Part shown: in pieces, positions 1-64,000 of the stretch | How positions within the stretch are numbered: position 1 is the stretch's first letter | Layout of the letters: every line of letters starts with the position of its first letter | Assembly (NCBI GenBank): GCA_028278525.1 | Contig: JANQEE010000045.1 | Coordinates: 124,001 to 188,000, forward strand | DNA from: Minwuiaceae bacterium | Lineage (GTDB): Bacteria; Pseudomonadota; Alphaproteobacteria; Minwuiales; Minwuiaceae | Reading direction: 5' to 3' | Length of the DNA stretch: 64,000 nt | The notes under the pieces: model-generated | The model's database searches: none | The model's input: the letters and a program-made list of their open reading frames with translations, nothing else | Told to the model about the DNA's origin: nothing | Made by a program: the position numbers and the translations under genes

Positions 1-452
1 TAGTCGCGCAGGAGATTTGCCGCATCGACCACCGTCACCATCGTATCGAGGCGCGAGACGTCCTCGAGGCTCTCGCCCTCTTCCGTCCGGAAGTTAAAGG
101 TGGCCGCCACGGGCAGCGGCTCGGAAACGCCGGTCGATTCGATGAGAAGGTAGTCGAACCGGCCATCCTCCGCGAGCCGACGCACCTCTTTGAGAAGATC
201 ATCGCGCAAGGTGCAGCAGATGCAGCCATTGGTCATTTCGACCAGCGTCTCTTCGGTGCGGCTCAGGTCTGCGCCGCCGTCGCGAATGAGATCGGCGTCG
301 ATGTTCACCTCGCTCATGTCGTTGACGATGACCGCGACGCGCTTGCCTTCGCGGTTGTTGAGGATGTGGTTCATCAGCGTGGTCTTACCGGCGCCAAGGA
401 AGCCGGAAAGTACGGTGACGGGTAGGCTCGGTCGTTCCAGGGGCTGGGTCAT
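1..452 (-). CDS. COG0523 (CobW/ZigA-type) metallochaperone GTPase, partial
   Basis: G3E-family GTPase thought to deliver metal, here probably zinc, to client proteins in the cytoplasm. The visible 150 residues are the N-terminal part; the reading frame runs off the window edge without a stop. Walker A GFLGAGKT is at residues 17-24, the metal-binding CICC motif at 77-80 and ESTG, typical of the switch region, at 105-108. The start is the ATG at 450-452. It is the last visible gene of the leftward operon folE-hisI-COG0523 that begins at the Zur operator, with an 89-base gap after hisI. The family also contains cobalt and nitrile hydratase chaperones; the Zur context argues for zinc. Confidence 0.92.
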
Positions 453-541
453 GGCAAGCCTTCAAAGTGTGAGGACGAAGTCGGGGATGTCGAGTGCGAG
501 CAGATCTTGCGTTGGAAGCATGAAGGGCATCTCACCCTGCC

Positions 542-1045
542 TCAAAGCTGCGTCGGGTTCGGCGCGTCGCCATAGACGGCCTTTGGATCGAAGGATTTCC
601 GCGACTCCGTGAACACGAGCCGGGCAGGTCCACCGGAAGGGCCGCCGAGCTCCACCGATCGATAGAAACAGGAGCGGTAGCCGACGTGACAACTGGCGCC
701 CGATCCAGCGACCCTGACGCGCAGCCAGACGGCGTCCTGGTCGTCGTCGATGCGCATCTCGACAACCTGTTGGACGAGGCCACTGGTCGAGCCCTTGCGC
801 CAGAGGCACTGGCGGCTTCGGCTCCAGTAGTGCGCCTCGCCGGTCGCGATGGTTCGCTGTAGAGCCTCGCCATTCATGTAGCCCAGCATCAGCACGTCGC
901 CCGTGTTGGCGTCGGTCGTGATGCAGGGGATCAGTCCGTCGGCATCGAACTTAGGCGCCAGGGAGAGGCCCTCCTCGACTTGCTCAACCGACATGCGTGC
1001 CGCGAAGGATGTCGAAGCCGCCGGGTCGGTGGGTTCAGCTCTCAT
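542..1045 (-). CDS. hisI: Phosphoribosyl-AMP cyclohydrolase paralogue with an altered zinc site
   Basis: HisI opens the ring of phosphoribosyl-AMP in histidine synthesis and normally needs zinc held by three cysteines plus Mg held by a DCDxD motif. This 167-residue protein has the family core (MLGYMN at 53-58, YWSRSR at 73-78) and the C-terminal pair C119 and C126 ([12 protein letters not shown]). The DCDxD cysteine is aspartate: residues 100-104 read DDDQD. The start codon lies inside the end of folE (11-base overlap), implying translational coupling. Identity as HisI is secure. Whether this is the housekeeping enzyme or a zinc-sparing copy cannot be settled from the window, but the lost ligand and the Zur-controlled position favour a low-zinc paralogue. 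Confidence 0.93.
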
Positions 1046-1688
1046 GCGGAGCGCTCCTGGGGCTTCCGATCATCGCGAGAAACTCCCGCCGGGTCGTCGG
1101 GTCGTCGCGAAAGGCGCCGAGCATGCGGCTGGTCACCATGCTGACCCCCGGCTTGCGGATACCGCGCGTGGTCATGCATTGGTGCGCCGCCTCGATGACG
1201 ACGGCGACACCGCGCGGCTTCAGCACCTCCTGGATGGTGTCCGCGATCTGCGACGTCAGCGCCTCCTGGATCTGCATCCGCTTGGCGAACACCTCGACCA
1301 GGCGCGCAAGCTTGGAAATTCCGACAACCCGTCCAGACGGCAGGTAGCCGATATGCGCCTTACCCAGGATGGGCACGATGTGGTGCTCGCAGTGCGATTC
1401 GAGGCGGATGTCGCGCAAGACGATCATCTCGTCGTAGGCGGCCGTCTCCTCAAATGTCTTCGCGAGCAGCGCGACCGGATCTTCGCTGTATCCGGCGAAG
1501 AACTCCTCATAGGCCCGCACCACGCGCTCGGGCGTGCCTGCGAGCCCTTCCCGGTCCGGGTCGTCGCCGGCCCATTCGATCAGCGTCCGCACCGCCGCTT
1601 CCGCCTCTGCCTGGCTGGGCCGCCGGCGCATCGTCGATGCGGAGCGGACTGAATTGTCCGGCCGGCTCCCGACCGTCGCTATATCCAT
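1035..1688 (-). CDS. folE: GTP cyclohydrolase I, type IA
   Basis: Converts GTP to dihydroneopterin triphosphate, the first step of folate/pterin synthesis. The 217-residue protein carries the zinc ligands of the classical zinc-dependent type IA enzyme: C100 and H102/H103 in SHCEHH, and C171 in HQCMTTRG. The start at 1688 is chosen because AAAGGA lies six bases upstream; a longer frame to 1730 has no better signal. First gene of the leftward operon facing zur. Low-zinc operons often carry the zinc-independent type IB enzyme (folE2), so a zinc-dependent type IA enzyme under a Zur operator is notable. The folE-hisI pair is also a common neighbourhood in alphaproteobacteria. Confidence 0.95.
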
Positions 1689-1750
1689 GTCGAATCCTTT
1701 CCTGCGGCCCCGCCCGGCTTCCGGGGGCATTCGTTCTTGTAATCATTAAA

Positions 1751-1770
1751 TGCAATGTTATAACATTACA
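1751..1770. promoter_or_regulatory. Zur operator between divergent zinc operons
   Basis: The sequence TGCAATGTTATAACATTACA is a near-perfect 20-base palindrome with one mismatched pair. It matches the alphaproteobacterial Zur box core AATGTTATAACATT. It lies 28 bases before the zur ATG and 62 bases before the folE ATG, so one operator can repress both operons. Recognition is by pattern and by the adjacent zur gene. Confidence 0.85.
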
Positions 1771-1798
1771 TAAATGAAGCGCAAGAAGGGATAAGGCC

Positions 1799-2305
1799 AT
1801 GGCGCTCATGTCGATCCAGCCCCGGCCCTGCACCGATCCCAACTGTCGTGGGCAGCATGCGCCGGCTGAACGGGTTGCGCTGGCGGTGTCTCTCTGCGGC
1901 GCGCGCGGGGCGCAGCTTACAACGCTGCGCCGCAAGATACTGGAGTTGCTCTGGGAGAGCGGTCGCCCGACGGGCGCCTACGAACTGGTCGAAGTCCTGA
2001 AGTCCAGGGACTCCCGCCCGGTCGGGCCGCCCACCGTCTACCGGGCGCTCGAATTCCTGATGTCCCAGGGGCTCGTCTCGAAGATCGAAAGCCGGAACGC
2101 TTACGTCCCCCGCGCGCATCCGGAGCGCCGGCATGATTGTGTGTTCTTCATTTGCAGCAACTGCGGGGCATCGGTCGAGTTGGAAGACAAGCGGCTTGAG
2201 TGCCTGATCACTGAGGATGCCGCCCTTGTCGGGTTCCGCCCGACGCGGCGCGTGATCGAGGTGGAGGGCGTCTGCGCGCGTTGTATCGCGGCCGGCGCGG
2301 TCTGA
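1799..2305 (+). CDS. zur: Zinc uptake regulator, Fur family
   Basis: Zinc-sensing repressor of the Fur family. Of its 168 residues, roughly 40-100 form the winged helix (PPTVYRALEFLMSQGLV). The structural zinc site is C119/C122 (CSNC) and C159/C162 (CARC). HDC at 112-114 is the Zur-type sensory region; ferric Fur proteins usually have several histidines there. AAGGG lies eight bases before the ATG. It is the first gene of the rightward operon and overlaps its own predicted operator region, so it should be autoregulated. Zur is preferred over Fur or PerR because every neighbour concerns zinc. Confidence 0.93.
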   Translation: MALMSIQPRPCTDPNCRGQHAPAERVALAVSLCGARGAQLTTLRRKILELLWESGRPTGAYELVEVLKSRDSRPVGPPTVYRALEFLMSQGLVSKIESRNAYVPRAHPERRHDCVFFICSNCGASVELEDKRLECLITEDAALVGFRPTRRVIEVEGVCARCIAAGAV

Positions 2306-2322
2306 ACGGACAAGAGGGTCCC

Positions 2323-3522
2323 ATGGGAAACTGGAATGTCGACGGATCATCGCAGCTTCTGCCGGTCTCTCTGCTGACCGGCTTCCTGGGCAGCGGCAAG
2401 ACGACGGTACTGAACCATCTCCTGCGCCAGCCTGAACTGGCGAAAACCCTCGTCATCATCAACGAATTCGGCGATATCGGCCTCGATCACGAACTGGTGG
2501 AGCGCTCGAGCGAAGACATGGTCTTGCTGCAGAGCGGCTGCCTCTGCTGCACGATCCGCGGCGATCTGATCGACACGATGCGTAGCCTGTTCCTGCGCCG
2601 CGTAAAAGGAGAAATCCCCGAATTCGACCGAGTGGTCATCGAGACGACGGGGCTCGCCGATCCGGCGCCCATCTTGCACACCCTTATGACCGACCCGCTG
2701 ATCGCCGCCCACTATCGCCTCGATGGGGTCATCACGACGGTCGACGCAGCCAATGGCCAGCAAACGCTCGACCGGCAGGTCGAATCCGTCAAGCAAGCTG
2801 CCGTGGCTGACCGGTTATTGCTGACCAAGACCGATCTTGTCGAGCCCGGCGTCGTCGCGGCCCTGATCCAGCGCTTGAAAGCGCTCAATCCCAGCGCGCC
2901 GATCATCCAAACGATCAATGGCGCGGCCGATCCCGCAAAGTTGCTGGATGCCGGACTGTACAATCCGAAGACCAAGAGTCTCGATGTCCGGCGCTGGCTG
3001 AACGCCGAGGCCTTCAACGACGCGGAACATCATCACCATGACACTCACCATGAGGCGCATGACGCTCACGATCACGGGCATGATGTCCATCATGAAGCCG
3101 GTCATCACGACCACCACCACGACGTCAATCGCCACGACGACCACATCAGGGCCCTATGCCTGACGCTGGACGATCCGATCTCCGGCGATGCCTTTGATCG
3201 CTGGCTCGATGCCCTGATGCTGCTCAAAGGCCCGGACATCCTTCGCGTCAAGGGTATCGTCAATATCCAAGATCTCGAAGGCCCGTTCGTGTTCCACGGC
3301 GTGCAGCACATTTTCCACCCGCCGGTCATACTCAAGAAATGGCCGGGCAAGGACAGGCGCACCCGCATCGTCTTTATCGCTCGCGATCTCGACGAGAGTG
3401 CGTTGCGGGATACGCTGGAAATGTTCACGGCCGATCCGAAGAACAAAGGGCAGCCGGCGCAGCCGTTTGGTTCAGGAGACGGCGGGCAAGCCGATGCGGG
3501 CCTGTTGGCGGACAGGGCGTGA
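2323..3522 (+). CDS. COG0523 metallochaperone GTPase with His-rich metal-binding insert
   Basis: A second G3E GTPase of the CobW/YjiA/ZigA group, 399 residues. Walker A GFLGSGKT is at 20-27, CLCC at 73-76, and the CobW C-terminal domain fills the last third. Between the two domains (about residues 233-275) is a segment with more than fifteen histidines mixed with Asp and Glu, a typical zinc-buffering stretch. The start at 2323 is the ATG 17 bases after the zur stop, preceded by AAGAGGG. Frames opening further upstream overlap zur and lack a ribosome-binding site. It sits directly behind zur, and the cysS ATG follows two bases after its stop. Inferred to allocate zinc during shortage; its client protein is unknown. 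Confidence 0.94.
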
Positions 3523-3523
3523 G

Positions 3524-4906
3524 ATGCCTCTCGTTCTGACCAATTCTCTGACACGCGAGAAGGACGTCTTCGTTCCGGCCGATCCGGCTCGCGTGACCAT
3601 GTATGTCTGCGGTCCCACGGTCTACAACTTCGCCCATATCGGCAATGCCCGCCCGGCGGTCGTGTTCGACGTTCTCTATCGCCTGTTGAAGCGGCGTTTC
3701 GGGGGTGTCGTCTACGCGCGCAACTTCACGGATGTCGACGACAAGATCAACGCCGCTGCGAAGGAGGTCGGCCAGCCGATCTCTACGGTCACGGAACGCT
3801 ATATCGAAGCCTACCATTCCGACATGGCCGCGCTCGGGGTGCTGACGCCGGATCTTGAGCCGCGCGTGACGGAGCACATTCCCGAGATCATCGGCATGGT
3901 GGAACAGCTGATCGCGCGGGGTCATGCCTATTCGGCCGAGAGGCATGTCCTGTTCCACGTGCCCTCGTTTTCAGATTACGGAGCGCTGTCCGGCCGCAAT
4001 CGCGATGAGATGATCGCCGGTGCGCGGGTGGAAGTGGCCCCTTACAAGCGAGACCCGGCGGACTTCGTCCTCTGGAAGCCCTCAACGCCGGAGCTGCCGG
4101 GCTGGGAGAGCCCCTGGGGCCGCGGGCGACCCGGTTGGCATATCGAATGCTCGGCCATGATCGAGCGGCGCCTCGGTGCAACGATCGATATCCATGGCGG
4201 CGGCCAGGACCTGATCTTTCCGCACCATGAGAACGAGATCGCCCAAGGCACCTGCGCCCATGACGGAGAGCTCTACTGCCGCTATTGGGTCCACAACGGC
4301 TTCGTCACCGTCGAGGGACGGAAGATGTCGAAGTCGCTCGGCAATGTGCTTCTCGTCCGCGATCTGCTGGGCGAGGCGCCGGGTGAGGCCATCCGCTTCG
4401 CACTGCTGGGCGCCCACTATCGCCAGCCGCTCGACTGGAGCACGGACGGACTCGTTCAAGCGAGGCGCGGTCTCGACCGTCTTTATGGCGTGCTCCGCGA
4501 TCTTGGCGATGGTCCCGATATTGCCTGTCCGCCCGGGCTACTGGACGCGTTTGTGGCGGCCCTGGAGGACGATCTGAATTTTCCAGCAGCAATCGCCGAA
4601 CTCTTCCGAATAGCGAAGGCCGCGCGCCGGGCGACGACCGTGGCGGATCGTGCCGCCTATCGGGCGGCTTTTCTCGACGCGGGCGGCTTGCTTGGCCTGT
4701 TGCAGCAGGAGCCGGCCGCCTGGTTTGGACAGCCCACACGAGAAGACGGAGATACGGCAAGGATCCAGCGACTGGTTGAGGCACGCTTGGCCGCTCGTTC
4801 AGCACGAGACTACGCCACCGCGGATCGGATCCGTGCCGAGCTCGCTGCTCTTGGTATTGCCGTCGAGGATCGCGCCGACGGTTCGGCCTGGCGGAGAACC
4901 GGTTAG
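3524..4906 (+). CDS. cysS: Cysteinyl-tRNA synthetase inside the Zur operon
   Basis: Charges tRNA-Cys. The 460-residue class I synthetase has HIGN at 38-41 and KMSKS at 267-271. The catalytic zinc ligands align one-for-one with the E. coli enzyme: C29 in YVCGPTVY, C209 in HIECSAM, H234 and E238 in [10 protein letters not shown]. The zinc site is therefore intact. The start at 3524 lies one base past the preceding stop; the open frame extends upstream but those codons belong to the GTPase. A cysS placed in a zinc-starvation operon suggests a second copy that wins zinc through the adjacent chaperone, or the only copy brought under Zur. The window cannot tell which. Confidence 0.95.
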
Positions 4907-5380
4907 ATGGGGGTCCCTCTGCAAGCGAGGCCGGCACCGACCGAGACTGTGGCGGATGCCCAGCGGTCCATCGTGGACAGCTTTCGGTATCTCGAGGATT
5001 GGGCTGAGCGCTACCAGTATCTGATCGAACTGGGGCGCCGGCTGCCGCCATTTCCGGAGAAAGAGCGGATCGAGGCCAACCGGCTGCATGGCTGTCAGGC
5101 CGGTGTCTGGTTCGTTAGCGATTATCGCGACGGCAAGCTTCATTTCGAGGCGACAAGCGACTCTGCTATCGTCGCCGGGCTCATTGCCCTGCTGCTTAAG
5201 GTCTATTCAGGGCGTCGTCCCGATCAAGTCCTGGCGACCTCGCCGGCATTCATCGACGAGACCGGTCTCGGCGAGCATCTTTCGCCGCATCGGGCAAACG
5301 GTCTCTCGCTCATGCTCGCGCGCATTCGCACACTCGCTATGGCGCATGTCTCGGACAACCTAGCCGGGAGCGGCGCGTGA
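4907..5380 (+). CDS. sufE: SufE-type sulfur transfer protein
   Basis: SufE accepts sulfane sulfur from cysteine desulfurase SufS on one cysteine and passes it to Fe-S assembly. The 157-residue protein has the SufE fold signature and the acceptor cysteine C63 in HGCQAGVW. Its ATG abuts the cysS stop codon and its stop overlaps the start of the scaffold gene, so it is tightly co-translated. A sulfur carrier next to cysS and a Fe-S scaffold within a Zur operon suggests the operon also supports Fe-S metabolism under zinc shortage; that link is inference. Confidence 0.9.
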   Translation: MGVPLQARPAPTETVADAQRSIVDSFRYLEDWAERYQYLIELGRRLPPFPEKERIEANRLHGCQAGVWFVSDYRDGKLHFEATSDSAIVAGLIALLLKVYSGRRPDQVLATSPAFIDETGLGEHLSPHRANGLSLMLARIRTLAMAHVSDNLAGSGA

Positions 5381-5859
5381 TGGATCTCGACCTCTACAAC
5401 AAGCAGATCCTGCGGCTTGCCGCGTCGATATCCCGGGTTGGCAGGCTGCCGGCTCCCGACGCATCGGCAACCGCGCATAGCCGGCTTTGCGGCAGTCGGA
5501 TCACCATCGATCTCAAGCTCAATGATGATGTCATCACCGACTACGCCCACGAGCTTAGAGCCTGTGTCATCGGACAAGCGGTCGCCTCCGTCGTTGCCAA
5601 GGTCATCGTTGGCCTGACCATCGACGAGGTGGACGAGGGCGCAGAGATTCTGAGTGCCGTTCTCCGGGACAAGACGCTCCCGCCGCCGGGACCCTGGGCC
5701 AAGTTCGAACCATTCCTGCCGGTGGCGGACTTCCGCAGCCGCCATGGCTCGGCGTTGCTTCCCTTCCAGGCGCTGCAGCGCGCAATTGCGGAGGCGGCCC
5801 CTGGGCGCGCCTGTCAACGACCCGCCGTGGTGAGCTTCGGGCAAGTCGTACGGACATGA
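5380..5859 (+). CDS. Fe-S cluster assembly scaffold-like protein (IscU/NifU-N fold, two cysteines)
   Basis: A 159-residue member of the IscU/NifU-N family that is common beside yidD in alphaproteobacteria. It keeps CG at 37-38 and a second cysteine at 62 ([14 protein letters not shown]). The third IscU cysteine region reads RSRH instead of a Cys. A GTG three bases earlier is possible, but the ATG at 5380 overlaps the sufE stop by one base (TGATG) and is preferred. With only two scaffold cysteines it may be a partner or regulator of assembly rather than a full scaffold; this is inference from residues. The yidD start overlaps its stop (ATGA). Confidence 0.85.
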
Positions 5860-6057
5860 CTGAACTCCCCTCCCCGGGCCTGATCTGGCTCATCCGGATC
5901 TATCAGTATCTGTTGTCGCCACTGCTCGGCCCCAGTCGCCGCTTTACCCCGAACTGCTCGGTCTATGCCGTCGAAGCGTTGCGACAGCACGGCCCCTGCA
6001 CGCTGGGATGCGGCGTCGTACCTGGCTCGAAGACATAGATGTTGGATTTTCTCATCG
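5856..6057 (+). pseudogene. yidD: yidD remnant, frameshifted near residue 47
   Basis: YidD is a small membrane-associated factor that helps insertion of inner-membrane proteins. The first 47 residues match the family ([18 protein letters not shown], then [17 protein letters not shown]). At about 5993-6000 the conserved C-terminal half is lost from this frame, which reads an unrelated tail and stops at 6036-6038. The +1 frame continues with residues resembling the end of YidD (YLARRHRCW, against the usual RCHPWG) and then runs into the small membrane ORF. A one-base change is the simplest explanation. It is either a true frameshift or a sequencing error; the degraded RCHPW motif favours real decay. 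Confidence 0.65.
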
Positions 6058-6219
6058 ATGCGTAGGCCGCTCAGGATCAATGGGTCCGCGGAAGAGATGC
6101 GGTTCGGGCGCGCCGTCTCGCTCCTCAGCAGTGGCGTCGTCGCTCGACTCTTTTGGGCCGGCGGCCTTGCCGCCTTGCTTTGGGTCGCCGCGGCCTGGGC
6201 GATGGGTTGGCTGCCATGA
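6058..6219 (+). CDS. Small single-span membrane protein coupled to znuC
   Basis: A 53-residue ORF (or 40 residues from the ATG at 6097) with one strong transmembrane segment near the C-terminus (LFWAGGLAALLWVAAAWAMGWL). Its stop TGA overlaps the znuC ATG (ATGA at 6216-6219), which suggests it is translated and couples znuC. I do not recognise the family. Its frame is continuous with the displaced C-terminal half of yidD, so an original YidD-membrane fusion is also possible. By position it could be an accessory subunit of the zinc importer, but no motif supports a specific role. Confidence 0.45.
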   Translation: MRRPLRINGSAEEMRFGRAVSLLSSGVVARLFWAGGLAALLWVAAAWAMGWLP

Positions 6220-6959
6220 CAGCGGCCTTTTCCCTCAACGACGTAACCCTGGGATACGACCGCCATCCCGCTGTGCATCACCTGACCGGCCGTTTCGCGA
6301 CAGGTTCGTTGACGGCGGTGGTCGGCCCCAATGGATCGGGCAAGAGCACCCTGCTCAAAGGGCTGATCGGGCTTCTGGCGCCTCTCGATGGCCGCGTGGA
6401 ACGCAACGGGCTGCGCCAGGGCGATATTGCCTATCTGCCCCAGCAGGCGGAGATCGACCGCAGTTTCCCGATCTCGGTGATCGAGACGGTATTGCTGGGT
6501 CACTGGCGGACGATGGGTCTGTTCCGCCCAGTCACGCGCGCCCAGCGGCGGCAAGCCGAGGACGCGCTGGTGGCTGTCGGTCTCGACGGCTTCGGGCGGC
6601 GGCCGATTGCCTCCTTGTCAGCCGGGCAGTTTCAACGGGTGCTGTTCGCCCGCATGTTGCTGCAAAACTGTCCTGTCATTCTGCTCGACGAGCCCTTCAC
6701 GGCAATCGACGCCAGGACCACGGCCGACCTTCTGAGAGTGGTGGTGGGATGGCATGGCGAAGGACGAACGATTATCGCCGTGCTGCACGACCTCGACCAG
6801 GTACGAGAGAATTTTCCCGACACCCTGCTGATTGCCCGGGAGCCCATTGCCTGGGGGACGACCACCGAGGTTCTGCGGGCAGACCATCTCTCCCAGGCGC
6901 GACAGATGGCGGAGGCGTGGGATGACCGTGCCGAGATCTGCCGGCGAGGCATTGCCTGA
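6216..6959 (+). CDS. znuC: Zinc ABC importer, ATP-binding protein
   Basis: ATPase of the high-affinity zinc importer ZnuABC. The 247 residues hold Walker A GPNGSGKST at 37-45, a Q-loop in the YLPQQAEI region, signature LSAGQ near 133 and Walker B VILLDEPF near 155. The start at 6216 overlaps the preceding small ORF; an upstream extension in the same frame has no ribosome-binding site and no family match. It lacks the long C-terminal His tail seen in some ZnuC proteins. The znuB ATG overlaps its stop by one base. Confidence 0.93.
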   Translation: MTAAFSLNDVTLGYDRHPAVHHLTGRFATGSLTAVVGPNGSGKSTLLKGLIGLLAPLDGRVERNGLRQGDIAYLPQQAEIDRSFPISVIETVLLGHWRTMGLFRPVTRAQRRQAEDALVAVGLDGFGRRPIASLSAGQFQRVLFARMLLQNCPVILLDEPFTAIDARTTADLLRVVVGWHGEGRTIIAVLHDLDQVRENFPDTLLIAREPIAWGTTTEVLRADHLSQARQMAEAWDDRAEICRRGIA

Positions 6960-7831
6960 TGGACCTCTATGCCGCTCTGATCCAGCCCTTCATCGAGTTC
7001 GGGTTCATGCGCAGGGCGCTGGTGGCGTGCCTGGCGCTCAGTATCGGCTGCGGCCCGGTGGGCATTCTCCTCGTTCTGCGCCGTATGAGCCTCGTCGGCG
7101 ATGCCTTGAGCCACGCCGTGCTGCCGGGTGCGGCCATTGGTTTCATGATCGCCGGGCTCTCGCTCGTCGTCATGAGCTTCGGCGGCTTCATCGCGGGCCT
7201 GATCGTGGCGGTCCTGTCCGGTCTCGTCGCGCGTGTGACACCTCAGCGCGAGGATGCCAGCTTTGCCGCCTTCTATCTCATCTCGCTGGCGCTTGGGGTG
7301 CTGATTGTCTCCACACACGGCAGCAACGTCGATCTCATGCATGTCCTCTTCGGAACCATTCTCGCCGTCGACGATGCGTCGCTGCTGCTCATTGTCTCGA
7401 TTGCGACGCTGACTCTTTTCATCCTGGCTGTCATCGGACGCGGGCTGATTGTCGAGTGCTTCGACCCCGGCTTCCTGCGCGCGGTGGGTGGGCCCGGCGC
7501 GGCCGTTCACTTCGTGTTTCTGATGTTGGTCGTCATGAACCTCGTCGCTGGGTTCCATGCGCTCGGCACGCTGATGGCGGTAGGCTTGATGATGCTCCCG
7601 GCCGCGGCCGCGAGGTTCTGGGCGAGCGATGTTGCGACACTCGCGGCCACGAGCACCGCTATCGCTTTCGCTTCCGCGTATGCGGGGCTGCTGCTCTCTT
7701 ACCACGTAAACCTTCCGTCCGGACCGGCCATCATCCTGGTCGCCGGCGGCGTCTACATCGTCTCGGTTGCCGCGGGTCCGCGGGGCAGCCTGTGGGCGCG
7801 GTTCCTGCCGCGCCGCCATCTTGAAGCTTGA
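6959..7831 (+). CDS. znuB: Zinc ABC importer, membrane permease
   Basis: ABC-3 family permease of 290 residues with about eight predicted hydrophobic segments, forming the channel for zinc passed from ZnuA. The cytoplasmic coupling region RRMSLVGDALSHAVLPGAA is the family signature and contacts ZnuC. It follows znuC with a one-base overlap and is 21 bases before znuA, the usual operon arrangement. Manganese importers share this fold; the Zur operator makes zinc the likely substrate. Confidence 0.93.
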   Translation: MDLYAALIQPFIEFGFMRRALVACLALSIGCGPVGILLVLRRMSLVGDALSHAVLPGAAIGFMIAGLSLVVMSFGGFIAGLIVAVLSGLVARVTPQREDASFAAFYLISLALGVLIVSTHGSNVDLMHVLFGTILAVDDASLLLIVSIATLTLFILAVIGRGLIVECFDPGFLRAVGGPGAAVHFVFLMLVVMNLVAGFHALGTLMAVGLMMLPAAAARFWASDVATLAATSTAIAFASAYAGLLLSYHVNLPSGPAIILVAGGVYIVSVAAGPRGSLWARFLPRRHLEA

Positions 7832-7852
7832 ATCGCAACGGAGTACCCAACC

Positions 7853-8821
7853 ATGCTTAGCCTTTCACGCCGCTTGTTTCTTGCCGCGCTTGCCACGCTC
7901 GCCGTCGTCACGACGTCTCCATCCTGGGCAGCCGACAAGCTCAAGGTCGTTACCAGCTTCACCATTCTCGGAGACATGGTGAGGAATATCGGCGGGGAGC
8001 ACGTCGCCCTCGCCACGCTGGTCGGGCCGGACGGCGATGCCCACGTCTTCGAACCGACCCCGGCCGATGCGCGCGCGCTGGCCGAGGCGGACCTCGTCAT
8101 CGTCAACGGCCTCGGCTTTGAAGGCTGGATCGACCGGCTCGTCAAGGCATCCGGCTACAAGGGGCCGGTTGTTGCGGCCAGCGAAGGAATTGCCGCATTG
8201 AAAGCGGAAGAAGAGCACGGACATGGCCATGGGGACGCACATGGCTCCGACGAAAAGCATGAGAAGGACGAAGACCACCACCACCACGAGGGTGAGTTCG
8301 ACCCTCACGGTTGGCAGGATCTCGCCAACGGACGCCTCTATGTCGCCAATATCGCCCGTGCGCTTGCTGCGGCCGACACGGCTCATGCGGACGACTACCG
8401 CCGCCGTGCCGACGCCTACGATCGCGAACTGGCGGCGCTGGATCGGGACATCCGCAGCCGGCTCGACGCCGTCCCCGCGGATCGGCGCAAGGTCATCACC
8501 TCGCACGATGCGTTTCAGTATTTCGGTCGTGCATACGGCATCGACTTTCATGCCCCAGTCGGTCTGAGCACCGAAGACGAGCCGTCGGCAGGCGAAGTGG
8601 CCGCTCTTATTCGCCAGATGCGGGATGAGGGCATCCGCGTACTGTTCGTCGACAACATCAGCGACCCTCGTCTGGTGCAGCAACTCGCACGTGAAGCCGA
8701 CGCCGTCATCGGCGGTACGCTTTATTCGGACTCGCTTTCCGGTTCCACCGGCCCGGCGCCGACCTATATAGATATGTTCAGGCACAACGTGAGCGAAATC
8801 GCCAAGGCCTTCACGAGCTGA
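7853..8821 (+). CDS. znuA: Periplasmic zinc-binding protein of the ZnuABC importer
   Basis: Cluster A-I metal-binding lipocalin-like solute receptor, 322 residues. A signal peptide precedes a likely cleavage after SWA at about 26. Expected zinc ligands are visible in DAHVFEP, DPHGW, the SHDAFQYFG segment and VDN near the C-terminus. Between the first two ligands lies the His/Asp/Glu-rich loop (about residues 120-148, including DHHHHEGEFD) that distinguishes zinc receptors from manganese receptors. Last gene of the rightward Zur operon; a short GC hairpin without a T run follows at about 8823-8846. Confidence 0.94.
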   Translation: MLSLSRRLFLAALATLAVVTTSPSWAADKLKVVTSFTILGDMVRNIGGEHVALATLVGPDGDAHVFEPTPADARALAEADLVIVNGLGFEGWIDRLVKASGYKGPVVAASEGIAALKAEEEHGHGHGDAHGSDEKHEKDEDHHHHEGEFDPHGWQDLANGRLYVANIARALAAADTAHADDYRRRADAYDRELAALDRDIRSRLDAVPADRRKVITSHDAFQYFGRAYGIDFHAPVGLSTEDEPSAGEVAALIRQMRDEGIRVLFVDNISDPRLVQQLAREADAVIGGTLYSDSLSGSTGPAPTYIDMFRHNVSEIAKAFTS

Positions 8822-8877
8822 GCCGGGGGCGGCTTCGCGCCCGGAAAAGCCCCATTAACTGCATGGAAAGACTTTCG

Positions 8878-9114
8878 ATGAATAAGGTTTCCGTGACAGT
8901 GTTGACCGGCTATCCCGGCGCTGGCATGACCATGTTCCTGGATCGAATCCTGGCCTAGCAGCATGGCAAGCGATACGCCGTCGTCGTCAACGGTTTCAAC
9001 GAGATCGGCATCGGCAACGACCTCGTGGTCAACGCCGACGAGGAAGTGTTCGAGGTGAATAACGGCCGCATCTGCCGCACCGCGCGCGGGGGTTTGATCC
9101 ATATCCTCCGCGGC
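8878..9114 (+). pseudogene. Decayed COG0523 GTPase N-terminus
   Basis: The frame starting at ATG 8878 reads a recognisable G3E GTPase N-terminus that cannot work. The P-loop is GYPGAGMT (the essential Lys is Met), a TAG stop interrupts at 8956-8958, and the metal motif is CR in GRICRTARGG instead of CxCC. Residues such as RYAVVVNGFNEIGIGNDLVV and EEVFEVNNG confirm homology to zinc-type COG0523 proteins. The G domain body and the whole C-terminal domain are missing, and the same frame runs straight into the signal peptide of the next gene. A deletion probably fused the remnant to it. Confidence 0.85.
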
Positions 9115-9747
9115 GTGACGAAGGCGCTTCTCGCGCTCACGCTCTGCTTCGCGGCGGGCTCTTCGCCGGCGCGAGCCCACCCGCACGCCTGGATCGACCT
9201 GCGCAGCACCGTCGTGCTGGATGCCGCCGGTCGCGTTACCGCCATCGAGCAGCACTGGCTGTTCGATCCGTTCTACACGGTCTTCGCCACGGAGGGGCTG
9301 TCCGGCGCGGCGGACAGCCGGGCGGAGACACTGACGGCGCTCGCCCGCAGCAACCTCCAAAATCTGCGCTCCTACGACTACTTCACCGAGGTGCGCGCCG
9401 GCGGCGCGAAGATTGCGCTCGGCACGGTGAGCGAGGTCGAGAGCGAGTTGCGCGAGGGCCAGCTGTGGATGCGCTTTGTGGTGCCGCTCGCCGAACCGGT
9501 CGACCCCACCGAGCGGGCGCTCACATTCGCCGTCTTCGACCCGACTTACTATATCGAAATCCTTCACCTGCAAGACGACGTGGTCGCCTTTCGCGGGGAC
9601 GAGGCCACTGGCTGCTCCGGCCGCATCGTGCCGCCCAACCCGACCATCGACGCCGTCCTGCTGGCGCAGGCCATGGACCGCGACGCCACGCCGGATGCCA
9701 CGCTCGGCCGCGTCTTCGCCGAACAGGTGGAGGTCACGTGCCGGTAG
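9115..9747 (+). CDS. DUF1007 family periplasmic protein
   Basis: A 210-residue exported protein of the DUF1007 group, which is usually found beside NicO/RcnA metal transporters as a presumed periplasmic partner. The start is taken as GTG 9115 because a signal peptide follows at once (ALLALTLCFAAGSSPARA, then mature HPHAW). The open frame continues upstream, but that is the GTPase pseudogene. The mature N-terminus begins with two close histidines, plausible metal ligands. The transporter start lies inside its end (GTG at 9738), so the two are coupled. Function is inferred only from pairing; the metal could be zinc, nickel or cobalt. Confidence 0.82.
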   Translation: MTKALLALTLCFAAGSSPARAHPHAWIDLRSTVVLDAAGRVTAIEQHWLFDPFYTVFATEGLSGAADSRAETLTALARSNLQNLRSYDYFTEVRAGGAKIALGTVSEVESELREGQLWMRFVVPLAEPVDPTERALTFAVFDPTYYIEILHLQDDVVAFRGDEATGCSGRIVPPNPTIDAVLLAQAMDRDATPDATLGRVFAEQVEVTCR

Positions 9748-10736
9748 CGCGCCGCAACCTTTTCGTTGCCGCTGCGATCGCGGTCCTGGCCGCCGGGCTC
9801 GCCGTGCCGTTCTCCGCGCTTTCGGACGGTGGCCCCGGGCTCTGGTCCGGTCTCGTGCTGGAAATCCAGACGGTGCAGCGCGACCTGCATCGCCAGCTTG
9901 CCGCGGCGATGCAGGCGGTGCAGGCGGAAGGGGCAGCAGCCGCCTCGGCGCTCGTCGCCCTCAGCTTCCTCTACGGGGTGTTCCATGCGGCCGGGCCCGG
10001 CCACGGCAAAGTCGTGATCTCGACTTACATCCTGACTCAGGAAAGCCAGCTGCGCCGCGGGCTGCTGCTGTCGCTCGTATCCTCACTCTGCCAGGGCCTC
10101 ACGGCCATACTGGCCGTTACGGTGACCGCCGGGCTGCTCGACCTCACCCTGCGCCAGGCCCAGGGCACCGCCACCGGCCTCGAGACCCTGAGCTACGGTC
10201 TCGTCGCGCTGGTCGGCCTCATCCTGGTGGCGAGCCGGGGACGCCGCCTCCTGCGGCGGTGGGCGCCGGTGCCCCGCGGTCGCGGCGACGCGCCTCACCT
10301 TGCGCACGGACACCACCACAATCATGACGGGGCCTGCTCAAGCTGCGGCCACGCCCATGGGCCCTCGCTCCGCGAGATGGACGCGCCGCTGTCCTGGCGG
10401 GGCCTCGCCGGCATGGTCGCCTCGATCGGGCTGCGCCCGTGCAGTGGAGCGGTGCTTGTGCTGCTCGTCGCCTATTCCCTCGACCTCCGCTGGGCCGGGG
10501 TCGGCGCCGTGCTGGCGATGTCGCTCGGCACCGCGATCACCGTCTCGGCGCTCGCGACCCTCTCGGTCTACGCGCGCAAGGGCGCGCTGCGCGTCGCGGC
10601 GCTCATCCCGGACCGGACGGATCGGCTTGCCGTCGCGTTCGATCTGGTTGCCCTCCTCGGTGGCGTCGTCATCCTGACCGCCGGCCTCCTTATGCTCCAG
10701 GCGGCCTTGACCGTGCCGGCGCATCCGCTCCGGTAG
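9738..10736 (+). CDS. NicO/RcnA-family metal transporter
   Basis: A 332-residue inner-membrane protein with about six hydrophobic segments. Family motifs are HAAGPGHGKVV (around residue 84) and GLRPCSGAVLVL (around 232). A His/Cys-rich cytoplasmic loop (HGHHHNHD, then CSSCGHAHG) lies between them. The family covers nickel/cobalt export (RcnA) and uptake-linked NicO proteins. The start is GTG 9738, which overlaps the DUF1007 end by 10 bases; the frame is open far upstream but overlaps DUF1007. In this zinc island, after a COG0523 remnant, a zinc role is plausible but unproven. Confidence 0.85.
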   Translation: MPVARRNLFVAAAIAVLAAGLAVPFSALSDGGPGLWSGLVLEIQTVQRDLHRQLAAAMQAVQAEGAAAASALVALSFLYGVFHAAGPGHGKVVISTYILTQESQLRRGLLLSLVSSLCQGLTAILAVTVTAGLLDLTLRQAQGTATGLETLSYGLVALVGLILVASRGRRLLRRWAPVPRGRGDAPHLAHGHHHNHDGACSSCGHAHGPSLREMDAPLSWRGLAGMVASIGLRPCSGAVLVLLVAYSLDLRWAGVGAVLAMSLGTAITVSALATLSVYARKGALRVAALIPDRTDRLAVAFDLVALLGGVVILTAGLLMLQAALTVPAHPLR

Positions 10737-10798
10737 ACGCGGCCTTCGGTAGCCGCCGCGAACTAACCCATGGCTATCCAACCCAGGGGCCACGCGCT

Positions 10799-11203
10799 TC
10801 AGGGCGATAAGGCTTCGATGACCCGGCAGTCGGCGACGCGGCCACCCTTGCAGGACTCCCCGATGCGCCGGAGTTCATCGGCCAGACGATCGAGATCGCA
10901 AATCTTCGCCTCAATCGCCGCGAGATGCGTGCGTACGGTCCGGTCGACCTCGTTGCAATCGCGCTCGCCCTCGCTCGACAGGTCCAGAAACGTGCGGACC
11001 TGGTCGATCGTGAAACCCAACTCGCGGCAGCGGCGGATAAAGCGCAGGCGGCGCAGATCCTCGGTACAGTAAAGTCGATAATTGCCGGCCGTCCGTGCAG
11101 GGACGGGTAGAAGGCCGATCTTTTCATAGTAGCGCACCGTCACCACCTTGGTTTCCGCCGCGCGCGCCAAAGCGCCGATGGTGAGGTCAGAACCCTCTTT
11201 CAT
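10799..11203 (-). CDS. MerR-family metal-responsive regulator (ZntR/CadR/PbrR group)
   Basis: A 134-residue MerR protein: N-terminal winged helix (TIGALARAAETKVVTVRYYEKIGLL at 8-32), dimerisation coiled coil at about 80-113, and cysteines C83, C118 and C126. The arrangement DCNEV followed by C-x7-C near the end matches the zinc/cadmium/lead sensors rather than mercury or copper sensors. It diverges from a CDF efflux gene across a perfect 10-base inverted repeat. It is expected to twist that promoter open when metal binds. The exact metal cannot be read from the sequence. Confidence 0.9.
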   Translation of the reverse strand: MKEGSDLTIGALARAAETKVVTVRYYEKIGLLPVPARTAGNYRLYCTEDLRRLRFIRRCRELGFTIDQVRTFLDLSSEGERDCNEVDRTVRTHLAAIEAKICDLDRLADELRRIGESCKGGRVADCRVIEALSP

Positions 11204-11206
11204 GTC

Positions 11207-11239
11207 TTGACCCTATAGTTGCTATAGGGTCCATGTTAT
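11207..11239 (+). promoter_or_regulatory. MerR-type promoter and operator of the CDF efflux gene
   Basis: A perfect inverted repeat GACCCTATAG / CTATAGGGTC (11209-11218 and 11222-11231, three-base centre) lies between a -35 TTGACC (11207-11212) and a -10 within CATGTTAT (about 11232-11239). The spacer is therefore 19-21 bases, the over-long spacing typical of MerR-activated promoters. It lies in the gap between the divergent regulator and efflux genes. Confidence 0.85.
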
Positions 11240-11268
11240 CACCATCCACACCACCTGACGAGCGCGTG

Positions 11269-11907
11269 ATGAACCTCCAGTGTTGCAGCCCGAACGATCT
11301 CGGAGATGCGCTGAACGCGCGATACCGCCGCGTGCTGTGGTGCGCTCTCGCCATCAATGCCGCGATGTTTCTGGTTGAACTGGCGGCCGGACTCGCCGCG
11401 GGCTCGGCGTCGCTGCAGGCCGACGCCCTCGACTTCCTTGCCGACGCCGGCAACTACGGGATCAGCCTGTTCGTGGTCGGCATGGCGCTCAGGCTGCGCG
11501 CCCGCGCCGCCCTCGCCAAGGGGGCGACCATGGGGGTGTTCGGGCTGTGGGTGATCGGCGCCACGCTCTGGCACGCGGTCAACGGAACGGTGCCGCACGC
11601 CGCGACGATGGGCGCCGTCGGCGTTGCCGCGTTGATCGCAAATGCCGCCGTTTTCGTTCTCCTCTGGTCCTACCGGGCAGGCGACAGCAACATGCGCTCG
11701 GTGTGGCTCTGCTCGCGCAACGACGTCCTCGGCAACGTCGCCGTGCTGCTCGCGGCCTTCGGCGTGTTCGGTACCGGCACCGGCTGGCCCGACATCGCCG
11801 TCGCGGCGGCCATGGGCCTGCTCGCGTTGCAGGGGGCATGGGTCGTGGTCCGCCAAGCCCTCGCGGAGATAAGCCAAGAGCGCCGGGCCGCGGTTGCGGC
11901 GGAATGA
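11269..11907 (+). CDS. CDF-family cation efflux protein
   Basis: A 212-residue cation diffusion facilitator, about six membrane spans with almost no cytoplasmic C-terminal domain. The second-span metal motif is DxxxD (LDFLAD). The fifth-span motif, normally HxxxD, reads RNDVLGN, so its ligands differ from textbook ZitB/CzcD. The cysteine-rich start CCSPND may add a metal site. The start is taken at ATG 11269, because the alternative ATG at 11233 overlaps the promoter -10. It is driven by the divergent MerR regulator and probably exports zinc or a similar ion. Confidence 0.85.
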   Translation: MNLQCCSPNDLGDALNARYRRVLWCALAINAAMFLVELAAGLAAGSASLQADALDFLADAGNYGISLFVVGMALRLRARAALAKGATMGVFGLWVIGATLWHAVNGTVPHAATMGAVGVAALIANAAVFVLLWSYRAGDSNMRSVWLCSRNDVLGNVAVLLAAFGVFGTGTGWPDIAVAAAMGLLALQGAWVVVRQALAEISQERRAAVAAE

Positions 11908-12240
11908 AGGGTACGGGGCATAGCGTCAGCATTGATCGGGAAGATACTGCGCTGCCGGCCTGGCCATCCTACGGCATCGTATTCGGCTCGGAGAGATAAA
12001 CGGCAAGGTTGTCGGACAATTCATTGGCCATTTGGCGTCGCCGTCTACCCGCCCAATACAACGAATGTCAGTCGTACAACCTCGCCCCGCTCGCAATTAT
12101 TGCGTTTCAACTATCAATTATTGCGCTATTGATATTGGATAGAGACATAAATCTTCCCTAGGCTTTTCCCTGTGATTTCGTTCAGTGCTGTATGCGGCGT
12201 TGTCAGACCGCGCAGTCAGAGAGAGGCAGGGAGAAGGATA
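11908..12240. other. Intergenic region before the peptide transporter operon
   Basis: I see no convincing gene here. The stretch is AT-rich in its second half and contains a direct repeat of CAATTATTGCG at about 12092 and 12115, followed by AT-rich promoter-like sequence to about 12150. GAGAAGGAT before the ATG at 12241 is the ribosome-binding site of the next gene. It marks the right edge of the zinc island. Confidence 0.6.
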
Positions 12241-13761
12241 ATGAAACGGATCGGGGTCCTCGGGTTATGCATCGGCGTGGCGTTGGCGGTTGGCATCAGC
12301 GGCGGCGCCCAGGCCGGCAAGGCGGACGATACGCTGAACGTGGCGGTTTCCGGCGAGTCGGCGACGTTGGACAATTACAAGATCGCGAGCCGCGAAGGGC
12401 TGATTATCGCGCGGCATCTGTTCGACAACCTGCTTTACAAGGATCTGGACACCAACACCATCGTGCCGGCGCTGGCGACGTCCTATCGGTTCGTCGACGA
12501 CCTGACGATGGAATTCGAGCTTCGGCAGGGCGTCAAATTCCACAACGGCGAGGCCTTCGACGCCGACGACGTGGTCTACACGATCAACATGGTCACCGCG
12601 GAAGACTACGGCACGCGGTATCGGATCGTCGTCGACTGGATCAAGAACGCCGAAAAGATCGGCCCCTATAAAGTGCGTATCAACATGGCGAAGCCCTACG
12701 CGCTGGCGCTGGAAATGCTGGCCGGGCCCCTGCCCATCTATCCGAAAGACTATTTCGAGTCCGTCGGCGCCAGCAAGTTCGGGACCGCGCCGGTCGGCAC
12801 CGGGCCCTACAAGCTGATCGACCTCACGCCGGGGACGCGCTGGATCCTGCAGGCGTTCGACGGCCACTACGCCGACAGCCCGAAAGGCCAGCCGGCCATC
12901 GGCAAGATCGACGTGCGCGTGTTGCCCGAAGCCAACATCCAGTATGCGGAACTGCTGACCGGCAAGCTGGACTGGATTTGGCGGGTACCGCCGGACCAAG
13001 CCGGCAAGCTTAAGCGGAGCCCCAAGATCGACGTGCTGAGTGCGCCGATCATGCGGATCGGCTACATCCATTTCAACGTCAATGCCGGCACTGAGGATAT
13101 TCCGACACGCAAGAAGGAGGTCCGACAGGCCATTCTGCATGCGGTCGACCGGCAGGGTATCGCCGACGCCTTCGTGGGCGGATCGGCCAAGGTGGTGCAC
13201 ACCGCCTGCAATCCGGCCCAGTTCGGCTGTATGCAGGACGTCGCGAAGTACGACTACGATCCCGAGAAGGCGAAAGCGCTGCTCGCCAAGGCCGGCTACC
13301 CGGACGGGTTCGAGACGGAGCTGCTTGTCATCGCACCCCGCCCGCAAGCGGAGGCGGTGGCCGCGGATCTTGCCAAGGTCGGCATAAAGGTGCGCCTGAA
13401 CGAGCAGCAATACGCCGCCGCGGCGGACAAGTGGCGCGCCGGCGACGCGGTTATGATATTCTCCAACTGGGGCTCCTACGGCATCGGCGACATGGCGCTG
13501 ATCACCAGCAACTTCTTCGGCGGCGGCGTCGACGACCTGGTGCAGGACCCGCAGCTTACGGAATGGCTGAACACCGGCGATACGGCGACCGACGCCAACG
13601 TGCGCGAGGAGAACTACGCCAGGGCACTGAAGACCATCGCCGAGAACGCCTATTGGATGTCGATGTGGAACTTCAACGTCAACTACGCGATCAGCAGCGA
13701 GTTGAACTTCACGCCGCATCCGGACGAGTTCGCGCGGTGGTTCAAGTCCTCCTGGAAGTGA
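12241..13761 (+). CDS. Peptide ABC transporter, periplasmic binding protein
   Basis: Solute-binding protein family 5 (DppA/OppA type), 506 residues. A signal peptide ends near GGAQA at about 25. Family landmarks are LFDNLLYKDLDTNTIVPALA, LRQGVKFHNGEAFDADDVVYT and VRQAILHAVDRQGI. The frame is open 69 bases further upstream but the ATG at 12241 has GAGAAGGA and the signal peptide. It is followed, after a repeat element, by two permeases and two ATPases on the same strand. The dipeptidase at the operon end suggests dipeptide-like ligands. Confidence 0.92.
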   Translation: MKRIGVLGLCIGVALAVGISGGAQAGKADDTLNVAVSGESATLDNYKIASREGLIIARHLFDNLLYKDLDTNTIVPALATSYRFVDDLTMEFELRQGVKFHNGEAFDADDVVYTINMVTAEDYGTRYRIVVDWIKNAEKIGPYKVRINMAKPYALALEMLAGPLPIYPKDYFESVGASKFGTAPVGTGPYKLIDLTPGTRWILQAFDGHYADSPKGQPAIGKIDVRVLPEANIQYAELLTGKLDWIWRVPPDQAGKLKRSPKIDVLSAPIMRIGYIHFNVNAGTEDIPTRKKEVRQAILHAVDRQGIADAFVGGSAKVVHTACNPAQFGCMQDVAKYDYDPEKAKALLAKAGYPDGFETELLVIAPRPQAEAVAADLAKVGIKVRLNEQQYAAAADKWRAGDAVMIFSNWGSYGIGDMALITSNFFGGGVDDLVQDPQLTEWLNTGDTATDANVREENYARALKTIAENAYWMSMWNFNVNYAISSELNFTPHPDEFARWFKSSWK

Positions 13762-13816
13762 CCGGGCGGTTGTGTCGGGATAGCGGATTGCCGAAGAAGC
13801 CGTCGCTTGGTGGGCT

Positions 13817-13924
13817 GGATGCTTCGAGACGGCCCCTGCCGGGGCCTCCTCAGCATGAGGGCTAGTTCTTTGAAAACACGACGACCTCATCCTGAGGAGG
13901 CGCGTAGCGCCGTCTCGAAGGATG
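13817..13924. repeat. REP/MITE-like imperfect inverted repeat
   Basis: Two arms face each other across 23 bases. The left arm (13817-13860) runs from GGATGCTTCGAGACGGC to CCTCCTCAGCATGAGG; the right arm (13884-13924) runs from CCTCATCCTGAGGAGG to GCCGTCTCGAAGGATG. The arms are near-complementary and would form a long hairpin in RNA. Elements with TTCGAGACGGCGC and CCTCAGGATGAGG are widespread dispersed repeats in alphaproteobacteria (from memory). It separates the binding-protein gene from the permease genes and may stabilise or attenuate the transcript. Confidence 0.8.
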
Positions 13925-13967
13925 GGCAAACGCTCGACCGCCCACGTCGGCGACCCGCCGGACCATC

Positions 13968-14885
13968 ATGATCGCGTTCCTGGGCAAGCGCCTGCTGGTG
14001 GCGGTGGGCGTCACCCTCGTGATTACCTTTCTCACGTTCCTGCTGCTGTTCGTCTCGGGCGACCCGGCGACCGCGCTTGCGGGCGCGGCCAGCCGCGCCG
14101 AGGACGTCGAGAAGATCCGCGCGCTCTACGGCCTCGACCGGCCGATCCTCGTGCAATACGCCGACTGGCTCGGCAACGCGCTGCGCGGCGACCTGGGCCA
14201 GAGCCTGTTTTTCCAACTGCCGGTGGTCGACCTGCTGGCCGGCCGGCTGCCGGTCACGCTGACGGTCGGCGCGCTGGCGATGGGGCTGGCGCTGGCGATC
14301 AGCGTACCACTCGGGATCGTCGCCGCGGTCTGGCGCGGCGGCGTCATCGACCGGCTCGCCCTGGTGCTCGCGGTCGTCGGCCAGGCGATGCCGACCTTCT
14401 GGTTCGGCCTGATCCTGATCGTCGTCTTCGGCATGATGGTGCCGATCCTGCCGATCTCCGGCGCCGACGACTGGCGCGGCTATGTCCTGCCGGTCATCGT
14501 GCTGGGCTATTACGCGACGCCCGCGATCATGCGGCTGGTCCGGTCGGGGATGATCGACGCGCTGCAGTCGGACTATATCCGCACGGCGCGGGCCAACGGC
14601 CTGCTGGGGCCGACGATCCTGCTGAACCATGCGCTGCGCAACGCGATCGTGCCCCTGGTCAGCCTCACCGCCGTGCAGTTCGGTTTCCTGCTCAGCGGCT
14701 CCATCGTGGTCGAAAGCGTGTTCGCGCTGAACGGGCTCGGCCGGCTCGGCTGGGAATCGATCATTCGGAGCGACCTGCCGACGGTGCAAGCGATCATCCT
14801 CGTACTCTCAGGCATCTTCATCCTGCTGACGACCTGCGCCGACATCCTGACCGCCTGGATCGATCCGCGCGCGCGGGTGCACTGA
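13968..14885 (+). CDS. Peptide ABC transporter permease, DppB type
   Basis: First inner-membrane permease of the peptide importer, 305 residues and about six membrane spans. It has the family beginning (FLGKRLLVAVGVTLVITFLTF) and the EAA loop YIRTARANGLLGPTILLNHALRNA that docks onto the ATPases. It follows the inverted repeat element and ends one base before the next permease ATG, so it belongs to the same operon. Confidence 0.92.
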   Translation: MIAFLGKRLLVAVGVTLVITFLTFLLLFVSGDPATALAGAASRAEDVEKIRALYGLDRPILVQYADWLGNALRGDLGQSLFFQLPVVDLLAGRLPVTLTVGALAMGLALAISVPLGIVAAVWRGGVIDRLALVLAVVGQAMPTFWFGLILIVVFGMMVPILPISGADDWRGYVLPVIVLGYYATPAIMRLVRSGMIDALQSDYIRTARANGLLGPTILLNHALRNAIVPLVSLTAVQFGFLLSGSIVVESVFALNGLGRLGWESIIRSDLPTVQAIILVLSGIFILLTTCADILTAWIDPRARVH

Positions 14886-14886
14886 G

Positions 14887-15804
14887 ATGGCGGACCGGGT
14901 TATCCCAACCGTAAAGGTCGACGCCGGCCTGAACGACATCGCGGGGCCGACGCCGCTGCAGCTCTTCGCGCACCGCTCGCTGCGCAATCCGGGCCTGCTG
15001 CTCGGGACGGGTTTCCTGCTGGCGATCGCGGCGATCTCGTTTCTCGGACCCTTGGTCTTCGACCTCGATCCCTATGGCCAGAACCTGCTGAAGCGGCTCA
15101 AGCCGCCGTTCTGGATGGCGGGCAGCGACCCGGCTCATTTGCTGGGGACCGACCATCTGGGCCGGGACTATCTCTCGCGGCTGGTGCACGGCGCGCGGAT
15201 CTCGCTCTCCATCGGTTTTCTGGTCGCGGCGGTCTCCGGCGCGATCGGCGTGACGCTGGGCATCGTCGCCGGCTACTTCCGGGGATCGATCGACGCGGCG
15301 GTGATGTTCTTCGTGACCGCGCGGCTCGCCACGCCGATCATTCTCGTGGCGCTCGCCGTCGTCGCCGTGGTCGGGTCGTCCTTGCAGACCGTGATCCTGG
15401 TGCTCGGCCTGCTGCTCTGGGACCGCTACGCGCTGGTGACGCGCTCGGTCACGCTGCAACTGCGCGAGCAGGAATTCGTGATCGCCGCGCGGGCTGCCGG
15501 GTTCTCCCAGGCGCGCGTGCTGCTGTTCACGGTTCTGCCGAACATCGCCAACCCGATCATCGTGGTCGCGACGCTGGAAATGGCGCAGGCGATCCTGCTG
15601 GAGGCGGCTCTGTCCTTCCTCGGCCTCGGCGTCGAGGCGCCCCTGCCCTCCTGGGGCCTGATGGTCTCCGAGGGCAAGGAGTACCTGCTGTTCGATCCCT
15701 GGGTGATCGCCATTCCGGGGATCGCCCTGCTGTTGCTGGTGCTGTCCATCAACCTGGTCGGCGACGGCCTGCGCGACGTGACCGCGCCGGAGGGCCGGAC
15801 ATGA
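14887..15804 (+). CDS. Peptide ABC transporter permease, DppC type
   Basis: Second permease, 305 residues. It has the long N-terminal cytoplasmic tail and OppC-type first span of this subfamily, the periplasmic segment GTDHLGRDYLSRLVHGARIS, and the EAA loop FVIAARAAGFSQARVLLFTVLPNI. About six membrane spans. Its end overlaps the start of the first ATPase gene by four bases (ATGA). Confidence 0.92.
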   Translation: MADRVIPTVKVDAGLNDIAGPTPLQLFAHRSLRNPGLLLGTGFLLAIAAISFLGPLVFDLDPYGQNLLKRLKPPFWMAGSDPAHLLGTDHLGRDYLSRLVHGARISLSIGFLVAAVSGAIGVTLGIVAGYFRGSIDAAVMFFVTARLATPIILVALAVVAVVGSSLQTVILVLGLLLWDRYALVTRSVTLQLREQEFVIAARAAGFSQARVLLFTVLPNIANPIIVVATLEMAQAILLEAALSFLGLGVEAPLPSWGLMVSEGKEYLLFDPWVIAIPGIALLLLVLSINLVGDGLRDVTAPEGRT

Positions 15805-16793
15805 CGGCCGCCGTGGAGACTTCGGTCCTCTCGGTCCGCGACCTCCGGGTCGACGTGGCCGTGCCGATGGGAACGCTGCATGCCGTGCGCGGCATCGACC
15901 TGGAGCTCGCGCGCGGCGAAACGCTATGCCTGGTCGGCGAGTCCGGCTGCGGCAAGTCGCTGACCGCGCTGGCGCTGATGGACCTGCTGCCGAGTAAGGC
16001 GACGCGCCGGGCCTCGCGGCTCGACTTCGTCGGCGAGGACCTGACGCGCGCGAGCCGGCGGCGCATGGCGGACCTGCGCGGCGCCGGCGTGGCGATGATC
16101 TTTCAGGAACCGATGACGTCGCTCAATCCCGTGCTGACCATTGGCGCGCAACTGGCCGCGCCGTATATCCGCCACGGTAAAGGCAACCGCGCGGCGGCCC
16201 GCGACAGGGCGTTGGAACTGCTCGAACGGGTCGGGGTGCCGGGCGCAGCCACGCGCCTGAACCAGTATCCGCACGAACTGTCCGGCGGCCTGCGCCAGCG
16301 GGTGATGATCGCCATGACGCTGATGTGCCAGCCCGCCCTGATCATCGCGGACGAGCCAACGACGGCGCTGGACGTCACGATCCAGGCGCAACTGCTGAAG
16401 CTGCTCGCCGATCTCCGACGCGACTTCGACCTGGCGCTGCTGCTGATCACCCACGACCTCGGCCTGGTGGCGCGCTTCGCCGACCGGGTCGCGGTCATGT
16501 ATGCCGGGGAGATCGTGGAACAGGCGGCAACGGCCGATCTGTTCACCAAACCGGCCCATCCCTATACGCAGGCGCTGCTGGAATGCCTGCCGACGGGCGA
16601 CGCGGACGGCACGCTGGGGACGATACCCGGCGTCGTGCCGAGCCTGTTGTCCGAGCCCAGTGGCTGCGCGTTCCGGGACCGGTGCCGGCACGCGGTCGAC
16701 GGCTGCGGGCGCGCGGCCATCCCGTTGACCGACGTCGCCAACGGCGACGGCGTGGCGCATCTCAACCGCTGCCTGCTGGACCTTTCGCCATGA
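15801..16793 (+). CDS. Peptide ABC transporter ATPase, DppD type
   Basis: First of two ATPases, 330 residues. Walker A is GESGCGKS near 48-55, the signature region is LSGGLRQRVMIAMTL, Walker B is LIIADEPTTALD and the switch histidine is in LLITHDLGLVA. The C-terminal oligopeptide-transporter extension has cysteines (SGCAFRDRCRHAVDGCG) that in DppD/OppD homologues can hold a Fe-S cluster. It overlaps both neighbours by four bases. Confidence 0.92.
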   Translation: MTAAVETSVLSVRDLRVDVAVPMGTLHAVRGIDLELARGETLCLVGESGCGKSLTALALMDLLPSKATRRASRLDFVGEDLTRASRRRMADLRGAGVAMIFQEPMTSLNPVLTIGAQLAAPYIRHGKGNRAAARDRALELLERVGVPGAATRLNQYPHELSGGLRQRVMIAMTLMCQPALIIADEPTTALDVTIQAQLLKLLADLRRDFDLALLLITHDLGLVARFADRVAVMYAGEIVEQAATADLFTKPAHPYTQALLECLPTGDADGTLGTIPGVVPSLLSEPSGCAFRDRCRHAVDGCGRAAIPLTDVANGDGVAHLNRCLLDLSP

Positions 16794-17746
16794 CCGACGC
16801 ATCCCCGGTCATCCGTCTGCAGTCGGTCCGGCGCCACTTCCGGGTGCGGTCGTCGGTGTTTTCCCGCAGGCAAGAACTGAAGGCCGTGCGCGGCGTCAGC
16901 TTTTCAGTGGCGGCCGGCGAGTCATTCGGCCTGGTCGGCGAATCCGGCTGCGGCAAGACCACCCTGATCCGCATGATGCTGGGACTGGTGCCGCCGAGCG
17001 GCGGCACGGCGGAGATCCTCGGCGATCCGATCGCCGCCATTGACCGCCGCCACCTGACCCGGCGGATCCAGCCCGTCTTTCAGGATCCCTACGCCTCGCT
17101 CGACCCGCGCCGCACGGTGGAGGACATCGTGCTGCAGCCTTTAGTCGCGCACCGGATCGGCACGCGCGCGTCGCGGCGGGAGACCGCCCTTTCCCTGATC
17201 GACCGGGTCGGGCTGCCCCGGCGCCTGGTCAACAGCTACCCGAACCAGCTTTCCGGCGGGCAACGCCAGCGCGTTGCCATCGCGCGGGCGCTGTCGATCG
17301 GGCCGGAGGTGTTGATCTGCGACGAACCGACATCGGCCCTGGACGTGTCTGTGCAGTCGCAGGTGCTCAACCTGTTGAAGACCCTGAAGCGGGAGATGAA
17401 CCTGACGATGGTCTTCGTCAGCCACAACCTGGCGGTGGTGCGGCACATGGCGACGCGGGTCGCGGTGATGTATGCCGGCGAGATCGTCGAGATCGGGCCG
17501 ACGGAACAGATCTTCAGCGCGCCACGGCACCCCTATACCCAGGCGCTGCTCGGCTCGATCCTGACGCCGGACCCGTCGCTCGGTCTGCCGGATGTCGGGC
17601 TCAGCGTCGTGCCCCTCGACCCGACGTCGCTGCCGACCGGATGCGCGTTTCACGCCCGCTGTCCCATTGCCAAGGAAGTTTGCCGCCAGGACGAGCCGCC
17701 CGAGCGCCGCAACGGCGCCGCCGTCACCCGCTGTCATTTTGCTTAA
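16790..17746 (+). CDS. Peptide ABC transporter ATPase, DppF type
   Basis: Second ATPase, 318 residues, starting at the ATGA overlap with the preceding gene; the longer open frame upstream overlaps it. Walker A is GESGCGKTT, signature LSGGQRQRVAIARAL, Walker B VLICDEPTSALDVS, switch VSHNLAVV. A short cysteine-containing C-terminal extension (CAFHARCPIAKEVC) matches OppF/DppF. It pairs with the DppD-type subunit to power uptake. Confidence 0.92.
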   Translation: MTDASPVIRLQSVRRHFRVRSSVFSRRQELKAVRGVSFSVAAGESFGLVGESGCGKTTLIRMMLGLVPPSGGTAEILGDPIAAIDRRHLTRRIQPVFQDPYASLDPRRTVEDIVLQPLVAHRIGTRASRRETALSLIDRVGLPRRLVNSYPNQLSGGQRQRVAIARALSIGPEVLICDEPTSALDVSVQSQVLNLLKTLKREMNLTMVFVSHNLAVVRHMATRVAVMYAGEIVEIGPTEQIFSAPRHPYTQALLGSILTPDPSLGLPDVGLSVVPLDPTSLPTGCAFHARCPIAKEVCRQDEPPERRNGAAVTRCHFA

Positions 17747-17775
17747 GACGCCCACATTCGAAGGTTGAAACCGCG

Positions 17776-18768
17776 ATGACGAGAACCGAAACAACCGCCG
17801 CAGCGACGCTGCATTCAGACGCCATCGTCTGCGACCTGACCCTGCCCTGGAGCGAATACGGGCGACCGGACTTGCGCGAACAAACGTTGCACCGGTTCGC
17901 GGAGAACGGCGTCGATTTCGTCTCGCTGACGCTGGCGACCGACAGTGAGTCGCAGACCGAGGTCTTAAGCGCCATCGCCCGGGAGCGGCGCTATCTGCTC
18001 GCCCGGCCCGACCGTCTCCGACTGATCGAATCCGTCGACGATATCCGCGCGTCGAAGAAGGACGGAACGCTCGCCGTTTCGTTCAACCTGCAGGGCACGA
18101 ACGCCTTCGCCGGCAACCTGGACACGGTCGAAGCGTTCTACAAACTCGGCGTCCGGCACGCGCTGATGGCCTACAACTACAAGAACATGGTGGGGGACGG
18201 CTGCCACGAACGCACCGACTGCGGCCTGAGCAGATACGGCATCGACCTGGTCGAGGAGATGAACCGGGTCGGCATGATCGTCGACTGCAGCCACACGGGA
18301 TACCGCACGACCATGGAGGTCATGGAGGTGTCGACCAAGCCGGTCATCTTCTCGCACTCCAACCCCCGCTCGCTGTGGGAGCACGACCGCAACATCCGCG
18401 ACGACCAGGCGAAGGCCTGCGCCAAGACCGGCGGGATGATCGGCGTCGTCGGGCTCGGCATCTTCATGGGAGAGGACGACGCGTCCATCGACACGCTGCT
18501 CCGGCAGATCGATCATTATGCGGACCTGGTGGGCCCGGAGCATATCGGGCTTGGGCTCGACTTCGTCTACGACGTCGAGGCCATGCAGGAAATCATGGCG
18601 CGCCTTGCGCCCGCGAGCGGCAATTACGGCAAGATGGCGAGCCTGTTTCAGCCCGAGCAGCTCCCCGCGCTCACCGAGGGGATGCTGGCAAAGGGCTATT
18701 CCGACGGCGCGGTGCGCGGCGTTCTGGGCGAGAATTTCCTGCGAGTGGCCGACGCGGTCTGGCTTTAG
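17776..18768 (+). CDS. Membrane dipeptidase family (peptidase M19) homologue with altered metal ligands
   Basis: A 330-residue protein of the renal dipeptidase family, cotranscribed behind a peptide importer and so suggestive of dipeptide use. Catalytic features are only partly kept. The metal histidines H173 (DCSHTG) and H194 (FSHSN) and the late Asp in GLGLDF are present. The N-terminal HxD motif reads VCDL at 18-21, so the histidine is lost, and the bridging glutamate appears as Gln106 in FNLQGTN. One of the two zinc positions may therefore be missing. No signal peptide is seen, so it is cytoplasmic. It ends four bases into the convergent LysR gene. Confidence 0.85.
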   Translation: MTRTETTAAATLHSDAIVCDLTLPWSEYGRPDLREQTLHRFAENGVDFVSLTLATDSESQTEVLSAIARERRYLLARPDRLRLIESVDDIRASKKDGTLAVSFNLQGTNAFAGNLDTVEAFYKLGVRHALMAYNYKNMVGDGCHERTDCGLSRYGIDLVEEMNRVGMIVDCSHTGYRTTMEVMEVSTKPVIFSHSNPRSLWEHDRNIRDDQAKACAKTGGMIGVVGLGIFMGEDDASIDTLLRQIDHYADLVGPEHIGLGLDFVYDVEAMQEIMARLAPASGNYGKMASLFQPEQLPALTEGMLAKGYSDGAVRGVLGENFLRVADAVWL

Positions 18769-19679
18769 CGCGGCGCCGTGCCCCGCTCCGAGACAACGGC
18801 CTCTATCGCCTGAACGAAGTAATCGAGAGCCGGCGAAGCGGACCGGCGGCCTTTTTGCCAGACCGCGGAGGTCTGCGCCTCCGGCGGGGGCTCGCGCAAC
18901 GGGCGTACGACGATTCCTTCCAAGGCGTGAATCCAGGCGGCGTCGGCATGGAGCGTGACGCCGAGGCCGGCGGTGACCAGGCCCATGATGCTATATGTAT
19001 GCTCGACCTCCTGGATGACGTGCGGGACGAAACCGTGTGCGCTGCAGAGATCCCGGACGAGGCGATGATGGACCTTCCAGTTCTCCCACCGGCCCAGCAC
19101 GAACGGCTCTTCCGCGAGGTCGGCGACCGACAGACTCTTCTTGCCAGCAAGCGGATGGGAAGACGGCAGCACGCAAACGATCTCCTCGTCGCGCACGACG
19201 ATATGGTCGAACGCCGACTGAAACTGCTTGCCGGTGAGGAACGCGATGTCGAACTTGTCGTCCAGGACCATCTCCGCCGAATTCGGCGAGTTCGAGTCGA
19301 TGAGAACGACCTCCACATCGGGAAAATCGGCCCGAAAGCGGCGGACGATTTGCGGCAGGAGCCCATTCATTGCGTAGTCGTTGAAGCCGACGCGAAGCTC
19401 CCCCGCCGTGCCGCTGTGGGTCTGCTGCGCCAGGTCGATGGCGCGGTCGAGGTCGGCGACGAGGTTCGCGGTGTGTTTCAGGAACACCCGCCCCGGCTCC
19501 GTCAAACGGATCACCCGGGTGGTCCGCTCGAACAGGCCGACCTGGATCGCCGCCTCGAGATCCTTGATCGTGCGACTCAACGCCGGCTGCGCAATCCCCA
19601 GGCGTTCGGACGCGTGGCGAAAATGCAGCGCCTCCGCAACGGCGTGGAAGGCACGGATATGTCGGATTTCCACGGGCAT
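18765..19679 (-). CDS. LysR-family transcriptional regulator
   Basis: A 304-residue LysR regulator with an N-terminal winged helix (RHIRAFHAVAEALHFRHASERLG at about 6-28, then QPALSRTIKDLE) and a periplasmic-binding-like effector domain over the rest. It reads toward and overlaps the end of the dipeptidase gene by four bases. By position it may control the peptide transporter operon or the ferric permease on its other side. The inducer is unknown. Confidence 0.9.
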   Translation of the reverse strand: MPVEIRHIRAFHAVAEALHFRHASERLGIAQPALSRTIKDLEAAIQVGLFERTTRVIRLTEPGRVFLKHTANLVADLDRAIDLAQQTHSGTAGELRVGFNDYAMNGLLPQIVRRFRADFPDVEVVLIDSNSPNSAEMVLDDKFDIAFLTGKQFQSAFDHIVVRDEEIVCVLPSSHPLAGKKSLSVADLAEEPFVLGRWENWKVHHRLVRDLCSAHGFVPHVIQEVEHTYSIMGLVTAGLGVTLHADAAWIHALEGIVVRPLREPPPEAQTSAVWQKGRRSASPALDYFVQAIEAVVSERGTAPR

Positions 19680-19849
19680 TAATACAGCCTTTTGATTAAT
19701 TCATCGGTATTTTCCCTACTTATTGGTATCAATACCCCCCTGCCTGGGCAACGGCTGTTGATTGTAATCCGGCAGTCGCCGCACTAGGTTTGAGCCGCGC
19801 CGTCGGCGGCGGGGCTCACGGTACTCGGCAGATTAAGAGATAGCAGCTT
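19680..19849. promoter_or_regulatory. Divergent control region between the LysR and ferric permease genes
   Basis: An AT-rich region with an interrupted palindrome GGTATCAATACC at 19725-19736 and a second GGTATT half-site upstream (about 19706). This fits a LysR-type site serving the regulator and possibly the permease. TAAGAGATAG at about 19833-19842 serves as ribosome-binding site for the TTG start that follows. Confidence 0.45.
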
Positions 19850-21538
19850 TTGTTGAAACGGATCCCTTGGTTGACCGGGGCGGCACTGGCCGTTGCGGCG
19901 CTGGTCGCCGTACCCATACTCAGCGTCATTTGGAGCATCTTCCAACCCGGCCAGGGTAACTGGCCCCACCTTGTCGACACCGTCCTGCCGCAATACATCG
20001 CGAACAGCCTGATCCTGATGGCCGGCGTTGCGGTCGGCGTGATTGTCGGCGGCGTCGGCCCCGCCTGGCTGGTGGTCATGTGCCGGTTTCCCGGCCGGCG
20101 CCTCTTCGAATGGGCGCTGATCCTGCCGCTCGCCGTGCCGGCCTACGTGGTCGCCTACGCGTATACGGATTTCCTGCAGGCGGCGGGGCCCGTGCAGACC
20201 CTGATACGGGACCTGACCGGCTGGACGGTCCAGGACTACTGGTTTCCGCAGATCCGCAGCCTGGGGGGCGCCATCGTGGTCTTTTCCGCGGTGTTGATGC
20301 CCTACACCTATTTGCTGTCGCGCACCGCGTTCCTGGAGCAATCCCTCTGCGTGCTGGACGCCGCCGCGACGCTTGGGCGGTCTCCCTGGAACCGTTTCCG
20401 CACCATAGCGGTCTCGCTGGCCCGACCCGCCATCGTCGCGGGCACGGCGCTGGCCCTGATGGAAACCCTCGCCGATTTCGGCACGGTCGCGCATTTCGGC
20501 ATCAGCACGTTCACGACGGGCATCTACCGCACCTGGTTCTCCATGGGCGACCGGGTGGCGGCCGCCCAACTGTCGAGCGTCCTGTTGGCCTTCGTCTTCG
20601 GCCTGCTGCTGCTCGAGCGCTACAGCCGCCACAAGGCCCGGTTTTATCAGATCAGCGGCAAGTACGAGCAGCTCACGCCGTCTCGGTTGCAGGGGATCGC
20701 CGCGTGGAGCGCGACCCTGTTCTGCGCCGTGCCCCTGGTCGTCGGCTTCCTCGCGCCGTTTCTGATCCTGTTGTGGATGGCGCTGACGGCGGGCCACGAT
20801 CTGTTCGGCGCGCGCTATATCCGGCTGACCACGAACAGCGTAACCCTCGCCGGCGTTTCGGCGATACTCGCCGTGGGTCTCGCCCTGCTCCTGAGCTACG
20901 CGGCGCGTATCGAAAAATCGCGACTGACGACGGGCGCCAACCTGGTTGCCGGCATGGGCTACGCGATCCCGGGATCGATCATCGCCGTCGGCATCCTGAT
21001 TCCCGTCGCGACCTTCGACAATGCGCTAAGCGCCTGGCTGGAGGCGACCTTCGGGATCAGGACGGGCCTGCTGCTGACGGGGGGCATCGCCGCCCTGGTG
21101 TTCGCTTATCTGGTCCGTTTCATGGCCGTGGCCCTGCAAACCGTCCAGTCCAGCTTCGCCAAGATCACGCCCAGCATGGAAGACGCCTCGCGCATCCTGG
21201 GCTACGGCCCCATACCCACCGGTCTTCGGGTGCATTTACCGATCCTCTCGGGCGGCATGCTGACCGCCGGGCTGATCGTCTTCGTCGACGTCATGAAGGA
21301 ACTACCGGCCACGCTTATCATGCGGCCCTTCAATTTCGACACCCTGGCGATCCAGGCCTATAACCTGGCCAAGGACGAACGCCTGACCCAGGCAGCGACC
21401 CCATCGCTGGTGATCGTTGCGTGCGGGCTGATCCCGGTCCTGGTCCTTAGCCGCGCGATCATGCGGTCCCGCCCCGGGTCCAAAGCATCCGGCCGCCGCC
21501 TCGCGCCGGCCTCGGTCAATCCCGGGACCATCACCTGA
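19850..21538 (+). CDS. Ferric iron ABC transporter permease, FbpB type
   Basis: A 562-residue permease made of two fused halves of about six spans each, the usual form for ferric iron (FbpB/AfuB/SfuB) and thiamine permeases. EAA loops are visible in each half (FLEQSLCVLDAAATLGRSPWNRF and, near the C-terminus, MEDASRILGYGPIPTGLRVHLP). The start is a TTG at 19850 or 19853 behind TAAGAGA. It converges on a ferric-binding protein gene, which supports iron over thiamine. No ATP-binding subunit gene is beside it. Confidence 0.85.
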   Translation: MLKRIPWLTGAALAVAALVAVPILSVIWSIFQPGQGNWPHLVDTVLPQYIANSLILMAGVAVGVIVGGVGPAWLVVMCRFPGRRLFEWALILPLAVPAYVVAYAYTDFLQAAGPVQTLIRDLTGWTVQDYWFPQIRSLGGAIVVFSAVLMPYTYLLSRTAFLEQSLCVLDAAATLGRSPWNRFRTIAVSLARPAIVAGTALALMETLADFGTVAHFGISTFTTGIYRTWFSMGDRVAAAQLSSVLLAFVFGLLLLERYSRHKARFYQISGKYEQLTPSRLQGIAAWSATLFCAVPLVVGFLAPFLILLWMALTAGHDLFGARYIRLTTNSVTLAGVSAILAVGLALLLSYAARIEKSRLTTGANLVAGMGYAIPGSIIAVGILIPVATFDNALSAWLEATFGIRTGLLLTGGIAALVFAYLVRFMAVALQTVQSSFAKITPSMEDASRILGYGPIPTGLRVHLPILSGGMLTAGLIVFVDVMKELPATLIMRPFNFDTLAIQAYNLAKDERLTQAATPSLVIVACGLIPVLVLSRAIMRSRPGSKASGRRLAPASVNPGTIT

Positions 21539-21547
21539 ACAAGAAAA

Positions 21548-21575
21548 AACCCCGGTGCGCTGCCGCACCGGGGTT
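21548..21575 (-). terminator. Rho-independent terminator at a convergent gene end
   Basis: A perfect 12-base stem, AACCCCGGTGCG (21548-21559) with CGCACCGGGGTT (21564-21575), has a four-base loop. An A-rich run on the + strand side (AAGAAAAA at about 21541) reads as a U tract for minus-strand transcription. It best serves the ferric-binding protein gene and could also stop the permease transcript. Confidence 0.88.
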
Positions 21576-21601
21576 CCGTCCAAGAGATGGACCGGATCGG
21601 A

Positions 21602-22627
21602 CTATTTGTATCCGACGCGATCGTAGATTTTTTGAGCCTCAGGCTGATTTTCGCCGAGAGCCGACAGGTTCAGGGTATCCGAGCGGAAGATGCCCAGTTG
21701 CGCAACGCTGTCCGACAGGCCCACGCCCATGACCGCGGGATACTCGTCGTTACCGGCGGAGAAGTACTCCTGCGCCCCGTCGCTGGCGAGATACTCCAGG
21801 AACTTGACGGCGTTCTCCTTGTTCGGCGCGTGCTTCGCCAGCCCGGCGCCGGAGATATTGGCGTGGGCGCCCGTCGTGCCCTGGTTGGGGAAGACCCAGC
21901 CGATGCGGGCCATGGCATCCTTGCTGAGACCCTTCACGTCCTTGCGGAGCGCCCGGGCGAAGTAATAAGTGTTGGACACGGCGACCGCGCATTCACCGGC
22001 GGCGATCCCGCGAAGCTGGTCCGTATCCCCGCCGGCGGGGTCGCGGGCCCGGTTGTTCCATACGCCCTCGGCCCATTTCGCCGCCTTATCGGCACCGTCA
22101 TGGGCGATAATCGAGGACATCAGCGACAGCATGTAGATGTTGCCGGAACTGCGGGTGCAAACCATGCCGTTCAACTTGGGATCGGCAAGGGACGCGTAGC
22201 TCTGGATGTCCATCGGGTTCACCTTGTTCTTGTCGTAGAACAGGATGCGTGCCCGCTGGGAAAAGCCAAACCAATGGCCTTTGGGGTGGCGCAGCCATTC
22301 CGGGATGCGGGTGTTCAGCACCTCCGACGCGACCGGCTGCAGAAGACCGGCCTGGTCGGCGCGCCAAAGGCGGCCCGCGTCCACGGTCAACAGCACGTCG
22401 GCCGGGCTGTTGGCGCCCTCGGCCTTCATCCGTTCGATCAGGGCGTCGGCCTTGTCTTCGATCCGGTTGATCGTGATGCCGGTCTGCTTCTCGAATTCGG
22501 AATACAGCCGTTCATCCGTGTCGTAGTGGCGGGAGGAGTATAGGTTCAGTTCGCCGGCCGCCTGCGCCTGCGCCGTCGCGAGCAGCGACAGTCCCGCGGC
22601 GGCGGCAAGTAGGCCATACATACGCAT
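21602..22627 (-). CDS. Ferric iron ABC transporter periplasmic binding protein
   Basis: Fe(III)-binding protein of the FbpA/FutA group, 341 residues. The signal peptide ends near AQAQA at about 23, and the mature protein begins GELNLYSSRHYDTDE, the classic FutA/FbpA opening. The adjacent tyrosines in SNTYYFAR are the expected ferric ligands. It faces its presumed permease across a terminator. A Fur-box-like sequence lies about 130 bases upstream, fitting iron repression. Confidence 0.92.
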   Translation of the reverse strand: MRMYGLLAAAAGLSLLATAQAQAAGELNLYSSRHYDTDERLYSEFEKQTGITINRIEDKADALIERMKAEGANSPADVLLTVDAGRLWRADQAGLLQPVASEVLNTRIPEWLRHPKGHWFGFSQRARILFYDKNKVNPMDIQSYASLADPKLNGMVCTRSSGNIYMLSLMSSIIAHDGADKAAKWAEGVWNNRARDPAGGDTDQLRGIAAGECAVAVSNTYYFARALRKDVKGLSKDAMARIGWVFPNQGTTGAHANISGAGLAKHAPNKENAVKFLEYLASDGAQEYFSAGNDEYPAVMGVGLSDSVAQLGIFRSDTLNLSALGENQPEAQKIYDRVGYK

Positions 22628-22992
22628 TCATCCACTCCTTCTGGTTCGTTTCGTTACCTGTTGCCCCATTCACCTTGGTCGCGACGCGGCCAAATGTCGT
22701 TCCATCGCCGATGCGCGCCCAAACGCTAGCAAGGGGAATAGCCCTACCGAGGCCTAATTGCAAATGAATATCAGTATGACTAACAACAACATGGTTTGCC
22801 ATGAAAATCCGCGGCGTCCCGCCGGTACGGAACCGCAATCAATAAGCGTTTGAAACTCAACAGAGATCGCGACTTCTTGGACCTGCGGGCAGATTGAGAA
22901 ACTCAATCGGCTCTCGACCGCGGCGGTCGAGCGGGCGCCGCCCGCATGCCGCAGGGCGCGCCGGACCGGATGGCGGCGGGGTGAGCCGATAC
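22628..22992. other. Non-coding region with Fur-like box and two hairpins
   Basis: No gene is supported. It holds the promoter side of the ferric-binding gene, including the Fur-like box at 22760-22778. Near the end of the leftward iron operon are two perfect hairpins: GATTGAG-AAA-CTCAATC at 22892-22908 and CTCGACCG-CGG-CGGTCGAG at 22913-22931. The hairpins lie after the DUF3325 stop and may end that transcript, though no U run is present. Confidence 0.6.
22760..22778 (-). promoter_or_regulatory. Fur-like box upstream of the ferric-binding protein gene
   Basis: On the minus strand the site reads CATACTGATATTCATTTGC, matching 14 of 19 positions of the classical Fur consensus GATAATGATAATCATTATC by eye. 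It lies about 130 bases before the ferric-binding protein start and in the same orientation. Alphaproteobacteria may use RirA or Irr instead of Fur for iron. Confidence 0.5.
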
Positions 22993-23307
22993 TCAGACAA
23001 AGCAGACGGCCAGGGGACGGAGCCATTTCGGCCGCCAGGCCAGGGTGAAGGCGACAGCTATCGCGCCTGCGGTCAGGACCGTGACCCAGAGCAATGCGCC
23101 GAAGCTCGGGCCGTCGCGCAGCAAAGCGAGCGCAAGGGACGTCGCAAGCGCCAGAGCGCCCAGGCAACGCGGGATGGCCGATCGAAAAGGCGTCTTAAGG
23201 TCCGCAGCCTTCACCGTCCGCCGGTGCTTGCTCTGACCGAGCGCCAGCAGGGCGAAGCCGAGATAGGCGGTGCCCAGTATGCCGATGAACAACAACCAAT
23301 CGGACAT
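22993..23307 (-). CDS. DUF3325 family small membrane protein
   Basis: A 104-residue protein with about three hydrophobic segments, matching DUF3325, a family that sits beside PepSY membrane proteins in siderophore loci. A longer open frame in the same phase extends upstream through the next gene. The ATG at 23305-23307 is chosen because it gives the family's length and follows the upstream stop by five bases. Last gene of the operon receptor-DUF3649-PepSY-DUF3325. Biochemical role unknown; probably accessory to iron release from siderophore. Confidence 0.8.
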   Translation of the reverse strand: MSDWLLFIGILGTAYLGFALLALGQSKHRRTVKAADLKTPFRSAIPRCLGALALATSLALALLRDGPSFGALLWVTVLTAGAIAVAFTLAWRPKWLRPLAVCFV

Positions 23308-23312
23308 CCGCC

Positions 23313-24854
23313 CTACTCCGCCGGCTGCTTGAAAGAAAGGCTGACCGCCGCCCGGGGCCGCAGCCGCCAGGCCGCGAACGCCGCGACGCTCGCGCCGGCG
23401 AGCAAGGCCAGGTCCATGCCGGCGACGGCCCACGATGCTTCGGTCAGGGTGCGGACAAGGTGGTCGCCGGTGGTTACGCCGTTGAGGATGACCGCGAGCG
23501 CCGCGAGGCCTGCAATGGTCCAGCCCTGCTCTCGCCACGCGTGGCCCGGCCGTATCCAGGCGTGGACGAAACTCGCGAGCCAGACGAGATAGAAAATCCA
23601 GATCTCCAGGGCATAACGCTCGTAGCCGAGGACGGTTGCACCAGTCGGCAGCAGGCGGTTGGCGACGAAGAAGGCCAGGGTCGCGGTGACGATGCCGGTG
23701 ACGGCGCCGACCGCGAGCCCTTCCACGATACGGACGCCGGCCAAGCCTTGCGCCGCATGCCGCTTGCGGCGCGATTCCAGCCAGTAGATGAAACCGGCCG
23801 CGATCATCACGCAGCCGGAGAGACCGAGCACGAAGTAAAGCCAGCGCAGGGTCCAGTGTTCGAACTGGATGAAATGCAGGCCGGACAGGAATCGCTGCAC
23901 CGTCATCACCGGTTTGGCCGTGTGCGTATGCAGGATCGCGCCCGTCGGCCCGTCGAAATAGACGGCATCCAGGTTCATGGTCACGGTGTCGGGGAAGGAT
24001 CGCCGCATCTCGACATAACTGTTGGCGTCGCCGGGATGCCAAATGCGCACGAAATAGGGCTGCCCGCCGGACCACAATTCGGAGGCTCGCATCCTCATGG
24101 CATCCAGCGAGGCCAGGTCGCCCGGCACGCCGGCGGCGTCACGCTGAACGACGCCATAGGCTTCCTTGACGAAATCGGCCTGCTTGTCCTGATAGACGAT
24201 GGGAACCACGCCGGGGAAATGGATCGAAAAGAAAATAATCAGCCCTGACAGCGTAATCACGAAATGGAACGGCAGGCCGACCACCGCCGTCAGGTTGTGC
24301 AGGTCGAGGCTGGAACGCGGCAGCTTTCCGCCTGGCCGGAAGGTGAAGAAATCGGTGAAAATCCTGTGATGGATGATGACGCCCGAGGTGAGCATGACCA
24401 GCATCGCCATGCCGAGGATCCCGACGAGCCAATAGCCGATATGCATCCACTCGAGATTGAGGTTGTAGTGGAAGGGGAAGATGAAGTCGCTGGCGGCCCA
24501 ACTGCCGGCCTCCGGCAACAGCGCCATCGTTGCCGGATCGAGAAAGCGGCTTTCGAAGTGGTCCTCCGAATCCTGGAAGAACAGCTTGACCACGGGCTCA
24601 CGGTCCGTCGGCAAAGTGGCAAGCCATGCCCGATGTTCGGGCCGGACCAGGCCGACCGCGACCGCGGCGACCGCGTCCAACGATGGCGGTGCGGCGACCG
24701 TCGACAGGCGGGTATCCGGGATCATCCAACGGTCGATCTCGCGGTCGAACACGCTGAGCGTGCCCATCCAGAAGATCGCGAACAGCAACGCGCCGATCAC
24801 GACACCGGCCCAGCTGTGCAGCCAGGTCATGGACTGGCGGAAGCTCTCCCCCAT
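23313..24854 (-). CDS. PepSY-associated inner-membrane protein (siderophore reductase-like)
   Basis: A 513-residue membrane protein of the PepSY-TM family with four or more spans. The N-terminal span carries WLHSWAGVVIGALLFAIFW, and internal histidines (DLHNLTAVVGLPFHFVITLSG; LHFIQFEH) are likely haem or metal ligands. Relatives next to TonB receptors, such as Pseudomonas FpvG, reduce ferric siderophores at the inner membrane. The start at 24854 is taken because the frame above it overlaps the DUF3649 gene. It lies between DUF3649 and DUF3325. Confidence 0.85.
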   Translation of the reverse strand: MGESFRQSMTWLHSWAGVVIGALLFAIFWMGTLSVFDREIDRWMIPDTRLSTVAAPPSLDAVAAVAVGLVRPEHRAWLATLPTDREPVVKLFFQDSEDHFESRFLDPATMALLPEAGSWAASDFIFPFHYNLNLEWMHIGYWLVGILGMAMLVMLTSGVIIHHRIFTDFFTFRPGGKLPRSSLDLHNLTAVVGLPFHFVITLSGLIIFFSIHFPGVVPIVYQDKQADFVKEAYGVVQRDAAGVPGDLASLDAMRMRASELWSGGQPYFVRIWHPGDANSYVEMRRSFPDTVTMNLDAVYFDGPTGAILHTHTAKPVMTVQRFLSGLHFIQFEHWTLRWLYFVLGLSGCVMIAAGFIYWLESRRKRHAAQGLAGVRIVEGLAVGAVTGIVTATLAFFVANRLLPTGATVLGYERYALEIWIFYLVWLASFVHAWIRPGHAWREQGWTIAGLAALAVILNGVTTGDHLVRTLTEASWAVAGMDLALLAGASVAAFAAWRLRPRAAVSLSFKQPAE

Positions 24855-24858
24855 CGGG

Positions 24859-25182
24859 CTAGCCGGCCAGCAAGGGCGCAAGCCATAGCGCCAGTCCCAC
24901 CGTGGCCGCGGCGCCGCCGGCCGTAACGGCCCAGACCCGCCACAGCCGCCGCTCCGCGAACGACCAAAGCAGCACCGCGAGGTAGAGCAGAAACCCGAGC
25001 ATCGACACCAGCACCACGGCCTCGCTTTGCGCCATCGTGAAACCCAGCGCCATGGCCGCCAGCGTGATCAGACCGGCGCTCAACAGATAGCCGCCGACGA
25101 CGGCGGCGAGGATGCGCGAGATCAGCTTCAGGGCAGAGAACAACCCAGGAGGTGAGACGGCGGTTCTATGCGGAACGCCCAT
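24859..25182 (-). CDS. DUF3649 family small membrane protein
   Basis: A 107-residue protein with three predicted membrane spans (ILAAVVGGYLLSAGLITLAAMA; VLVSMLGFLLYLAVLLW; a C-terminal span). It matches DUF3649, a family nearly always found between a TonB-dependent receptor and a PepSY membrane protein. It starts 12 bases after the receptor stop and ends four bases before the PepSY gene. Probably part of an inner-membrane complex handling iron from the imported siderophore. Confidence 0.82.
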   Translation of the reverse strand: MGVPHRTAVSPPGLFSALKLISRILAAVVGGYLLSAGLITLAAMALGFTMAQSEAVVLVSMLGFLLYLAVLLWSFAERRLWRVWAVTAGGAAATVGLALWLAPLLAG

Positions 25183-25194
25183 AGGACCGCCCGG

Positions 25195-27639
25195 TCACCA
25201 ACGGTAGCGCACGCTTGCGACAATCGTTTGCTCCGTTCCGTAGAAGCAGGCGTTGCCGCTGGAACAGCCGGCAACGTGCCTGTTGTCGAGCAGATTGTCG
25301 GCGCGCAGCGCGAACGTGAAGTCGCGCCAGTCGTAGCGGATGGCCGCGTCCACCAGGATGAAATCGTCCACCTTGAAGGAGTTCGCCGCGTCTCCGAACG
25401 TCGATCCCTTGTAGCGCACGCCCCCGCCGATGCCGAGACCGGCCAAGGGACCGGTCCGCACGCCGTAGTCGGCCCAGAGCGAGGCCAGATGCTCTGGGAT
25501 CAGCGTCGGCCGGTTGCCTTCGTCGCCGGCGTTGCTCTCGGTGATTTCGACATCCTGGAAGGTGTAGGCGGCGGTCAAATCGAGGCCGAAATCGAAACTG
25601 GCAACGCCTTCGATTTCGATGCCCAGCGAGCGGACCTCGCCGGTTTGCACCTGGTTCAGCGGGTTGTTCGGATCGGGCGTCCGAACGTTTTCGCGCGTGA
25701 TATGGAACGCGGCCAGGGTGACGGAGCTATTGAAGCCCGGTGGCTGGTATTTTAGGCCGACCTCGTACTGCGTGCCGGTTTCCGGCTCGAACGCATCGCC
25801 GTTTCCGTCGGTTCCGACGATCGGCAGGAACGAGCGGGAGTAGTTCGCATAGGGCGCCAAGCCGATGTCGAACAGATAGACCAGACCGGCGCGCCAGCTG
25901 AATTCGCTGTCGTCCTGATCCGACTTCGTATCCGCAAGCCGGTCTTCCCGGTCGGAAAAAACGAAGTCGTGCCGCCCGCCCAGGGTAACGACCAGATCTT
26001 CGAACACCTTCAATTGCTCTTGCGCATAGAGGCCGACCTGGTCCTGAACGGTATTGGCGTCCGTCGAAACGGCCGGCCTTGCAAAGGCCGCCCCATAGAC
26101 CGGGCTGAAAATGTCGAGCGACGGCGCCGCGCCGAACCGTTGGAAGTCGTCGACTTCGTAGCGTTGGTAATCCACGCCGAGCAGCAACGTGTGCGCCGCG
26201 CTGCCGGTAACGAAATCGGCCTGGGCCTGCGTGTCGACCGTGTACTGATCGGTATCGCCGTTGGCCACGAAGGCAAACCGATTCAGGGTTCGCTGATCCG
26301 GCTCAAGGCCGCCGCCGAACACGGATTTGGAATCGACCTCGAGCGCGTCGTAGCGCGCGTTCTGCCGGAACGTCCAGATGTTGCTGAACTCGTGCTCGAC
26401 AAGGTATCCGATGCCGTAAGCGGTTCGGTCGAAACCGTCGAAGCCCGGTTCGCCGATAAATCGCCTGACCGGAATGGTGCCGTTCGGGTTCGAATCCAGG
26501 GTTCCCTCAGCCGGGAGGAACTGGTTGGTGGAGCCGGTTCTGTCGTCCTGATAGCGGCCCAGGATCGTCAGCGTCGTGTCCTTCCGCGGGCGAAAGGTGA
26601 GCGCGGGGGCGAGAAACTTACGGTTGTCGTCGACGAAGTCGACCTGCGTGTCGCTGTTGCGGAAAAGACCCGTCAACCGAAACGCGAGGGTTTCCATGCC
26701 TGCCAGCGGCCCGCCGATATCGGCCTTCCCTTCGAAATGATCGAAGCTGCCGGCCTCCAGCTCGACCTCTCCGAACGGCTCGAACGTCGGCCGCTTCGTG
26801 ACGAGGTTGACGAGACCGCCGGCGCCGCTTTGACCGTACAGAACGGAAGCCGGTCCGCGCAGCACCTCAACGCGCTGCGCCCCGTACAGTTCCGGCCTGA
26901 ATTCCGCGAAGGCAGAGGAGCGAAGTTGGAGTCCGTCCAGGAAGACACCGGTACCGGCCTCGTCGAAGCCGCGGTAACGAAGAAAGTCCACGCGGCTGTC
27001 GTTGCCGAACACTTCGCCCTGAAAGCCGGGCGTGTAGCGCAGCACCTCGTTTATGGTATCGGCGTCCCGGTCGTCCAACTGGTCGCGTGTGATGACCGAG
27101 ATCGACTGCGGCGTCTCGATCAACGGCGTATTCGTCTTCGTGCCCGTCAGGCTGCGGTTGGCGACATAGCCGTCGACCGGCCCGATCGCACTCTCGGACC
27201 GCGCCTCCACGGTTATCGTACCGAGCTGCTGCGGGCCGCTGCCCTGCTCCGCCGTCGTCGGTTGCAGCGTCACGGTGCCGGAGTCGGTGAAGCGGAAGGC
27301 GATGCCGGTCCCATCGAGCAGGCGGGCAAGCGCTTCACGGGGCGTCAGGTCTCCGCGAACCGCGGTGCTGCGCAGATTCCGCACGCGCGCGACGTCGTAG
27401 AAGAGTTGGACGCCGGCCACATCCGCAAACGACAGCAGGGCGGCGTTGAGGTCCTGGCTCGGTATGTCGAACGCAACCCTTTCGCCGACGGCGGCCGGAG
27501 GATCCGACCGTTGCGCCAAGGCGGATGGCGCGTTGGCGCTCACGGCCATCAACAACGCCGCCGCGCCCGCCGTCGCGACCATCCATCCCCGCAGAAAAGC
27601 CCCAGCGCCTTGCGGCCGCGCGCCCGTCTTGACCCCCAT
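25195..27639 (-). CDS. TonB-dependent siderophore receptor with signalling domain
   Basis: Outer-membrane ferric-siderophore transporter, 814 residues. A long signal peptide ends near ALAQ at about 43. An STN signalling domain (about 55-110, FDIPSQDLNAALLSFADVAGVQLFYD) is followed by the plug (about 165-275, TPQSISVITRDQLDD). The beta-barrel ends in the aromatic residue of VRYRW. The STN domain indicates that it signals to the adjacent FecR and FecI. The start is supported by GGACGG before the ATG. The plug and barrel resemble FhuE/FpvA-type receptors; the siderophore cannot be named. Confidence 0.93.
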   Translation of the reverse strand: MGVKTGARPQGAGAFLRGWMVATAGAAALLMAVSANAPSALAQRSDPPAAVGERVAFDIPSQDLNAALLSFADVAGVQLFYDVARVRNLRSTAVRGDLTPREALARLLDGTGIAFRFTDSGTVTLQPTTAEQGSGPQQLGTITVEARSESAIGPVDGYVANRSLTGTKTNTPLIETPQSISVITRDQLDDRDADTINEVLRYTPGFQGEVFGNDSRVDFLRYRGFDEAGTGVFLDGLQLRSSAFAEFRPELYGAQRVEVLRGPASVLYGQSGAGGLVNLVTKRPTFEPFGEVELEAGSFDHFEGKADIGGPLAGMETLAFRLTGLFRNSDTQVDFVDDNRKFLAPALTFRPRKDTTLTILGRYQDDRTGSTNQFLPAEGTLDSNPNGTIPVRRFIGEPGFDGFDRTAYGIGYLVEHEFSNIWTFRQNARYDALEVDSKSVFGGGLEPDQRTLNRFAFVANGDTDQYTVDTQAQADFVTGSAAHTLLLGVDYQRYEVDDFQRFGAAPSLDIFSPVYGAAFARPAVSTDANTVQDQVGLYAQEQLKVFEDLVVTLGGRHDFVFSDREDRLADTKSDQDDSEFSWRAGLVYLFDIGLAPYANYSRSFLPIVGTDGNGDAFEPETGTQYEVGLKYQPPGFNSSVTLAAFHITRENVRTPDPNNPLNQVQTGEVRSLGIEIEGVASFDFGLDLTAAYTFQDVEITESNAGDEGNRPTLIPEHLASLWADYGVRTGPLAGLGIGGGVRYKGSTFGDAANSFKVDDFILVDAAIRYDWRDFTFALRADNLLDNRHVAGCSSGNACFYGTEQTIVASVRYRW

Positions 27640-27670
27640 CTTTCCGTCCTTTCACTCGACCTGGATCTTT

Positions 27671-27695
27671 ATCGCGAATGCGTCTCATTCGCGAT
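27671..27695. promoter_or_regulatory. Perfect palindrome before the siderophore receptor gene
   Basis: ATCGCGAATG and CATTCGCGAT form perfect 10-base arms around a five-base centre, 32 bases upstream of the receptor start. The AATG-N5-CATT core is similar to Fur-type sites, though the outer bases are more GC-rich than the consensus. It is probably an operator or part of the extracytoplasmic sigma factor promoter region. Confidence 0.6.
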
Positions 27696-27784
27696 CTATC
27701 CGAAATAGGACGAACGAGGGACGGAAATCAGTAAAGCCAGACGCAACTTTTTTTGGCGTAGCCGAGAGGTTCGCCTGGTCCTTA

Positions 27785-28840
27785 TCAGAAAAGCAGGGTC
27801 ACGAATGGCGGGACGGCGACGCTCTGCGCCCCGAGTTCCCGGGCGATCTGGTCCAGTGTGTTCTCCAGCCTCGCCGTCTCGAACATGCCGCTGACCGTGC
27901 GTTCGGCGAGGTCGGGATTGGCGATGACAATACGTCCGCGGCGATAGCGGTTGAGCGTCGCAACAACCGTGGACAGCGGTACGCGGTCGAAGATAAGGCG
28001 GCCCCGGCGCCAGGCGGTGGCCGTGCCGAGATCGACGGTCCGGACAGCGCCGAAGCCCCTGCCCTCGCCGTATCGCACCGCCAGTCCGGGGGTAAGCAGA
28101 ACGGAACCTGCCCGGTCGGCCGTGGCCGCCAGTGCGACCTCGACCCGGTGGCGCGCGACCGTTACCTGAACCGAGTCCGGCAGCCTGTCCACCATGAACT
28201 GCGTGCCGAGGGCCTTGGCCGAGCCGTCGGCCGCCTGGACCAGGAACGGACGCCGCTCCCCCTCGGTCATCGGGGCCGCGGTGACATAGACGGTTCCAGC
28301 CAACAGGTCGATCCGGCGCTCGCGATCGTTAAAGCGCAGCGCGAGGGCGCTTGCGGGAGCGAGATCCGCGACGCTACCGTCGGGAAGGACAAAGCTTCGT
28401 ATCTCCGCGGGGGCGGTACGGTAGTCCGCGAGCAGCATCGTCGTCGGATCGCCGAACCAGAAGATGCCCAGGCCGACGGCAAGCGCGACGCAGGCGGCAA
28501 GCGCGGCGATCCGCGCCCGGACCTCAGGCCGCCATTTGCGCACGGCGCGCCGTTGCCTCGCGATCGCGACCCGGCTCGGGGGAACGACGTCGTCTATCAG
28601 CGAGCCCGGCGCGTCGCGCAGCGCGGCGAGTTCGGCCCACGTCGCGCGGGCGTAGTCGAAAGCCGCCTGGTGATCGGGATGCGCGGCGAGCCAGCCTTCC
28701 AAATCGCGCCGTTCGTCCGGCCGCAGCGGGCCGCCGGTCAGCCGGCTCACCCAGCGGGCGGCGGCCGCCTCGATCTTGTCCGGATCGTCCCCGGGCACGC
28801 CATCCTTCGCGTGTCTACTATTGCCTGCTTTTTCCATCAT
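27785..28840 (-). CDS. FecR-type anti-sigma / signal relay protein
   Basis: A 351-residue FecR-family protein. The N-terminal DUF4880 part (AARWVSRLTGGPLRPDERRDLEGWLAAHPDHQAAF) binds the sigma factor in the cytoplasm, one span lies near 100-120, and the periplasmic FecR domain and C-terminal STN-like part contact the receptor. It lies between the sigma factor and the receptor on the same strand, the standard cell-surface signalling order. It keeps the sigma factor inactive or primed until the loaded receptor signals. Confidence 0.92.
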   Translation of the reverse strand: MMEKAGNSRHAKDGVPGDDPDKIEAAAARWVSRLTGGPLRPDERRDLEGWLAAHPDHQAAFDYARATWAELAALRDAPGSLIDDVVPPSRVAIARQRRAVRKWRPEVRARIAALAACVALAVGLGIFWFGDPTTMLLADYRTAPAEIRSFVLPDGSVADLAPASALALRFNDRERRIDLLAGTVYVTAAPMTEGERRPFLVQAADGSAKALGTQFMVDRLPDSVQVTVARHRVEVALAATADRAGSVLLTPGLAVRYGEGRGFGAVRTVDLGTATAWRRGRLIFDRVPLSTVVATLNRYRRGRIVIANPDLAERTVSGMFETARLENTLDQIARELGAQSVAVPPFVTLLF

Positions 28841-28899
28841 GAGTAGGACGCGCGACCCGGTCCGATCTAGTAAAGAGCGGCGTGGTTTTCCGTAAAAAA

Positions 28900-29403
28900 T
28901 TACATGGAGCGAAGGCGTTGCATCACATGCCGCAGCGCCTTGGCCAGATGCTTTTGGACCGAACTCTCGGAAATCTTGAGCCGGCCGGCGATTTCCCGAT
29001 GGGTCAGGTCTTCGATCCGGGCGAGAACGAAAACCTGTCGCGTCCGCTGCGGCAGTTCCTCGACCGCCGCGCGCAGGCGGTCGAGCCTTCGGCGGGCGTC
29101 GGCCACGCTTTCCGGGGACGGCCCGTCCCCGGGCAGACGCGCCAGGTCTTCATTGGCGGTCGCGTCGGTTCGCTGGCGCGCCAGCCTGCGGACGTGGTCG
29201 ATCGCCAGATTGCGCGCGGTGCGATAGAGGAAAGAGCGATCGTGGATGACCGCGGCGCCGCCACCCTGCCGATGCTCGGCGTAGCGCAGGAATGTCTCCT
29301 GCGTCAGATCGGCGGCCGTGTCCGCATCACGCAGCTTTTCGGTGAGATAGGCCTGAAGCTCGCGCCGATGGGCGAGGAACAGTCCCTTGATATCCTTGCC
29401 CAA
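28900..29403 (-). CDS. FecI-type ECF sigma factor
   Basis: Iron-starvation extracytoplasmic sigma factor. Region 2 is LQAYLTEKLRDADTAADLTQETFLRYAEH and region 4 is VEELPQRTRQVFVLARIEDLTHREIAGRL. The open frame extends to 29649 but the family begins near KDIKGLFLAHRRELQ. I use the TTG at 29403 (167 residues) with GGGA upstream; the start is uncertain. A Fur-like box lies at 29460-29477. It should transcribe the receptor operon when FecR signals. Confidence 0.88.
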   Translation of the reverse strand: MGKDIKGLFLAHRRELQAYLTEKLRDADTAADLTQETFLRYAEHRQGGGAAVIHDRSFLYRTARNLAIDHVRRLARQRTDATANEDLARLPGDGPSPESVADARRRLDRLRAAVEELPQRTRQVFVLARIEDLTHREIAGRLKISESSVQKHLAKALRHVMQRLRSM

Positions 29404-29459
29404 TATGCGAGTCCCCGATGCCTCCCGTCCGGAAGACGGACGGTCGGCGCCTAGCGTAG

Positions 29460-29477
29460 TTGAGAATCGCTCGCAAT
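29460..29477 (-). promoter_or_regulatory. Fur-like box upstream of the FecI-type sigma gene
   Basis: On the minus strand the site reads ATTGCGAGCGATTCTCAA, close to the frequent Fur-box form TGCGAATGATTCTCAAT. It lies about 57 bases upstream of the predicted sigma factor start, where an iron-dependent repressor would block transcription. Judged by pattern alone. Confidence 0.55.
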
Positions 29478-29557
29478 TTCCAGAATTTTCTGCCGGTGGG
29501 GCCAGCGTTCGGTAGGCTGCCGGTCCACGCAATTCAGCGGCTATGCGGTCACAAGCC

Positions 29558-30011
29558 ATGACATTCGACATCCGGCCCCTCTCCCCAAAAGACATCGCGT
29601 TGTTCCGCGAAATGCTCGACCTGTTCGGCGAGGTCTTCGACGAGGCCAAGACCTATTCGTCAGCCCAGCCGAGCGACGGCTACCTGCGGAAGCTTCTGGG
29701 TGGAGAGCAGTTCGTTGGGCTGGCGGCGGTGGCGGACGCTGCGGTGATCGGCGGCCTGGCGGCGTACGAACTCAAGAAGTTCGAGCAGGCGCGGAGCGAG
29801 TTCTATATCTACGACCTGGCCGTCACCGCGGCGCATCGGCGCCGCGGCGTGGCGACGGCGTTAATCGGGAGACTCAAAAAAGATCGCCGCCGCGCGTGGC
29901 GCGTACGTCATCTTCGTGCAGGCCGATCACCGCGACGATCCCGCAATTTCCCTTTACACCAAGCTCGGCGTTCGGGAAGACGTCCTGCACTTCGACATCA
30001 AGGTTGACTGA
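29558..30011 (+). pseudogene. AAC(3)-I-like aminoglycoside acetyltransferase gene, frameshifted
   Basis: A GNAT acetyltransferase closely resembling AAC(3)-Ia over its length: EMLDLFGEVF, FEQARSEFYIYDLAV, then the acetyl-CoA loop [12 protein letters not shown]. At the six-A run 29875-29880 the frame breaks. With one A fewer, translation continues in the +1 frame with the family's C-terminal half ([15 protein letters not shown], then [17 protein letters not shown]) to a TGA at 30009-30011. In the annotated frame the last 40 residues are nonsense. Likely a recent one-base insertion, a sequencing error in the homopolymer, or slippage. If intact it would acetylate 3-N of 2-deoxystreptamine antibiotics, or a natural relative. 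Confidence 0.88.
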
Positions 30012-30033
30012 TCGAAGTGCAGGCCGCCGCCCG

Positions 30034-31086
30034 CTAAACCTTCATCGCGAGCAACTCGGTCAGGTGCGCGTCCAACTGCCCCAGCGCTTCCGGGTCGGCG
30101 CCGAACAGCGCAAGGTGGCCGTCGATGGTCTGGATCGGGCGGAATTCGGCATCCGGGATCAGGCGCCATTCCGCCTCGCAGTCGGCCGGCGGAAAGAACA
30201 TGTCGGTCGACATCGGCATGACGAAGGTCTTGGCGGTGACCCGGCCGAGCGCGGCGCGGAGGTCCCCGCCGACGTGGCGGCTGACGTCGCCGCGCTGCCA
30301 CTTCCAGGCCATGCACAAGAGGTTGTTCGGGTCCATCACCGAGAAGTAGGCGTTCATGAAGTTGACGATGAAATCGTCCATGGACGAGAAGCCGAGCGCC
30401 TTATGCCGTTCCTGCTGGAAGAACTCGGTGCTCCAGCCCATCACCGCCCACATCTTGGCGTGGCGTAAGAGGCCCTCGCGGACGTCGGCCGGCGAGGCGT
30501 AGAAGCCCTTGTTGAAGCCGGGGTCCGAGGTAATCGCGTCGACCAGGGTTTCAGTGAACAGGTGGTCGTGCGCCGTGTTCTTGGCGGTGCCGGCGACCGG
30601 CGCGGCGCGCTTGACCATGTCGGGATAGCGCACGGCCCATTCGTAGGTCTGCTGCGCGCCCATGGAACCGCCGACGACCAGCGCCAGGCTGTCGAGGCCG
30701 AACTTCTCCGTCACCAGTTGGTGCTGAGCGCGCACGTCGTCGCCGATGCGGACGCGCGGAAAGTTACCCATCCCGCCGGGTGGCGGTGTGTTATGCGGCG
30801 AGGAAGACAGGCCGTTGCCGATCTGGTTGACGACCACGATGAAATACTTGCTCGGGTCGAGCGCGCGGCCCTCGCCGATATAGACGTCCTCGATGATCTT
30901 GCTGGTGCCGGAGTACCAGGTCGGGATCAGGATGGCGTTGTCCTTGGCCGCGTTGAGCTCGCCGAAGCTGGCGTAGGCGAGTTGGCAGCCGCGTAAGGTG
31001 CCGCCCTCCTCCAACTGAAGGGCTTCGATCTCGTAGAGTTCGTAAGGGCCGTGGACGTCTTGCGTATAGTAGGCGTTTTCAGTCAT
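30034..31086 (-). CDS. Alpha/beta hydrolase of the MetX-like (homoserine acetyltransferase-like) group
   Basis: A 350-residue alpha/beta-fold protein with nucleophile elbow GGSMGAQQ (serine near residue 139). The N-terminus (LEEGGTLRGCQLAYASFGELN) is typical of the homoserine O-acetyltransferase family, and the active-site His is in DGHLALFG. MetX proteins usually carry other conserved segments, and the partner gene here is a Baeyer-Villiger monooxygenase. Hydrolysis of the ester made by that enzyme is a plausible alternative role. The gap to the monooxygenase stop is 21 bases, implying one operon. Confidence 0.8.
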   Translation of the reverse strand: MTENAYYTQDVHGPYELYEIEALQLEEGGTLRGCQLAYASFGELNAAKDNAILIPTWYSGTSKIIEDVYIGEGRALDPSKYFIVVVNQIGNGLSSSPHNTPPPGGMGNFPRVRIGDDVRAQHQLVTEKFGLDSLALVVGGSMGAQQTYEWAVRYPDMVKRAAPVAGTAKNTAHDHLFTETLVDAITSDPGFNKGFYASPADVREGLLRHAKMWAVMGWSTEFFQQERHKALGFSSMDDFIVNFMNAYFSVMDPNNLLCMAWKWQRGDVSRHVGGDLRAALGRVTAKTFVMPMSTDMFFPPADCEAEWRLIPDAEFRPIQTIDGHLALFGADPEALGQLDAHLTELLAMKV

Positions 31087-31107
31087 GTCGATTGCTCCCT
31101 GTCTGGC

Positions 31108-32724
31108 TTAAGCCAGCGTGAATCCTTCGTAGCCGTTGGCAGCGACCTCGTCGCATTTGCGGCGGTAGCCGCCCATGCCTTCCGGGCCGAGGTAGGGCAG
31201 GAAGGCGCGCGGTTTGCCCTCGATATTGGCGCTCATGTACCAGGAGTTGGCGCCGGGCAAGAGCGTCATGCTGACCACCTCGTTGACGTGGGCGCCCCAT
31301 TCGTCCTGCGCCTCGGGCGTTGCCTCGATGGTCGTCTTGCCGGCCTTCTGCATGGCGTCGATGCAATCGGTCACCCACTCCACATGCTGCTCGATCGCGA
31401 CCGGCATGTTGGTGAGCACCGACGGGCTCTGCGGGCCGGTGATGGTGAACAGGTTGGGAAAACCGGCGACCGAGATGCCGAGATAGGTGTGCGGGCCGTC
31501 CGACCACGCCGCCTCCAGCGCCGCGCCGCCGCGGCCTTTTAAGTGGAGCGCCTTGATCGGGCCGGTCAACGCGTCGAAGCCGGTCGCCAGCACGATGATG
31601 TCGACCTCGTAGTCGCGGCCGCCGGCGCGGATGCCCTTCTTCGTGATCGCTTCGATCCCGCCGTAGGTGGCGGCATCGACCAGAAGGACGTTGTCCTTGT
31701 TGAAGGTCTCGTAATAGTTGGTGTCGAGCGGCTGGCGCTTGGTGCCGTAGGCGTGGCCCTTCGGGATCAGCATCTCGGCAACTTCGGGGTCCTTCACCGT
31801 GGCGCGAATCTTGCGCTGGATGTAGTCGGCGCAGAAATCGTTGGCCTCCTGACTGAAGAACATGTCCTGGTAGTTGGAGAGCCAGAACGCAAAGCCGCCG
31901 GCGTCCCACCGTTTGTCGAACTCTTCCTCCCGCTGTTCGGGCGTGTCGTCGAGCGCCGAACGTGGGATGAAGTAGTGCTCCTGGCCGAAGAAGGAGTCGC
32001 GGATGCGTTCGACGATGCCGTCGTAGTCGTCCTTGCGCGCCTTGACCAGTTCCGGATCGACCTTGCCGTTGCGCGCCGGCACGCAGTAGTTGGCGGTACG
32101 CTGGAACACGGTGAGGTGCTTGGCCTGCTGCGCGATTTCGGGGATCGCCTGCACCGCCGTGGCGCCGGTGCCGACGACGGCGACGCGCTTGGCGGTGAAG
32201 TCCACGCCCTCCTTCGGGAAGCGGCTGGTGTGGTAGATCTGGCCCTTGAAGTCGCCCATGCCCTTGAACGACGGGATATTGGTGTCGGACAGGCTGCCGA
32301 CCGCGGCGATCAGATAGCGCGCCGTCACCTTTGCGCCATCGTCGGTCTCCACCGTCCAGAGGTTGGTTGCCTCGTCGAACGCACCGCCGGTGACGCGCGT
32401 ATTGAACTGGATGTCGCGCTTCAAGTCGTGGCGTTTGGCGACATGCTCCAGATAGCGCAGGATTTCCGGCTGCTGCGGATAGCGCTCGGACCATTCCCAC
32501 TCGCGCAGGAGCTGTTTGTCGAAGGTATAGCAGTAGATGTAGGAATCGGAATCGCAGCGGGCACCGGGATAGCGGTTCCAGTACCAGGTGCCGCCGACGG
32601 TCTCGCCGGCTTCGATCACGCGCACCTTGAGACCGAGTTTGTCGCGCAGCGCCTTCAGCATGTACATGCCGGAAAAACCGGCGCCGATCACCACGGCATC
32701 GAAGTCGGGGGTTACGCTAGCCAT
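31108..32724 (-). CDS. Flavin-containing Baeyer-Villiger monooxygenase
   Basis: FAD- and NADPH-dependent monooxygenase, 538 residues, that inserts oxygen next to a ketone or oxidises heteroatoms. FAD GxGxxG is at 14-19. The Baeyer-Villiger fingerprint FKGQIYHTSRFP is near 157-169, and the NADPH motif VVGTGATAV is near 184-192. Conserved GGTWYWNRYPGARCD is typical of the cyclohexanone and phenylacetone class. First gene of a two-gene leftward operon with the alpha/beta hydrolase. The substrate cannot be named. Confidence 0.92.
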   Translation of the reverse strand: MASVTPDFDAVVIGAGFSGMYMLKALRDKLGLKVRVIEAGETVGGTWYWNRYPGARCDSDSYIYCYTFDKQLLREWEWSERYPQQPEILRYLEHVAKRHDLKRDIQFNTRVTGGAFDEATNLWTVETDDGAKVTARYLIAAVGSLSDTNIPSFKGMGDFKGQIYHTSRFPKEGVDFTAKRVAVVGTGATAVQAIPEIAQQAKHLTVFQRTANYCVPARNGKVDPELVKARKDDYDGIVERIRDSFFGQEHYFIPRSALDDTPEQREEEFDKRWDAGGFAFWLSNYQDMFFSQEANDFCADYIQRKIRATVKDPEVAEMLIPKGHAYGTKRQPLDTNYYETFNKDNVLLVDAATYGGIEAITKKGIRAGGRDYEVDIIVLATGFDALTGPIKALHLKGRGGAALEAAWSDGPHTYLGISVAGFPNLFTITGPQSPSVLTNMPVAIEQHVEWVTDCIDAMQKAGKTTIEATPEAQDEWGAHVNEVVSMTLLPGANSWYMSANIEGKPRAFLPYLGPEGMGGYRRKCDEVAANGYEGFTLA

Positions 32725-33027
32725 ATGTTCCTCCCTTGAGTCTTGGACAGATTAGTCCGGGACGACGGACAGCATCCGTGTCCGATTGGCTGTCAGATGA
32801 CTCGAGGAAGAGATCTCCGCGCCCGAGCCACCTTCGTCAGCGGGCAAGAAATCGACTTAGCTCTTCGGAGAAAGTATGGCCGCGCCGGTGACGAAAAACA
32901 ATCGATGGTTGGTCGCCTGCGAAATCCGGGCAAGGCGGCCGCCCGGGGCAACTGGTTGTCCGGGCACCGCGATGATAGTGTCCATCTGCTACGCGAGATC
33001 AGGCATCACGGCAAAGACAAGAGCGGT
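32725..33027. other. Divergent intergenic region
   Basis: No convincing gene. The frame of the downstream methyltransferase is open through the whole stretch, but its translation lacks any family similarity. The stretch should carry the promoters for the leftward monooxygenase operon and the rightward methyltransferase. I see no strong palindrome. Confidence 0.5.
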
Positions 33028-33840
33028 TTGAGTAACACGGAATGTATCAGGGACTACTACGATGCCCGGGTCGAGGCCGAGTGGCGGCGGCTTGAGACAA
33101 GCTGGCTGGAATACGCCGTAACCAGACATTTTATCGCCGCCTATCTGCAACCCGTGTCGACAGTCCTGGATATCGGCGGCGGGCCCGGGCGCTATGCGCT
33201 CGGTCTGGCCGCCGAGGGCCATAACGTCGATTTGGCCGATATCTCCCCCGCCAGCATCGCCTTCGCCGAGGCCCAAGCGCGGAACATCGGCGTCAGGCTG
33301 CGGCAGACCCTGGTCGCCGATGCCCGCGATCTGTCGGTTTTCCCGGACGCAAGCTACGACATGGTGCTCTGCCTCGGTCCGCTGTATCACCTGATCGACG
33401 CCGACGACCGTATACGCGCGGTTCGGGAAGCGCTCCGGGTGTTGAAGCCATCAGGCTGTGCGTTCTTTGCCTTCGTTTCCCGTTATGCGCCGATCCACTT
33501 TCACTTGAAAACCGCTCCCGGCGATATCGATAGCCGCAGCGACGTCATGACCGGGATTCTGGAACACGGACAGCACCGCCCGTCGCGGGAGGCGCCGTTC
33601 TTCACGGAAGCGTTCTTCATCGACCCCGCCGAGATCAGGCCCTTCATGGCCGAGTGCGGCGCGGAGGAACTGATGACGTTCGGCGCAGAAGGGCCTATGG
33701 CGCAGAGCGAGGACCGTCTTGCCGGGCTTTCCGCAACGGCCCGGCAGGGGTGGCTTGAACTCGCCGTCGAAACCGCGTCAACCCCCGCCGCACTCTATGG
33801 CAGCGAACATATCGTCTATATCGGACGAAAACGGACCTAG
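33028..33840 (+). CDS. Class I SAM-dependent methyltransferase
   Basis: A 270-residue protein with the methyltransferase motif I VLDIGGGPGRYALGLAAEG near residues 47-65, an acidic motif II region in ADIS, and the late DMVLCLGPLYHL segment. The start is uncertain. TTG at 33028 is chosen because AAGAG precedes it and the domain begins just after; the frame is open upstream to 32743. The substrate is unknown. It stands alone, 67 bases before an oxidoreductase gene. Confidence 0.75.
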   Translation: MSNTECIRDYYDARVEAEWRRLETSWLEYAVTRHFIAAYLQPVSTVLDIGGGPGRYALGLAAEGHNVDLADISPASIAFAEAQARNIGVRLRQTLVADARDLSVFPDASYDMVLCLGPLYHLIDADDRIRAVREALRVLKPSGCAFFAFVSRYAPIHFHLKTAPGDIDSRSDVMTGILEHGQHRPSREAPFFTEAFFIDPAEIRPFMAECGAEELMTFGAEGPMAQSEDRLAGLSATARQGWLELAVETASTPAALYGSEHIVYIGRKRT

Positions 33841-33907
33841 TATCGTCGGGGATCGGAGACCTACGTAGCGGCACGACCCACGCCAACGATCCTGAGAGTC
33901 CACGCCG

Positions 33908-34927
33908 ATGACCGAGAGTGCATTCTGGTATTTCGATCGTTTCGGAGAGGCCAAAGCGGTCATGCAGAAAGGCCGACAGGCCTTGCCGGAGCCCGGGCCC
34001 GGTCAGGCGATCGTCGCCCTTCGCGCGGTCGGGTTGAACCAGGCCGAGAACCGCTATCTGCTCGGCAAGCACTTTCCGCCGACGCAATTCCCGGCCTGTC
34101 TCTCGCATGAGGCGGTCGGCGAGATCGTCGCGCTGGGGCCCGAAGCGAAGGATGGCGGCACCGCCCGCGGATGGGCGGTCGGTGACCGGGTGGCGTTCGT
34201 CCCGATGCTGGTCGACATGACGGACATGGGCGTGCTGCGCGAGGCCGGAGTCTACGATCTTGCGGCCCTGGCACCGGTGCCCGAGGCGTACTCCGACCGT
34301 GAGGGCGCCGCCTATTGGATGGGAGTCCTGACCATGGCTGGCGCCATGGAGATGGCGGGTATCGGTCCGGAGACGGCCAAGGGAAAGACGGTGGCGTTTA
34401 CGGCGGCGGCGGGCGGTATGGGGATCGTCGCCCTGAAACTTGCGCGGGCCTGGGGCGCCGAGGCGATCGCCACTACCCGGCGCAGCGAAAAAGTGGACCG
34501 TCTGTCGGCGTTCGCCGAGCGTGTCGCGGTGGTCCAAACGCCCGAAGAGCTGACCCGCGCCTTGCGCGCCTGGCGGCCGGACGGAGTCGACGCGGTGATC
34601 GATCCGTTGGGCGGCGGCTTCGTCGGCGCCGCCGTCGAGGCGCTGGTGCCGGGCGGTCAGTTCGTCAGCTACGAGATGGTTGCCGGCGCGGCCGGCGCTT
34701 ACGACATCCTGGCGCTGATGTCGAACGACGCGAGCCTGCACGGCTATACCGTCTTCCGTCTCTTGCGCCGCCCGGGACTGCTCGAACGCCTGTTGGACAT
34801 CGGGATGCAGTTCGCCGACAGCCTGACGCCGGTTCTGGCCGCGGACTACGCCTTCGACGACGCGCTGGAGGCGTTCGCCGCCCTGGCGCGTTCGGAACAT
34901 GTCGGCAAGATCACGATCTCGATATAG
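33908..34927 (+). CDS. Zinc-less medium-chain reductase (quinone oxidoreductase type)
   Basis: A 339-residue MDR-superfamily oxidoreductase with an N-terminal GroES-like fold and a nucleotide-binding fold at about 155-300 (FTAAAGGMGIVALKLARAWGAEAIATTRR). It lacks the four-cysteine structural lobe of alcohol dehydrogenases, so it belongs to the NADPH:quinone reductase side of the family. The ATG is preceded by GAGAGTCC. It ends 32 bases before a transporter gene and may share its transcript. Substrate unknown. Confidence 0.85.
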   Translation: MTESAFWYFDRFGEAKAVMQKGRQALPEPGPGQAIVALRAVGLNQAENRYLLGKHFPPTQFPACLSHEAVGEIVALGPEAKDGGTARGWAVGDRVAFVPMLVDMTDMGVLREAGVYDLAALAPVPEAYSDREGAAYWMGVLTMAGAMEMAGIGPETAKGKTVAFTAAAGGMGIVALKLARAWGAEAIATTRRSEKVDRLSAFAERVAVVQTPEELTRALRAWRPDGVDAVIDPLGGGFVGAAVEALVPGGQFVSYEMVAGAAGAYDILALMSNDASLHGYTVFRLLRRPGLLERLLDIGMQFADSLTPVLAADYAFDDALEAFAALARSEHVGKITISI

Positions 34928-34959
34928 CGGCCCGCGCAGGTGGATCCGGGAACGAAAGC

Positions 34960-36231
34960 ATGACGACGGCGGGAGGGCGAAAGACCGGTGGATCGTTGCG
35001 ACGCGTCGCGAGCGCCGGCGCCATCGGCAACGTGCTCGAGTGGTACGACTTCTCCGTCTACGCCTACTTCGCGCCGATTATCGCGAAGCAGTTCTTCCCA
35101 TCGGCGGACCCCGTCGTTTCACTCGTCGCGGCGTTCGGCGCCTTCGCGGCCGGATTTCTTATGCGGCCCGTCGGCGGCGCCTTCTTCGGTCATATCGGCG
35201 ATAGATACGGGCGCAGCCGGGCGTTGATCCTGTCGATCCTGCTCATGGCCATTCCCACCGGATTGATCGCCGTTTTACCCACGTATGAATCGATCGGGAT
35301 TGCCGCCGCAGCACTGATGGTCGCGCTGCGCATGGCCCAAGGCATGGCTGTCGGCGGCGAATACACCAGTTCCGTCGTGTTTTTGGCCGAGCGGTCACCG
35401 GCCAATCGACGCGCACTGTTTTCGGCCTTTCCTCTAAACGGGGCGTTTGCCGGGTTGCTGTTGGCGTCCGGCGTCGGAGCACTGCTCAGCAGCGCGCTAA
35501 GCGATCGCGACCTCGCCGACTGGGGCTGGCGCATTGCCTTCGCAGTCGGCGTCGCGGTGGCCCTGGTCGGCTATCTGATGCGCCGCGGTTTGTCGGATAT
35601 GCCCGAAACAAGCCCCGAAAAGTCGCCCATCGTCGCAGCTTTTCGCGATCATTGGCGCGAGATCCTACGGGGCATCGGGCTGATCATCGGATACGCCGCC
35701 GGCTTTTACCTCATCTTCATCTACGCGACGACCTGGCTTGTGGGCATCGTCAAAGAACCACGGTCGACGGCACTCGAAATCAATACACTGGCTATCGCGG
35801 CACTGTTCGTATTCGTGCCGCTTGCGGCCTGGCTATCCGACCGGATCGGGCGGAGGGCCATGCTGGCCATCGGTTATGCCGGCCTCGTGCTGCTCGCCTA
35901 CCCGATTGTCTGGCTCATGCACCATCCGGTCCCTGCCTTGATCCTGGCCGGTCAGATCGGGCTGGCGTTCCTGATCGCGCTGTCGGCCGCGTCCATCCCG
36001 TCGGCGATCGTCGAGAGCTTCCCACGCGCGGTCCGCACGACAGCGGTCAGCATAACCTACAACGTCACCTTCGCGATCTTCGGCGGGACGGCGCCGATGG
36101 TCGCCGTTTGGGTGATCGAACGCAGCCACGACGACCTTGCTTTCGTCTGGTATCTGATCGCGACAGCCGCCGTCTCGTTCCTCGCCTCGCTCACGCTTAG
36201 GGACCGCCACCGCGAGCCATTGGATGTTTGA
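34960..36231 (+). CDS. MFS transporter, metabolite:H+ symporter (MHS) group
   Basis: A 423-residue transporter with twelve predicted spans. Its opening (IGNVLEWYDFSVYAYFAPIIAKQFFP) and the loop GHIGDRYGRSRAL mark the MHS subgroup of ProP/ShiA/KgtP-like symporters, which bring in organic acids, betaines or shikimate-type compounds. The start is the ATG at 34960; the frame runs open far upstream over the reductase gene. The loop RMAQGMAVGGEYTSS is also typical. The substrate cannot be named. Confidence 0.88.
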   Translation: MTTAGGRKTGGSLRRVASAGAIGNVLEWYDFSVYAYFAPIIAKQFFPSADPVVSLVAAFGAFAAGFLMRPVGGAFFGHIGDRYGRSRALILSILLMAIPTGLIAVLPTYESIGIAAAALMVALRMAQGMAVGGEYTSSVVFLAERSPANRRALFSAFPLNGAFAGLLLASGVGALLSSALSDRDLADWGWRIAFAVGVAVALVGYLMRRGLSDMPETSPEKSPIVAAFRDHWREILRGIGLIIGYAAGFYLIFIYATTWLVGIVKEPRSTALEINTLAIAALFVFVPLAAWLSDRIGRRAMLAIGYAGLVLLAYPIVWLMHHPVPALILAGQIGLAFLIALSAASIPSAIVESFPRAVRTTAVSITYNVTFAIFGGTAPMVAVWVIERSHDDLAFVWYLIATAAVSFLASLTLRDRHREPLDV

Positions 36232-36377
36232 TTTCCAGCGGTGCGACCACCGTCAGCCATCGACGAACGCGGCCCAGGCGGTCGGCCGCCGGCCGGATGG
36301 GATCGAAGAGACGAAGCAGACCCGGCCGCGGGCGGGGGGATCGGGAAATTGCCCGCGGCCGGGACGCCGCCCTGCCG

Positions 36378-37724
36378 TCAGCCCTCGACAAACGCGCGGG
36401 ACAGACGGTCGGTGAGCGGACGCACGAAATAGCTAATCGCAGTGCGGCTGCCGGTCTGGATAAAGACCTCCGCCGGCATGCCGGGCACCAGTTCGATGCC
36501 GCCGGCCGACCAGCCGCCACTGTCGCTCAGACGAATACGGGCGTTGTAGTAGCGCGCGCCGCTGACGTCGTCGGTGAAGCTGTCGGCCGATACCGCGACG
36601 ACCTCGCCGGGCACCTCCGGCGTGGTTGCCTGATCGAAGGCCGACAGGCGGACCCGGGACTCCTGGCCCAAGCTCACCCGGTCAACGTCGGCGGCGGGGA
36701 CGCGGGCTTCGATCACCAGGTCCTCTCCGGCGGGCACCAGGTCAAGGATGTCGTCGCCCGGGCGGAGCACGCCGCCGACGGTATTCACCCGCATGCCGAC
36801 GACGATGCCGTCCTGGGGCGCCACGACGACGATCCGTTCGAGGCGTTCGGCGGCGGCAACGCGACGCTCCCGCAAGCTGGCGATCTGCGGTTCGATCTGG
36901 CGCAATTCGGCCGTGTTCGCTTCGTCGAAGTCGCGCTGGGCCTGCACCAGCTCCAACTTCAACTCTTCGATCCCGTTGCGGGCCCGGGCGATGCCGGCAT
37001 CGTGCTCCGCGACATTGCCGCGGATGCGTTCGGCCTGCCGCTCCAGCGACAGCAGCCGCGGCAACGTGGCATAGCCCTTCTCGTACAGATCGCGGAGGCC
37101 GGCCAATTCCCGATCGACCAGGGCGATTTCTTTCAGGTTCGAGGCGCGCTGGGCCTTGAGACCGCCGATCTCTTCTTTAAAGCGGACAATGCGCTGCCGG
37201 ATCAATCCGGCCTGCCCGGTGCGGCTGGCGCGCCGGGCCGCAAACAGCTTTTGCTGACCGGCCAGGATGGAGGCCACCGCGGGATCGTCCCGCCGCGCCA
37301 GCAAAGCCGACGGAAAGACAACGGTATCGGCACCGCCGATTTCGCCCAGAAGACGCGCCCGGCGGGCCAGCAACTCGTCGAGCTGACCTTCGACGACGCC
37401 GAGATTGGCGCTGTCGATGGTGCTGTCGAGCCGCAGCAGCGGCTGTCCGGCACGCACGGTATCGCCTTCGCCGACCAGGATTTCGCTGACGATGCCGCCT
37501 TCCAGATGCTGGATCGTCTTGCGGCTGGATTCCACGGCGAAGGCGCCGGACACCACGACCGCGCCGTCGAGCCTGGCATTCATGGCCCAGCCGGCAAACA
37601 CGGCGACCAAACCGAACAGCACGACCATGCCGCCCCACACATAGAAGCCGAGCCCATCGGACTTGGTTTCGGCTATCGGCAGGGTTTCGCCGTTATCGGG
37701 CGCGAGAACGAGAGAGCGGGTCAT
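36378..37724 (-). CDS. Type I secretion membrane-fusion (HlyD/PrtE-type) adaptor
   Basis: A 448-residue periplasmic adaptor that joins the ABC exporter to a TolC-type outer-membrane channel. It has a cytoplasmic N-terminus, one span at about 30-48, a long coiled-coil hairpin (about 110-280, rich in LDELLARRARL and LRDLYEKGYATLPRL) between two biotinyl-like halves, and a beta-barrel region. Its ATG overlaps the exporter stop by four bases. Third gene of the leftward operon that starts with the large repeat protein. No TolC gene lies in the window. Confidence 0.9.
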   Translation of the reverse strand: MTRSLVLAPDNGETLPIAETKSDGLGFYVWGGMVVLFGLVAVFAGWAMNARLDGAVVVSGAFAVESSRKTIQHLEGGIVSEILVGEGDTVRAGQPLLRLDSTIDSANLGVVEGQLDELLARRARLLGEIGGADTVVFPSALLARRDDPAVASILAGQQKLFAARRASRTGQAGLIRQRIVRFKEEIGGLKAQRASNLKEIALVDRELAGLRDLYEKGYATLPRLLSLERQAERIRGNVAEHDAGIARARNGIEELKLELVQAQRDFDEANTAELRQIEPQIASLRERRVAAAERLERIVVVAPQDGIVVGMRVNTVGGVLRPGDDILDLVPAGEDLVIEARVPAADVDRVSLGQESRVRLSAFDQATTPEVPGEVVAVSADSFTDDVSGARYYNARIRLSDSGGWSAGGIELVPGMPAEVFIQTGSRTAISYFVRPLTDRLSRAFVEG

Positions 37725-39454
37725 GAGTGCATCCTCCGGGGGAGAGTCGCGACGTTGGAGCTCGGTGTCGAAGGCAGGGCCTGGGTGGTCGCGGCGAGCA
37801 CATCGTCCTTAGGCCCGAACGCCTGCTGACGGCCGTTCTGCAAGACCAACAGGCGGTCGGCGGCTTCGATGGCGCTCGGCCGATGGGCCATGACCACGAC
37901 GATCCGGCCGCGGTGTTTCAATTCGCGGACGGCGTCGGCGAGCGCGCTGTCGCCTTCGGCGTCGAGGTTGGCGTTCGGCTCGTCGAGGACGATCAGGAAC
38001 GGATCGCCGTAGACGGCACGGGCGAGACCGAGGCGCTGACGCTGGCCGCCGGAGAGCCTGCTGCCTGCCTCGCCGATGACCGTGTTGTAGCCCTCCGGCA
38101 GGTCAAGGATCATGCCGTGACAGCCGGCAAGCTTGGCGGCGTCGACGATCGCTTCGGGTTCGGCGTCCTCGTCGAGGCGGGCAATGTTTTCGGCCACGGT
38201 GCCGTCGAACAGTTCGACATCCTGCGGCAGATAGCCGATCTGGGCGCCGAGGTCGGTCGGGTCCCACTGTTCCAGGGCAACGCCGTCGAGCCGGAGCGAG
38301 CCCTGTTGCGCCTGCCAGACACCGACCAGCAGGCGGGCCAGGGTCGATTTACCCGAGGCGCTGGGACCGATCACCGCCATCGCCTCGCCGGCCGCGAGGC
38401 TGAAGGTCAGGCCGGAGACGACCGGACGGCGCATCTCCGGCGGCCCGGCATTGACGTGGTCGACGTCCAGCCGGCTGTTGGCGCGCGGCAGAGCCATGCG
38501 CCCCTGGGCGTGCGGATGCGCCCGCAGCAGTGCGGCGAGTCGCTTGTGCGCGGCACGGGCGCCGACGAAGCCGCGCCAGTTGCCGATGGCCTGCTCCACC
38601 GGCGCCAAAGCCCGACCCAGGATGATCGACGCGGCGATCATCGCGCCCGGCGTAATGGCCTCCTGGATGACCAGGGCGGCGCCGGCCCCAAGAATGGCGG
38701 CCTGCAAAACAAGACGGCCGGTTTTCGAGGTCGCGGTCAACAGGCCGGCACGGTCGCTGGCCTTCGCCTGCAGCCGCAGGCCGTCGCGCTGGCGCATCAG
38801 CCAGCGGCGGCGCAGCCCGTCCAGCATGCCCATGGCGCGCAGCACCTCGGCGTTGCGCTGGCCGGCGGCGGCCATGACGCCGCCTTCGGAGAAGCGATGG
38901 CTGGCGCGGCCGAGCGCGCGGCGGGTTATCAGGTCGTTCAGCAGCGCAACGGCGAACAGGAAAACCGCGCCCACCGCGGCCACGAGAGCGAGGACGGGAT
39001 GCAGCAGATAGATGACGCCGATATAGATGGGGACCCAGGGCGAGTCGAAGAAGGCGAACGGCCCGGAACCGGATAGGAATTCACGTAGGGAACGGAGATC
39101 GCGCAGCGGCTGGTCGTCGTTGCTCTCCGCGCTGCGGATCGAGCGGGACACCAGGGTCTCGAAAACGCGGCCGTCAAGCCGGCGTTCGATCCTGGCGCCG
39201 ATGCGGACCAGGATGCGGGAGCGGATCAGCTCCAGGATGCCCATGACGAGCAGCAGCCCGATGACCAGGACGGTCAGCGCAACCAGGGTTTCTTCGCTGT
39301 GACTGGTCAGGACGCGGTCGTAGACCTGCATCATGTAGAGCGGGCTGGCCAGCATGAGAAGATTGATGAACAGACTGAACAGGCCGGTCATGGCGAGGCC
39401 GCCGGTGCTGGCGCGCAGGGCGTTGCCGACCTCGGATCGGGCTTCCGCGTTCAT
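37721..39454 (-). CDS. Type I secretion ABC exporter (PrtD/HlyB-like, without C39 domain)
   Basis: A 577-residue half-transporter with an N-terminal membrane domain of about six spans and a C-terminal ATPase: Walker A GPSASGKST, signature LSGGQRQRLGLARA, Walker B LIVLDEPNANLD. No peptidase C39 or CLD domain precedes the spans, as in PrtD/AprD-type exporters of RTX cargo. The start at 39454 has AGGAG upstream; the frame is open further but with no signal. It lies between the cargo and adaptor genes, 97 bases after the cargo stop. Confidence 0.92.
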   Translation of the reverse strand: MNAEARSEVGNALRASTGGLAMTGLFSLFINLLMLASPLYMMQVYDRVLTSHSEETLVALTVLVIGLLLVMGILELIRSRILVRIGARIERRLDGRVFETLVSRSIRSAESNDDQPLRDLRSLREFLSGSGPFAFFDSPWVPIYIGVIYLLHPVLALVAAVGAVFLFAVALLNDLITRRALGRASHRFSEGGVMAAAGQRNAEVLRAMGMLDGLRRRWLMRQRDGLRLQAKASDRAGLLTATSKTGRLVLQAAILGAGAALVIQEAITPGAMIAASIILGRALAPVEQAIGNWRGFVGARAAHKRLAALLRAHPHAQGRMALPRANSRLDVDHVNAGPPEMRRPVVSGLTFSLAAGEAMAVIGPSASGKSTLARLLVGVWQAQQGSLRLDGVALEQWDPTDLGAQIGYLPQDVELFDGTVAENIARLDEDAEPEAIVDAAKLAGCHGMILDLPEGYNTVIGEAGSRLSGGQRQRLGLARAVYGDPFLIVLDEPNANLDAEGDSALADAVRELKHRGRIVVVMAHRPSAIEAADRLLVLQNGRQQAFGPKDDVLAATTQALPSTPSSNVATLPRRMHS

Positions 39455-39550
39455 GGGACTATCGCTCCTGGACAGAATGGTATGGCGGACTGACAAGGGG
39501 GCGGGATCGGGGCCCGGCGCAAGCGCCGGACCCCTCCCCCTTAAGCCCAA

Positions 39551-42500
39551 TCAGACGATGAAGTCGTTCTCGTCGATCTGATTGACGTCGATGCCGGTCA
39601 GACGAACCGAGTCGCCGGCCCCAACGTCGAGGTCGATGACCGTGTCCGCGCCGTCCTGACGGGCGGCCGCCACGGCGTCGGCCGCGTCGTCGAAGAAGGC
39701 CGAGACATCGAGCTGGTCGGAGTCGTCCTCGAAGTTGGTGACCGTGTCCTGGCCGGTCCCGAGGTTGAAGACGAACGTGTCCGCGTTGTCGCCACCGGTC
39801 AGCGAGTCGTTTCCGCTGCCACCGTCGATCGAGCCGTTGACGCGACCGTCGGCGCCGTCGAAGACGTCGTTGCCGAAGCCCAGCACGACGTCGCCGTTCA
39901 GCGTACCCTCGTTGACAACCGTGAGATCGGCCTCGACCTCCACGGCATCAATCGCGAGGCCGTCGCCGTCGCCATCCGCGTCGCCGGTGATGGTGCCGCG
40001 GTTGACGAGTTCGCCGTCGAGAACAACATCGAAACCGAGCTCGACGCCGTCGGTGTCCGCCTCGATCGTCCCGCGATTGACGATATCGCCGGTGATGGAG
40101 ACGACCGGGCCGATTTCGATGCCGTCGCTGCCGGCTTCGATCCGACCGCTGTTGACGATGTCGCCGACCAGGGCCGAGTCGGGATCGAAGTCAATGCCGT
40201 CGTCGACGGCCAGGATTCGACCGTTGTTGACGATGTCGCCTTCAACGGTGACACCCGGGTTGATGTCGATGCCGTCGTCGCTGACATCGATCAGGCCGTT
40301 GTTGACGATGTCGCCCCGGAAGATGACAGAGTCGCCTATGCCGGAGGACACAATGATGCCATTGCCCGTGAGGTCCCCGACGCCATCGCCACGGCCGCGG
40401 ACCGTACCGTCGTTGACGACGCTGGCCTCGACCACATCGCCGACCGTATCACCGATCTGCAACGAAATGCCGGAACCATCATTGCCTTCGCCGGCATCGA
40501 TCAGGCCCGAGCGTTCGTTGGTGATGGTGAAGTCCTCGGCCGTCGCGTCGGCGTAGACGGTGCCATTGCGCTGATCGCCGGTGCCGAGGATGTCGCCGTA
40601 GTTGTAGAGATCCACGCCGCTGCCGTCGATGTTGACCGCCCGGCTGTCACTTTGGATCGTGCCACGGTTGACGACTTCCGCATCGTGTTCGGCAACGCCG
40701 AAGTAAAGGCCGTTGTTGGCGCCTTCGATCAGGCCGTGCCGGGTGTTAAGGACCGTGCCGTCAAAGGCGACGCCGTTGGCGATGCGGATACCCGCGGTCG
40801 GGCCGACCTGGCTTTCCGAGGTCACCCTGCCGGAATTGCGGATGTCGCCGCGGAAGGTGGTGCCGCCGCCGGCAACGCCGGAGAAGACACGAATGCCGTC
40901 GCCGGCCAAGCCGGTGTCGGCCGCCGCCTGGCCGCGGCCCTCGATGGTGCCGTAGTTGACGACCTCCGCGTTGACGACGTCGCCGAAGACCTCACCGGTC
41001 TGCAACGCGACACCCGCGCCCTGGTTGCCTTCGCCGGCATCGATCAGACCGCGGTTCTCGATCGAGTAATCATCCGCCGTGGCATCGGAATAGACCGTGC
41101 CGTTACGCTGATCGCCGGTGCCGAGGATGTCGCCGTAGTTCTTCAGCTCCACGCCCGTGCCATCGATGTTGACGGCGCGGCTGCCGCTTTGGATGGTGCC
41201 GTAATTGACGACCTCGGCATCGTGTTCTCCGGTGCCGAAGTAAAGGCCGTTGTTGGCACCGTCGATCAGGCCGTGACGGGCATTGGTGATCTTACCGTCG
41301 AAACCGACGCCGTTGGCGATGCGGATGCCCGCGGTCGGACCCACCAGGCTTTCGGATGTGACGTCGCCGCTGTTGTAGATGTCGCCGCGGAAGGTGGTGC
41401 CACCGCCGGATACGCCGGAGAACACGCGGATACCGTCGCCGGCCAAGCCGGTGTCGGCCGCCGCCTGACCACGGCCTTCGACCGTGCCGTCGTTGACGAC
41501 TTCCGCACGCACCACGTCGCCGACAACCTCGCCGGTCTGTAGCGCGATACCCGCACCCTGGTTGCCTTCACCGGCATCGATGCGGCCGTAGTTGGCGATC
41601 GAATAGTCGTCCGCCGTGGCGTCGGAATAGACGGTGCCGTTGCGCTGATCGTCGGTGCCGAGGATGCGGCCGTAGTTCTTCAGCTCCACGCCGGTGCCGT
41701 CGATGTTGACCGCGCGGCTGCCGCTTTGGATGGTGCCGAAATTGACGGCTTCGGCGTCGTGTTCGGCGTCGCCGAAATAGAGGCCGTTGTTGGCGCCGTC
41801 GATCAGGCCGTGACGGGCATTGGTGATCTTGCCGTCGAAGCTCAGCCCGTCGGAAATGCGGATCGCCGCGGTCGGACCCTGATTGCTTTCCGACGTCACA
41901 TCGCCGGCGTTGTAGATGTTGCCGCGGAAGGTGGTGCCGCCGCCGTCGACGCCGGAGAAAACACGGATGCCGTCTCCCGCCTGGCCGACATTGGCCGCCG
42001 CCTGACCGCGCCCGGCGATTTCGCCGAAGTTGGTCACCTGCGCACGCACGGCATCGCCGACATGGTCGCCGGTCTGCAGCGCGATGCCCGCGCCGTCGTT
42101 GCCTTCGCCCGCGTCGACGCGGCCGCGCGAGCCGTTGAGGATGCTGTAGTCTTCCGCCGTGGCGTCGGAATAGATGGTGCCGTTGCGCTGGTCACCGGTG
42201 CCGAGGATATCGCCGAAGTTGCGGACGGAGATGTCTTCGCCGCCGATATTAACGGCGCGGCTGTCGCTCTGGATCGTACCATGGTTGGTCAGCCGGCCCG
42301 AGGACTCGCCGCCGTTGGCGAAATTTACGCCGTTTATCCCGCCGTCGATCAAACCCTTGTTGCGGATTTCGGCGTCCCGGCCGGAAACTTCGATGGCGGT
42401 GTCTTCGGCAAGAATCTCGCCATGGCGCCGGTTGTCGATGTATGCCCTATCGCCCTGGACGTCGATGGTCGCGGTGTCGCCGGTGGTCTCCGCGGTTCCG

Positions 42501-42706
42501 CTGTTGCGGAAGGAGACCCGGTCGTCGTCGATGGTCAGAACCGGCTCGCCGTCCACGAGCGTTTCGTCGCCCTTGTTCAAAACGAAGCGCTGACCGTCGA
42601 AATCGCTGGTCAGAGGCTGATCGTTGCCATCCGGAATGACTGTCCGTCCGAAGAAGGAGGAGAACTGGCGCTGGATAAAGCCCAGTAAGGAACCTAGAAA
42701 GCTCAT
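39551..42706 (-). CDS. Large secreted repeat protein with RTX-like calcium-binding end, predicted type I cargo
   Basis: A 1051-residue acidic protein with no signal peptide. An N-terminal segment (1-115) is followed by about four copies of a 179-residue unit (about residues 116-800) containing motifs such as NGLYFG, GTIQSGSRAVNIDG, ILGTGDQRNGTVYSDAT and GDGIRVFSG. Five 25-residue repeats (DIVNNG, then DGI) follow at about 800-960. The RTX-type calcium motif GGSGNDSLTGGDNADTF and a C-terminal QIDENDFIV resemble a type I secretion signal. The repeats look like stacked beta-helix rungs, plausibly an adhesin or surface-layer-like fibre. It is followed at once by the exporter and adaptor. Confidence 0.88.
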   Translation of the reverse strand: MSFLGSLLGFIQRQFSSFFGRTVIPDGNDQPLTSDFDGQRFVLNKGDETLVDGEPVLTIDDDRVSFRNSGTAETTGDTATIDVQGDRAYIDNRRHGEILAEDTAIEVSGRDAEIRNKGLIDGGINGVNFANGGESSGRLTNHGTIQSDSRAVNIGGEDISVRNFGDILGTGDQRNGTIYSDATAEDYSILNGSRGRVDAGEGNDGAGIALQTGDHVGDAVRAQVTNFGEIAGRGQAAANVGQAGDGIRVFSGVDGGGTTFRGNIYNAGDVTSESNQGPTAAIRISDGLSFDGKITNARHGLIDGANNGLYFGDAEHDAEAVNFGTIQSGSRAVNIDGTGVELKNYGRILGTDDQRNGTVYSDATADDYSIANYGRIDAGEGNQGAGIALQTGEVVGDVVRAEVVNDGTVEGRGQAAADTGLAGDGIRVFSGVSGGGTTFRGDIYNSGDVTSESLVGPTAGIRIANGVGFDGKITNARHGLIDGANNGLYFGTGEHDAEVVNYGTIQSGSRAVNIDGTGVELKNYGDILGTGDQRNGTVYSDATADDYSIENRGLIDAGEGNQGAGVALQTGEVFGDVVNAEVVNYGTIEGRGQAAADTGLAGDGIRVFSGVAGGGTTFRGDIRNSGRVTSESQVGPTAGIRIANGVAFDGTVLNTRHGLIEGANNGLYFGVAEHDAEVVNRGTIQSDSRAVNIDGSGVDLYNYGDILGTGDQRNGTVYADATAEDFTITNERSGLIDAGEGNDGSGISLQIGDTVGDVVEASVVNDGTVRGRGDGVGDLTGNGIIVSSGIGDSVIFRGDIVNNGLIDVSDDGIDINPGVTVEGDIVNNGRILAVDDGIDFDPDSALVGDIVNSGRIEAGSDGIEIGPVVSITGDIVNRGTIEADTDGVELGFDVVLDGELVNRGTITGDADGDGDGLAIDAVEVEADLTVVNEGTLNGDVVLGFGNDVFDGADGRVNGSIDGGSGNDSLTGGDNADTFVFNLGTGQDTVTNFEDDSDQLDVSAFFDDAADAVAAARQDGADTVIDLDVGAGDSVRLTGIDVNQIDENDFIV
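39930..40310 (-). repeat. Five 75-base repeats coding 25-residue units
   Basis: Inside the secreted repeat protein, 25-residue units beginning with DIVNNG or DIVNRG variants occur five times in a row, with diverged tails such as INPGVTVEG and GPVVSITG. At DNA level the GTTGACGATGTCGCC-like block recurs at about 75-base steps. They are coding repeats, not a mobile element. Confidence 0.8.
40300..42361 (-). repeat. Four tandem about 537-base coding repeats
   Basis: The DNA block near GCGCTGATCGCCGGTGCCGA recurs at about 40568, 41108, 41646 (GTCGG variant) and 42187, steps of about 540 bases. This matches the four 179-residue units of the secreted protein. The two central copies are the most alike and the outer ones more diverged, consistent with recent internal duplication. 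Confidence 0.8.
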
Positions 42707-43109
42707 GGTATCGTCCTCTTGAGAGTGTTAAGGGCGCAATCGATTGCAGCGCGCCCGGATCGCCGCTGCCGGCCCTCGATCTCCCAATCGAACAACACTG
42801 ACGTGAGCTTAAACGACGGAACCCGGTTTCACCCTGGGGGCCTGTGACCGCTTTCGGATCGAGCCGAGCAAGACGTTCGACGCCGGCTCCCCCTTGAGGT
42901 CACGATGTGAAGTTCCGTCAATCCCCTCGCGCATGCCGTACAATTGGAAGATCTGCTTCCGACAGATCCTGTACCACGCGTTGTTGCCCAATTCGTTATT
43001 CGTTATCAGACAATTAGAGGGGAATTTGGAACCGTACAATTTACAATTTTGAACTGGCATGTACGAAAATTTAGAGGCGCCAATTCAACCATCCCGCTTG
43101 CTCTCGGAC
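42707..43109. other. Intergenic region upstream of the secretion operon
   Basis: No gene is supported across these 403 bases. AT content rises between about 42930 and 43080. A direct repeat CCGTACAATT occurs at 42936-42945 and 43032-43041. The promoter of the leftward repeat protein operon should lie here; the Crp/Fnr gene ends at its right edge reading toward it. The minus-strand ORF at 42809-43060 is not convincing. Confidence 0.5.
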
Positions 43110-43820
43110 TCATTCCGACGATGCGGTCAGTCTTTCCTGATCGATGACGTCGTGGAGGGCGCGCACTTCGTTGATCACGGCCATGTCGCGCTTGATGTGG
43201 ACGCCGTATTTGCGGAGGCGCTGAAAAACGCGCGAGAGACTCTCCGCCTTCATGCCGAGTTTGCTGGCGATCAGGACTTTTTCATACGGCAGGCGCACCG
43301 TGCAGGCGCCGCTGGCCACCGGACTCTGCGCGATCAAAAACTCGGCGACGCGCTGAATCCCGGACAAACCCTTCATCTGCTCGATTTCGTCCACCAGACG
43401 GCGCACATGGCGCGATACCGACGCCAACATGACCAGCGCCACCTGAGGGTTGCGGGAAATGCTGGACACGATGCGATCGATCGGGATCTCCGCGAGGCGA
43501 ACGTCCGTCACCGCCTCCGCGTAAGCCGGATAATTGTCCCGCGCGAGAGCGGCGATCTCGGCGAAGCTCTGACCGCGGGTGAAGATGCCGATTACGGCCT
43601 CCTCCCCCGCCGCGGTCGTACGGAACACCTTTACCCAGCCCTCGACCACGATGAAGAACCGGCGGGCCGGGTCGTCCTGCTGAAAAATGGTCGTGCCGCG
43701 CGGGACCGACAGCCCGCGAATACCTTTGGCTATATCCGAGTAGAATTCGTCGGGAATGCCGTTGAATAACGGGCTCTTGCGGACGAATGCCTCAAGACCC
43801 TCGTCGGATTCCTGTCCCAT
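43110..43820 (-). CDS. Crp/Fnr-family regulator (DNR/NNR-like)
   Basis: A 236-residue regulator with a cyclic-nucleotide-binding fold (about 15-130, GTTIFQQDDPARRFFIVVEGWVKVF) and a C-terminal winged helix (LPYEKVLIASKLGMKAESLSRVFQRLRKYGVHI). It lacks the N-terminal cysteine cluster of oxygen-sensing Fnr, which fits the NO-sensing, haem-using DNR/NNR subgroup. It diverges from nosR across a TTGAC-N4-GTCAA box. Likely activates N2O reduction under low oxygen with nitrogen oxides; the ligand is inferred. Confidence 0.9.
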   Translation of the reverse strand: MGQESDEGLEAFVRKSPLFNGIPDEFYSDIAKGIRGLSVPRGTTIFQQDDPARRFFIVVEGWVKVFRTTAAGEEAVIGIFTRGQSFAEIAALARDNYPAYAEAVTDVRLAEIPIDRIVSSISRNPQVALVMLASVSRHVRRLVDEIEQMKGLSGIQRVAEFLIAQSPVASGACTVRLPYEKVLIASKLGMKAESLSRVFQRLRKYGVHIKRDMAVINEVRALHDVIDQERLTASSE

Positions 43821-43883
43821 GGACGTCGCGATCCCTCACGCTGTGCTCGGCCCGCGGCCGTCTTGCGCGATTCTCCCAACCAC

Positions 43884-43897
43884 TTGACAGAAGTCAA
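43884..43897 (+). promoter_or_regulatory. FNR/DNR-type box before nosR
   Basis: TTGACAGAAGTCAA is a perfect inverted repeat, TTGAC-N4-GTCAA, close to the FNR/DNR consensus TTGAT-N4-ATCAA. It is centred 45 bases before the nosR GTG and 81 before the alternative ATG at 43972. If it acts as a class II site (-41.5), transcription would begin near 43932, which would favour the later ATG. Confidence 0.8.
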
Positions 43898-43935
43898 ATA
43901 CCCAGAATGCCGAGTTTGGGACAGTAGGAGCAACA

Positions 43936-46161
43936 GTGACCGACTTTAACAGCCCTTTAGAACGGCTGCACATGGTCCGAATATTTCTTTTGTTCGTTTT
44001 CATAGCCGCCGCCGTGGCCCCGGGTGCGGCCGGCGCGGCCGCGGATCAAGGCGCGCTGCTGCGCAAATTCCTGCGCAAGCTGGCGCCGGCGGACATGAAT
44101 CCGAATGCCGACCGGTACGGCCGCATACGCACCGACATTCCCGCGATACCGCTGCTGAGCAAGGGCGAGACGGTCGGATGGGCCTTTCTCACCTCCGATT
44201 TCGTGTCGACGACGGGCTATTCGGGCAAACCGATCCATGTGGTCGTCGCGGTCGACCGGGACGCCATGATCACCGGCGTCCGCCTGGTGGAGCACGCGGA
44301 ACCGATCGTCCTGATCGGCATCCCCGACAGCAAGATCAAGGCCCTGACCGAGCGTTACAAAGGGCTGGACCTGAAGGTCGAGGCCGAAGCCGGCGGGTCC
44401 GGCCACGACCTGGAGATCATATCCGGCGCGACGGTGACGATTATCGTGATCGACGATTCGATCGTCCGCGCCGGCCTGAAAGTCGCCCGCGCCTTAGGGC
44501 TCGGCGGACTGGCGCCGCCCGTCGCGACCGGGCCGGTCTACGAACTGAACACCGATGATCGCGAGGTTCGGACCTGGGCGGCGTTGAGCGCCGACGGTTC
44601 GGTCGGGCGGCTGACCCTGGATATCGGCCAGATCAACCAGGCCTTCCGCGACAGCGGCGACGCCAAGGCGGCCGCGCGGCCCGAACCCGGCGACGACTCC
44701 GAGACGTTCATCGACCTGCAGGCGGCGCTGGTCAGCGTGCCGGCGATCGGCTTAAGCCTGCTGGGGCCGGCCGAATACGGAAACCTGCAAAACAATCTGG
44801 CCGACGGCGACCATGCGATCCTGGTTGCCGGGCGCGGCCGCTATTCGTTCAAGGGGTCCGGCTATGTGCGCGGCGGCCTGTTCGACCGGATCCAGGTGAT
44901 CCAGGGCGATACCAGCTTCCGGTTTCGCGATAAACAGCACCGACGACTGGGCCAGATCGCCGCGGCGGGCGCGCCGAGCTTTACCGAACTGGACCTGTTC
45001 ACGATCCCCGCCGGTTCCGGGTTCGACCCGACCAAGCCCTGGCGGCTGCAGCTTCTGACGCAGCGGGCCATCGGAGCGATCAAGAAGTCCTTCCTTACCT
45101 TCGATCTGGCCTACCGATTGCCGCAATCCTACCTGCGCGACGTCGCGCCGGCGGCCGGTGCGAACGTCCCCGCCGCCCTGATCGCGGATGACGAAGCGGC
45201 GGCGAAGACGGCGCTCTGGCAGCGGATCTGGCGGGACCGCGCAGTCGAGATCGTCATCCTGGTGACGGCGCTTGGCGTGCTGACGATCCTGTTCTTCTTC
45301 CAACTGCCGCTGACCCGCAACGAAACCGCCGTGTTCTGGTTCCGCATCGGTTTCCTGACCTTCACGCTGGTCTGGCTCGGCTGGTACGCCAACGCGCAAC
45401 TTTCGGTGGTCAACGTGCTGGCGGTAACCAACGCGGTCGCGACCGACTTCAGCTGGGACGCGTTCCTGATCGACCCGCTGGTCTTCATCCTCTGGTTCAG
45501 CCTGGCGGCGTCGCTGATCTTTTGGGGACGCGGCGTGTTCTGCGGCTGGCTCTGCCCGTTCGGCGCGCTGCAGGAACTGCTGAACAGGATCGCCAAGCTC
45601 TGCCGCATCCCGCAATGGACAGTGCCCTGGCCGCTGCACGAACGGCTCTGGCCGATCAAATACATGCTGTTCCTCGGCCTGTTCGGGCTGTCGCTCTATT
45701 CGCTGCCGCTGGCCGAGCGCTTCGCCGAGGTCGAGCCGTTCAAGACAGCGATCATCCTGAAATTCCAGCGCGCCTGGCCGTTCGTCGCCTTCGCCGTCGC
45801 GCTGCTGATCGTCGGATTGTTCGTCGAACGGTTCTATTGCCGCTATCTCTGCCCGCTGGGCGCGGCGCTGGCGATCCCGGCCAAGATCCGGGTGTTCGAA
45901 TGGCTCAACCGCTACCGGGAATGCGGCAACCCGTGCCAACGCTGCGCCCAGGAATGCATGGTCCAGGCAATCCACCCGGACGGTCATATCAGCCCGAACG
46001 AGTGCCTCTACTGCATGCATTGCCAGGTGCTCTATCAGGACGATCAGAAATGCCCCGTCTGCATCAAGAAGCGGAAACGCTACGAGGCGTTCCTCAAGAG
46101 TCCGCCGCCCGGAAGCCGTGGGGCGACGGAAGCCAAGCCGACAGTTTCATCGCCATCATGA
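43936..46161 (+). CDS. nosR: NosR, membrane flavo-iron-sulfur protein for N2O reductase
   Basis: Electron-delivery protein needed for N2O reductase activity, 741 residues. A periplasmic FMN-binding domain (about 70-200) is followed by several spans and NapH-like cysteine motifs [11 protein letters not shown] and [12 protein letters not shown] ferredoxin end ([12 protein letters not shown], then CLYCMHCQ) follows. GTG 43936 has AGGAG five bases upstream. ATG 43972 begins a cleaner signal peptide ([19 protein letters not shown]), so the start is uncertain. First gene of nosRZDFYLX, divergent from the Crp/Fnr regulator. Confidence 0.95.
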
Positions 46162-46192
46162 TCAATATGGAAATCATACGAGGGAGAAGGAC

Positions 46193-48142
46193 ATGACCGA
46201 CAAGACACCCAAGCCGAAGCAAGCGGACGACGACTTCGCGGTGACGAGACGCGGCATGCTGGGCGGAACCGCGACCACCGTCCTGGCAGCCGGCACCGGC
46301 GCGATCGGCGGCGCGGCGACCATGATCGGCGCCGGCGCCGTGCAACCGGCCAAGGCGCAGGGCCGCGGCCAGAAATACGCGTTGGATCCGGGCGAGCTGG
46401 ACGAATATTACGGCTTCTGGTCGAGCGGCCAGTCGGGCGAGCTTCGCATCATGGGCATGCCGTCGATGCGCGAACTGATGCGCGTGCCGGTGTTCAACCG
46501 CTGCAGTGCGACCGGCTGGGGCCAGACCAACGAAAGCCTGAAGGTAATGACCGACGGCCTGCTGCCGGAGACCAAAGCCTATCTGGCGGCGCACGGCATG
46601 CAGACCTACGAGAACGGCGACCTGCACCACCCGCATATGTCGTTCACTGACGGCACCTACGACGGCCGCTATCTGTACATGAACGACAAGGCGAACACGC
46701 GGGTCGCCCGGGTGCGCTGCGACGTGATGAAGTGCGACAAGATCATCGAGATCCCGAACGCCAGCGACATCCACGGGCTCAGGCCGCAAAAGTTCCCGCG
46801 CACCGGCTACGTCTTCGCCAACGGCGAACACCGCATTCCGCTGCCGAACGACGGCATGGTGCTGGACAAGCCGGACCAGTATGTCGCGATCTTCACGGCC
46901 ATCGACGGCGACACGATGGAAGTCGCCTGGCAGGTGATCGTCGACGGCAACCTGGACAATTGCGACGCCGACTACCAGGGCAAGTACGCCGTCTCGACCT
47001 GCTACAATTCCGAGGAAGGCATCAACCTGGCGGAGATGACGTCGAGCGAAACCGACTGGGCGGTGATCTTCAATATCAAGCGGATCGAGGACGGCGTCGC
47101 CAAGGGCGACTTCACCCGGCATAACGGCGTGCCGGTGCTGGACGGCCGCAAGGGCTCCCCCTACACCGCCTACGTGCCGGTGCCGAACAGCCCGCACGGC
47201 TGCAACACCGCGCCAGACGGCAAGCATATCGTGATCAACGGCAAGCTGTCGCCGACGGTCACGGTGCTGGACGTCACCAAGATCGACGCACTGTTCGAAA
47301 GCGGCGCCGACCCACGCTCCTGCGTCGTCGCCGAACCGGAACTGGGTCTGGGGCCCCTGCACACCGCGTTCGACGGCAAGGGCAACTGCTACACCACCCT
47401 GTTCCTGGACAGCCAGATGGCCAAATGGAACATGGAAAAAGCGATCCGCCGGTATAACGGTGAGGATGTCGATCCGATCATCGCCAAGACGGACGTGCAC
47501 TACCAGCCGGGCCACAACCATTCGTCGATGGGCGAGACCAAGGACGCCGACGGCAAGTGGCTGGTGTCGCTGAACAAGTTCTCCAAGGACCGCTACCTCA
47601 ATGTGGGTCCGCTGAAGCCGGAGAACGAGCAACTGATCGACATCTCGCTCGACCCGCCGAAGGTGGTGCATGACGGGCCGACCTTCGCGGAGCCACACGA
47701 CTGCATCATCGTGCATCGGTCCAAGGTGTCACCCGCGTCGATCTGGCAACGCGACGATCCGATGTGGGAGGAAGCAAGGCGCCAAGCCGCGGCCGACGGC
47801 GTGGAACTGGAGGACGGCGCGGACGAACCGATCCGCGACGGCAACAAGGTGCGCGTCTACATGTACTCGGTGGCGCCCAACTTCTCGATGGAGAAATTCA
47901 CGGTGAAGCAGGGCGACGAGGTGACGATCTACGTGACCAACATCGACGACGTGGACGACCTGACGCACGGCTTCACGCTGGGCAATCACGGCATCGCGTT
48001 CGAGGTGGGACCGCAGGCGACCGCGTCCGTGACGTTCACCGCCGACCGGCCGGGCGTGCACTGGTTCTATTGCCAGTGGTTCTGCCACGCGCTGCATATG
48101 GAGATGCGCGGCCGAATGATCGTAGAGCCGCGGTCGAGCTGA
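46193..48142 (+). CDS. nosZ: Nitrous oxide reductase, clade I (TAT-exported)
   Basis: Reduces N2O to N2 in the periplasm, 649 residues. A twin-arginine signal ([17 protein letters not shown]) marks clade I. The N-terminal seven-bladed propeller carries the CuZ histidines, e.g. [12 protein letters not shown] and HGCNTAP. The C-terminal cupredoxin has the CuA motif [12 protein letters not shown]. The start at 46193 follows AGGGAGAAGG; the open frame upstream overlaps nosR. Second gene of the nos operon. Confidence 0.97.
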
Positions 48143-48144
48143 CG

Positions 48145-49398
48145 ATGACGCGTGTCCGGGCAATCGTCGGCCTTGCGGCCCTGTTCTGCGCGGTGGCGGT
48201 CCCCGCCGCCGCGCGGGACCGGACCGTGGCGGCCGGCTCGGGCGCGCTTCAGTCGGTGCTGGAGCAAGCCGGGCCGGGCGATGTTATCCGGCTTGGGCCC
48301 GGCGACCATAAGGGGCCGGTCGTACTGACGCAGCCGGTCCAACTGATCGGGGAGCCGGGCGCGCGGCTTGTGGGAACGGGCGACGGCACAGTGATCACCA
48401 TCACCGGGGCGGACGTGACCGTCTCCGGGCTCGAAGTGGTCGGGTCCGGGTCGTCGCACCAGACGCTGGATTCCGGGATCAAGGCGACGAAGACAGCGAC
48501 CAATGCAAGAATCCTGGACAACCGGCTGGAGGGCAACCTGGTCGGCATCGACGTGCATGGCGCGACCGATACGGTGGTGCGCGGCAACGTCATCGTCGGG
48601 CGGCGCGACCACCGGGTGAACGACCGGGGCAACGGCATCTATATCTGGAACGCGCCGGGCACCGTGGTGGAAGGCAACAGTGTCCGCTACGGACGCGACG
48701 GCATCTTCGTCAATACCAGCCGGGACAACATCTTCCGCGGCAACCGGTTCGAAGACCTGCGTTTCGCCGTCCATTACATGTACACCAACAACAGCGAGGT
48801 CTCCGGCAACGTCTCGCTGAACAACCATATCGGCTATGCGCTGATGTATTCGACCGACCTGATCGTGCGGGGCAACCGGTCGCTCGGCGACCGCGATCAC
48901 GGGATCATGCTGAACTACGCCAACCGGGCGACGGTCGAGGGCAATCTGGTCCGCCGCGGGGCTAAGAAATGCCTGTTCATGTACAACGCCAACAAGAACC
49001 GGATCGCCGGCAACCGGTTCGAGGCCTGCGAGATCGGCGTGCATTTCACGGCGGGATCGGAGCGGAACGCCATCACCGGCAATGCCTTCATCGGCAACCG
49101 GACCCAGGTGAAATATGTCGGCTCCCGCTGGCTGGACTGGAGCGCGGACGGCCGAGGTAACTACTGGAGCGACCACGCCGCGTTCGACATCGACGGCGAC
49201 GGCCTGGCCGACCTGCCTTACCGGCCGAACGACCTGATGGACCATATCCTGTGGACGCAGCCGGCGGCACGCCTGCTGCTCGGCAGCCCGGCAGTGCAGT
49301 TGATCCGCTGGTCGCAGTCGGCGTTTCCAGCGTTGCTGCCCGGCGGTGTCGTCGACAGCAAACCGCTGATGAAGCCGGTTGAGGATGGCGGCGCATGA
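48145..49398 (+). CDS. nosD: NosD, periplasmic copper/sulfur maturation factor
   Basis: Beta-helix periplasmic protein that, with the NosFY transporter, supplies sulfur for the CuZ cluster. A signal peptide (LAALFCAVAVPAAA) is followed by parallel-helix repeats (NRLEGNLVGIDVHG, NIFRGNRFEDLRF, and others). 417 residues from ATG 48145, two bases after the nosZ stop; the open frame upstream is shadowed by nosZ. Its end overlaps the nosF ATG by four bases. Confidence 0.94.
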   Translation: MTRVRAIVGLAALFCAVAVPAAARDRTVAAGSGALQSVLEQAGPGDVIRLGPGDHKGPVVLTQPVQLIGEPGARLVGTGDGTVITITGADVTVSGLEVVGSGSSHQTLDSGIKATKTATNARILDNRLEGNLVGIDVHGATDTVVRGNVIVGRRDHRVNDRGNGIYIWNAPGTVVEGNSVRYGRDGIFVNTSRDNIFRGNRFEDLRFAVHYMYTNNSEVSGNVSLNNHIGYALMYSTDLIVRGNRSLGDRDHGIMLNYANRATVEGNLVRRGAKKCLFMYNANKNRIAGNRFEACEIGVHFTAGSERNAITGNAFIGNRTQVKYVGSRWLDWSADGRGNYWSDHAAFDIDGDGLADLPYRPNDLMDHILWTQPAARLLLGSPAVQLIRWSQSAFPALLPGGVVDSKPLMKPVEDGGA

Positions 49399-50297
49399 CC
49401 GGTCCGGCCATCACGATTGACGCGGTGACCAAGCGCTATGGGAAGCATATGGCGCTGGACGGCGTCACGATGAACGTCGCGGCGGGCGAACGGCTGGCGC
49501 TGCTCGGCCATAACGGCGCCGGCAAGACGACGTTGTTGAAACTAGTGCTAGGCCTGACGGCAGCGGGCAATGGGGAGATCGAGGTCTTGGGCCAGAGGCC
49601 GGGCATGGATGCCGTGAGACGGCACTGCGCCTACCTGCCGGAAAACGTAGCGTTCCATGAGTCGCTGACCGGACTCGAACAGCTTGCGCTGTTCCTGCGG
49701 CTGAAGGGCGGGTCGGCGCGCGAGGCGCCGGCTCTGCTCGACCGGGTCGGTCTTAGCGATGCGATGGACCGGCGAATCGGCGCCTATTCGAAAGGCATGC
49801 GGCAGCGGCTGGGCCTGGCCCAGATCCTGATCGGCACGCCGCGTATCGTCATCCTGGATGAGCCCACCAGCGGCCTGGACCCGCTGTCGCGCGAGATGTT
49901 CTACGCGATGACGGCCGAACTGGCGGAGACGGGCGCGGCCGTGGTGCTGTCGTCGCATGCGCTGACTGAACTGGAGGCGCGCACCGACCGGATCGTGATC
50001 CTGCGGCGGGGACAGGTCGCGGCGAACGGCCGCCTGTCAGCATTGCGGGCGGGCGCGGGCCTGCCCATCCGGGTGCGCGTCGAGACCAAACCGGACGCGG
50101 CGGACGACGTCGCGCGGCAGGTCGGCGGGAGGCGGGTCAACGGATGCGCCGTTGAATTGGTCTGCGATGCGGATCAGAAGGTGCGGCGTATTGCCGACGT
50201 GGCGGCGCTGGGCACGGCCATCGAAGACATCGATGTCGTCCCGCCGAGCCTGGAAGACGTCTATCGGCATTACAGCAGGTCGGAGGGGGAGCGATGA
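49395..50297 (+). CDS. nosF: NosF, ATPase of the nos ABC transporter
   Basis: Cytoplasmic ATPase for the NosDFY transporter, 300 residues. Walker A is GHNGAGKTTL near 42-51, signature YSKGMRQRLGLAQ, Walker B RIVILDEPTSGLD. It overlaps nosD and nosY by four bases each. The tail after the ATPase domain is typical of NosF. Confidence 0.95.
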   Translation: MTGPAITIDAVTKRYGKHMALDGVTMNVAAGERLALLGHNGAGKTTLLKLVLGLTAAGNGEIEVLGQRPGMDAVRRHCAYLPENVAFHESLTGLEQLALFLRLKGGSAREAPALLDRVGLSDAMDRRIGAYSKGMRQRLGLAQILIGTPRIVILDEPTSGLDPLSREMFYAMTAELAETGAAVVLSSHALTELEARTDRIVILRRGQVAANGRLSALRAGAGLPIRVRVETKPDAADDVARQVGGRRVNGCAVELVCDADQKVRRIADVAALGTAIEDIDVVPPSLEDVYRHYSRSEGER

Positions 50298-51118
50298 CCC
50301 GGCGCATCCTCGCCATCATGGCAAGCGACATGCGGATCGCAATGCGCAACCGCTGGGTCCTCACCGCGACCCTGCTGATGACCGGTTTCGGCCTGATCCT
50401 GGCGTTCGCCGGGTCGGCGCCGGCCGGGACGCTGGGCGTCGACCGCCTGACGGCGACAATCTCCAGCCTTGCCACGCTCTCGGTCTACCTGGTGCCGCTG
50501 ATCGCCTTGCTGCTGTCCTACGACTCCATCGCCGGCGAGACCGAACGGGGCACCCTGCCGCTGCTGCTGACCTATCCGGTCGCGCGGTGGGAGGTGCTGG
50601 CCGCGAAATTCGGCGCCCAGCTTTTCGTGCTGGCGGCGGCGGTGGTCGTCGGGTTCGGGGTGACCGCAGCGGCCGTCGCGGTGACCGGTGGAGTCTCCGA
50701 GCAAAGCCTCATCCACTTGTCGAGACTGACCTGGAGCGCCGTTGTGCTGGGCGCCGCCTTCCTGGCCGTCGGCAATTGCCTGAGCGCCATGGTGCGCCAG
50801 CCGGGCACGGCCGCCAGTCTGGCCGTCGCCGTCTGGGTGATCGCCGTGGTGATGTTCGACGTGATCCTGCTGGGCGCGGTGGTTGCCGACGACGGCGGAG
50901 CGTTCACCAAGACGGTGTTTCCGTGGCTGCTGGCGATCAGCCCGACCGACGCGTTCCGGCTGTTCAACCTGGCGGCGCTGGAATCCGGAGCGGCGGGACT
51001 GGGGCTCGCCACCACGACCCATGCCCTGCCCGCTCTCGCACCGCTGCTGTCGCTGCTCGCCTGGCCGTTGGCATTGCTGGCCGTCACGGCGGCAATCTTC
51101 CGGAGGCTCGAACCATGA
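50294..51118 (+). CDS. nosY: NosY, permease of the nos ABC transporter
   Basis: Integral-membrane subunit of the NosDFY complex, 274 residues with about six spans (e.g. LSVYLVPLIALLLSYDSI; FGAQLFVLAAAVVVGFGV). The SPTDAFRLFNLAALES segment is typical of NosY and related ABC-2 permeases. Translationally coupled to nosF and nosL by four-base overlaps. Confidence 0.93.
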   Translation: MTRRILAIMASDMRIAMRNRWVLTATLLMTGFGLILAFAGSAPAGTLGVDRLTATISSLATLSVYLVPLIALLLSYDSIAGETERGTLPLLLTYPVARWEVLAAKFGAQLFVLAAAVVVGFGVTAAAVAVTGGVSEQSLIHLSRLTWSAVVLGAAFLAVGNCLSAMVRQPGTAASLAVAVWVIAVVMFDVILLGAVVADDGGAFTKTVFPWLLAISPTDAFRLFNLAALESGAAGLGLATTTHALPALAPLLSLLAWPLALLAVTAAIFRRLEP

Positions 51119-51645
51119 AACCGTTCGTCCTTGTCTGTGCGGCAATCGCCCTTCTGGCGGGTTGTCAGGAGCAAGAGGCCGCGACGGTCCCGGGCCCGAT
51201 TTCGCTGACCCGCGAAGCCGCCGGCCATTACTGCCAGATGACGGTGCTGGACCATCCCGGGCCGAAAGCGCAGGTGCATATGGCGGGGTACGTCTACCCG
51301 CTTTGGTTCTCCCAGGTGCGGGACGCGTTCGCTTTCGACCGGATGCCGGAGGAGATCGCCGAGGTCACGGTGATCTATGTGAACGACATGGGCGCGGCGG
51401 CGGCGGAGTGGGACGCGCCGGGCGCGGACAACTGGATTCCGGCCAAGGCCGCGTTCTACGTCGTCGGCAGCGACAGGCGCGGCGGCATGGGCGCGCCGGA
51501 ACTGGTGCCGTTCGCCGAGCGGGCCGCCGCATCGGCGTTCGCCGAACGGCACGGCGGCACGGTGATCGGCTATGCGGATATCGAAGACCCGATGGTGCTG
51601 GCGCCTATCGACGTGACACCACTTCAACCGGGGTCACACGGATGA
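51115..51645 (+). CDS. nosL: NosL, copper-binding lipoprotein
   Basis: Outer-membrane or periplasmic lipoprotein that delivers copper to NosZ, 176 residues. The lipobox LLAGC puts the lipidated Cys at about 17. The conserved copper motif CQM in HYCQMTVLDHPG follows. Its start overlaps the nosY stop and its stop overlaps the nosX start, each by four bases. Confidence 0.93.
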   Translation: MKPFVLVCAAIALLAGCQEQEAATVPGPISLTREAAGHYCQMTVLDHPGPKAQVHMAGYVYPLWFSQVRDAFAFDRMPEEIAEVTVIYVNDMGAAAAEWDAPGADNWIPAKAAFYVVGSDRRGGMGAPELVPFAERAAASAFAERHGGTVIGYADIEDPMVLAPIDVTPLQPGSHG

Positions 51646-52520
51646 CCGGGCTGACGCGGCGGCGGTTCATCGCGATATCGGCGGCGTCGCTGGCCGGCGG
51701 CATCTCCGCGGCCGGCGCCGCAAAGTCAACGGTCTGGCGCGGCATCGCGCTGGGCGCCGAAGCGGAGATCCGGCTGGATACCGGCGATCCGGCGGGAGCG
51801 CGGGCGGTCATCGATTCCTGCCGGTTGGAAATCGCGCGGCTGGAAAAGCTGTTCAGCCTGTATCGCACCGATAGCGCCATCGCGCGGCTGAACCGCGACG
51901 GCGCCGTCGACAATCCGGACCCGGATTTCCTGGCGTTGCTGTCGCTGGCGCGGTCGGTTCACCGCAATACGGGCGGCCTGTTCGATCCGACCGTGCAGCC
52001 GGTCTGGTCGGCCTATGCCGAACGCCGCCCGGTGCAAGGACATATCGGCTTCGATGCCGTCTCGATCGCGCGCGACAGGGTGGCCTTCGACCGGCCGGGC
52101 ATGGCGATCACACTGAACGGCATCGCCCAGGGATTCATCACCGACCGGGTGGCCAGCCTGCTGCGCGGGCGCGGCCTGCGGCATGTGCTGGTCGATATGG
52201 GCGAACTGCGCGCGCTGGACGGCCGCCGGGACGGCAGCGGCTGGCCGGTGCGGATCGCCGGTTCCCCGGCCAAGACCATTCGATTGCGGGATCGGGCGCT
52301 GGCGACCTCCGCACCGCTCGGCACCACGTTCGACCAGGCGGGCCGGCTCGGCCATATCATCGATCCGCGAACCGGGCGGCCAATGACCGGCGGGCGCGCG
52401 GTAACGGTGGAGGCGAAGACGGCCGCCATTGCCGATGCACTATCGACGGCTTTCTGTCTGATGCCCGAGCCGGCGAGCCGGCAGGCGCTGCGCCGCTACC
52501 CGGACGCCCGGCTGGTTTAG
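51642..52520 (+). CDS. nosX: NosX, ApbE-like FAD:protein FMN transferase
   Basis: Attaches FMN to NosR so that electrons can reach NosZ. The 292-residue ApbE-family protein has a TAT-like start (LTRRRFIAISAAS), LFSLYRTDSAIARLNR, the substrate segment SAYAERRP, and the metal/FAD-binding segments ITLNGIAQGFITDRVA and IDPRTGRPM. Last gene of the operon, with a four-base convergent overlap on the reductase gene. Confidence 0.93.
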   Translation: MTGLTRRRFIAISAASLAGGISAAGAAKSTVWRGIALGAEAEIRLDTGDPAGARAVIDSCRLEIARLEKLFSLYRTDSAIARLNRDGAVDNPDPDFLALLSLARSVHRNTGGLFDPTVQPVWSAYAERRPVQGHIGFDAVSIARDRVAFDRPGMAITLNGIAQGFITDRVASLLRGRGLRHVLVDMGELRALDGRRDGSGWPVRIAGSPAKTIRLRDRALATSAPLGTTFDQAGRLGHIIDPRTGRPMTGGRAVTVEAKTAAIADALSTAFCLMPEPASRQALRRYPDARLV

Positions 52521-53863
52521 AACAGGTTCTTCGCATCCGACGAGAAGGTCGGAAACGCGAACGAGGTCTCCTTGAACCGGCTGGCCGAGATGCCGTGCTG
52601 CATGGCCATCGAGAACAGATGGATCAGGTCTTCACCCTGATGGCCGACCATATGCGCGCCGACAAAGCGGTCGTTCGATTCGTCGACCAAGACTTTCGAC
52701 CAAGCCACTGTTTCGCCGTAGCTCTTGCCCGAAAACCAACCGGTCATGTCGTTCGTGGAGACGGCCACGTCGAGGCCCTGCTCTTTCGCCTCCTGTTCGG
52801 TCAGGCCGACGCTGCTTAAGGCCGGCACGGTATAGACGCAGCTTGGCAAAGCCGCGTAGTCGGGTTCGACGCTGGGCCCGTCCACGATGTTCCGGCCGAC
52901 GATGCGGCCCTCGTAGGTCGCGACGGGCGACAACTGGGCGGAGGCGACCAGCGCGTCGCCGCAGACCCAGACCGAGGGGTTGGAGGTGGAACGGAGATAG
53001 GAGTCGACTTCTACGCGAATGCCGTCGTGGGCGACGTTGCCGGCCGCGAGGTCGAGCGTATCGACATTGGCGATACGGCCCGCGCCATTGACCACACGGT
53101 CGGCGTCCAGGCTCTGCTCTTTACCGCCGTGTTTAAAAGCCACGCGTAACTTGCCATTCTGCTTGGTAATTTCCTTTACCTCGACACCGGTCTTCACGGC
53201 GATGCCGATGCGCTCGCTTTCCTGCTGCACGGCATCGACGGCATCCTTGTCCATACGCGGCAGCAGGCTCGGCATCACTTCCAGAATGGTGACCTTGGCC
53301 CCCGCCCTGGCATAGACGTGGCTGAATTCCATGGCGATGACGCCGCCGCCGATGAAGACGACCTCCTGCGGCAAGGTCCGTTCGGACAGAACGTCGTCGG
53401 AGGTGATCAGGTGCTCCGCGCCGGGGATCGGCAGAGGCCGCGGTTTCGAGCCGGTGGCGATGACGATGTTGTCGCCCTCGATCACCGTGCCGTCGATATT
53501 GACGGCGTTGGGACCGACGAAGCGGGCGTGGCCCCGGAACACCTCGCCCCGCTTGGCGGCGACGTCGGCCATCGCGTCGGGAATGAAACCGATCATGTCC
53601 TTCTCGCGGTCGATCAGCTTGGCCCAATCCAACGTCGGCTTGCCAACATCAATGCCATGGATCCCGGCTATCTCAATCTCATGCAAGGCATGCGCCGCCG
53701 CGACCAGCACTTTCTTCGGCGTGCAGCCCCGATTCGGACAGACGCCGCCGAAATCCAGTTCCTCAATAAAGGCGATGCTCTTGCCCGCCTCATGGGCGAC
53801 CGCCGATACGCCGAAGCCGGCATTGCCACCGCCCAGAATTACCACGTCGAAACGATTGGCCAT
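52517..53863 (-). CDS. FAD/NAD(P) disulfide oxidoreductase lacking the C-terminal active base
   Basis: A 448-residue member of the pyridine nucleotide-disulfide oxidoreductase family (lipoamide dehydrogenase/mercuric reductase class). The FAD motif GGGNAGFG is near 11-18, the redox-active CPNRGC near 42-47 and NADP-type GGGVIAMEF near 173. The C-terminal HPxxxE catalytic pair of lipoamide dehydrogenase and glutathione reductase is replaced: the end reads FAFPTFSSDAKNLF. So it may act on a non-thiol or membrane substrate. The start at 53863 follows GGGGGA; two further ATGs lie just upstream. It faces nosX with a four-base overlap. Confidence 0.9.
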   Translation of the reverse strand: MANRFDVVILGGGNAGFGVSAVAHEAGKSIAFIEELDFGGVCPNRGCTPKKVLVAAAHALHEIEIAGIHGIDVGKPTLDWAKLIDREKDMIGFIPDAMADVAAKRGEVFRGHARFVGPNAVNIDGTVIEGDNIVIATGSKPRPLPIPGAEHLITSDDVLSERTLPQEVVFIGGGVIAMEFSHVYARAGAKVTILEVMPSLLPRMDKDAVDAVQQESERIGIAVKTGVEVKEITKQNGKLRVAFKHGGKEQSLDADRVVNGAGRIANVDTLDLAAGNVAHDGIRVEVDSYLRSTSNPSVWVCGDALVASAQLSPVATYEGRIVGRNIVDGPSVEPDYAALPSCVYTVPALSSVGLTEQEAKEQGLDVAVSTNDMTGWFSGKSYGETVAWSKVLVDESNDRFVGAHMVGHQGEDLIHLFSMAMQHGISASRFKETSFAFPTFSSDAKNLF

Positions 53864-54078
53864 CGTCATTCCCCCTGTTGTGTCGCAATCCGCAACATGT
53901 CCGACCAAGCGGTTCACGTAACCGAACCGCACTTTCACATTGTCGTTAGGCCCGCCTGTTTCAGTTTGCCAGACACAATGCCGTGTCGTCTCATCTGCGG
54001 TACCCGGTCTCCGATAGATGCCGTCCGTTGCATTCGCGTTACGGTCGGTCCGGTAAAAAGCGACATTGGGGGAGGATC

Positions 54079-54888
54079 ATGAAAGGTCAAATCGCGGCGC
54101 TCTGCGCCCTGTTCACTGTCGGTATGGCCACGCCCGGCTGGACGGCCGATATCGCGGCCGGCGAAGCGACGGCCAAAGCGGTCTGCGCCGCCTGTCACGG
54201 CGCCAACGGCATCAGCGTCGCCGACACCATCCCGAACCTGGCCGGCCAAAAAGAGAAGTACCTGATCGCGCAACTCAAGGCGTTCAGGGCGGAGACGCGC
54301 AAGAACGCGATGATGAACGCCATCGCCGAGCAGGTCGACGAGGCCGATATCGCCAACGTCGCGGCGTTCTTCTCCAGCCTGCCCGGCGCGGCGCAAAGCG
54401 CGGAGAAGTCCAAGCCGCTGGACAACCTGGTCTCCACGCGGATGGGCTTTCCGGCAGACTTCGCCACCGGTTTCACCCACTACACCACGATCAACTTCGA
54501 AGGCCGCAAGCAGGTCCGTAAATACTACGCCAATAAGGCCGCGGTCGCGGCGGCGCGCGACGGCAAGCAAATGCCCGACGGCTCGGTGCTGTTGGTCGAG
54601 GTGTTCAAGGCCAAGCTGGACGGCGCGGGCAAGCCGGTGACCGGCGCGGACGGGTTTTACGTGGCCGACGGGCTGGCCGCCTATACGGCGATGGAGAAGC
54701 AGCCGGGGTGGGGTGCGGACTTCCCGGAGATCCTGCGCAACGGCGATTGGCATTACGCCGTGTTCAAGGCCGACAAGTCGCGCCGGCCCGGCGTCAACCA
54801 GGCGACCTGCCTTGCCTGCCACAAGCCGCTTGTCGACGACAGTTACGTGTTCTCGCTGAAGGCCTTACAGGAGGTCGCGCGGAAGTAG
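54079..54888 (+). CDS. Secreted dihaem protein: cytochrome c fused to a cytochrome P460-like domain
   Basis: A 269-residue periplasmic protein. A signal peptide (ALCALFTVGMATPGWTA) is followed by a class I cytochrome c with CAACH at about 36-40 and an axial Met candidate in KNAMMNAI. A C-terminal domain resembles cytochrome P460/cytochrome c'-beta: YYANKAAVAAARDGKQMPDG, then a second haem site CLACHKP in the last 25 residues and YVFSLKAL. P460 proteins oxidise hydroxylamine or bind NO. A strong ribosome-binding site GGGGGAGG precedes the ATG. Next to the nos operon, a role in nitrogen oxide handling is plausible. The crosslinking Lys of true P460 was not identified. Confidence 0.83.
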   Translation: MKGQIAALCALFTVGMATPGWTADIAAGEATAKAVCAACHGANGISVADTIPNLAGQKEKYLIAQLKAFRAETRKNAMMNAIAEQVDEADIANVAAFFSSLPGAAQSAEKSKPLDNLVSTRMGFPADFATGFTHYTTINFEGRKQVRKYYANKAAVAAARDGKQMPDGSVLLVEVFKAKLDGAGKPVTGADGFYVADGLAAYTAMEKQPGWGADFPEILRNGDWHYAVFKADKSRRPGVNQATCLACHKPLVDDSYVFSLKALQEVARK

Positions 54889-54896
54889 TTGCGGCC

Positions 54897-57800
54897 TCAG
54901 ATCGCCTGCGCCTCGCCGCGATCCTGGACGGGATGGCCCAACCGGTTGAGCAAGGCCGCCGCGTCCTCCAGATCCGGGGTCTCGAAGCCTTCGGTGAACC
55001 AGTCGTAAACCGGCACAAGCAGGTCAAGCGCGCCTTGTTCGTCGCCGTCCCGGGATAGAAGCCGAGCCAAGCTGGTGGCGGCACGCAGTTCCAGCGCCTT
55101 GGCCTGTTGCGCGCCGGCGACGGCCAGGGCGCGCCGGAACTTTTCCTCCGCCGGCTGGCGATTGCCGGCGCCGCGCGCCAGCAGGATTTCGCCGTGCAGC
55201 CTGAGGATCTCGGCTTGCCAGGTGCGTTCGCCCGTATTCTCGACGATGTCGGCCGCGCCTTCGATCACCCTGAGCGCCTGTCCGGGTTGTTCGTTGTACA
55301 GATGGCCCATCGCCAGAAGCGCATGGTAATAGGGCCGCTCGCGATGTTTGCCGGCGGCACGCCAGGCCTTCATGGCATCCTCGATCTGCGCGACGCCGGC
55401 GGCCGCGTCCCCGACCGCGGCCTCCACCCAGCCCTGCACGATCATGCATTCGGCGGCGAGGCGCGCCAGACCGGCCTCCGCACATAACTCGCTTGTTCGA
55501 CGCGCATGCTGTTTCGCGAGGGTCGCCTCCCGCCGGTACTGATGCAGGCGGACGACATGCCATTCGGCGAGCGCCAGGCTTGGCGGATGGTCCAGGCGTT
55601 GCGCCAGATCGACCGTGCGATGCGCCATCTCCAAGCCCTGGTCCGGCCGCCCGAGCAGCCACAGGCAAAGCGCGCCCGTCGCGTGGCAGCAGACGCCTGG
55701 ATCGTGGCCACCATAGGTGAAGGTCTGCACGTGGTCGCGCGCGGCATCGTAAAGTTCGATGCCGTCCCGGGCGTGCTCGAGCGCTTCGCCGACGTCGCCG
55801 AGATAAAGGCCGGTGGTCCAGACCGCGTGGTGCGCCTGAAGCAGGAACTCCGTCCCCGACTGTTTCTCGGCGATCGCCATGACGTCGTCGGCAAGCTTCT
55901 TCGCCGACGAGGGTTTGGGGCGGAACTGCTCGTTCAGCCAGGCGCCCCAGGTCGCCGCGAAGCGGTCCGCGGTGCCGTCGAGCGCCTGGGCGAGCTTGCG
56001 CGCGCGCCGATAGCTGTTCTTGGCCGCGGCCGCGCCCCAGCCCCGGGTCAGCATCAGGTTCGGGCCGAGCGCCAGCAGGATGTCGAGTTCCAGCCGGTCC
56101 CGCTCCGCGGACGCGGGCAGATTGTCCAGAACGTCGAGCGCCTTTTCCAGATAGCCGATCGCCTGGGCGTGCGCCGAGCGCCGGACCGCCATGTCGGCGG
56201 CGCGGCCGAGGAAGTCCGCCGCCTCCGCCCACAAATCGCCCGCAAGGGCGTGGCGGGCCAGGCTCTCGCTCCAGTTGTCGAGCTGATCCGGGAACCGGGC
56301 CTGGATGGTGCGGAACAGCCGGGCATGCATGGACCGCCGATGGCTCAGCAGCAAACCCTGGTAGACGACTTCGTGGACCAGGGCGTGCTTGAAGCTGAAT
56401 TCGATATCGGGCGGCAGGCGCGACTCATAGAGAATTTCGGCGGCGCGAAGTTCGGCCAGCGTCGCTTCGAACAGGCGATCGTCGAAGTCGGCGGCCTGCC
56501 GCAGCAGGGCCACCGGCACGTCCTTGCCAATCACCGCGGCGATCTGCAAAAGCCGCTTGGCGTCGGCGGTCAAACTGTCGACGCGCGCGGCGACGACCGC
56601 CTGTACGGTTGCCGGAACATCGAAATCGGCAGCCGGTTTGCGCAGGCGGTACTGTCCCGGCCGGCCTTTGAAGGTGCCGTTTTCCAGCAACGTGGCCACC
56701 GTCTCTTCCAGGAACAGCGGCGCGCCCTCGGTTCGTTCGGCAATCAACCGGCGCAGGTCGGACGACGACGGATCTTCGCCCAGCAGGTTGGTCAGGAACC
56801 GCTCGATCGCATCCGGCTCCAGAGGGTCGGCGCGGATCAGCCGGAAGTAGCTTTTGCCGGCCCAGTCGTGCCGGTAGTCCGGCCGATAGGTGACCAGGAG
56901 AAAAATGCGGGCGCCCGCAAGAGCGTCGACCAGGCTGTTGAGAAACTCCTGACAGTCCTTGTCGATCCAGTGCAGATCCTCGACCACCACGATGAGCGGG
57001 CTGATCTGGCTCTGCCGGATGAATAGCGCCTTGAGCGCGTCCACGGTCACGCGACGGCGTACCTGCGCATCGATCTTAAGCCAGGCTTCGTCCCGACTGG
57101 GCAGACCCAAAAGGGAGCCGAGCGCCGGCAGATGCTCCAGCAGCGTTTCGTCCAGGCCGGCGACCCGGTCGCGCAGTCTCTCGGCAAGATCGGGCGGCGT
57201 ATCGAGTTGGCCGACACCGAGCCAATCCCTGAGCAGATACACTGCCGCGGGACTCGGCGCCTCCCGTTCATAGGCGGTCATCGTCGTGCCGATGACGGTG
57301 CAGTCCCGCGCCCGATCCGACTGCAGGCATTCGTGCACCAGACGGGATTTGCCCATGCCGGCGTCGCCGACGACCGCGACCACTTCGCCGCGGCCGGCGG
57401 CGGCCCGCTCCAACGCCCGATCCATCGTCGCCAGCTCGGCGTCGCGGCCGACCAGCGCCGTGAGCCCGCGCGCCGCCCGCACCTGCCAGCGGGTTCGCGA
57501 GTCGGCGCGGCCGGTCAGTTCGAACAGCTCGCCGTCGCCGAGCGGCCGAACGGTGACGAACCCCTGCACCCGCCGAGAGGTTTCCGCGGTCATGGCGATC
57601 ATGCCGGGATCGACCCGGCGTTCGGCGCGATGAGCCACATGCATCACCGGGCCGGCCGCGTCGTAACGCCTGGAATATTCGTCGCCGACGGACTGCACTA
57701 CGACTTCGCCGGAATGCAGCCCGACGCGTATTGCCAATCCGCCGCCAGCCAGGGCTTTGACCGCCGCCTGCATCGCCAGCGCGGCAAAACAGCCGCGCAG

Positions 57801-59657
57801 CGCATGGTCTTCATAGGCAAAAGGCGCGCCGAACAGCGCAACGATACGGTCCCCATGCGTGCCGCTGACCGTGCCGTCGTAGCGGTGCACGGCGTCGATC
57901 ATCGCGCGCAGCGCGGGCGAAAGCCGGTCCAACGCCGCTTCCGGGTCGAGCCCTTCGATCAGCGAGGTCGAGCCTTCGATATCGGCAAAAAGGACGGTGA
58001 CGTTCTTTCGCTCCGCATCTGCCAAGTCCGGGGCAGACGACGGGCTGTCGGCGTCCGCCGGATCGGTCTCCCCCGGCAACAATCCGACCTTGCGCAGACC
58101 GTCGAAGAGGTGGCGGTTGGCGGCCGCGTCGCGGTACAGCGCCCATTTGGCCCGCATCGCGGTGAAGCCCGGCTGGGCGCGTTCGCAGGCCGCGGCGGCG
58201 GCGCGCGCCGCTTCGTCGTCTCCGAGATGGCCGCAGCAGATGGCCATGAGGTGATTGGCATAGGGGTTGGCCGGGGTGCGGCCGATCACCCGGCGCAGCA
58301 GGTCCCGGGCTTCGCCGTAGCGCCGCGCATTGATGTAAGCGCGCGCCAGGCCGCAATGATAGAAATGACCGCGCGGGTTGTTCGGATCGAGCCGAACCGC
58401 GCTTTCCAACAACGGCAGGCCTTGAGCGGATTCGCCGACGATATCGAGCTGATTGCCGAGCGAAAAGCTGGCGTGCGGATTACTGGGGCAGCAGGTGATC
58501 GCCTTACGGAACTCGGCGATGGCGAGATCCGGCTGATTGGCCCAGACGTAACAGCTACCCAGACTGACATGCGCGTAAGACGACGCATGATCCAGCATGA
58601 CGGCACGGCGCGCGGCCCTGAAGCCGTCGCCAAGCGTTTCCTCCCGATCCTCGCTGTTTTCATAGAGCAGATCGCGAAGTTGCGTCATTGCCAGCCCGGC
58701 ATAGGCTTCGCTGTAATCGGGATCCAGGGCGATCGCGTTCATGAACGATAGGCGCGCCTCGCCGCTGCCGGCCACGGTCGCCCGGCTCAACTGCACGACG
58801 CCATGGAGGTAGTGGTCCCAGGCACTGAACTCGTCCGCATCCTTGGCCGCCGACAGCCGGGAATCCGTCTGCTCCAGTTCCGGCACCACGGCCGCGGCAA
58901 TCCGGCTGACGATGTCGTCCGGCGTTTCAAGCGGATCGCCGGCCCGCCAACCGAAGCGTTCGGACCAGAGGCGATGGCCGCTCTTTCCATCGACGAGCCG
59001 GATGTTGAGGCGCCGGTCGTCGCCGTCCTTGCGCAACCCGCCGGTGACCATGTAGCGCGCGCCGAGATGCGCCGCTATCAGCCGAACGTCCGTCGCACCG
59101 TCTTCGAAGGCGTCGCCGGCGATTACCGGGAACGACCGCCAGATCGACAGCGCGGCGACGACCTTCTCCGTCAACGCTTCGGCCAAGTCGGCGTCCGGCG
59201 CATCCGCTTCGGCGACCCCGAAGGGGAGCACCGCCAAAATCGGTCGGCCCCGACCATCCCGGACTGGCCCGTCCGGCAGCGGCGGACCCGGCTCTTCAGG
59301 CTGTCCCGGCGCGCCGCCGTCCAGCCGTTCCTCGACCGCGGCGACGAACCGGTAGCCATGCCCGTGTTTGGTCTGGATCACGGTCTGCGACCGTCCGCTG
59401 TCGCCGACGGCCTGCCGCAAAGCCCTAACGCAGGTGTTCAATGCGGCATCGCCGACATGCACGCCCGGCCAAACCCGGTCGAACAGTTCCTCCTTCGGAA
59501 CGACGCGGTCGCGGTGGGCGATGAGGTAGGCGAGCAGGCCATAGACCTTGGGCCGAAGCGGCACGACGCCGTCGGCGGTCAACAGCTCGCGCTGCTTCAC
59601 GTCGAGGATAAATCGATCGAACGCGTACGCTACGACAACCCCTTGTCGCCCAACCAT
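54897..59657 (-). CDS. Giant multidomain regulator: winged helix, TolB-like, TPR, cyclase-like, AAA ATPase, TPR
   Basis: A 1586-residue cytoplasmic signalling protein. Order: OmpR-type winged helix (about 7-100, LRQAVGDSGRSQTVIQTKHG), a FlgO/TolB-like domain (about 140-280), TPR-type helices, a class III cyclase homology domain (about 548-720), an AAA ATPase with Walker A GDAGMGKSR near 762, and a long TPR tail to the end. The cyclase domain keeps Asp in FADIEGS and GDRIVALFG, but the transition-state Asn reads His (VMHVAHRAER), so catalysis is doubtful. The start at 59657 is chosen over the longer frame at 59696, which overlaps a GTTAC-AAA-GTAAC palindrome. It is followed by the cytochrome gene's convergent end eight bases away. 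Confidence 0.85.
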   Translation of the reverse strand: MVGRQGVVVAYAFDRFILDVKQRELLTADGVVPLRPKVYGLLAYLIAHRDRVVPKEELFDRVWPGVHVGDAALNTCVRALRQAVGDSGRSQTVIQTKHGHGYRFVAAVEERLDGGAPGQPEEPGPPLPDGPVRDGRGRPILAVLPFGVAEADAPDADLAEALTEKVVAALSIWRSFPVIAGDAFEDGATDVRLIAAHLGARYMVTGGLRKDGDDRRLNIRLVDGKSGHRLWSERFGWRAGDPLETPDDIVSRIAAAVVPELEQTDSRLSAAKDADEFSAWDHYLHGVVQLSRATVAGSGEARLSFMNAIALDPDYSEAYAGLAMTQLRDLLYENSEDREETLGDGFRAARRAVMLDHASSYAHVSLGSCYVWANQPDLAIAEFRKAITCCPSNPHASFSLGNQLDIVGESAQGLPLLESAVRLDPNNPRGHFYHCGLARAYINARRYGEARDLLRRVIGRTPANPYANHLMAICCGHLGDDEAARAAAAACERAQPGFTAMRAKWALYRDAAANRHLFDGLRKVGLLPGETDPADADSPSSAPDLADAERKNVTVLFADIEGSTSLIEGLDPEAALDRLSPALRAMIDAVHRYDGTVSGTHGDRIVALFGAPFAYEDHALRGCFAALAMQAAVKALAGGGLAIRVGLHSGEVVVQSVGDEYSRRYDAAGPVMHVAHRAERRVDPGMIAMTAETSRRVQGFVTVRPLGDGELFELTGRADSRTRWQVRAARGLTALVGRDAELATMDRALERAAAGRGEVVAVVGDAGMGKSRLVHECLQSDRARDCTVIGTTMTAYEREAPSPAAVYLLRDWLGVGQLDTPPDLAERLRDRVAGLDETLLEHLPALGSLLGLPSRDEAWLKIDAQVRRRVTVDALKALFIRQSQISPLIVVVEDLHWIDKDCQEFLNSLVDALAGARIFLLVTYRPDYRHDWAGKSYFRLIRADPLEPDAIERFLTNLLGEDPSSSDLRRLIAERTEGAPLFLEETVATLLENGTFKGRPGQYRLRKPAADFDVPATVQAVVAARVDSLTADAKRLLQIAAVIGKDVPVALLRQAADFDDRLFEATLAELRAAEILYESRLPPDIEFSFKHALVHEVVYQGLLLSHRRSMHARLFRTIQARFPDQLDNWSESLARHALAGDLWAEAADFLGRAADMAVRRSAHAQAIGYLEKALDVLDNLPASAERDRLELDILLALGPNLMLTRGWGAAAAKNSYRRARKLAQALDGTADRFAATWGAWLNEQFRPKPSSAKKLADDVMAIAEKQSGTEFLLQAHHAVWTTGLYLGDVGEALEHARDGIELYDAARDHVQTFTYGGHDPGVCCHATGALCLWLLGRPDQGLEMAHRTVDLAQRLDHPPSLALAEWHVVRLHQYRREATLAKQHARRTSELCAEAGLARLAAECMIVQGWVEAAVGDAAAGVAQIEDAMKAWRAAGKHRERPYYHALLAMGHLYNEQPGQALRVIEGAADIVENTGERTWQAEILRLHGEILLARGAGNRQPAEEKFRRALAVAGAQQAKALELRAATSLARLLSRDGDEQGALDLLVPVYDWFTEGFETPDLEDAAALLNRLGHPVQDRGEAQAI

Positions 59658-59681
59658 GCCACCCACCATCGATTTAGGCGG

Positions 59682-59694
59682 GTTACAAAGTAAC
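59682..59694. promoter_or_regulatory. GTTAC-N3-GTAAC palindrome before the giant regulator
   Basis: GTTACAAAGTAAC is a perfect inverted repeat (arms GTTAC/GTAAC, three-base centre) lying 25 bases upstream of the chosen ATG at 59657. It may be an operator for autoregulation. A further GC-rich palindrome (GTCGCCC-C-GGGCGAC) lies at 59710-59724. No binding data exist for either. Confidence 0.45.
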
Positions 59695-59751
59695 ACGAAT
59701 CGGGTGGGTGTCGCCCCGGGCGACAGTAACGTTGTCGTCGGCCTTGGCGGC

Positions 59752-62232
59752 CTATGACTCGTCGAGTTCCCGGGCCCAGCGGGCGTTTGTATCTTTATGA
59801 CGCCGGAGAAGGGCGCCGTTCCGGTCGAGATCGATCTGATAGGACGGCGTCATCTCGTCGACGATGGAGATCCGCTGGCGCACCCGGTCGGGCGTCCGTT
59901 CCAACCCGTCGAGGAGCTGCAAGGCCCGCTCGAAGTGCGGAACCGCCTCGAAGTGGGCGCGCGACTTGGCCGCGGCCAACCCGGCCAAGCGCCAGTGCAG
60001 TATGCCCATTTCGGCATCGCCCGCTTCGGCTAGGTGGTGGGCCATGAGTTCGGGATGCTCGTCGACCAGGGAGCGAAAGTGGATCTGCATGGCGTCGGCA
60101 ATGCGCCGATGGATGGCGCGGCGCGCCCGGCGCACCAGGCCCGAATAGGCGACATACTGGGCAAGCGCCTGCCTGAACACCAACACACGGTTCGGCGACG
60201 CGCTTCGTTCGTACAGGAATTCCGCCGCCTGCAAACGCTCCAGACAGGCTTCGCGCTCCGTATCTTCCAGATCGTCGATATGGCTCAGCAAATCGACCGG
60301 CACCTCCGTGCCGATGACCGCCGCAATCCGCAACAAAGCCTTGTCCGCCGGGGCGAGCCGGTCGATCCGGTCGGCCAGGACGTCCTTCACGCTGGACGGC
60401 AGGTCCGACCGATCCTCCAGCCACGACCAGGCAAGTTCCTCCAGAAAGAACAGATTGCCCTGCCCTTCCGCGACGATTTTGTCGAGCGCTTGCTCGGGCA
60501 GCGTTTCGGCGGCCGGCAGGGATTGAACAAGCGCCGTGCTGAGATGCGACGGCAGCGCATCCAGCGCGATCTGCGTCGCCGCCGAACTGTCCAGCCACGG
60601 CGCGCGGTAGCCGGCCCGATAGGTCGTGACCAGCAGGAGCTTCATGCCGGCAAGCCGCGACACCAGTTCCGACAACCATTCTTCCGAGGTCGGGTCGACC
60701 CAATGCAGATCCTCGATCACGACAAGGGTCGGCCGCTGGTCCGCAATGCCGCGGAAAATGCGATGCAGGAGAGCGAAGGTCTGCGTCCGGCTGTCCACCG
60801 CGCTGAGACCGTCGAGCAGACCGGGCCCGACCGGCAGGTCCATCAACCGGTTCAGCAAAGGGAGGGCGTTCGGCGGATCGATGCCGAGAGTCTCCAGTAG
60901 AGCCTGGCTTTGCGCGACAGGTTCGTCCGAGCCCGCCTCGTCCTGACGCGTGCAGAAGCCCTGCAACAGGCGCTTGATCGGCATGTAGGGACTGACCGAG
61001 GCGTATGACAGGCAATTGGCCTGGAGCAGGTTCGTCGTCGCCTGGTCGACGCTCTGCATGAATTCCCGCACAAGACGCGACTTGCCGATGCCCGGCTCGC
61101 CGGCGATACCCACCACCGCACCGCCGCCTTCCTTCAGGCGGTCGAACCGCTCTTTCAGGAAGCCCAATTCGCGGTCGCGGCCGACGAAACGGGTCAGTCC
61201 CCGGCCGCGCCGGGGCACGCCGGCATGTCGGGCGGTAAGCGCATGCACGAGATGGACGGACGGCGCGTTCGCGCCGTCCGGCGACTCGACGGGGAAGGCT
61301 TCCGCCCTGATCTCCGAGCGGACGATCTCGAACGTAGTATCGCTGGCCAGCACGCCGCCGGCCGGCGCGACCTGCTGCAGCGTGCCCGCCGTCTCGGTGG
61401 TCAGGCCGAAGGCGGTGTAGATCTGCCCGCTGTCACCGGGCAGGGCGCAGGCGACCACCGGTCCGGTGTGAATCCCGATACCGGCGCACAGTCCGTTCGG
61501 GTTCTCGCCACGGTTGCCGCGAAGCTCCTCTTGCAGCTCAAGGGCCGCGGAAACGGCCCGGCGGGCATGGTCCTCATACGCCTGCGGCGCGCCGAACAGG
61601 GCGACGACGCCGTCGCTCAGCCACTGGCTGACGGCGCCGCCGTATCGGGCGATCGCCCGCTGCGCCGTGACAAGGAAGTCCTCCATCGCCTCGTCGGCCG
61701 CTTCGACGTCGGACCCGGCCGCCAGCTTCGACGCGTTGGTCACCGTGCAATGCAATACGGTCACGTGTTTGTGTTCCTTACCGGTGGAAAACCGAGCCAT
61801 CGCCGCCGGTGCGGGCGGCACGATGTCCGAAGCGGCCGCCCGTTCGGCGGAACCGACCGGCGCCGCATCATGCGCCACCGGGCGCCGCTTCGGCCGGGCC
61901 GATTCCCGTTCGCGGTCGTCTCCCCGCTCCTCCACCGCGGCGACGAAACGGTAGCCGTGCCCGTGTTTGGTCTGGATCACGCGCTGGGACCGGCCGCTGT
62001 CACCGACCGCCTGCCTGAGCGACCTGACGCAGGTGTTCAGGGTCGCGTCGCCGACATGCACGTCCGGCCAAAGGTTTTCGAACAATTCCCGCTTCGGAAC
62101 GACGCGGTCGCGGTGGGCGATCAGATAGGCGAGCAGGCCGAAGACCTTTGGCCTGAGCGGGACGACGCCTTCCACGGTCATCAGTTCGCGCCGTTTCATG
62201 TCCAGCACAAATCGGTCGAATGTGTAATGCAT
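59752..62232 (-). CDS. Paralogous regulator: winged helix, degenerate cyclase, AAA ATPase
   Basis: An 826-residue paralogue of the neighbour. Its first 100 residues are near-identical in pattern (TFDRFVLDMKRRELMTVEGV; HVGDATLNTCVRSLRQAVGDS; TKHGHGYRFVAAVEER). The TolB-like and first TPR parts are absent. The cyclase homology domain begins near 155 and has lost the first metal Asp (VTVLHCTVTNAS). AAA Walker A GEPGIGKSR is near 377, and helical repeats run to about 800. It probably arose by tandem duplication and domain loss or gain, and probably regulates transcription with ATP-dependent switching. It is convergent to nothing and divergent from the methyltransferase. Confidence 0.85.
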   Translation of the reverse strand: MHYTFDRFVLDMKRRELMTVEGVVPLRPKVFGLLAYLIAHRDRVVPKRELFENLWPDVHVGDATLNTCVRSLRQAVGDSGRSQRVIQTKHGHGYRFVAAVEERGDDRERESARPKRRPVAHDAAPVGSAERAAASDIVPPAPAAMARFSTGKEHKHVTVLHCTVTNASKLAAGSDVEAADEAMEDFLVTAQRAIARYGGAVSQWLSDGVVALFGAPQAYEDHARRAVSAALELQEELRGNRGENPNGLCAGIGIHTGPVVACALPGDSGQIYTAFGLTTETAGTLQQVAPAGGVLASDTTFEIVRSEIRAEAFPVESPDGANAPSVHLVHALTARHAGVPRRGRGLTRFVGRDRELGFLKERFDRLKEGGGAVVGIAGEPGIGKSRLVREFMQSVDQATTNLLQANCLSYASVSPYMPIKRLLQGFCTRQDEAGSDEPVAQSQALLETLGIDPPNALPLLNRLMDLPVGPGLLDGLSAVDSRTQTFALLHRIFRGIADQRPTLVVIEDLHWVDPTSEEWLSELVSRLAGMKLLLVTTYRAGYRAPWLDSSAATQIALDALPSHLSTALVQSLPAAETLPEQALDKIVAEGQGNLFFLEELAWSWLEDRSDLPSSVKDVLADRIDRLAPADKALLRIAAVIGTEVPVDLLSHIDDLEDTEREACLERLQAAEFLYERSASPNRVLVFRQALAQYVAYSGLVRRARRAIHRRIADAMQIHFRSLVDEHPELMAHHLAEAGDAEMGILHWRLAGLAAAKSRAHFEAVPHFERALQLLDGLERTPDRVRQRISIVDEMTPSYQIDLDRNGALLRRHKDTNARWARELDES

Positions 62233-62397
62233 GGAGGCCCTTTATCGCCAAGCCATGGCGTTCGCCAGCCGTTTTATGCGGTGTCAGAAAATTATCAGGA
62301 AAAAGACAGGAGTCGCTCAAGCGTGGGCGTTTCCGCTGCCTTAGACAACCGCTCCAGCAACAGCGCCGGATGGCGGTGGAACAACGGAAGCGAGACA
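62233..62397. promoter_or_regulatory. Divergent promoter region between the paralogous regulator and a methyltransferase
   Basis: 165 bases with an AT-rich centre (about 62270-62310, CAGAAAATTATCAGGAAAAA) where promoters for both directions would lie. GGAAG serves as ribosome-binding site for the methyltransferase ATG at 62398. No clear palindrome is seen. Confidence 0.4.
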
Positions 62398-63222
62398 ATG
62401 ACCTATCAAAGCGCACACCTGGCCAAGGCAGCCGCAACCTATAACGCCGCCGCCGACCATTTCGACCATGCCCCGCTGTCGTTCTGGGACCGCTATGGAC
62501 GGCGGACCGTCGAGCGGCTGAACCTGGCGCCCGGCGCCGCGGTGCTGGACGTCGGCTGCGGCAGCGGCGCGTCGGCCCTGCCGGCCGCCGAGCAGGTCGG
62601 CCCGACGGGCAGCGTGACCGGGGTGGACGTGGCCGGCGGGCTGCTGGCGGCGGCGCGGACCAAGGCCGCCAACCGCGGCCTGAGCAACGTCGAGTTCCGC
62701 GAAGCCGATATGGGCGACCTGGACTATCCGGACGCGCAATTCGATGCCGTGGTCTGCGTCTTCGCGATCTTTTTCGTGCCCGACATGGAGCGCCAGATCG
62801 CCGAACTCTGGCGCATGGTCCGGCCCGGCGGGCAGTTGGCGGTCACCACCTGGGGCCCGCGCATGCTGGAGCCGGGATCGGAAGCCTTTTGGTCGGCGGT
62901 CGCGACCGAGCGCCCCGACTTGCGCGCCACGTTTAATCCGTGGGACCGCATAAGCGAACCCGCCCAAGTCAAACAGCTTTTTGAAGACGCCGGCATTACA
63001 CAAGCCTCCGCCGTCCCGGAAACCGGCTGCCAGAAACTCGCCATGCCGGAAGATTGGTGGACCATCGTTTTGGGCGCCGGCTTTCGCTGGACGGTCGATC
63101 AGTTGAACCGCGACGCCGCCGAGCGGGTGCGGGCAGCAAATATCGCACGCCTGCGCCGGGACGGCGTAAGCGCGGTCGAAACCAACGTTATCTACGCGGC
63201 AGCAACCAAACCGAAAGACTGA
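62398..63222 (+). CDS. Class I SAM-dependent methyltransferase (UbiE-like)
   Basis: A 274-residue methyltransferase with motif I VLDVGCGSGASALPAAE near residues 49-65, an acidic second-strand end GVDVAGG and the later FDAVVCVFAIFFVPDME. The start is the ATG at 62398, preceded by GGAAGCGAGAC; the long open frame upstream is the mirror of the regulator. Typical of UbiE/MerB-like small-molecule methyltransferases, but no specific substrate can be named. 48 bases before the peroxiredoxin gene on the same strand. Confidence 0.85.
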   Translation: MTYQSAHLAKAAATYNAAADHFDHAPLSFWDRYGRRTVERLNLAPGAAVLDVGCGSGASALPAAEQVGPTGSVTGVDVAGGLLAAARTKAANRGLSNVEFREADMGDLDYPDAQFDAVVCVFAIFFVPDMERQIAELWRMVRPGGQLAVTTWGPRMLEPGSEAFWSAVATERPDLRATFNPWDRISEPAQVKQLFEDAGITQASAVPETGCQKLAMPEDWWTIVLGAGFRWTVDQLNRDAAERVRAANIARLRRDGVSAVETNVIYAAATKPKD

Positions 63223-63270
63223 CGCCGCCAGTCGCCCCACAGAAACCGAGACGAAGCGAAGGAGAGAAAG

Positions 63271-63930
63271 ATGAGTTTGCGTATTGGCGATATCGCGCCG
63301 GATTTCGAGGCGGAGACCACCGAAGGCAAGATCAAATTCCACGACTGGATCGGCGACCAATGGGCCATCCTGTTTTCGCACCCGAAGGACTTTACGCCGG
63401 TCTGCACCACCGAGCTTGGCGCGGTGGCCCGGCAGAAGCCGGAGTTCGAGGCGCGCAACGTGAAGGTGATCGGGCTGAGCGTCGATTCCGTGGAGGACCA
63501 CAACCGCTGGGCCAAGGACATCGCGGAAACCCAGGGCATCGCCCCGAACTTCCCGATGATCGGCGACCCGGAACTGACGGTGGCCAAGCTCTACGACATG
63601 CTGCCGACGGTTGCCAACGGCGGCGCGGCGACGCGCACGGCCGCGGACAACGCGACCGTGCGTAACGTGTTCGTCATCGGACCGGACAAGCTGATCAAGC
63701 TGACGATCGCCTATCCGATGAGCACCGGCCGCAACTTCGACGAGGTGCTGCGGGTGATCGACTCGCTGCAACTGACCGCGCAGCACAGCGTGGCCACGCC
63801 GGTGAACTGGCAACAGGGCGAGGACGTGATCATCGTGCCGGCGGTATCCGACGAAAAGGCCCGGGAGAAGTTCCCGAACGGCTGGGTCGCGCCGAAACCG
63901 TACCTGCGGATCGTGCCGCAGCCGAAGTGA
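63271..63930 (+). CDS. 1-Cys peroxiredoxin (Prx6 group)
   Basis: A thiol peroxidase reducing peroxides, 219 residues. The peroxidatic Cys45 lies in HPKDFTPVCTTELG. The length and the C-terminal extension (about 165-219, including PVNWQQGEDVIIVPAVSD) match the Prx6/1-Cys subgroup and no second resolving cysteine is seen. ATG 63271 follows GGAGAGAAAG. It is in the same direction as the preceding methyltransferase and may share a transcript. Confidence 0.93.
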   Translation: MSLRIGDIAPDFEAETTEGKIKFHDWIGDQWAILFSHPKDFTPVCTTELGAVARQKPEFEARNVKVIGLSVDSVEDHNRWAKDIAETQGIAPNFPMIGDPELTVAKLYDMLPTVANGGAATRTAADNATVRNVFVIGPDKLIKLTIAYPMSTGRNFDEVLRVIDSLQLTAQHSVATPVNWQQGEDVIIVPAVSDEKAREKFPNGWVAPKPYLRIVPQPK

Positions 63931-63974
63931 CCGATACGGTCGAAACAACCCAACACATCGAAGGGGGTAGAATC

Positions 63975-64000
63975 ATGAATGCAAAACCTATGGCGACCAG
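63975..64000 (+). CDS. Start of an unidentified gene, cut by the window end
   Basis: The ATG at 63975 follows AAGGGGG at a normal distance, 44 bases after the peroxiredoxin stop. Only the first eight residues (MNAKPMAT) are inside the window, so no function can be given. Confidence 0.35.

What the first reader, a model, noticed from the sequence alone, without database searches (positions are those of the whole stretch)
36378..42706. Self-contained type I secretion operon for a new repeat fibre
A 1051-residue protein with four 179-residue and five 25-residue repeats plus a single RTX motif is followed by its ABC exporter and adaptor. The repeats (NGLYFG, GTIQSGSRAVNIDG, GDGIRVFSG) are not a family I can name; they look like stacked beta-solenoid rungs. 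It may be a surface adhesin, mat-forming fibre or S-layer-like protein.
Basis: partly seen in the sequence, partly recalled or inferred. Interest (0 to 1): 0.75.

Follow-up and report, generated by a model that had tools for sequence, protein, structure and literature searches.

The report
Secreted beta-solenoid with swapped secretion systems
An alphaproteobacterium carries an operon that makes and exports a long, repeat-built extracellular protein of a family missing from Pfam, and in related bacteria the same repeat protein is exported by a completely different secretion machine, so evolution appears to have moved one surface protein between two export routes.

Summary
On the minus strand, 42706-36378, a 1051-aa cargo gene is followed by a PrtD-type ABC exporter and an HlyD adaptor. 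The cargo has three full 179-181-aa repeats, a fourth that decays, about five 25-aa repeats, one strict RTX nonapeptide and the C-terminus DFIV. AlphaFold2 gives a confident all-beta solenoid (pLDDT 93). The 179-aa unit is six N-x-G-x-I rungs; the 25-aa repeats are minimal rungs of the same kind. The unit has no credible Pfam match and no PDB relative by sequence. It is rare and patchy (3 of 385 Alphaproteobacteria, 1 of 194 cyanobacteria), under purifying selection, and varies in copy number; known sources include coral skeleton and sponge. The operon is not fully self-contained: the only TolC-type gene found is on another contig. Unexpectedly, the same passenger (N-cap plus repeats) occurs in autotransporters of other Alphaproteobacteria (Sec-like signal peptide, PF03797 barrel). 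One passenger family thus uses type I and type V secretion, with only its ends exchanged. It is most likely a calcium-dependent surface or matrix adhesin/fibre; that function is inferred, not shown.

The parts
39551..42706 (-). Cargo gene, 1051 aa: N-terminal leader (res. 1-20), N-cap (about 20-139), four 179-181-aa units (140, 321, 500, 679), five 25-aa rungs (799-923), RTX/type I signal region (about 930-1051, ends DFIV)
   Evidence: ORF and translation, repeats, AlphaFold2 model pLDDT 93.2, RTX C-terminus, dN/dS 0.09-0.27 against relatives
39509..39534 (-). GC-rich hairpin (11-bp core stem) between cargo stop and ABC start, without a T run; probable attenuator or message stabiliser
   Evidence: z-score -3.4; an equivalent hairpin of different sequence in all 8 cargo-ABC intergenic regions, z below -3.4 in 7 of 8
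37721..39454 (-). Type I ABC exporter, PrtD type, 577 aa
   Evidence: TIGR01842 736 bits, cut-off 510; groups with other cargo-linked ABCs
36378..37724 (-). HlyD-type periplasmic adaptor, 448 aa, overlaps the ABC gene by 4 bases
   Evidence: TIGR01843 376 bits, cut-off 208.65

Best explanation
The operon makes a rigid extracellular beta-solenoid and its dedicated PrtD/HlyD type I exporter; the outer-membrane channel is supplied in trans. Steps: (1) cargo and exporter genes are transcribed together, with a hairpin between them that probably keeps exporter synthesis below cargo synthesis; (2) the uncleaved C-terminal RTX/DFIV signal engages the ABC exporter and the unfolded, acidic, cysteine-free chain leaves in one step; (3) outside, calcium folds the RTX roll, which nucleates the solenoid; (4) the rod, whose length follows the number of six-rung units, displays the same conserved surface pattern once per unit and acts as an adhesin or matrix fibre. 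The passenger is not tied to type I secretion: the same N-cap and repeat units are carried by autotransporters in other Alphaproteobacteria, so the two ends have been exchanged in evolution while the passenger stayed. Shown here by computation: gene order, homology, predicted fold class, shared passenger, recurrent hairpin. Inferred: secretion itself, calcium folding, attenuation, adhesion.
For: Cargo-ABC-HlyD order in eight genomes (window, L017, L019, L022, L024, L026; L046, L047). PrtD and HlyD types. RTX C-terminus like EglC and AlgE6; complete type I homologues nearly all end in D/N-F plus hydrophobic residues. All-beta solenoid model; weak shape matches to RTX proteins, RsaA and the adhesin autotransporters Fap2, Ag43 and pertactin. 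Seven of seven autotransporter homologues tested have PF03797; N-caps homologous, 42% identity, E 2e-24. Copy number differs at one locus, four units in L018, three in L021. Purifying selection. TolC-type gene elsewhere in the genome. Relatives come from coral skeleton and a sponge (PMC9868349, PMC9860996).
Against: No direct evidence of adhesion. No recognised surface-retention module. Strongly conserved polar residues (Q, R, N, Y, D, H) could equally mean catalysis or ligand binding of another kind. Some relatives (L018, L021, L027) lack an adjacent exporter. Only one strict RTX motif, so calcium dependence of this member is uncertain.
Confidence: 0.6

Rival explanations
1. A secreted polysaccharide-active enzyme: a right-handed beta-helix lyase, epimerase or hydrolase with one site per repeat unit, exported like AlgE epimerases or rhizobial glycanases.
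For: Nearest shapes of the repeat region include fucoidan lyase FdlA, iota-carrageenase, DFA-IIIase and AlgE4; the C-terminus resembles those of EglC and AlgE6; invariant Q, R, Y, D and H residues in every unit.
Against: No shape match below E 0.02 and no CAZyme family in Pfam; tandem copies of a whole six-rung unit with varying number are unusual for an enzyme; homologues are surface autotransporters.
Confidence: 0.17
2. A released effector or signal protein that acts on other cells or on a host (coral, sponge), not a structural or attachment protein.
For: Known sources of relatives are coral skeleton and sponge (PMC9868349, PMC9860996); no surface retention module recognised; PrtD-type exporters of serralysins release their cargo.
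Against: No toxin or enzymatic domain found; autotransporter relatives end in a barrel that can hold the passenger on the surface; several near-identical units per chain.
Confidence: 0.11
3. An S-layer-like protein that tiles the cell surface, as RsaA does in Caulobacter.
For: Acidic RTX protein with no cysteine and adjacent type I exporter genes, as for RsaA; weak shape matches to RsaA (E 4e-3, TM 0.15-0.18).
Against: No sequence match to RsaA or any S-layer family; number of units varies from 2 to 4 among type I homologues, which would change a lattice constant; very sporadic distribution.
Confidence: 0.1

Closest known systems
PrtDE/AprDE/PrsDE-type type I secretion operons (TIGR01842 + TIGR01843)
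   Same: ABC and adaptor types, gene order cargo-ABC-HlyD, uncleaved C-terminal RTX region ending in an acidic residue and hydrophobic residues
   Different: Cargo is a six-rung-unit beta-solenoid instead of a protease, lipase or glycanase; recurrent intergenic hairpin; channel not in the operon
pRL90140, parallel beta-helix protein exported by PrsDE in Rhizobium leguminosarum (PMC2275737)
   Same: Beta-helix repeats plus RTX motifs, found in culture supernatant and PrsDE-dependent
   Different: Its 32-aa repeats resemble cyanobacterial beta-helix proteins; sequence relation to this unit was not tested
Adhesin autotransporters (pertactin, Ag43, TibA, Fap2)
   Same: Extracellular beta-solenoid passenger; homologues of this very passenger carry a signal peptide and a PF03797 barrel
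   Different: The window's protein has neither a Sec signal peptide nor a barrel; no sequence match to these named adhesins
RsaA and other RTX S-layer proteins
   Same: Acidic RTX protein with adjacent type I ABC and adaptor genes
   Different: Only weak fold resemblance, no sequence match, variable repeat number, sporadic distribution
LapA/BapA-type RTX adhesins
   Same: Repetitive extracellular protein exported by type I secretion
   Different: Those have Ig-like or cadherin-like extender domains and an N-terminal retention module; this one is a solenoid and no such module was recognised

Membership tests
Type I secretion system, PrtD type | ABC exporter scoring over the TIGR01842 cut-off | tested here: met
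   736 bits, cut-off 510.15
Type I secretion system, PrtD type | HlyD-type adaptor over the TIGR01843 cut-off | tested here: met
   376 bits, cut-off 208.65
Type I secretion system, PrtD type | Outer-membrane channel of TolC type | tested here: met
   One TIGR01844 protein over the cut-off in the genome, on contig C70, not in the operon
Type I secretion system, PrtD type | Cargo with RTX motifs and an uncleaved C-terminal signal | tested here: inconclusive
   One strict and one degenerate nonapeptide, C-terminus like EglC and AlgE6, ends DFIV; export itself not testable here
Classical autotransporter (type Va) | C-terminal barrel PF03797 and N-terminal Sec signal peptide | tested here: not met
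   Absent from the window's cargo; PF03797 present in seven of seven homologues tested; signal peptides read by eye
LapA-type RTX adhesin | N-terminal retention module and Ig-like or cadherin-like extender domains | tested here: not met
   No Pfam domain in the cargo; the whole chain is modelled as a solenoid
RsaA-type S-layer protein | Sequence relation to a known S-layer family; regular surface array | tested here: not met
   No sequence match, only weak shape match; the array was not testable
Right-handed parallel beta-helix fold class | Stacked short parallel strands with regular rungs | tested here: inconclusive

The most novel reading that the evidence does not exclude
One extracellular solenoid has been re-plumbed in evolution between two unrelated export machines. 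Type V proteins (signal peptide, passenger, barrel) and type I proteins (leader, passenger, RTX tail) share N-cap and repeats, exchange repeat units with each other (units 2 and 3 of the G425 type I protein sit inside the autotransporter clade), and the short N-terminal leader of the type I forms is a relic of the signal peptide, perhaps now a surface anchor.
Probability: 0.35. Interest if true: 0.75.

Novelty: new variant of a known kind. Interest (0 to 1): 0.58.

Why it matters
Secretion route and passenger are usually discussed together: type V passengers are thought to leave by folding outside into beta-helices, type I cargoes to fold outside with calcium. Here the same passenger is found behind both machines. 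That gives a matched pair for testing what a passenger needs for export and folding, and whether the C-terminal end alone sets the route. The family is also a possible attachment protein of bacteria living in coral skeletons and sponges, where such proteins are poorly known.

Tried and rejected
Pfam, NCBIfam and PDB sequence searches with the cargo, and Pfam and PDB searches with the repeat, found no family; RAMA and DUF7713 hits at E 0.01-0.02 in some members were judged chance. Sigma-70 promoter and T-tailed terminator scans gave nothing above shuffles. Rfam and tRNA searches gave nothing. Plasmid and viral collections held no relative. PHROG hits lie on short repeat stretches and were judged compositional. 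The Crp/Fnr-type regulator gene next to the cargo was considered as its regulator and set aside: it was not seen at the other cargo loci inspected, and it adjoins the nos cluster. A TetR regulator looks linked in five other loci but not here. The G425 chimaera is not accepted as shown: AU test p = 0.056. Mapping invariant residues on the model surface was not possible because model coordinates are not exported.

Full report
Observation. The cargo runs 42706->39551, preceded by a plausible ribosome-binding site (AGAGGA). The ABC exporter starts at ATG 39454 (not at the earlier TTG that the ORF list gives) and ends at 37721. The HlyD gene 37724->36378 overlaps it by four bases. The repeats are far beyond chance: self-similarity at offset 179 is 1.38 BLOSUM units per residue, while 200 shuffles never exceed -0.55. 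There are three complete units of 179-181 aa and a fourth that keeps its first half and then becomes the series of 25-aa repeats. One strict RTX nonapeptide is present at residue 962.

What the repeats are. Each unit holds six N-x-G-x-I-like motifs spaced 22, 28, 33, 40, 30 and 26 residues (read); the terminal repeats are the same motif at 25 residues. Long and short repeats are therefore rungs of one solenoid with loops of different length. AlphaFold2 of the whole chain with 14 sequences gives mean pLDDT 93.2 and pTM 0.83, nearly all beta, with only residues 1-18 below 50. A two-unit fragment gives pTM 0.91. Against the PDB the whole chain finds RTX proteins (lipase 5e-4, serralysin 4e-3) and, weakly, RsaA and Fap2. 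The repeat region alone finds mostly right-handed beta-helices, none below E 0.02. Neither the cargo nor the unit (27 members) has a credible Pfam match, and the unit profile finds no PDB sequence.

Secretion. The ABC is PrtD type (736 bits, cut-off 510) and the adaptor HlyD type. The genome has two other PrtD-type ABCs over the cut-off and one TolC-type protein, on other contigs. The cargo's last 115 residues resemble the C-termini of EglC and AlgE6. It is acidic (pI 4.05), has no cysteine and ends DFIV; nearly all complete type I homologues end in D/N-F and hydrophobic residues. From my own knowledge, an acidic residue followed by hydrophobic ones at the very end is the export motif of PrtDEF-type proteases.

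Relatives. A scan of genome contigs gave 12 loci with cargo relatives. Cargo-ABC-HlyD order is seen in L017, L019, L022, L024 and L026 and in L046 and L047, which with the window makes eight operons. ABCs next to cargoes group together, apart from the genome's other two PrtD-type ABCs (support 91/100, not a fully supported fork), which fits cargo and exporter travelling together. In all eight operons a GC-rich hairpin lies between cargo stop and ABC start. Sequences differ but a hairpin is always there, with z below -3.4 in seven. It lacks a T run and probably stabilises the cargo message or reduces read-through; that role is inferred. Five other loci carry an upstream TetR gene on the opposite strand, homologous among themselves at 42-82%. 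Selection is purifying: dN/dS 0.09 for L018/L021 and 0.11 for L025/L028. Two Acaryochloris MAGs carry the cargo amid cyanobacterial-looking genes; in one, a quite different ABC with a weak C39-like region and an adaptor lie downstream.

Distribution. With the unit profile, 3 of 385 genomes of the class, 4 of 399 of a phylum-wide draw (the window genome counted in both) and 1 of 194 cyanobacteria (the seed itself) have it. Matches are either very strong or absent. No member turned up in plasmids or viral contigs. The PL and IP MAGs come from skeletons of Porites lutea and Isopora palifera (PMC9868349), and Pelagibius sp. Alg239-R121 is a sponge isolate (PMC9860996). I do not know the sources of the other MAGs or of the window, so the host link is a lead, not a statistic.

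The unexpected part. The phylum-wide draw and the order of G662 gave long open frames with 3-7 units that begin with a Sec-like signal peptide (read by eye) and end in an autotransporter barrel: PF03797 at 1e-41 to 7e-53 in all seven tested. The relation is not limited to the repeats. The cap 'TxIPxGDNQxRTS...', which in the type I proteins follows a leader of about 20 residues, follows directly after the signal-peptide AxA site in the closest autotransporters; over 115 residues it is 42% identical, E 2e-24. So the passengers are homologous from cap to repeats and the two ends differ: leader and RTX tail, or signal peptide and barrel. A tree of 91 units separates type V from type I units (99/97), except that units 2 and 3 of the type I protein in G425 fall within the type V clade (100/95) while its first and last units do not. 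Forcing all type I units together costs 33 log units but is not rejected (AU p = 0.056), so unit exchange is suggested, not shown. Last units of most type I proteins group together, in keeping with a fixed capping place, whereas some middle units (window, L017) resemble their neighbour in the same protein, as expected from duplication within a gene. The direction of the change of secretion system is unresolved because the tree is unrooted.

Function. The likeliest reading is a rigid display rod or matrix fibre. RTX proteins fold outside with calcium (PMC3034196), solenoid length follows unit number, and each unit repeats an invariant pattern (S-x-S-R-A, Q-R-N-G-T-x-Y-x-D, G-R-G, G-x-R-x-F-x-G, G-L-Y-x-G-x3-H). 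The polar residues in that pattern seem more than a solenoid core needs and suggest a ligand site repeated along the rod, or an active site. I give adhesin/fibre 0.6, polysaccharide-active enzyme 0.17, released effector 0.11 and S-layer 0.10.

Known precedents. A beta-helix protein exported by PrsDE is documented in Rhizobium leguminosarum (pRL90140, PMC2275737), and RTX S-layer proteins and adhesins are well known (PMC3034196). I found no paper in the open-access library that reports one passenger family shared by type I and type V systems, but most subscription papers and all bioRxiv preprints were outside that library. I therefore class this as a new variant of a known kind.

Noticed in passing
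window 43936-52520 (+): A nitrous-oxide reductase cluster (nosR by NCBIfam, then by reading nosZ, nosD, nosF, nosY, nosL and nosX) starts about 1.2 kb upstream of the cargo gene, with a Crp/Fnr-type regulator gene (43110-43820, minus) between them.
   Followed up: partly
L018, L019 (records JANQQD010000032.1 and JANQQD010000199.1): These contigs are labelled Anaerolineae (Chloroflexota), but the genome with the same hits (G892) is in the same class as the window and the same genus as the alphaproteobacterial G155; the public label looks wrong or the MAG mixed (9% contamination).
   Followed up: partly
L058 4770-8288 and 10104-14846; L047 5569-9729: Some type I relatives in Acaryochloris and G425 carry CHRD-like domains between the solenoid and many RTX repeats (Pfam hits in P0005 and P0007; P0008 by reading), so the C-terminal half is modular.
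   Followed up: no
L020, L021, L022, L026, L027, upstream of the cargo: A TetR-family gene on the opposite strand, homologous among the five loci, suggests a co-inherited repressor of the cargo that the window's locus lacks.
   Followed up: partly
L091 2928-6776: An autotransporter homologue (G806) whose frame ends before the barrel, while close relatives keep it: a recent truncation or an assembly error.
   Followed up: no
L002 and L062 (window genome, contig C5: 12158-14282, minus strand): A second type I system in the same genome: a PrtD-type ABC next to a 2663-residue open frame whose end resembles this cargo's RTX C-terminus (40% identity).
   Followed up: no

Follow-up and report, generated by a model that had tools for sequence, protein, structure and literature searches.

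Two adjacent minus-strand genes, A and B, encode intact STAND-type proteins that carry almost the same OmpR/PhoB-type winged helix on ATPase cores that are not sisters. Comparison of the two genes indicates that a leader and its DNA-binding cassette were copied as a unit between non-sister genes. On balance, the reading favored here is that A and B are cytoplasmic one-component STAND-type regulators whose different sensors converge on one operator set. The window referred to below is the whole 64,000-nucleotide stretch of Minwuiaceae bacterium DNA that was analyzed.

Gene Organization and Domain Content

The two genes were arranged as follows:

54897..59696, minus strand: gene A, at most 1599 aa; winged helix-turn-helix (wHTH, 45-117), TolB-like part with TPRs (~150-520), cyclase domain (562-711), AAA_16/STAND core (748 to ~1210), TPRs
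59752..62232, minus strand: gene B, 826 aa; wHTH (24-96), degenerate cyclase domain (152-305), AAA_16/STAND core (348-534, on to ~800)

Gene B lies upstream of gene A, with a gap of 55-95 nt depending on the A start chosen; the likely start of A is the ATG at 59657 (aa 14). Both open reading frames were intact, and the coordinates given in the initial annotation (54897-62232) were exact. The B frame is open over 826 aa and has normal codon-position GC.

Pfam matches to Trans_reg_C, Guanylate_cyc and AAA_16 were above cut-offs in both proteins. The winged helix and AAA core that had been described as common to the pair were thus found in each; the cyclase domain, which had been assigned to B, occurs in B and in A as well. 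TPR matches were found on both sides in A, and a C-terminal TPR sensor was absent from B by Pfam. A TolB-like domain with long TPRs had been proposed for one of the proteins and was located in A, where the region between the winged helix and the cyclase domain matched the TolB-TPR module of HilA-type (wHTH-TolB-TPR) proteins. The predicted structure of the N-terminal half of A was confident (pLDDT mostly 85-98, residues 20-540) and resembled designed TPRs and the periplasmic domain of CadC. In the B model the cyclase and ATPase parts were confident and the winged helix was poor.

Pfam detected neither a BTAD domain nor a C-terminal LuxR HTH in A or B. No transmembrane helix of the CadC/ToxR kind was found between the DNA-binding and sensor parts (no 19-residue window exceeded 1.6 on the Kyte-Doolittle scale). 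Scores against the TOMM kinase/cyclase profile TIGR03903 fell below the curated cut-off of 706 (A, 384 bits; B, 291 bits), and profile positions before 261, the N-terminal kinase part, were unmatched in both proteins.

Walker A and B motifs were intact in A (GDAGMGKS and VVVEDLHWID) and in B (GEPGIGKS and VVIEDLHWVD). In the NOD, the winged-helix part of A retains the GxP motif (GAP); in B the motif reads GNL, the proline being lost, and the B switch may be impaired given this change. By BLASTP the two cores are homologous, and the core of the B model resembled ADP-bound Apaf-1 (1z6t, Foldseek TM by target 0.49) and MalT (8bob, 0.68).

Matched Winged Helices and Leaders on Non-sister Cores

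Four segments define the matched heads:

61918..62232, minus strand: winged-helix cassette of B, 82% identical to that of A over 105 codons (81% at the nucleotide level)
59319..59633, minus strand: winged-helix cassette of A, counterpart of the B cassette
62233..62316, minus strand: leader of B, homologous to the A leader; contains the greater part of a promoter-like TTGAGC-18-GATAAT (62320-62291)
59634..59714, minus strand: leader of A, homologous to the B leader; overlaps the likely first codons of A

In BLASTP comparisons of A and B, identity was 83% across a 103-aa stretch of the winged helix versus 33-35% across the cyclase-STAND part. At four-fold degenerate sites of the winged helix, 33 of 46 agreed, where composition predicts 43% (p = 8e-5); the core had 67 of 137 against 41% expected, and the two regions differed by Fisher test (p = 0.0098). 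NG86 dS was ~0.60 in the winged helix versus 1.2 in the core, leaving winged-helix third positions unsaturated, and winged-helix dN/dS was ~0.2. The two leaders aligned over ~80 nt better than all 2000 of 2000 shuffles and all ~2000 random window pairs. Their identity, ~68%, is near the neutral divergence expected since the copy and so is no proof of an operator. The A leader begins ~38 nt past the B stop. Between the two heads, the recognition helix has two changes (T64A, S71A) and the wing one (R84T); most differences lie outside both.

Protein-level constraint alone is disfavored as the cause of the high winged-helix identity by the similarity of third positions and leaders. In core trees A grouped with SARP-headed proteins and B stood apart, and AU tests rejected A and B as a sister clade (p-AU 1.6e-4 and, in a second run, 9.4e-6), and with it an ordinary whole-gene tandem duplication. 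The initial description of the genes as tandem paralogues consequently holds for the winged helices and fails for the cores. Under the simplest history suggested by these comparisons, A would first have acquired a HilA-type head, and a copy of the 5' end of A would afterwards have been placed ahead of B; that the copy went from A to B is inferred.

The next-best winged helix in the same genome was 43% identical. Each genome search covered at most 399 genomes and scored a few best candidates per genome, so that absence from these searches is weak evidence; the best winged helices recovered were ~49-52% identical and came mostly from wHTH-TolB-TPR proteins. Among the few candidates scored per sampled genome, no orthologous gene pair carrying this winged helix was found, and a comparative operator footprint was consequently unavailable. 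A search for further leader copies in the same genome gave nothing useful. A 7+4+7 direct repeat in the B leader (CTGATAA-TTTT-CTGACAC) had the look of a PhoB/SARP-type operator and was dropped: only 5/7 positions matched, it overlaps the promoter-like -10, and it is not kept in the A leader.

Related Proteins and a Second Tandem Pair

The nearest cores to A were gene 1 of a tandem pair in genome G191 (53% in the STAND core) and a protein from the same genome as the window (G000:C8), both with a SARP head (wHTH and BTAD). BTAD was also present in the sister-clade proteins L220 and L122. The G191 pair (G191:C16) lies on one strand in the same order as the window pair and encodes a SARP-cyclase-STAND-TPR protein followed by a SARP-TolB-TPR-cyclase-STAND protein. 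The layout of the window is repeated there by sequence: the short member first, the TolB-TPR member second, and the same head on both. Identity within the G191 pair was 77% for SARP heads, 67% for cyclase domains and 59% for STAND cores. That pair can be an ordinary tandem duplication with one member modified, its matched heads being explicable by simple inheritance; head matching by transfer is thus seen in the window only. A test for common origin of the TolB-TPR parts of A and G191 gene 2 gave an AU p of 0.055. G191 gene 2 (L258, 4111-9213, 1701 aa) ends in a segment that reads from its sequence as alpha/beta-hydrolase-like in place of TPRs.

The head-cyclase-STAND order of B recurred in genome G360 (L173, wHTH-cyclase-STAND-TPR) on a different core lineage. 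Other arrangements of the same parts were also observed. On G000:C8 (L259, 6152-14315), a SARP-cyclase-STAND gene (1244 aa) and a SARP-TolB-TPR gene (684 aa) lie 2.4 kb apart on the same strand, with heads 33% identical. Two loci (L144, 747-2885; L147, 934-3111) have the reverse order, with the cyclase domain N-terminal to wHTH-TolB-TPR. A possible remnant cyclase domain in L127 of the same genome as the window was weak (hhalign probability 12, E = 0.0025) and was rejected.

Active-Site Residues of the Cyclase Domains

Catalytic positions were read from alignments with solved cyclases and relatives. Protein A keeps both metal-binding Asp residues (572, 616) and Arg690; the purine-selecting Lys is Gly612, the second purine position is Asp, and the transition-state Asn is His686. 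In B the first metal Asp is Thr and the second stays, and Lys, Asn and Arg are replaced by Gln, Glu280 and Thr; in all, five of the six catalytic positions are lost. The His in the larger protein and the missing metal Asp in the smaller, both noted initially, were confirmed. The cyclase part of the B model still resembled CyaC/Cya2 (Foldseek TM by target 0.74-0.88).

Among 17 A-type proteins in the comparison, 13 have His at the Asn position. Metal Asp residues and Arg are retained in most of these, and some of the His-for-Asn proteins have no detected DNA-binding head. The purine-Lys position varied within the A clade (G, S, N, R, Q, L, K), and the sister protein in the same genome (L122) lost Me1 and Asn too. 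Members of the A-type clade with an altered active site included L121, L156, L162, L166, L167, L171, L178, L272, L274, the G191 pair and others. The 6-Mb genome to which the window belongs had 35 Guanylate_cyc matches, eight of them in open frames longer than 1000 aa.

Rv1900c has His at the Asn site and is described as active (PMC4886424), as is Ma1120 with Ala (PMC4215837). By these precedents, the transition-state Asn is not strictly needed for cyclase activity. "Dead cyclase," the term used in the initial annotation, suits B, which by its residues is clearly one, and is not justified for A, since A keeps the metal ligands and Arg, its His is conserved across the clade, and Rv1900c and Ma1120 are active.

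Intercistronic Region and Neighboring Genes

The RNA between B and A had an unusually stable predicted fold:

59640..59760, minus strand: B-A intercistronic RNA, fold z -3.4

Its predicted energy was -52.7 kcal/mol versus -41.7 +/- 3.2 in shuffles (1 of 200 shuffles), computed on a single sequence. The fold would pair GGTGGGTGG, just 5' of the likely ATG of A, and is a possible means of translational control of A. The homologous leader of B had no such fold (z 0.04), and Rfam gave no match in 59640-59760. A perfect inverted repeat without a T-run (TGTCGCCC/GGGCGACA, 59709-59725) also lies between B and A and is a possible operator or hairpin.

A gene for cytochrome c fused to a cytochrome P460 domain (53983-54888, plus strand) is convergent with A and lies between A and a nos-like cluster. 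The nos genes are outside the transcription unit of A and B, and the link of the nos and cytochrome genes to A and B as targets, suggested initially, is one of proximity only. A divergent methyltransferase gene shares the upstream region of B. A good relative of this methyltransferase was found in only one of the 40 related genomes searched; no peroxiredoxin gene lay within ~1.5 kb of that relative. By position, the two leader copies and the promoter of the divergent methyltransferase gene would be the first candidate targets.

Comparison With Known Regulators

In STAND regulators, contacts between NOD and sensor hold the protein off and inducer with ATP turns it on, as formulated in a double autoinhibition model (PMC6468293). 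AfsR, a large SARP-STAND protein, resembles A and B in its OmpR-type head and STAND/NOD and, like A, has TPRs; in AfsR, NOD and TPR inhibit the head and ATP binding relieves this (PMC10936776). AfsR differs in its SARP head and in a described architecture without a cyclase domain or a paired gene with the same head (PMC10936776). The SARP-LAL regulators of Streptomyces (PimR, SanG, PolR, PteR) are alike in that the cores nearest to A carry SARP heads; in PimR a SARP head of OmpR type is joined to a guanylate-cyclase/LAL-like half (PMC3367932), and its class binds heptamer repeats (PMC5930380). The likeness to PimR is by description, and unlike these proteins A and B have no BTAD, and A has the HilA/CadC-type TolB-TPR module.

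Mclx1-3 (Rv0386, Rv1358, Rv2488c) likewise combine a cyclase domain, an AAA domain and a DNA-binding HTH in one protein, and Mclx2 and Mclx3 are without metal and/or Asn residues (PMC4452763); their HTH is of LuxR type at the C-terminus, in contrast to the N-terminal winged helix of A and B. The likeness to HilA/CadC concerns A only, whose N-terminal half is an OmpR-type wHTH with TolB/TPR and matches the CadC periplasmic fold. The NCBIfam HilA/EilA model matched A at E = 3e-22, yet below cut-off, and A differs in its fusion to cyclase-STAND-TPR and in showing no membrane helix. A is also like MalT and other TPR-STAND regulators as a STAND switch with a TPR sensor, and the B core matches that of MalT. 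MalT itself lacks a cyclase domain and has its HTH, of LuxR type, at the C-terminus. Together, AfsR, PimR, MalT, HilA/CadC and Mclx are precedents for every part of A and B; the novel elements are the union of wHTH, TolB-TPR, cyclase and STAND parts in a single protein and the near-identical heads borne by non-sister cores.

Proposed Mechanism and Alternatives

The initial proposal of ATP-driven transcription switches is well supported by the architecture, the intact Walker motifs, the predicted Apaf-1/MalT-like fold of B, the kinship of A to SARP-cyclase-STAND proteins and the AfsR precedent. By analogy with AfsR, PimR and STAND regulators, A and B would be ATP-gated: the N-terminal winged helix would bind DNA and the STAND core would serve as an ADP/ATP on-off switch. 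Sensing in A would likely fall to the TolB-TPR module, to the C-terminal TPRs and to the cyclase-fold domain, the last being the role initially proposed for such domains; B has only its degenerate cyclase-fold domain. Because their winged helices are almost identical, A and B should bind the same operator(s), where they would compete or co-occupy sites, each probably conveying a signal of its own to a common DNA site. Two differently sensing switches would then act on one promoter set, to which, in the simplest case, the duplicated leaders of A and B would themselves belong.

This convergence of two sensors on one operator set is judged fairly probable. A less probable variant, though one to be taken seriously, is that matched-head tandem pairs are a real design, in which sharing of one DNA-binding cassette, and its copying where needed, keeps two STAND regulators with different sensors in register. 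B, with no sensor and a dead cyclase domain, would then assemble together with A on the shared operator, and the pair would work as one two-input switch. It is unlikely that the pair reflects a copying accident, in which a 5' fragment of A (leader and winged helix) was placed before an unrelated cyclase-ATPase gene, with B left over as a truncated gene in decay that does not act together with A. B has lost five of six catalytic positions, the proline of GxP and its TPR sensor, which fits such decay, and the short distance from the B stop to the A leader (~38 nt) also fits. Against it, the 826-aa frame of B is open and normal in codon-position GC, and its Walker motifs and recognition helix are intact; the dN/dS of ~0.2 (NG86) places the head under selection in at least one copy; and the B architecture recurs in L173.

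Two other readings give the cyclase domains a catalytic role. That A is a working cyclase making cAMP or cGMP under STAND control, with transcription control secondary, is agreeable with its retained metal Asp residues and Arg, with the conservation of its His-for-Asn exchange (13 of 17 relatives) and with the activity described for Rv1900c (His, PMC4886424) and Ma1120 (Ala, PMC4215837). The Gly at the purine-selecting Lys position, the variability of that position in the clade and the loss of Me1 and Asn in L122 speak against this, and it is considered improbable. Class III sites are at dimer interfaces, and the tandem genes both encode cyclase-fold domains, so an A:B heterodimer might complete one active site. 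This is ruled out, for practical purposes entirely, by the residues of B: with Thr in its metal pair and Gln, Glu and Thr for Lys, Asn and Arg, neither composite site is complete.

Implications

A and B are real, well-formed regulators of a known kind, and what is unusual is the fusion in A and the copied, matched heads. The His-for-Asn clade to which A belongs should not be labeled dead cyclases, since the metal ligands, the Arg and the His itself are conserved; it offers a group of proteins in which nucleotide sensing or atypical cyclase activity can be tested. If convergence on one operator set is correct, two signals would meet at one promoter, and bacteria would rewire signaling by swapping sensors while the DNA address is copied between neighboring genes.
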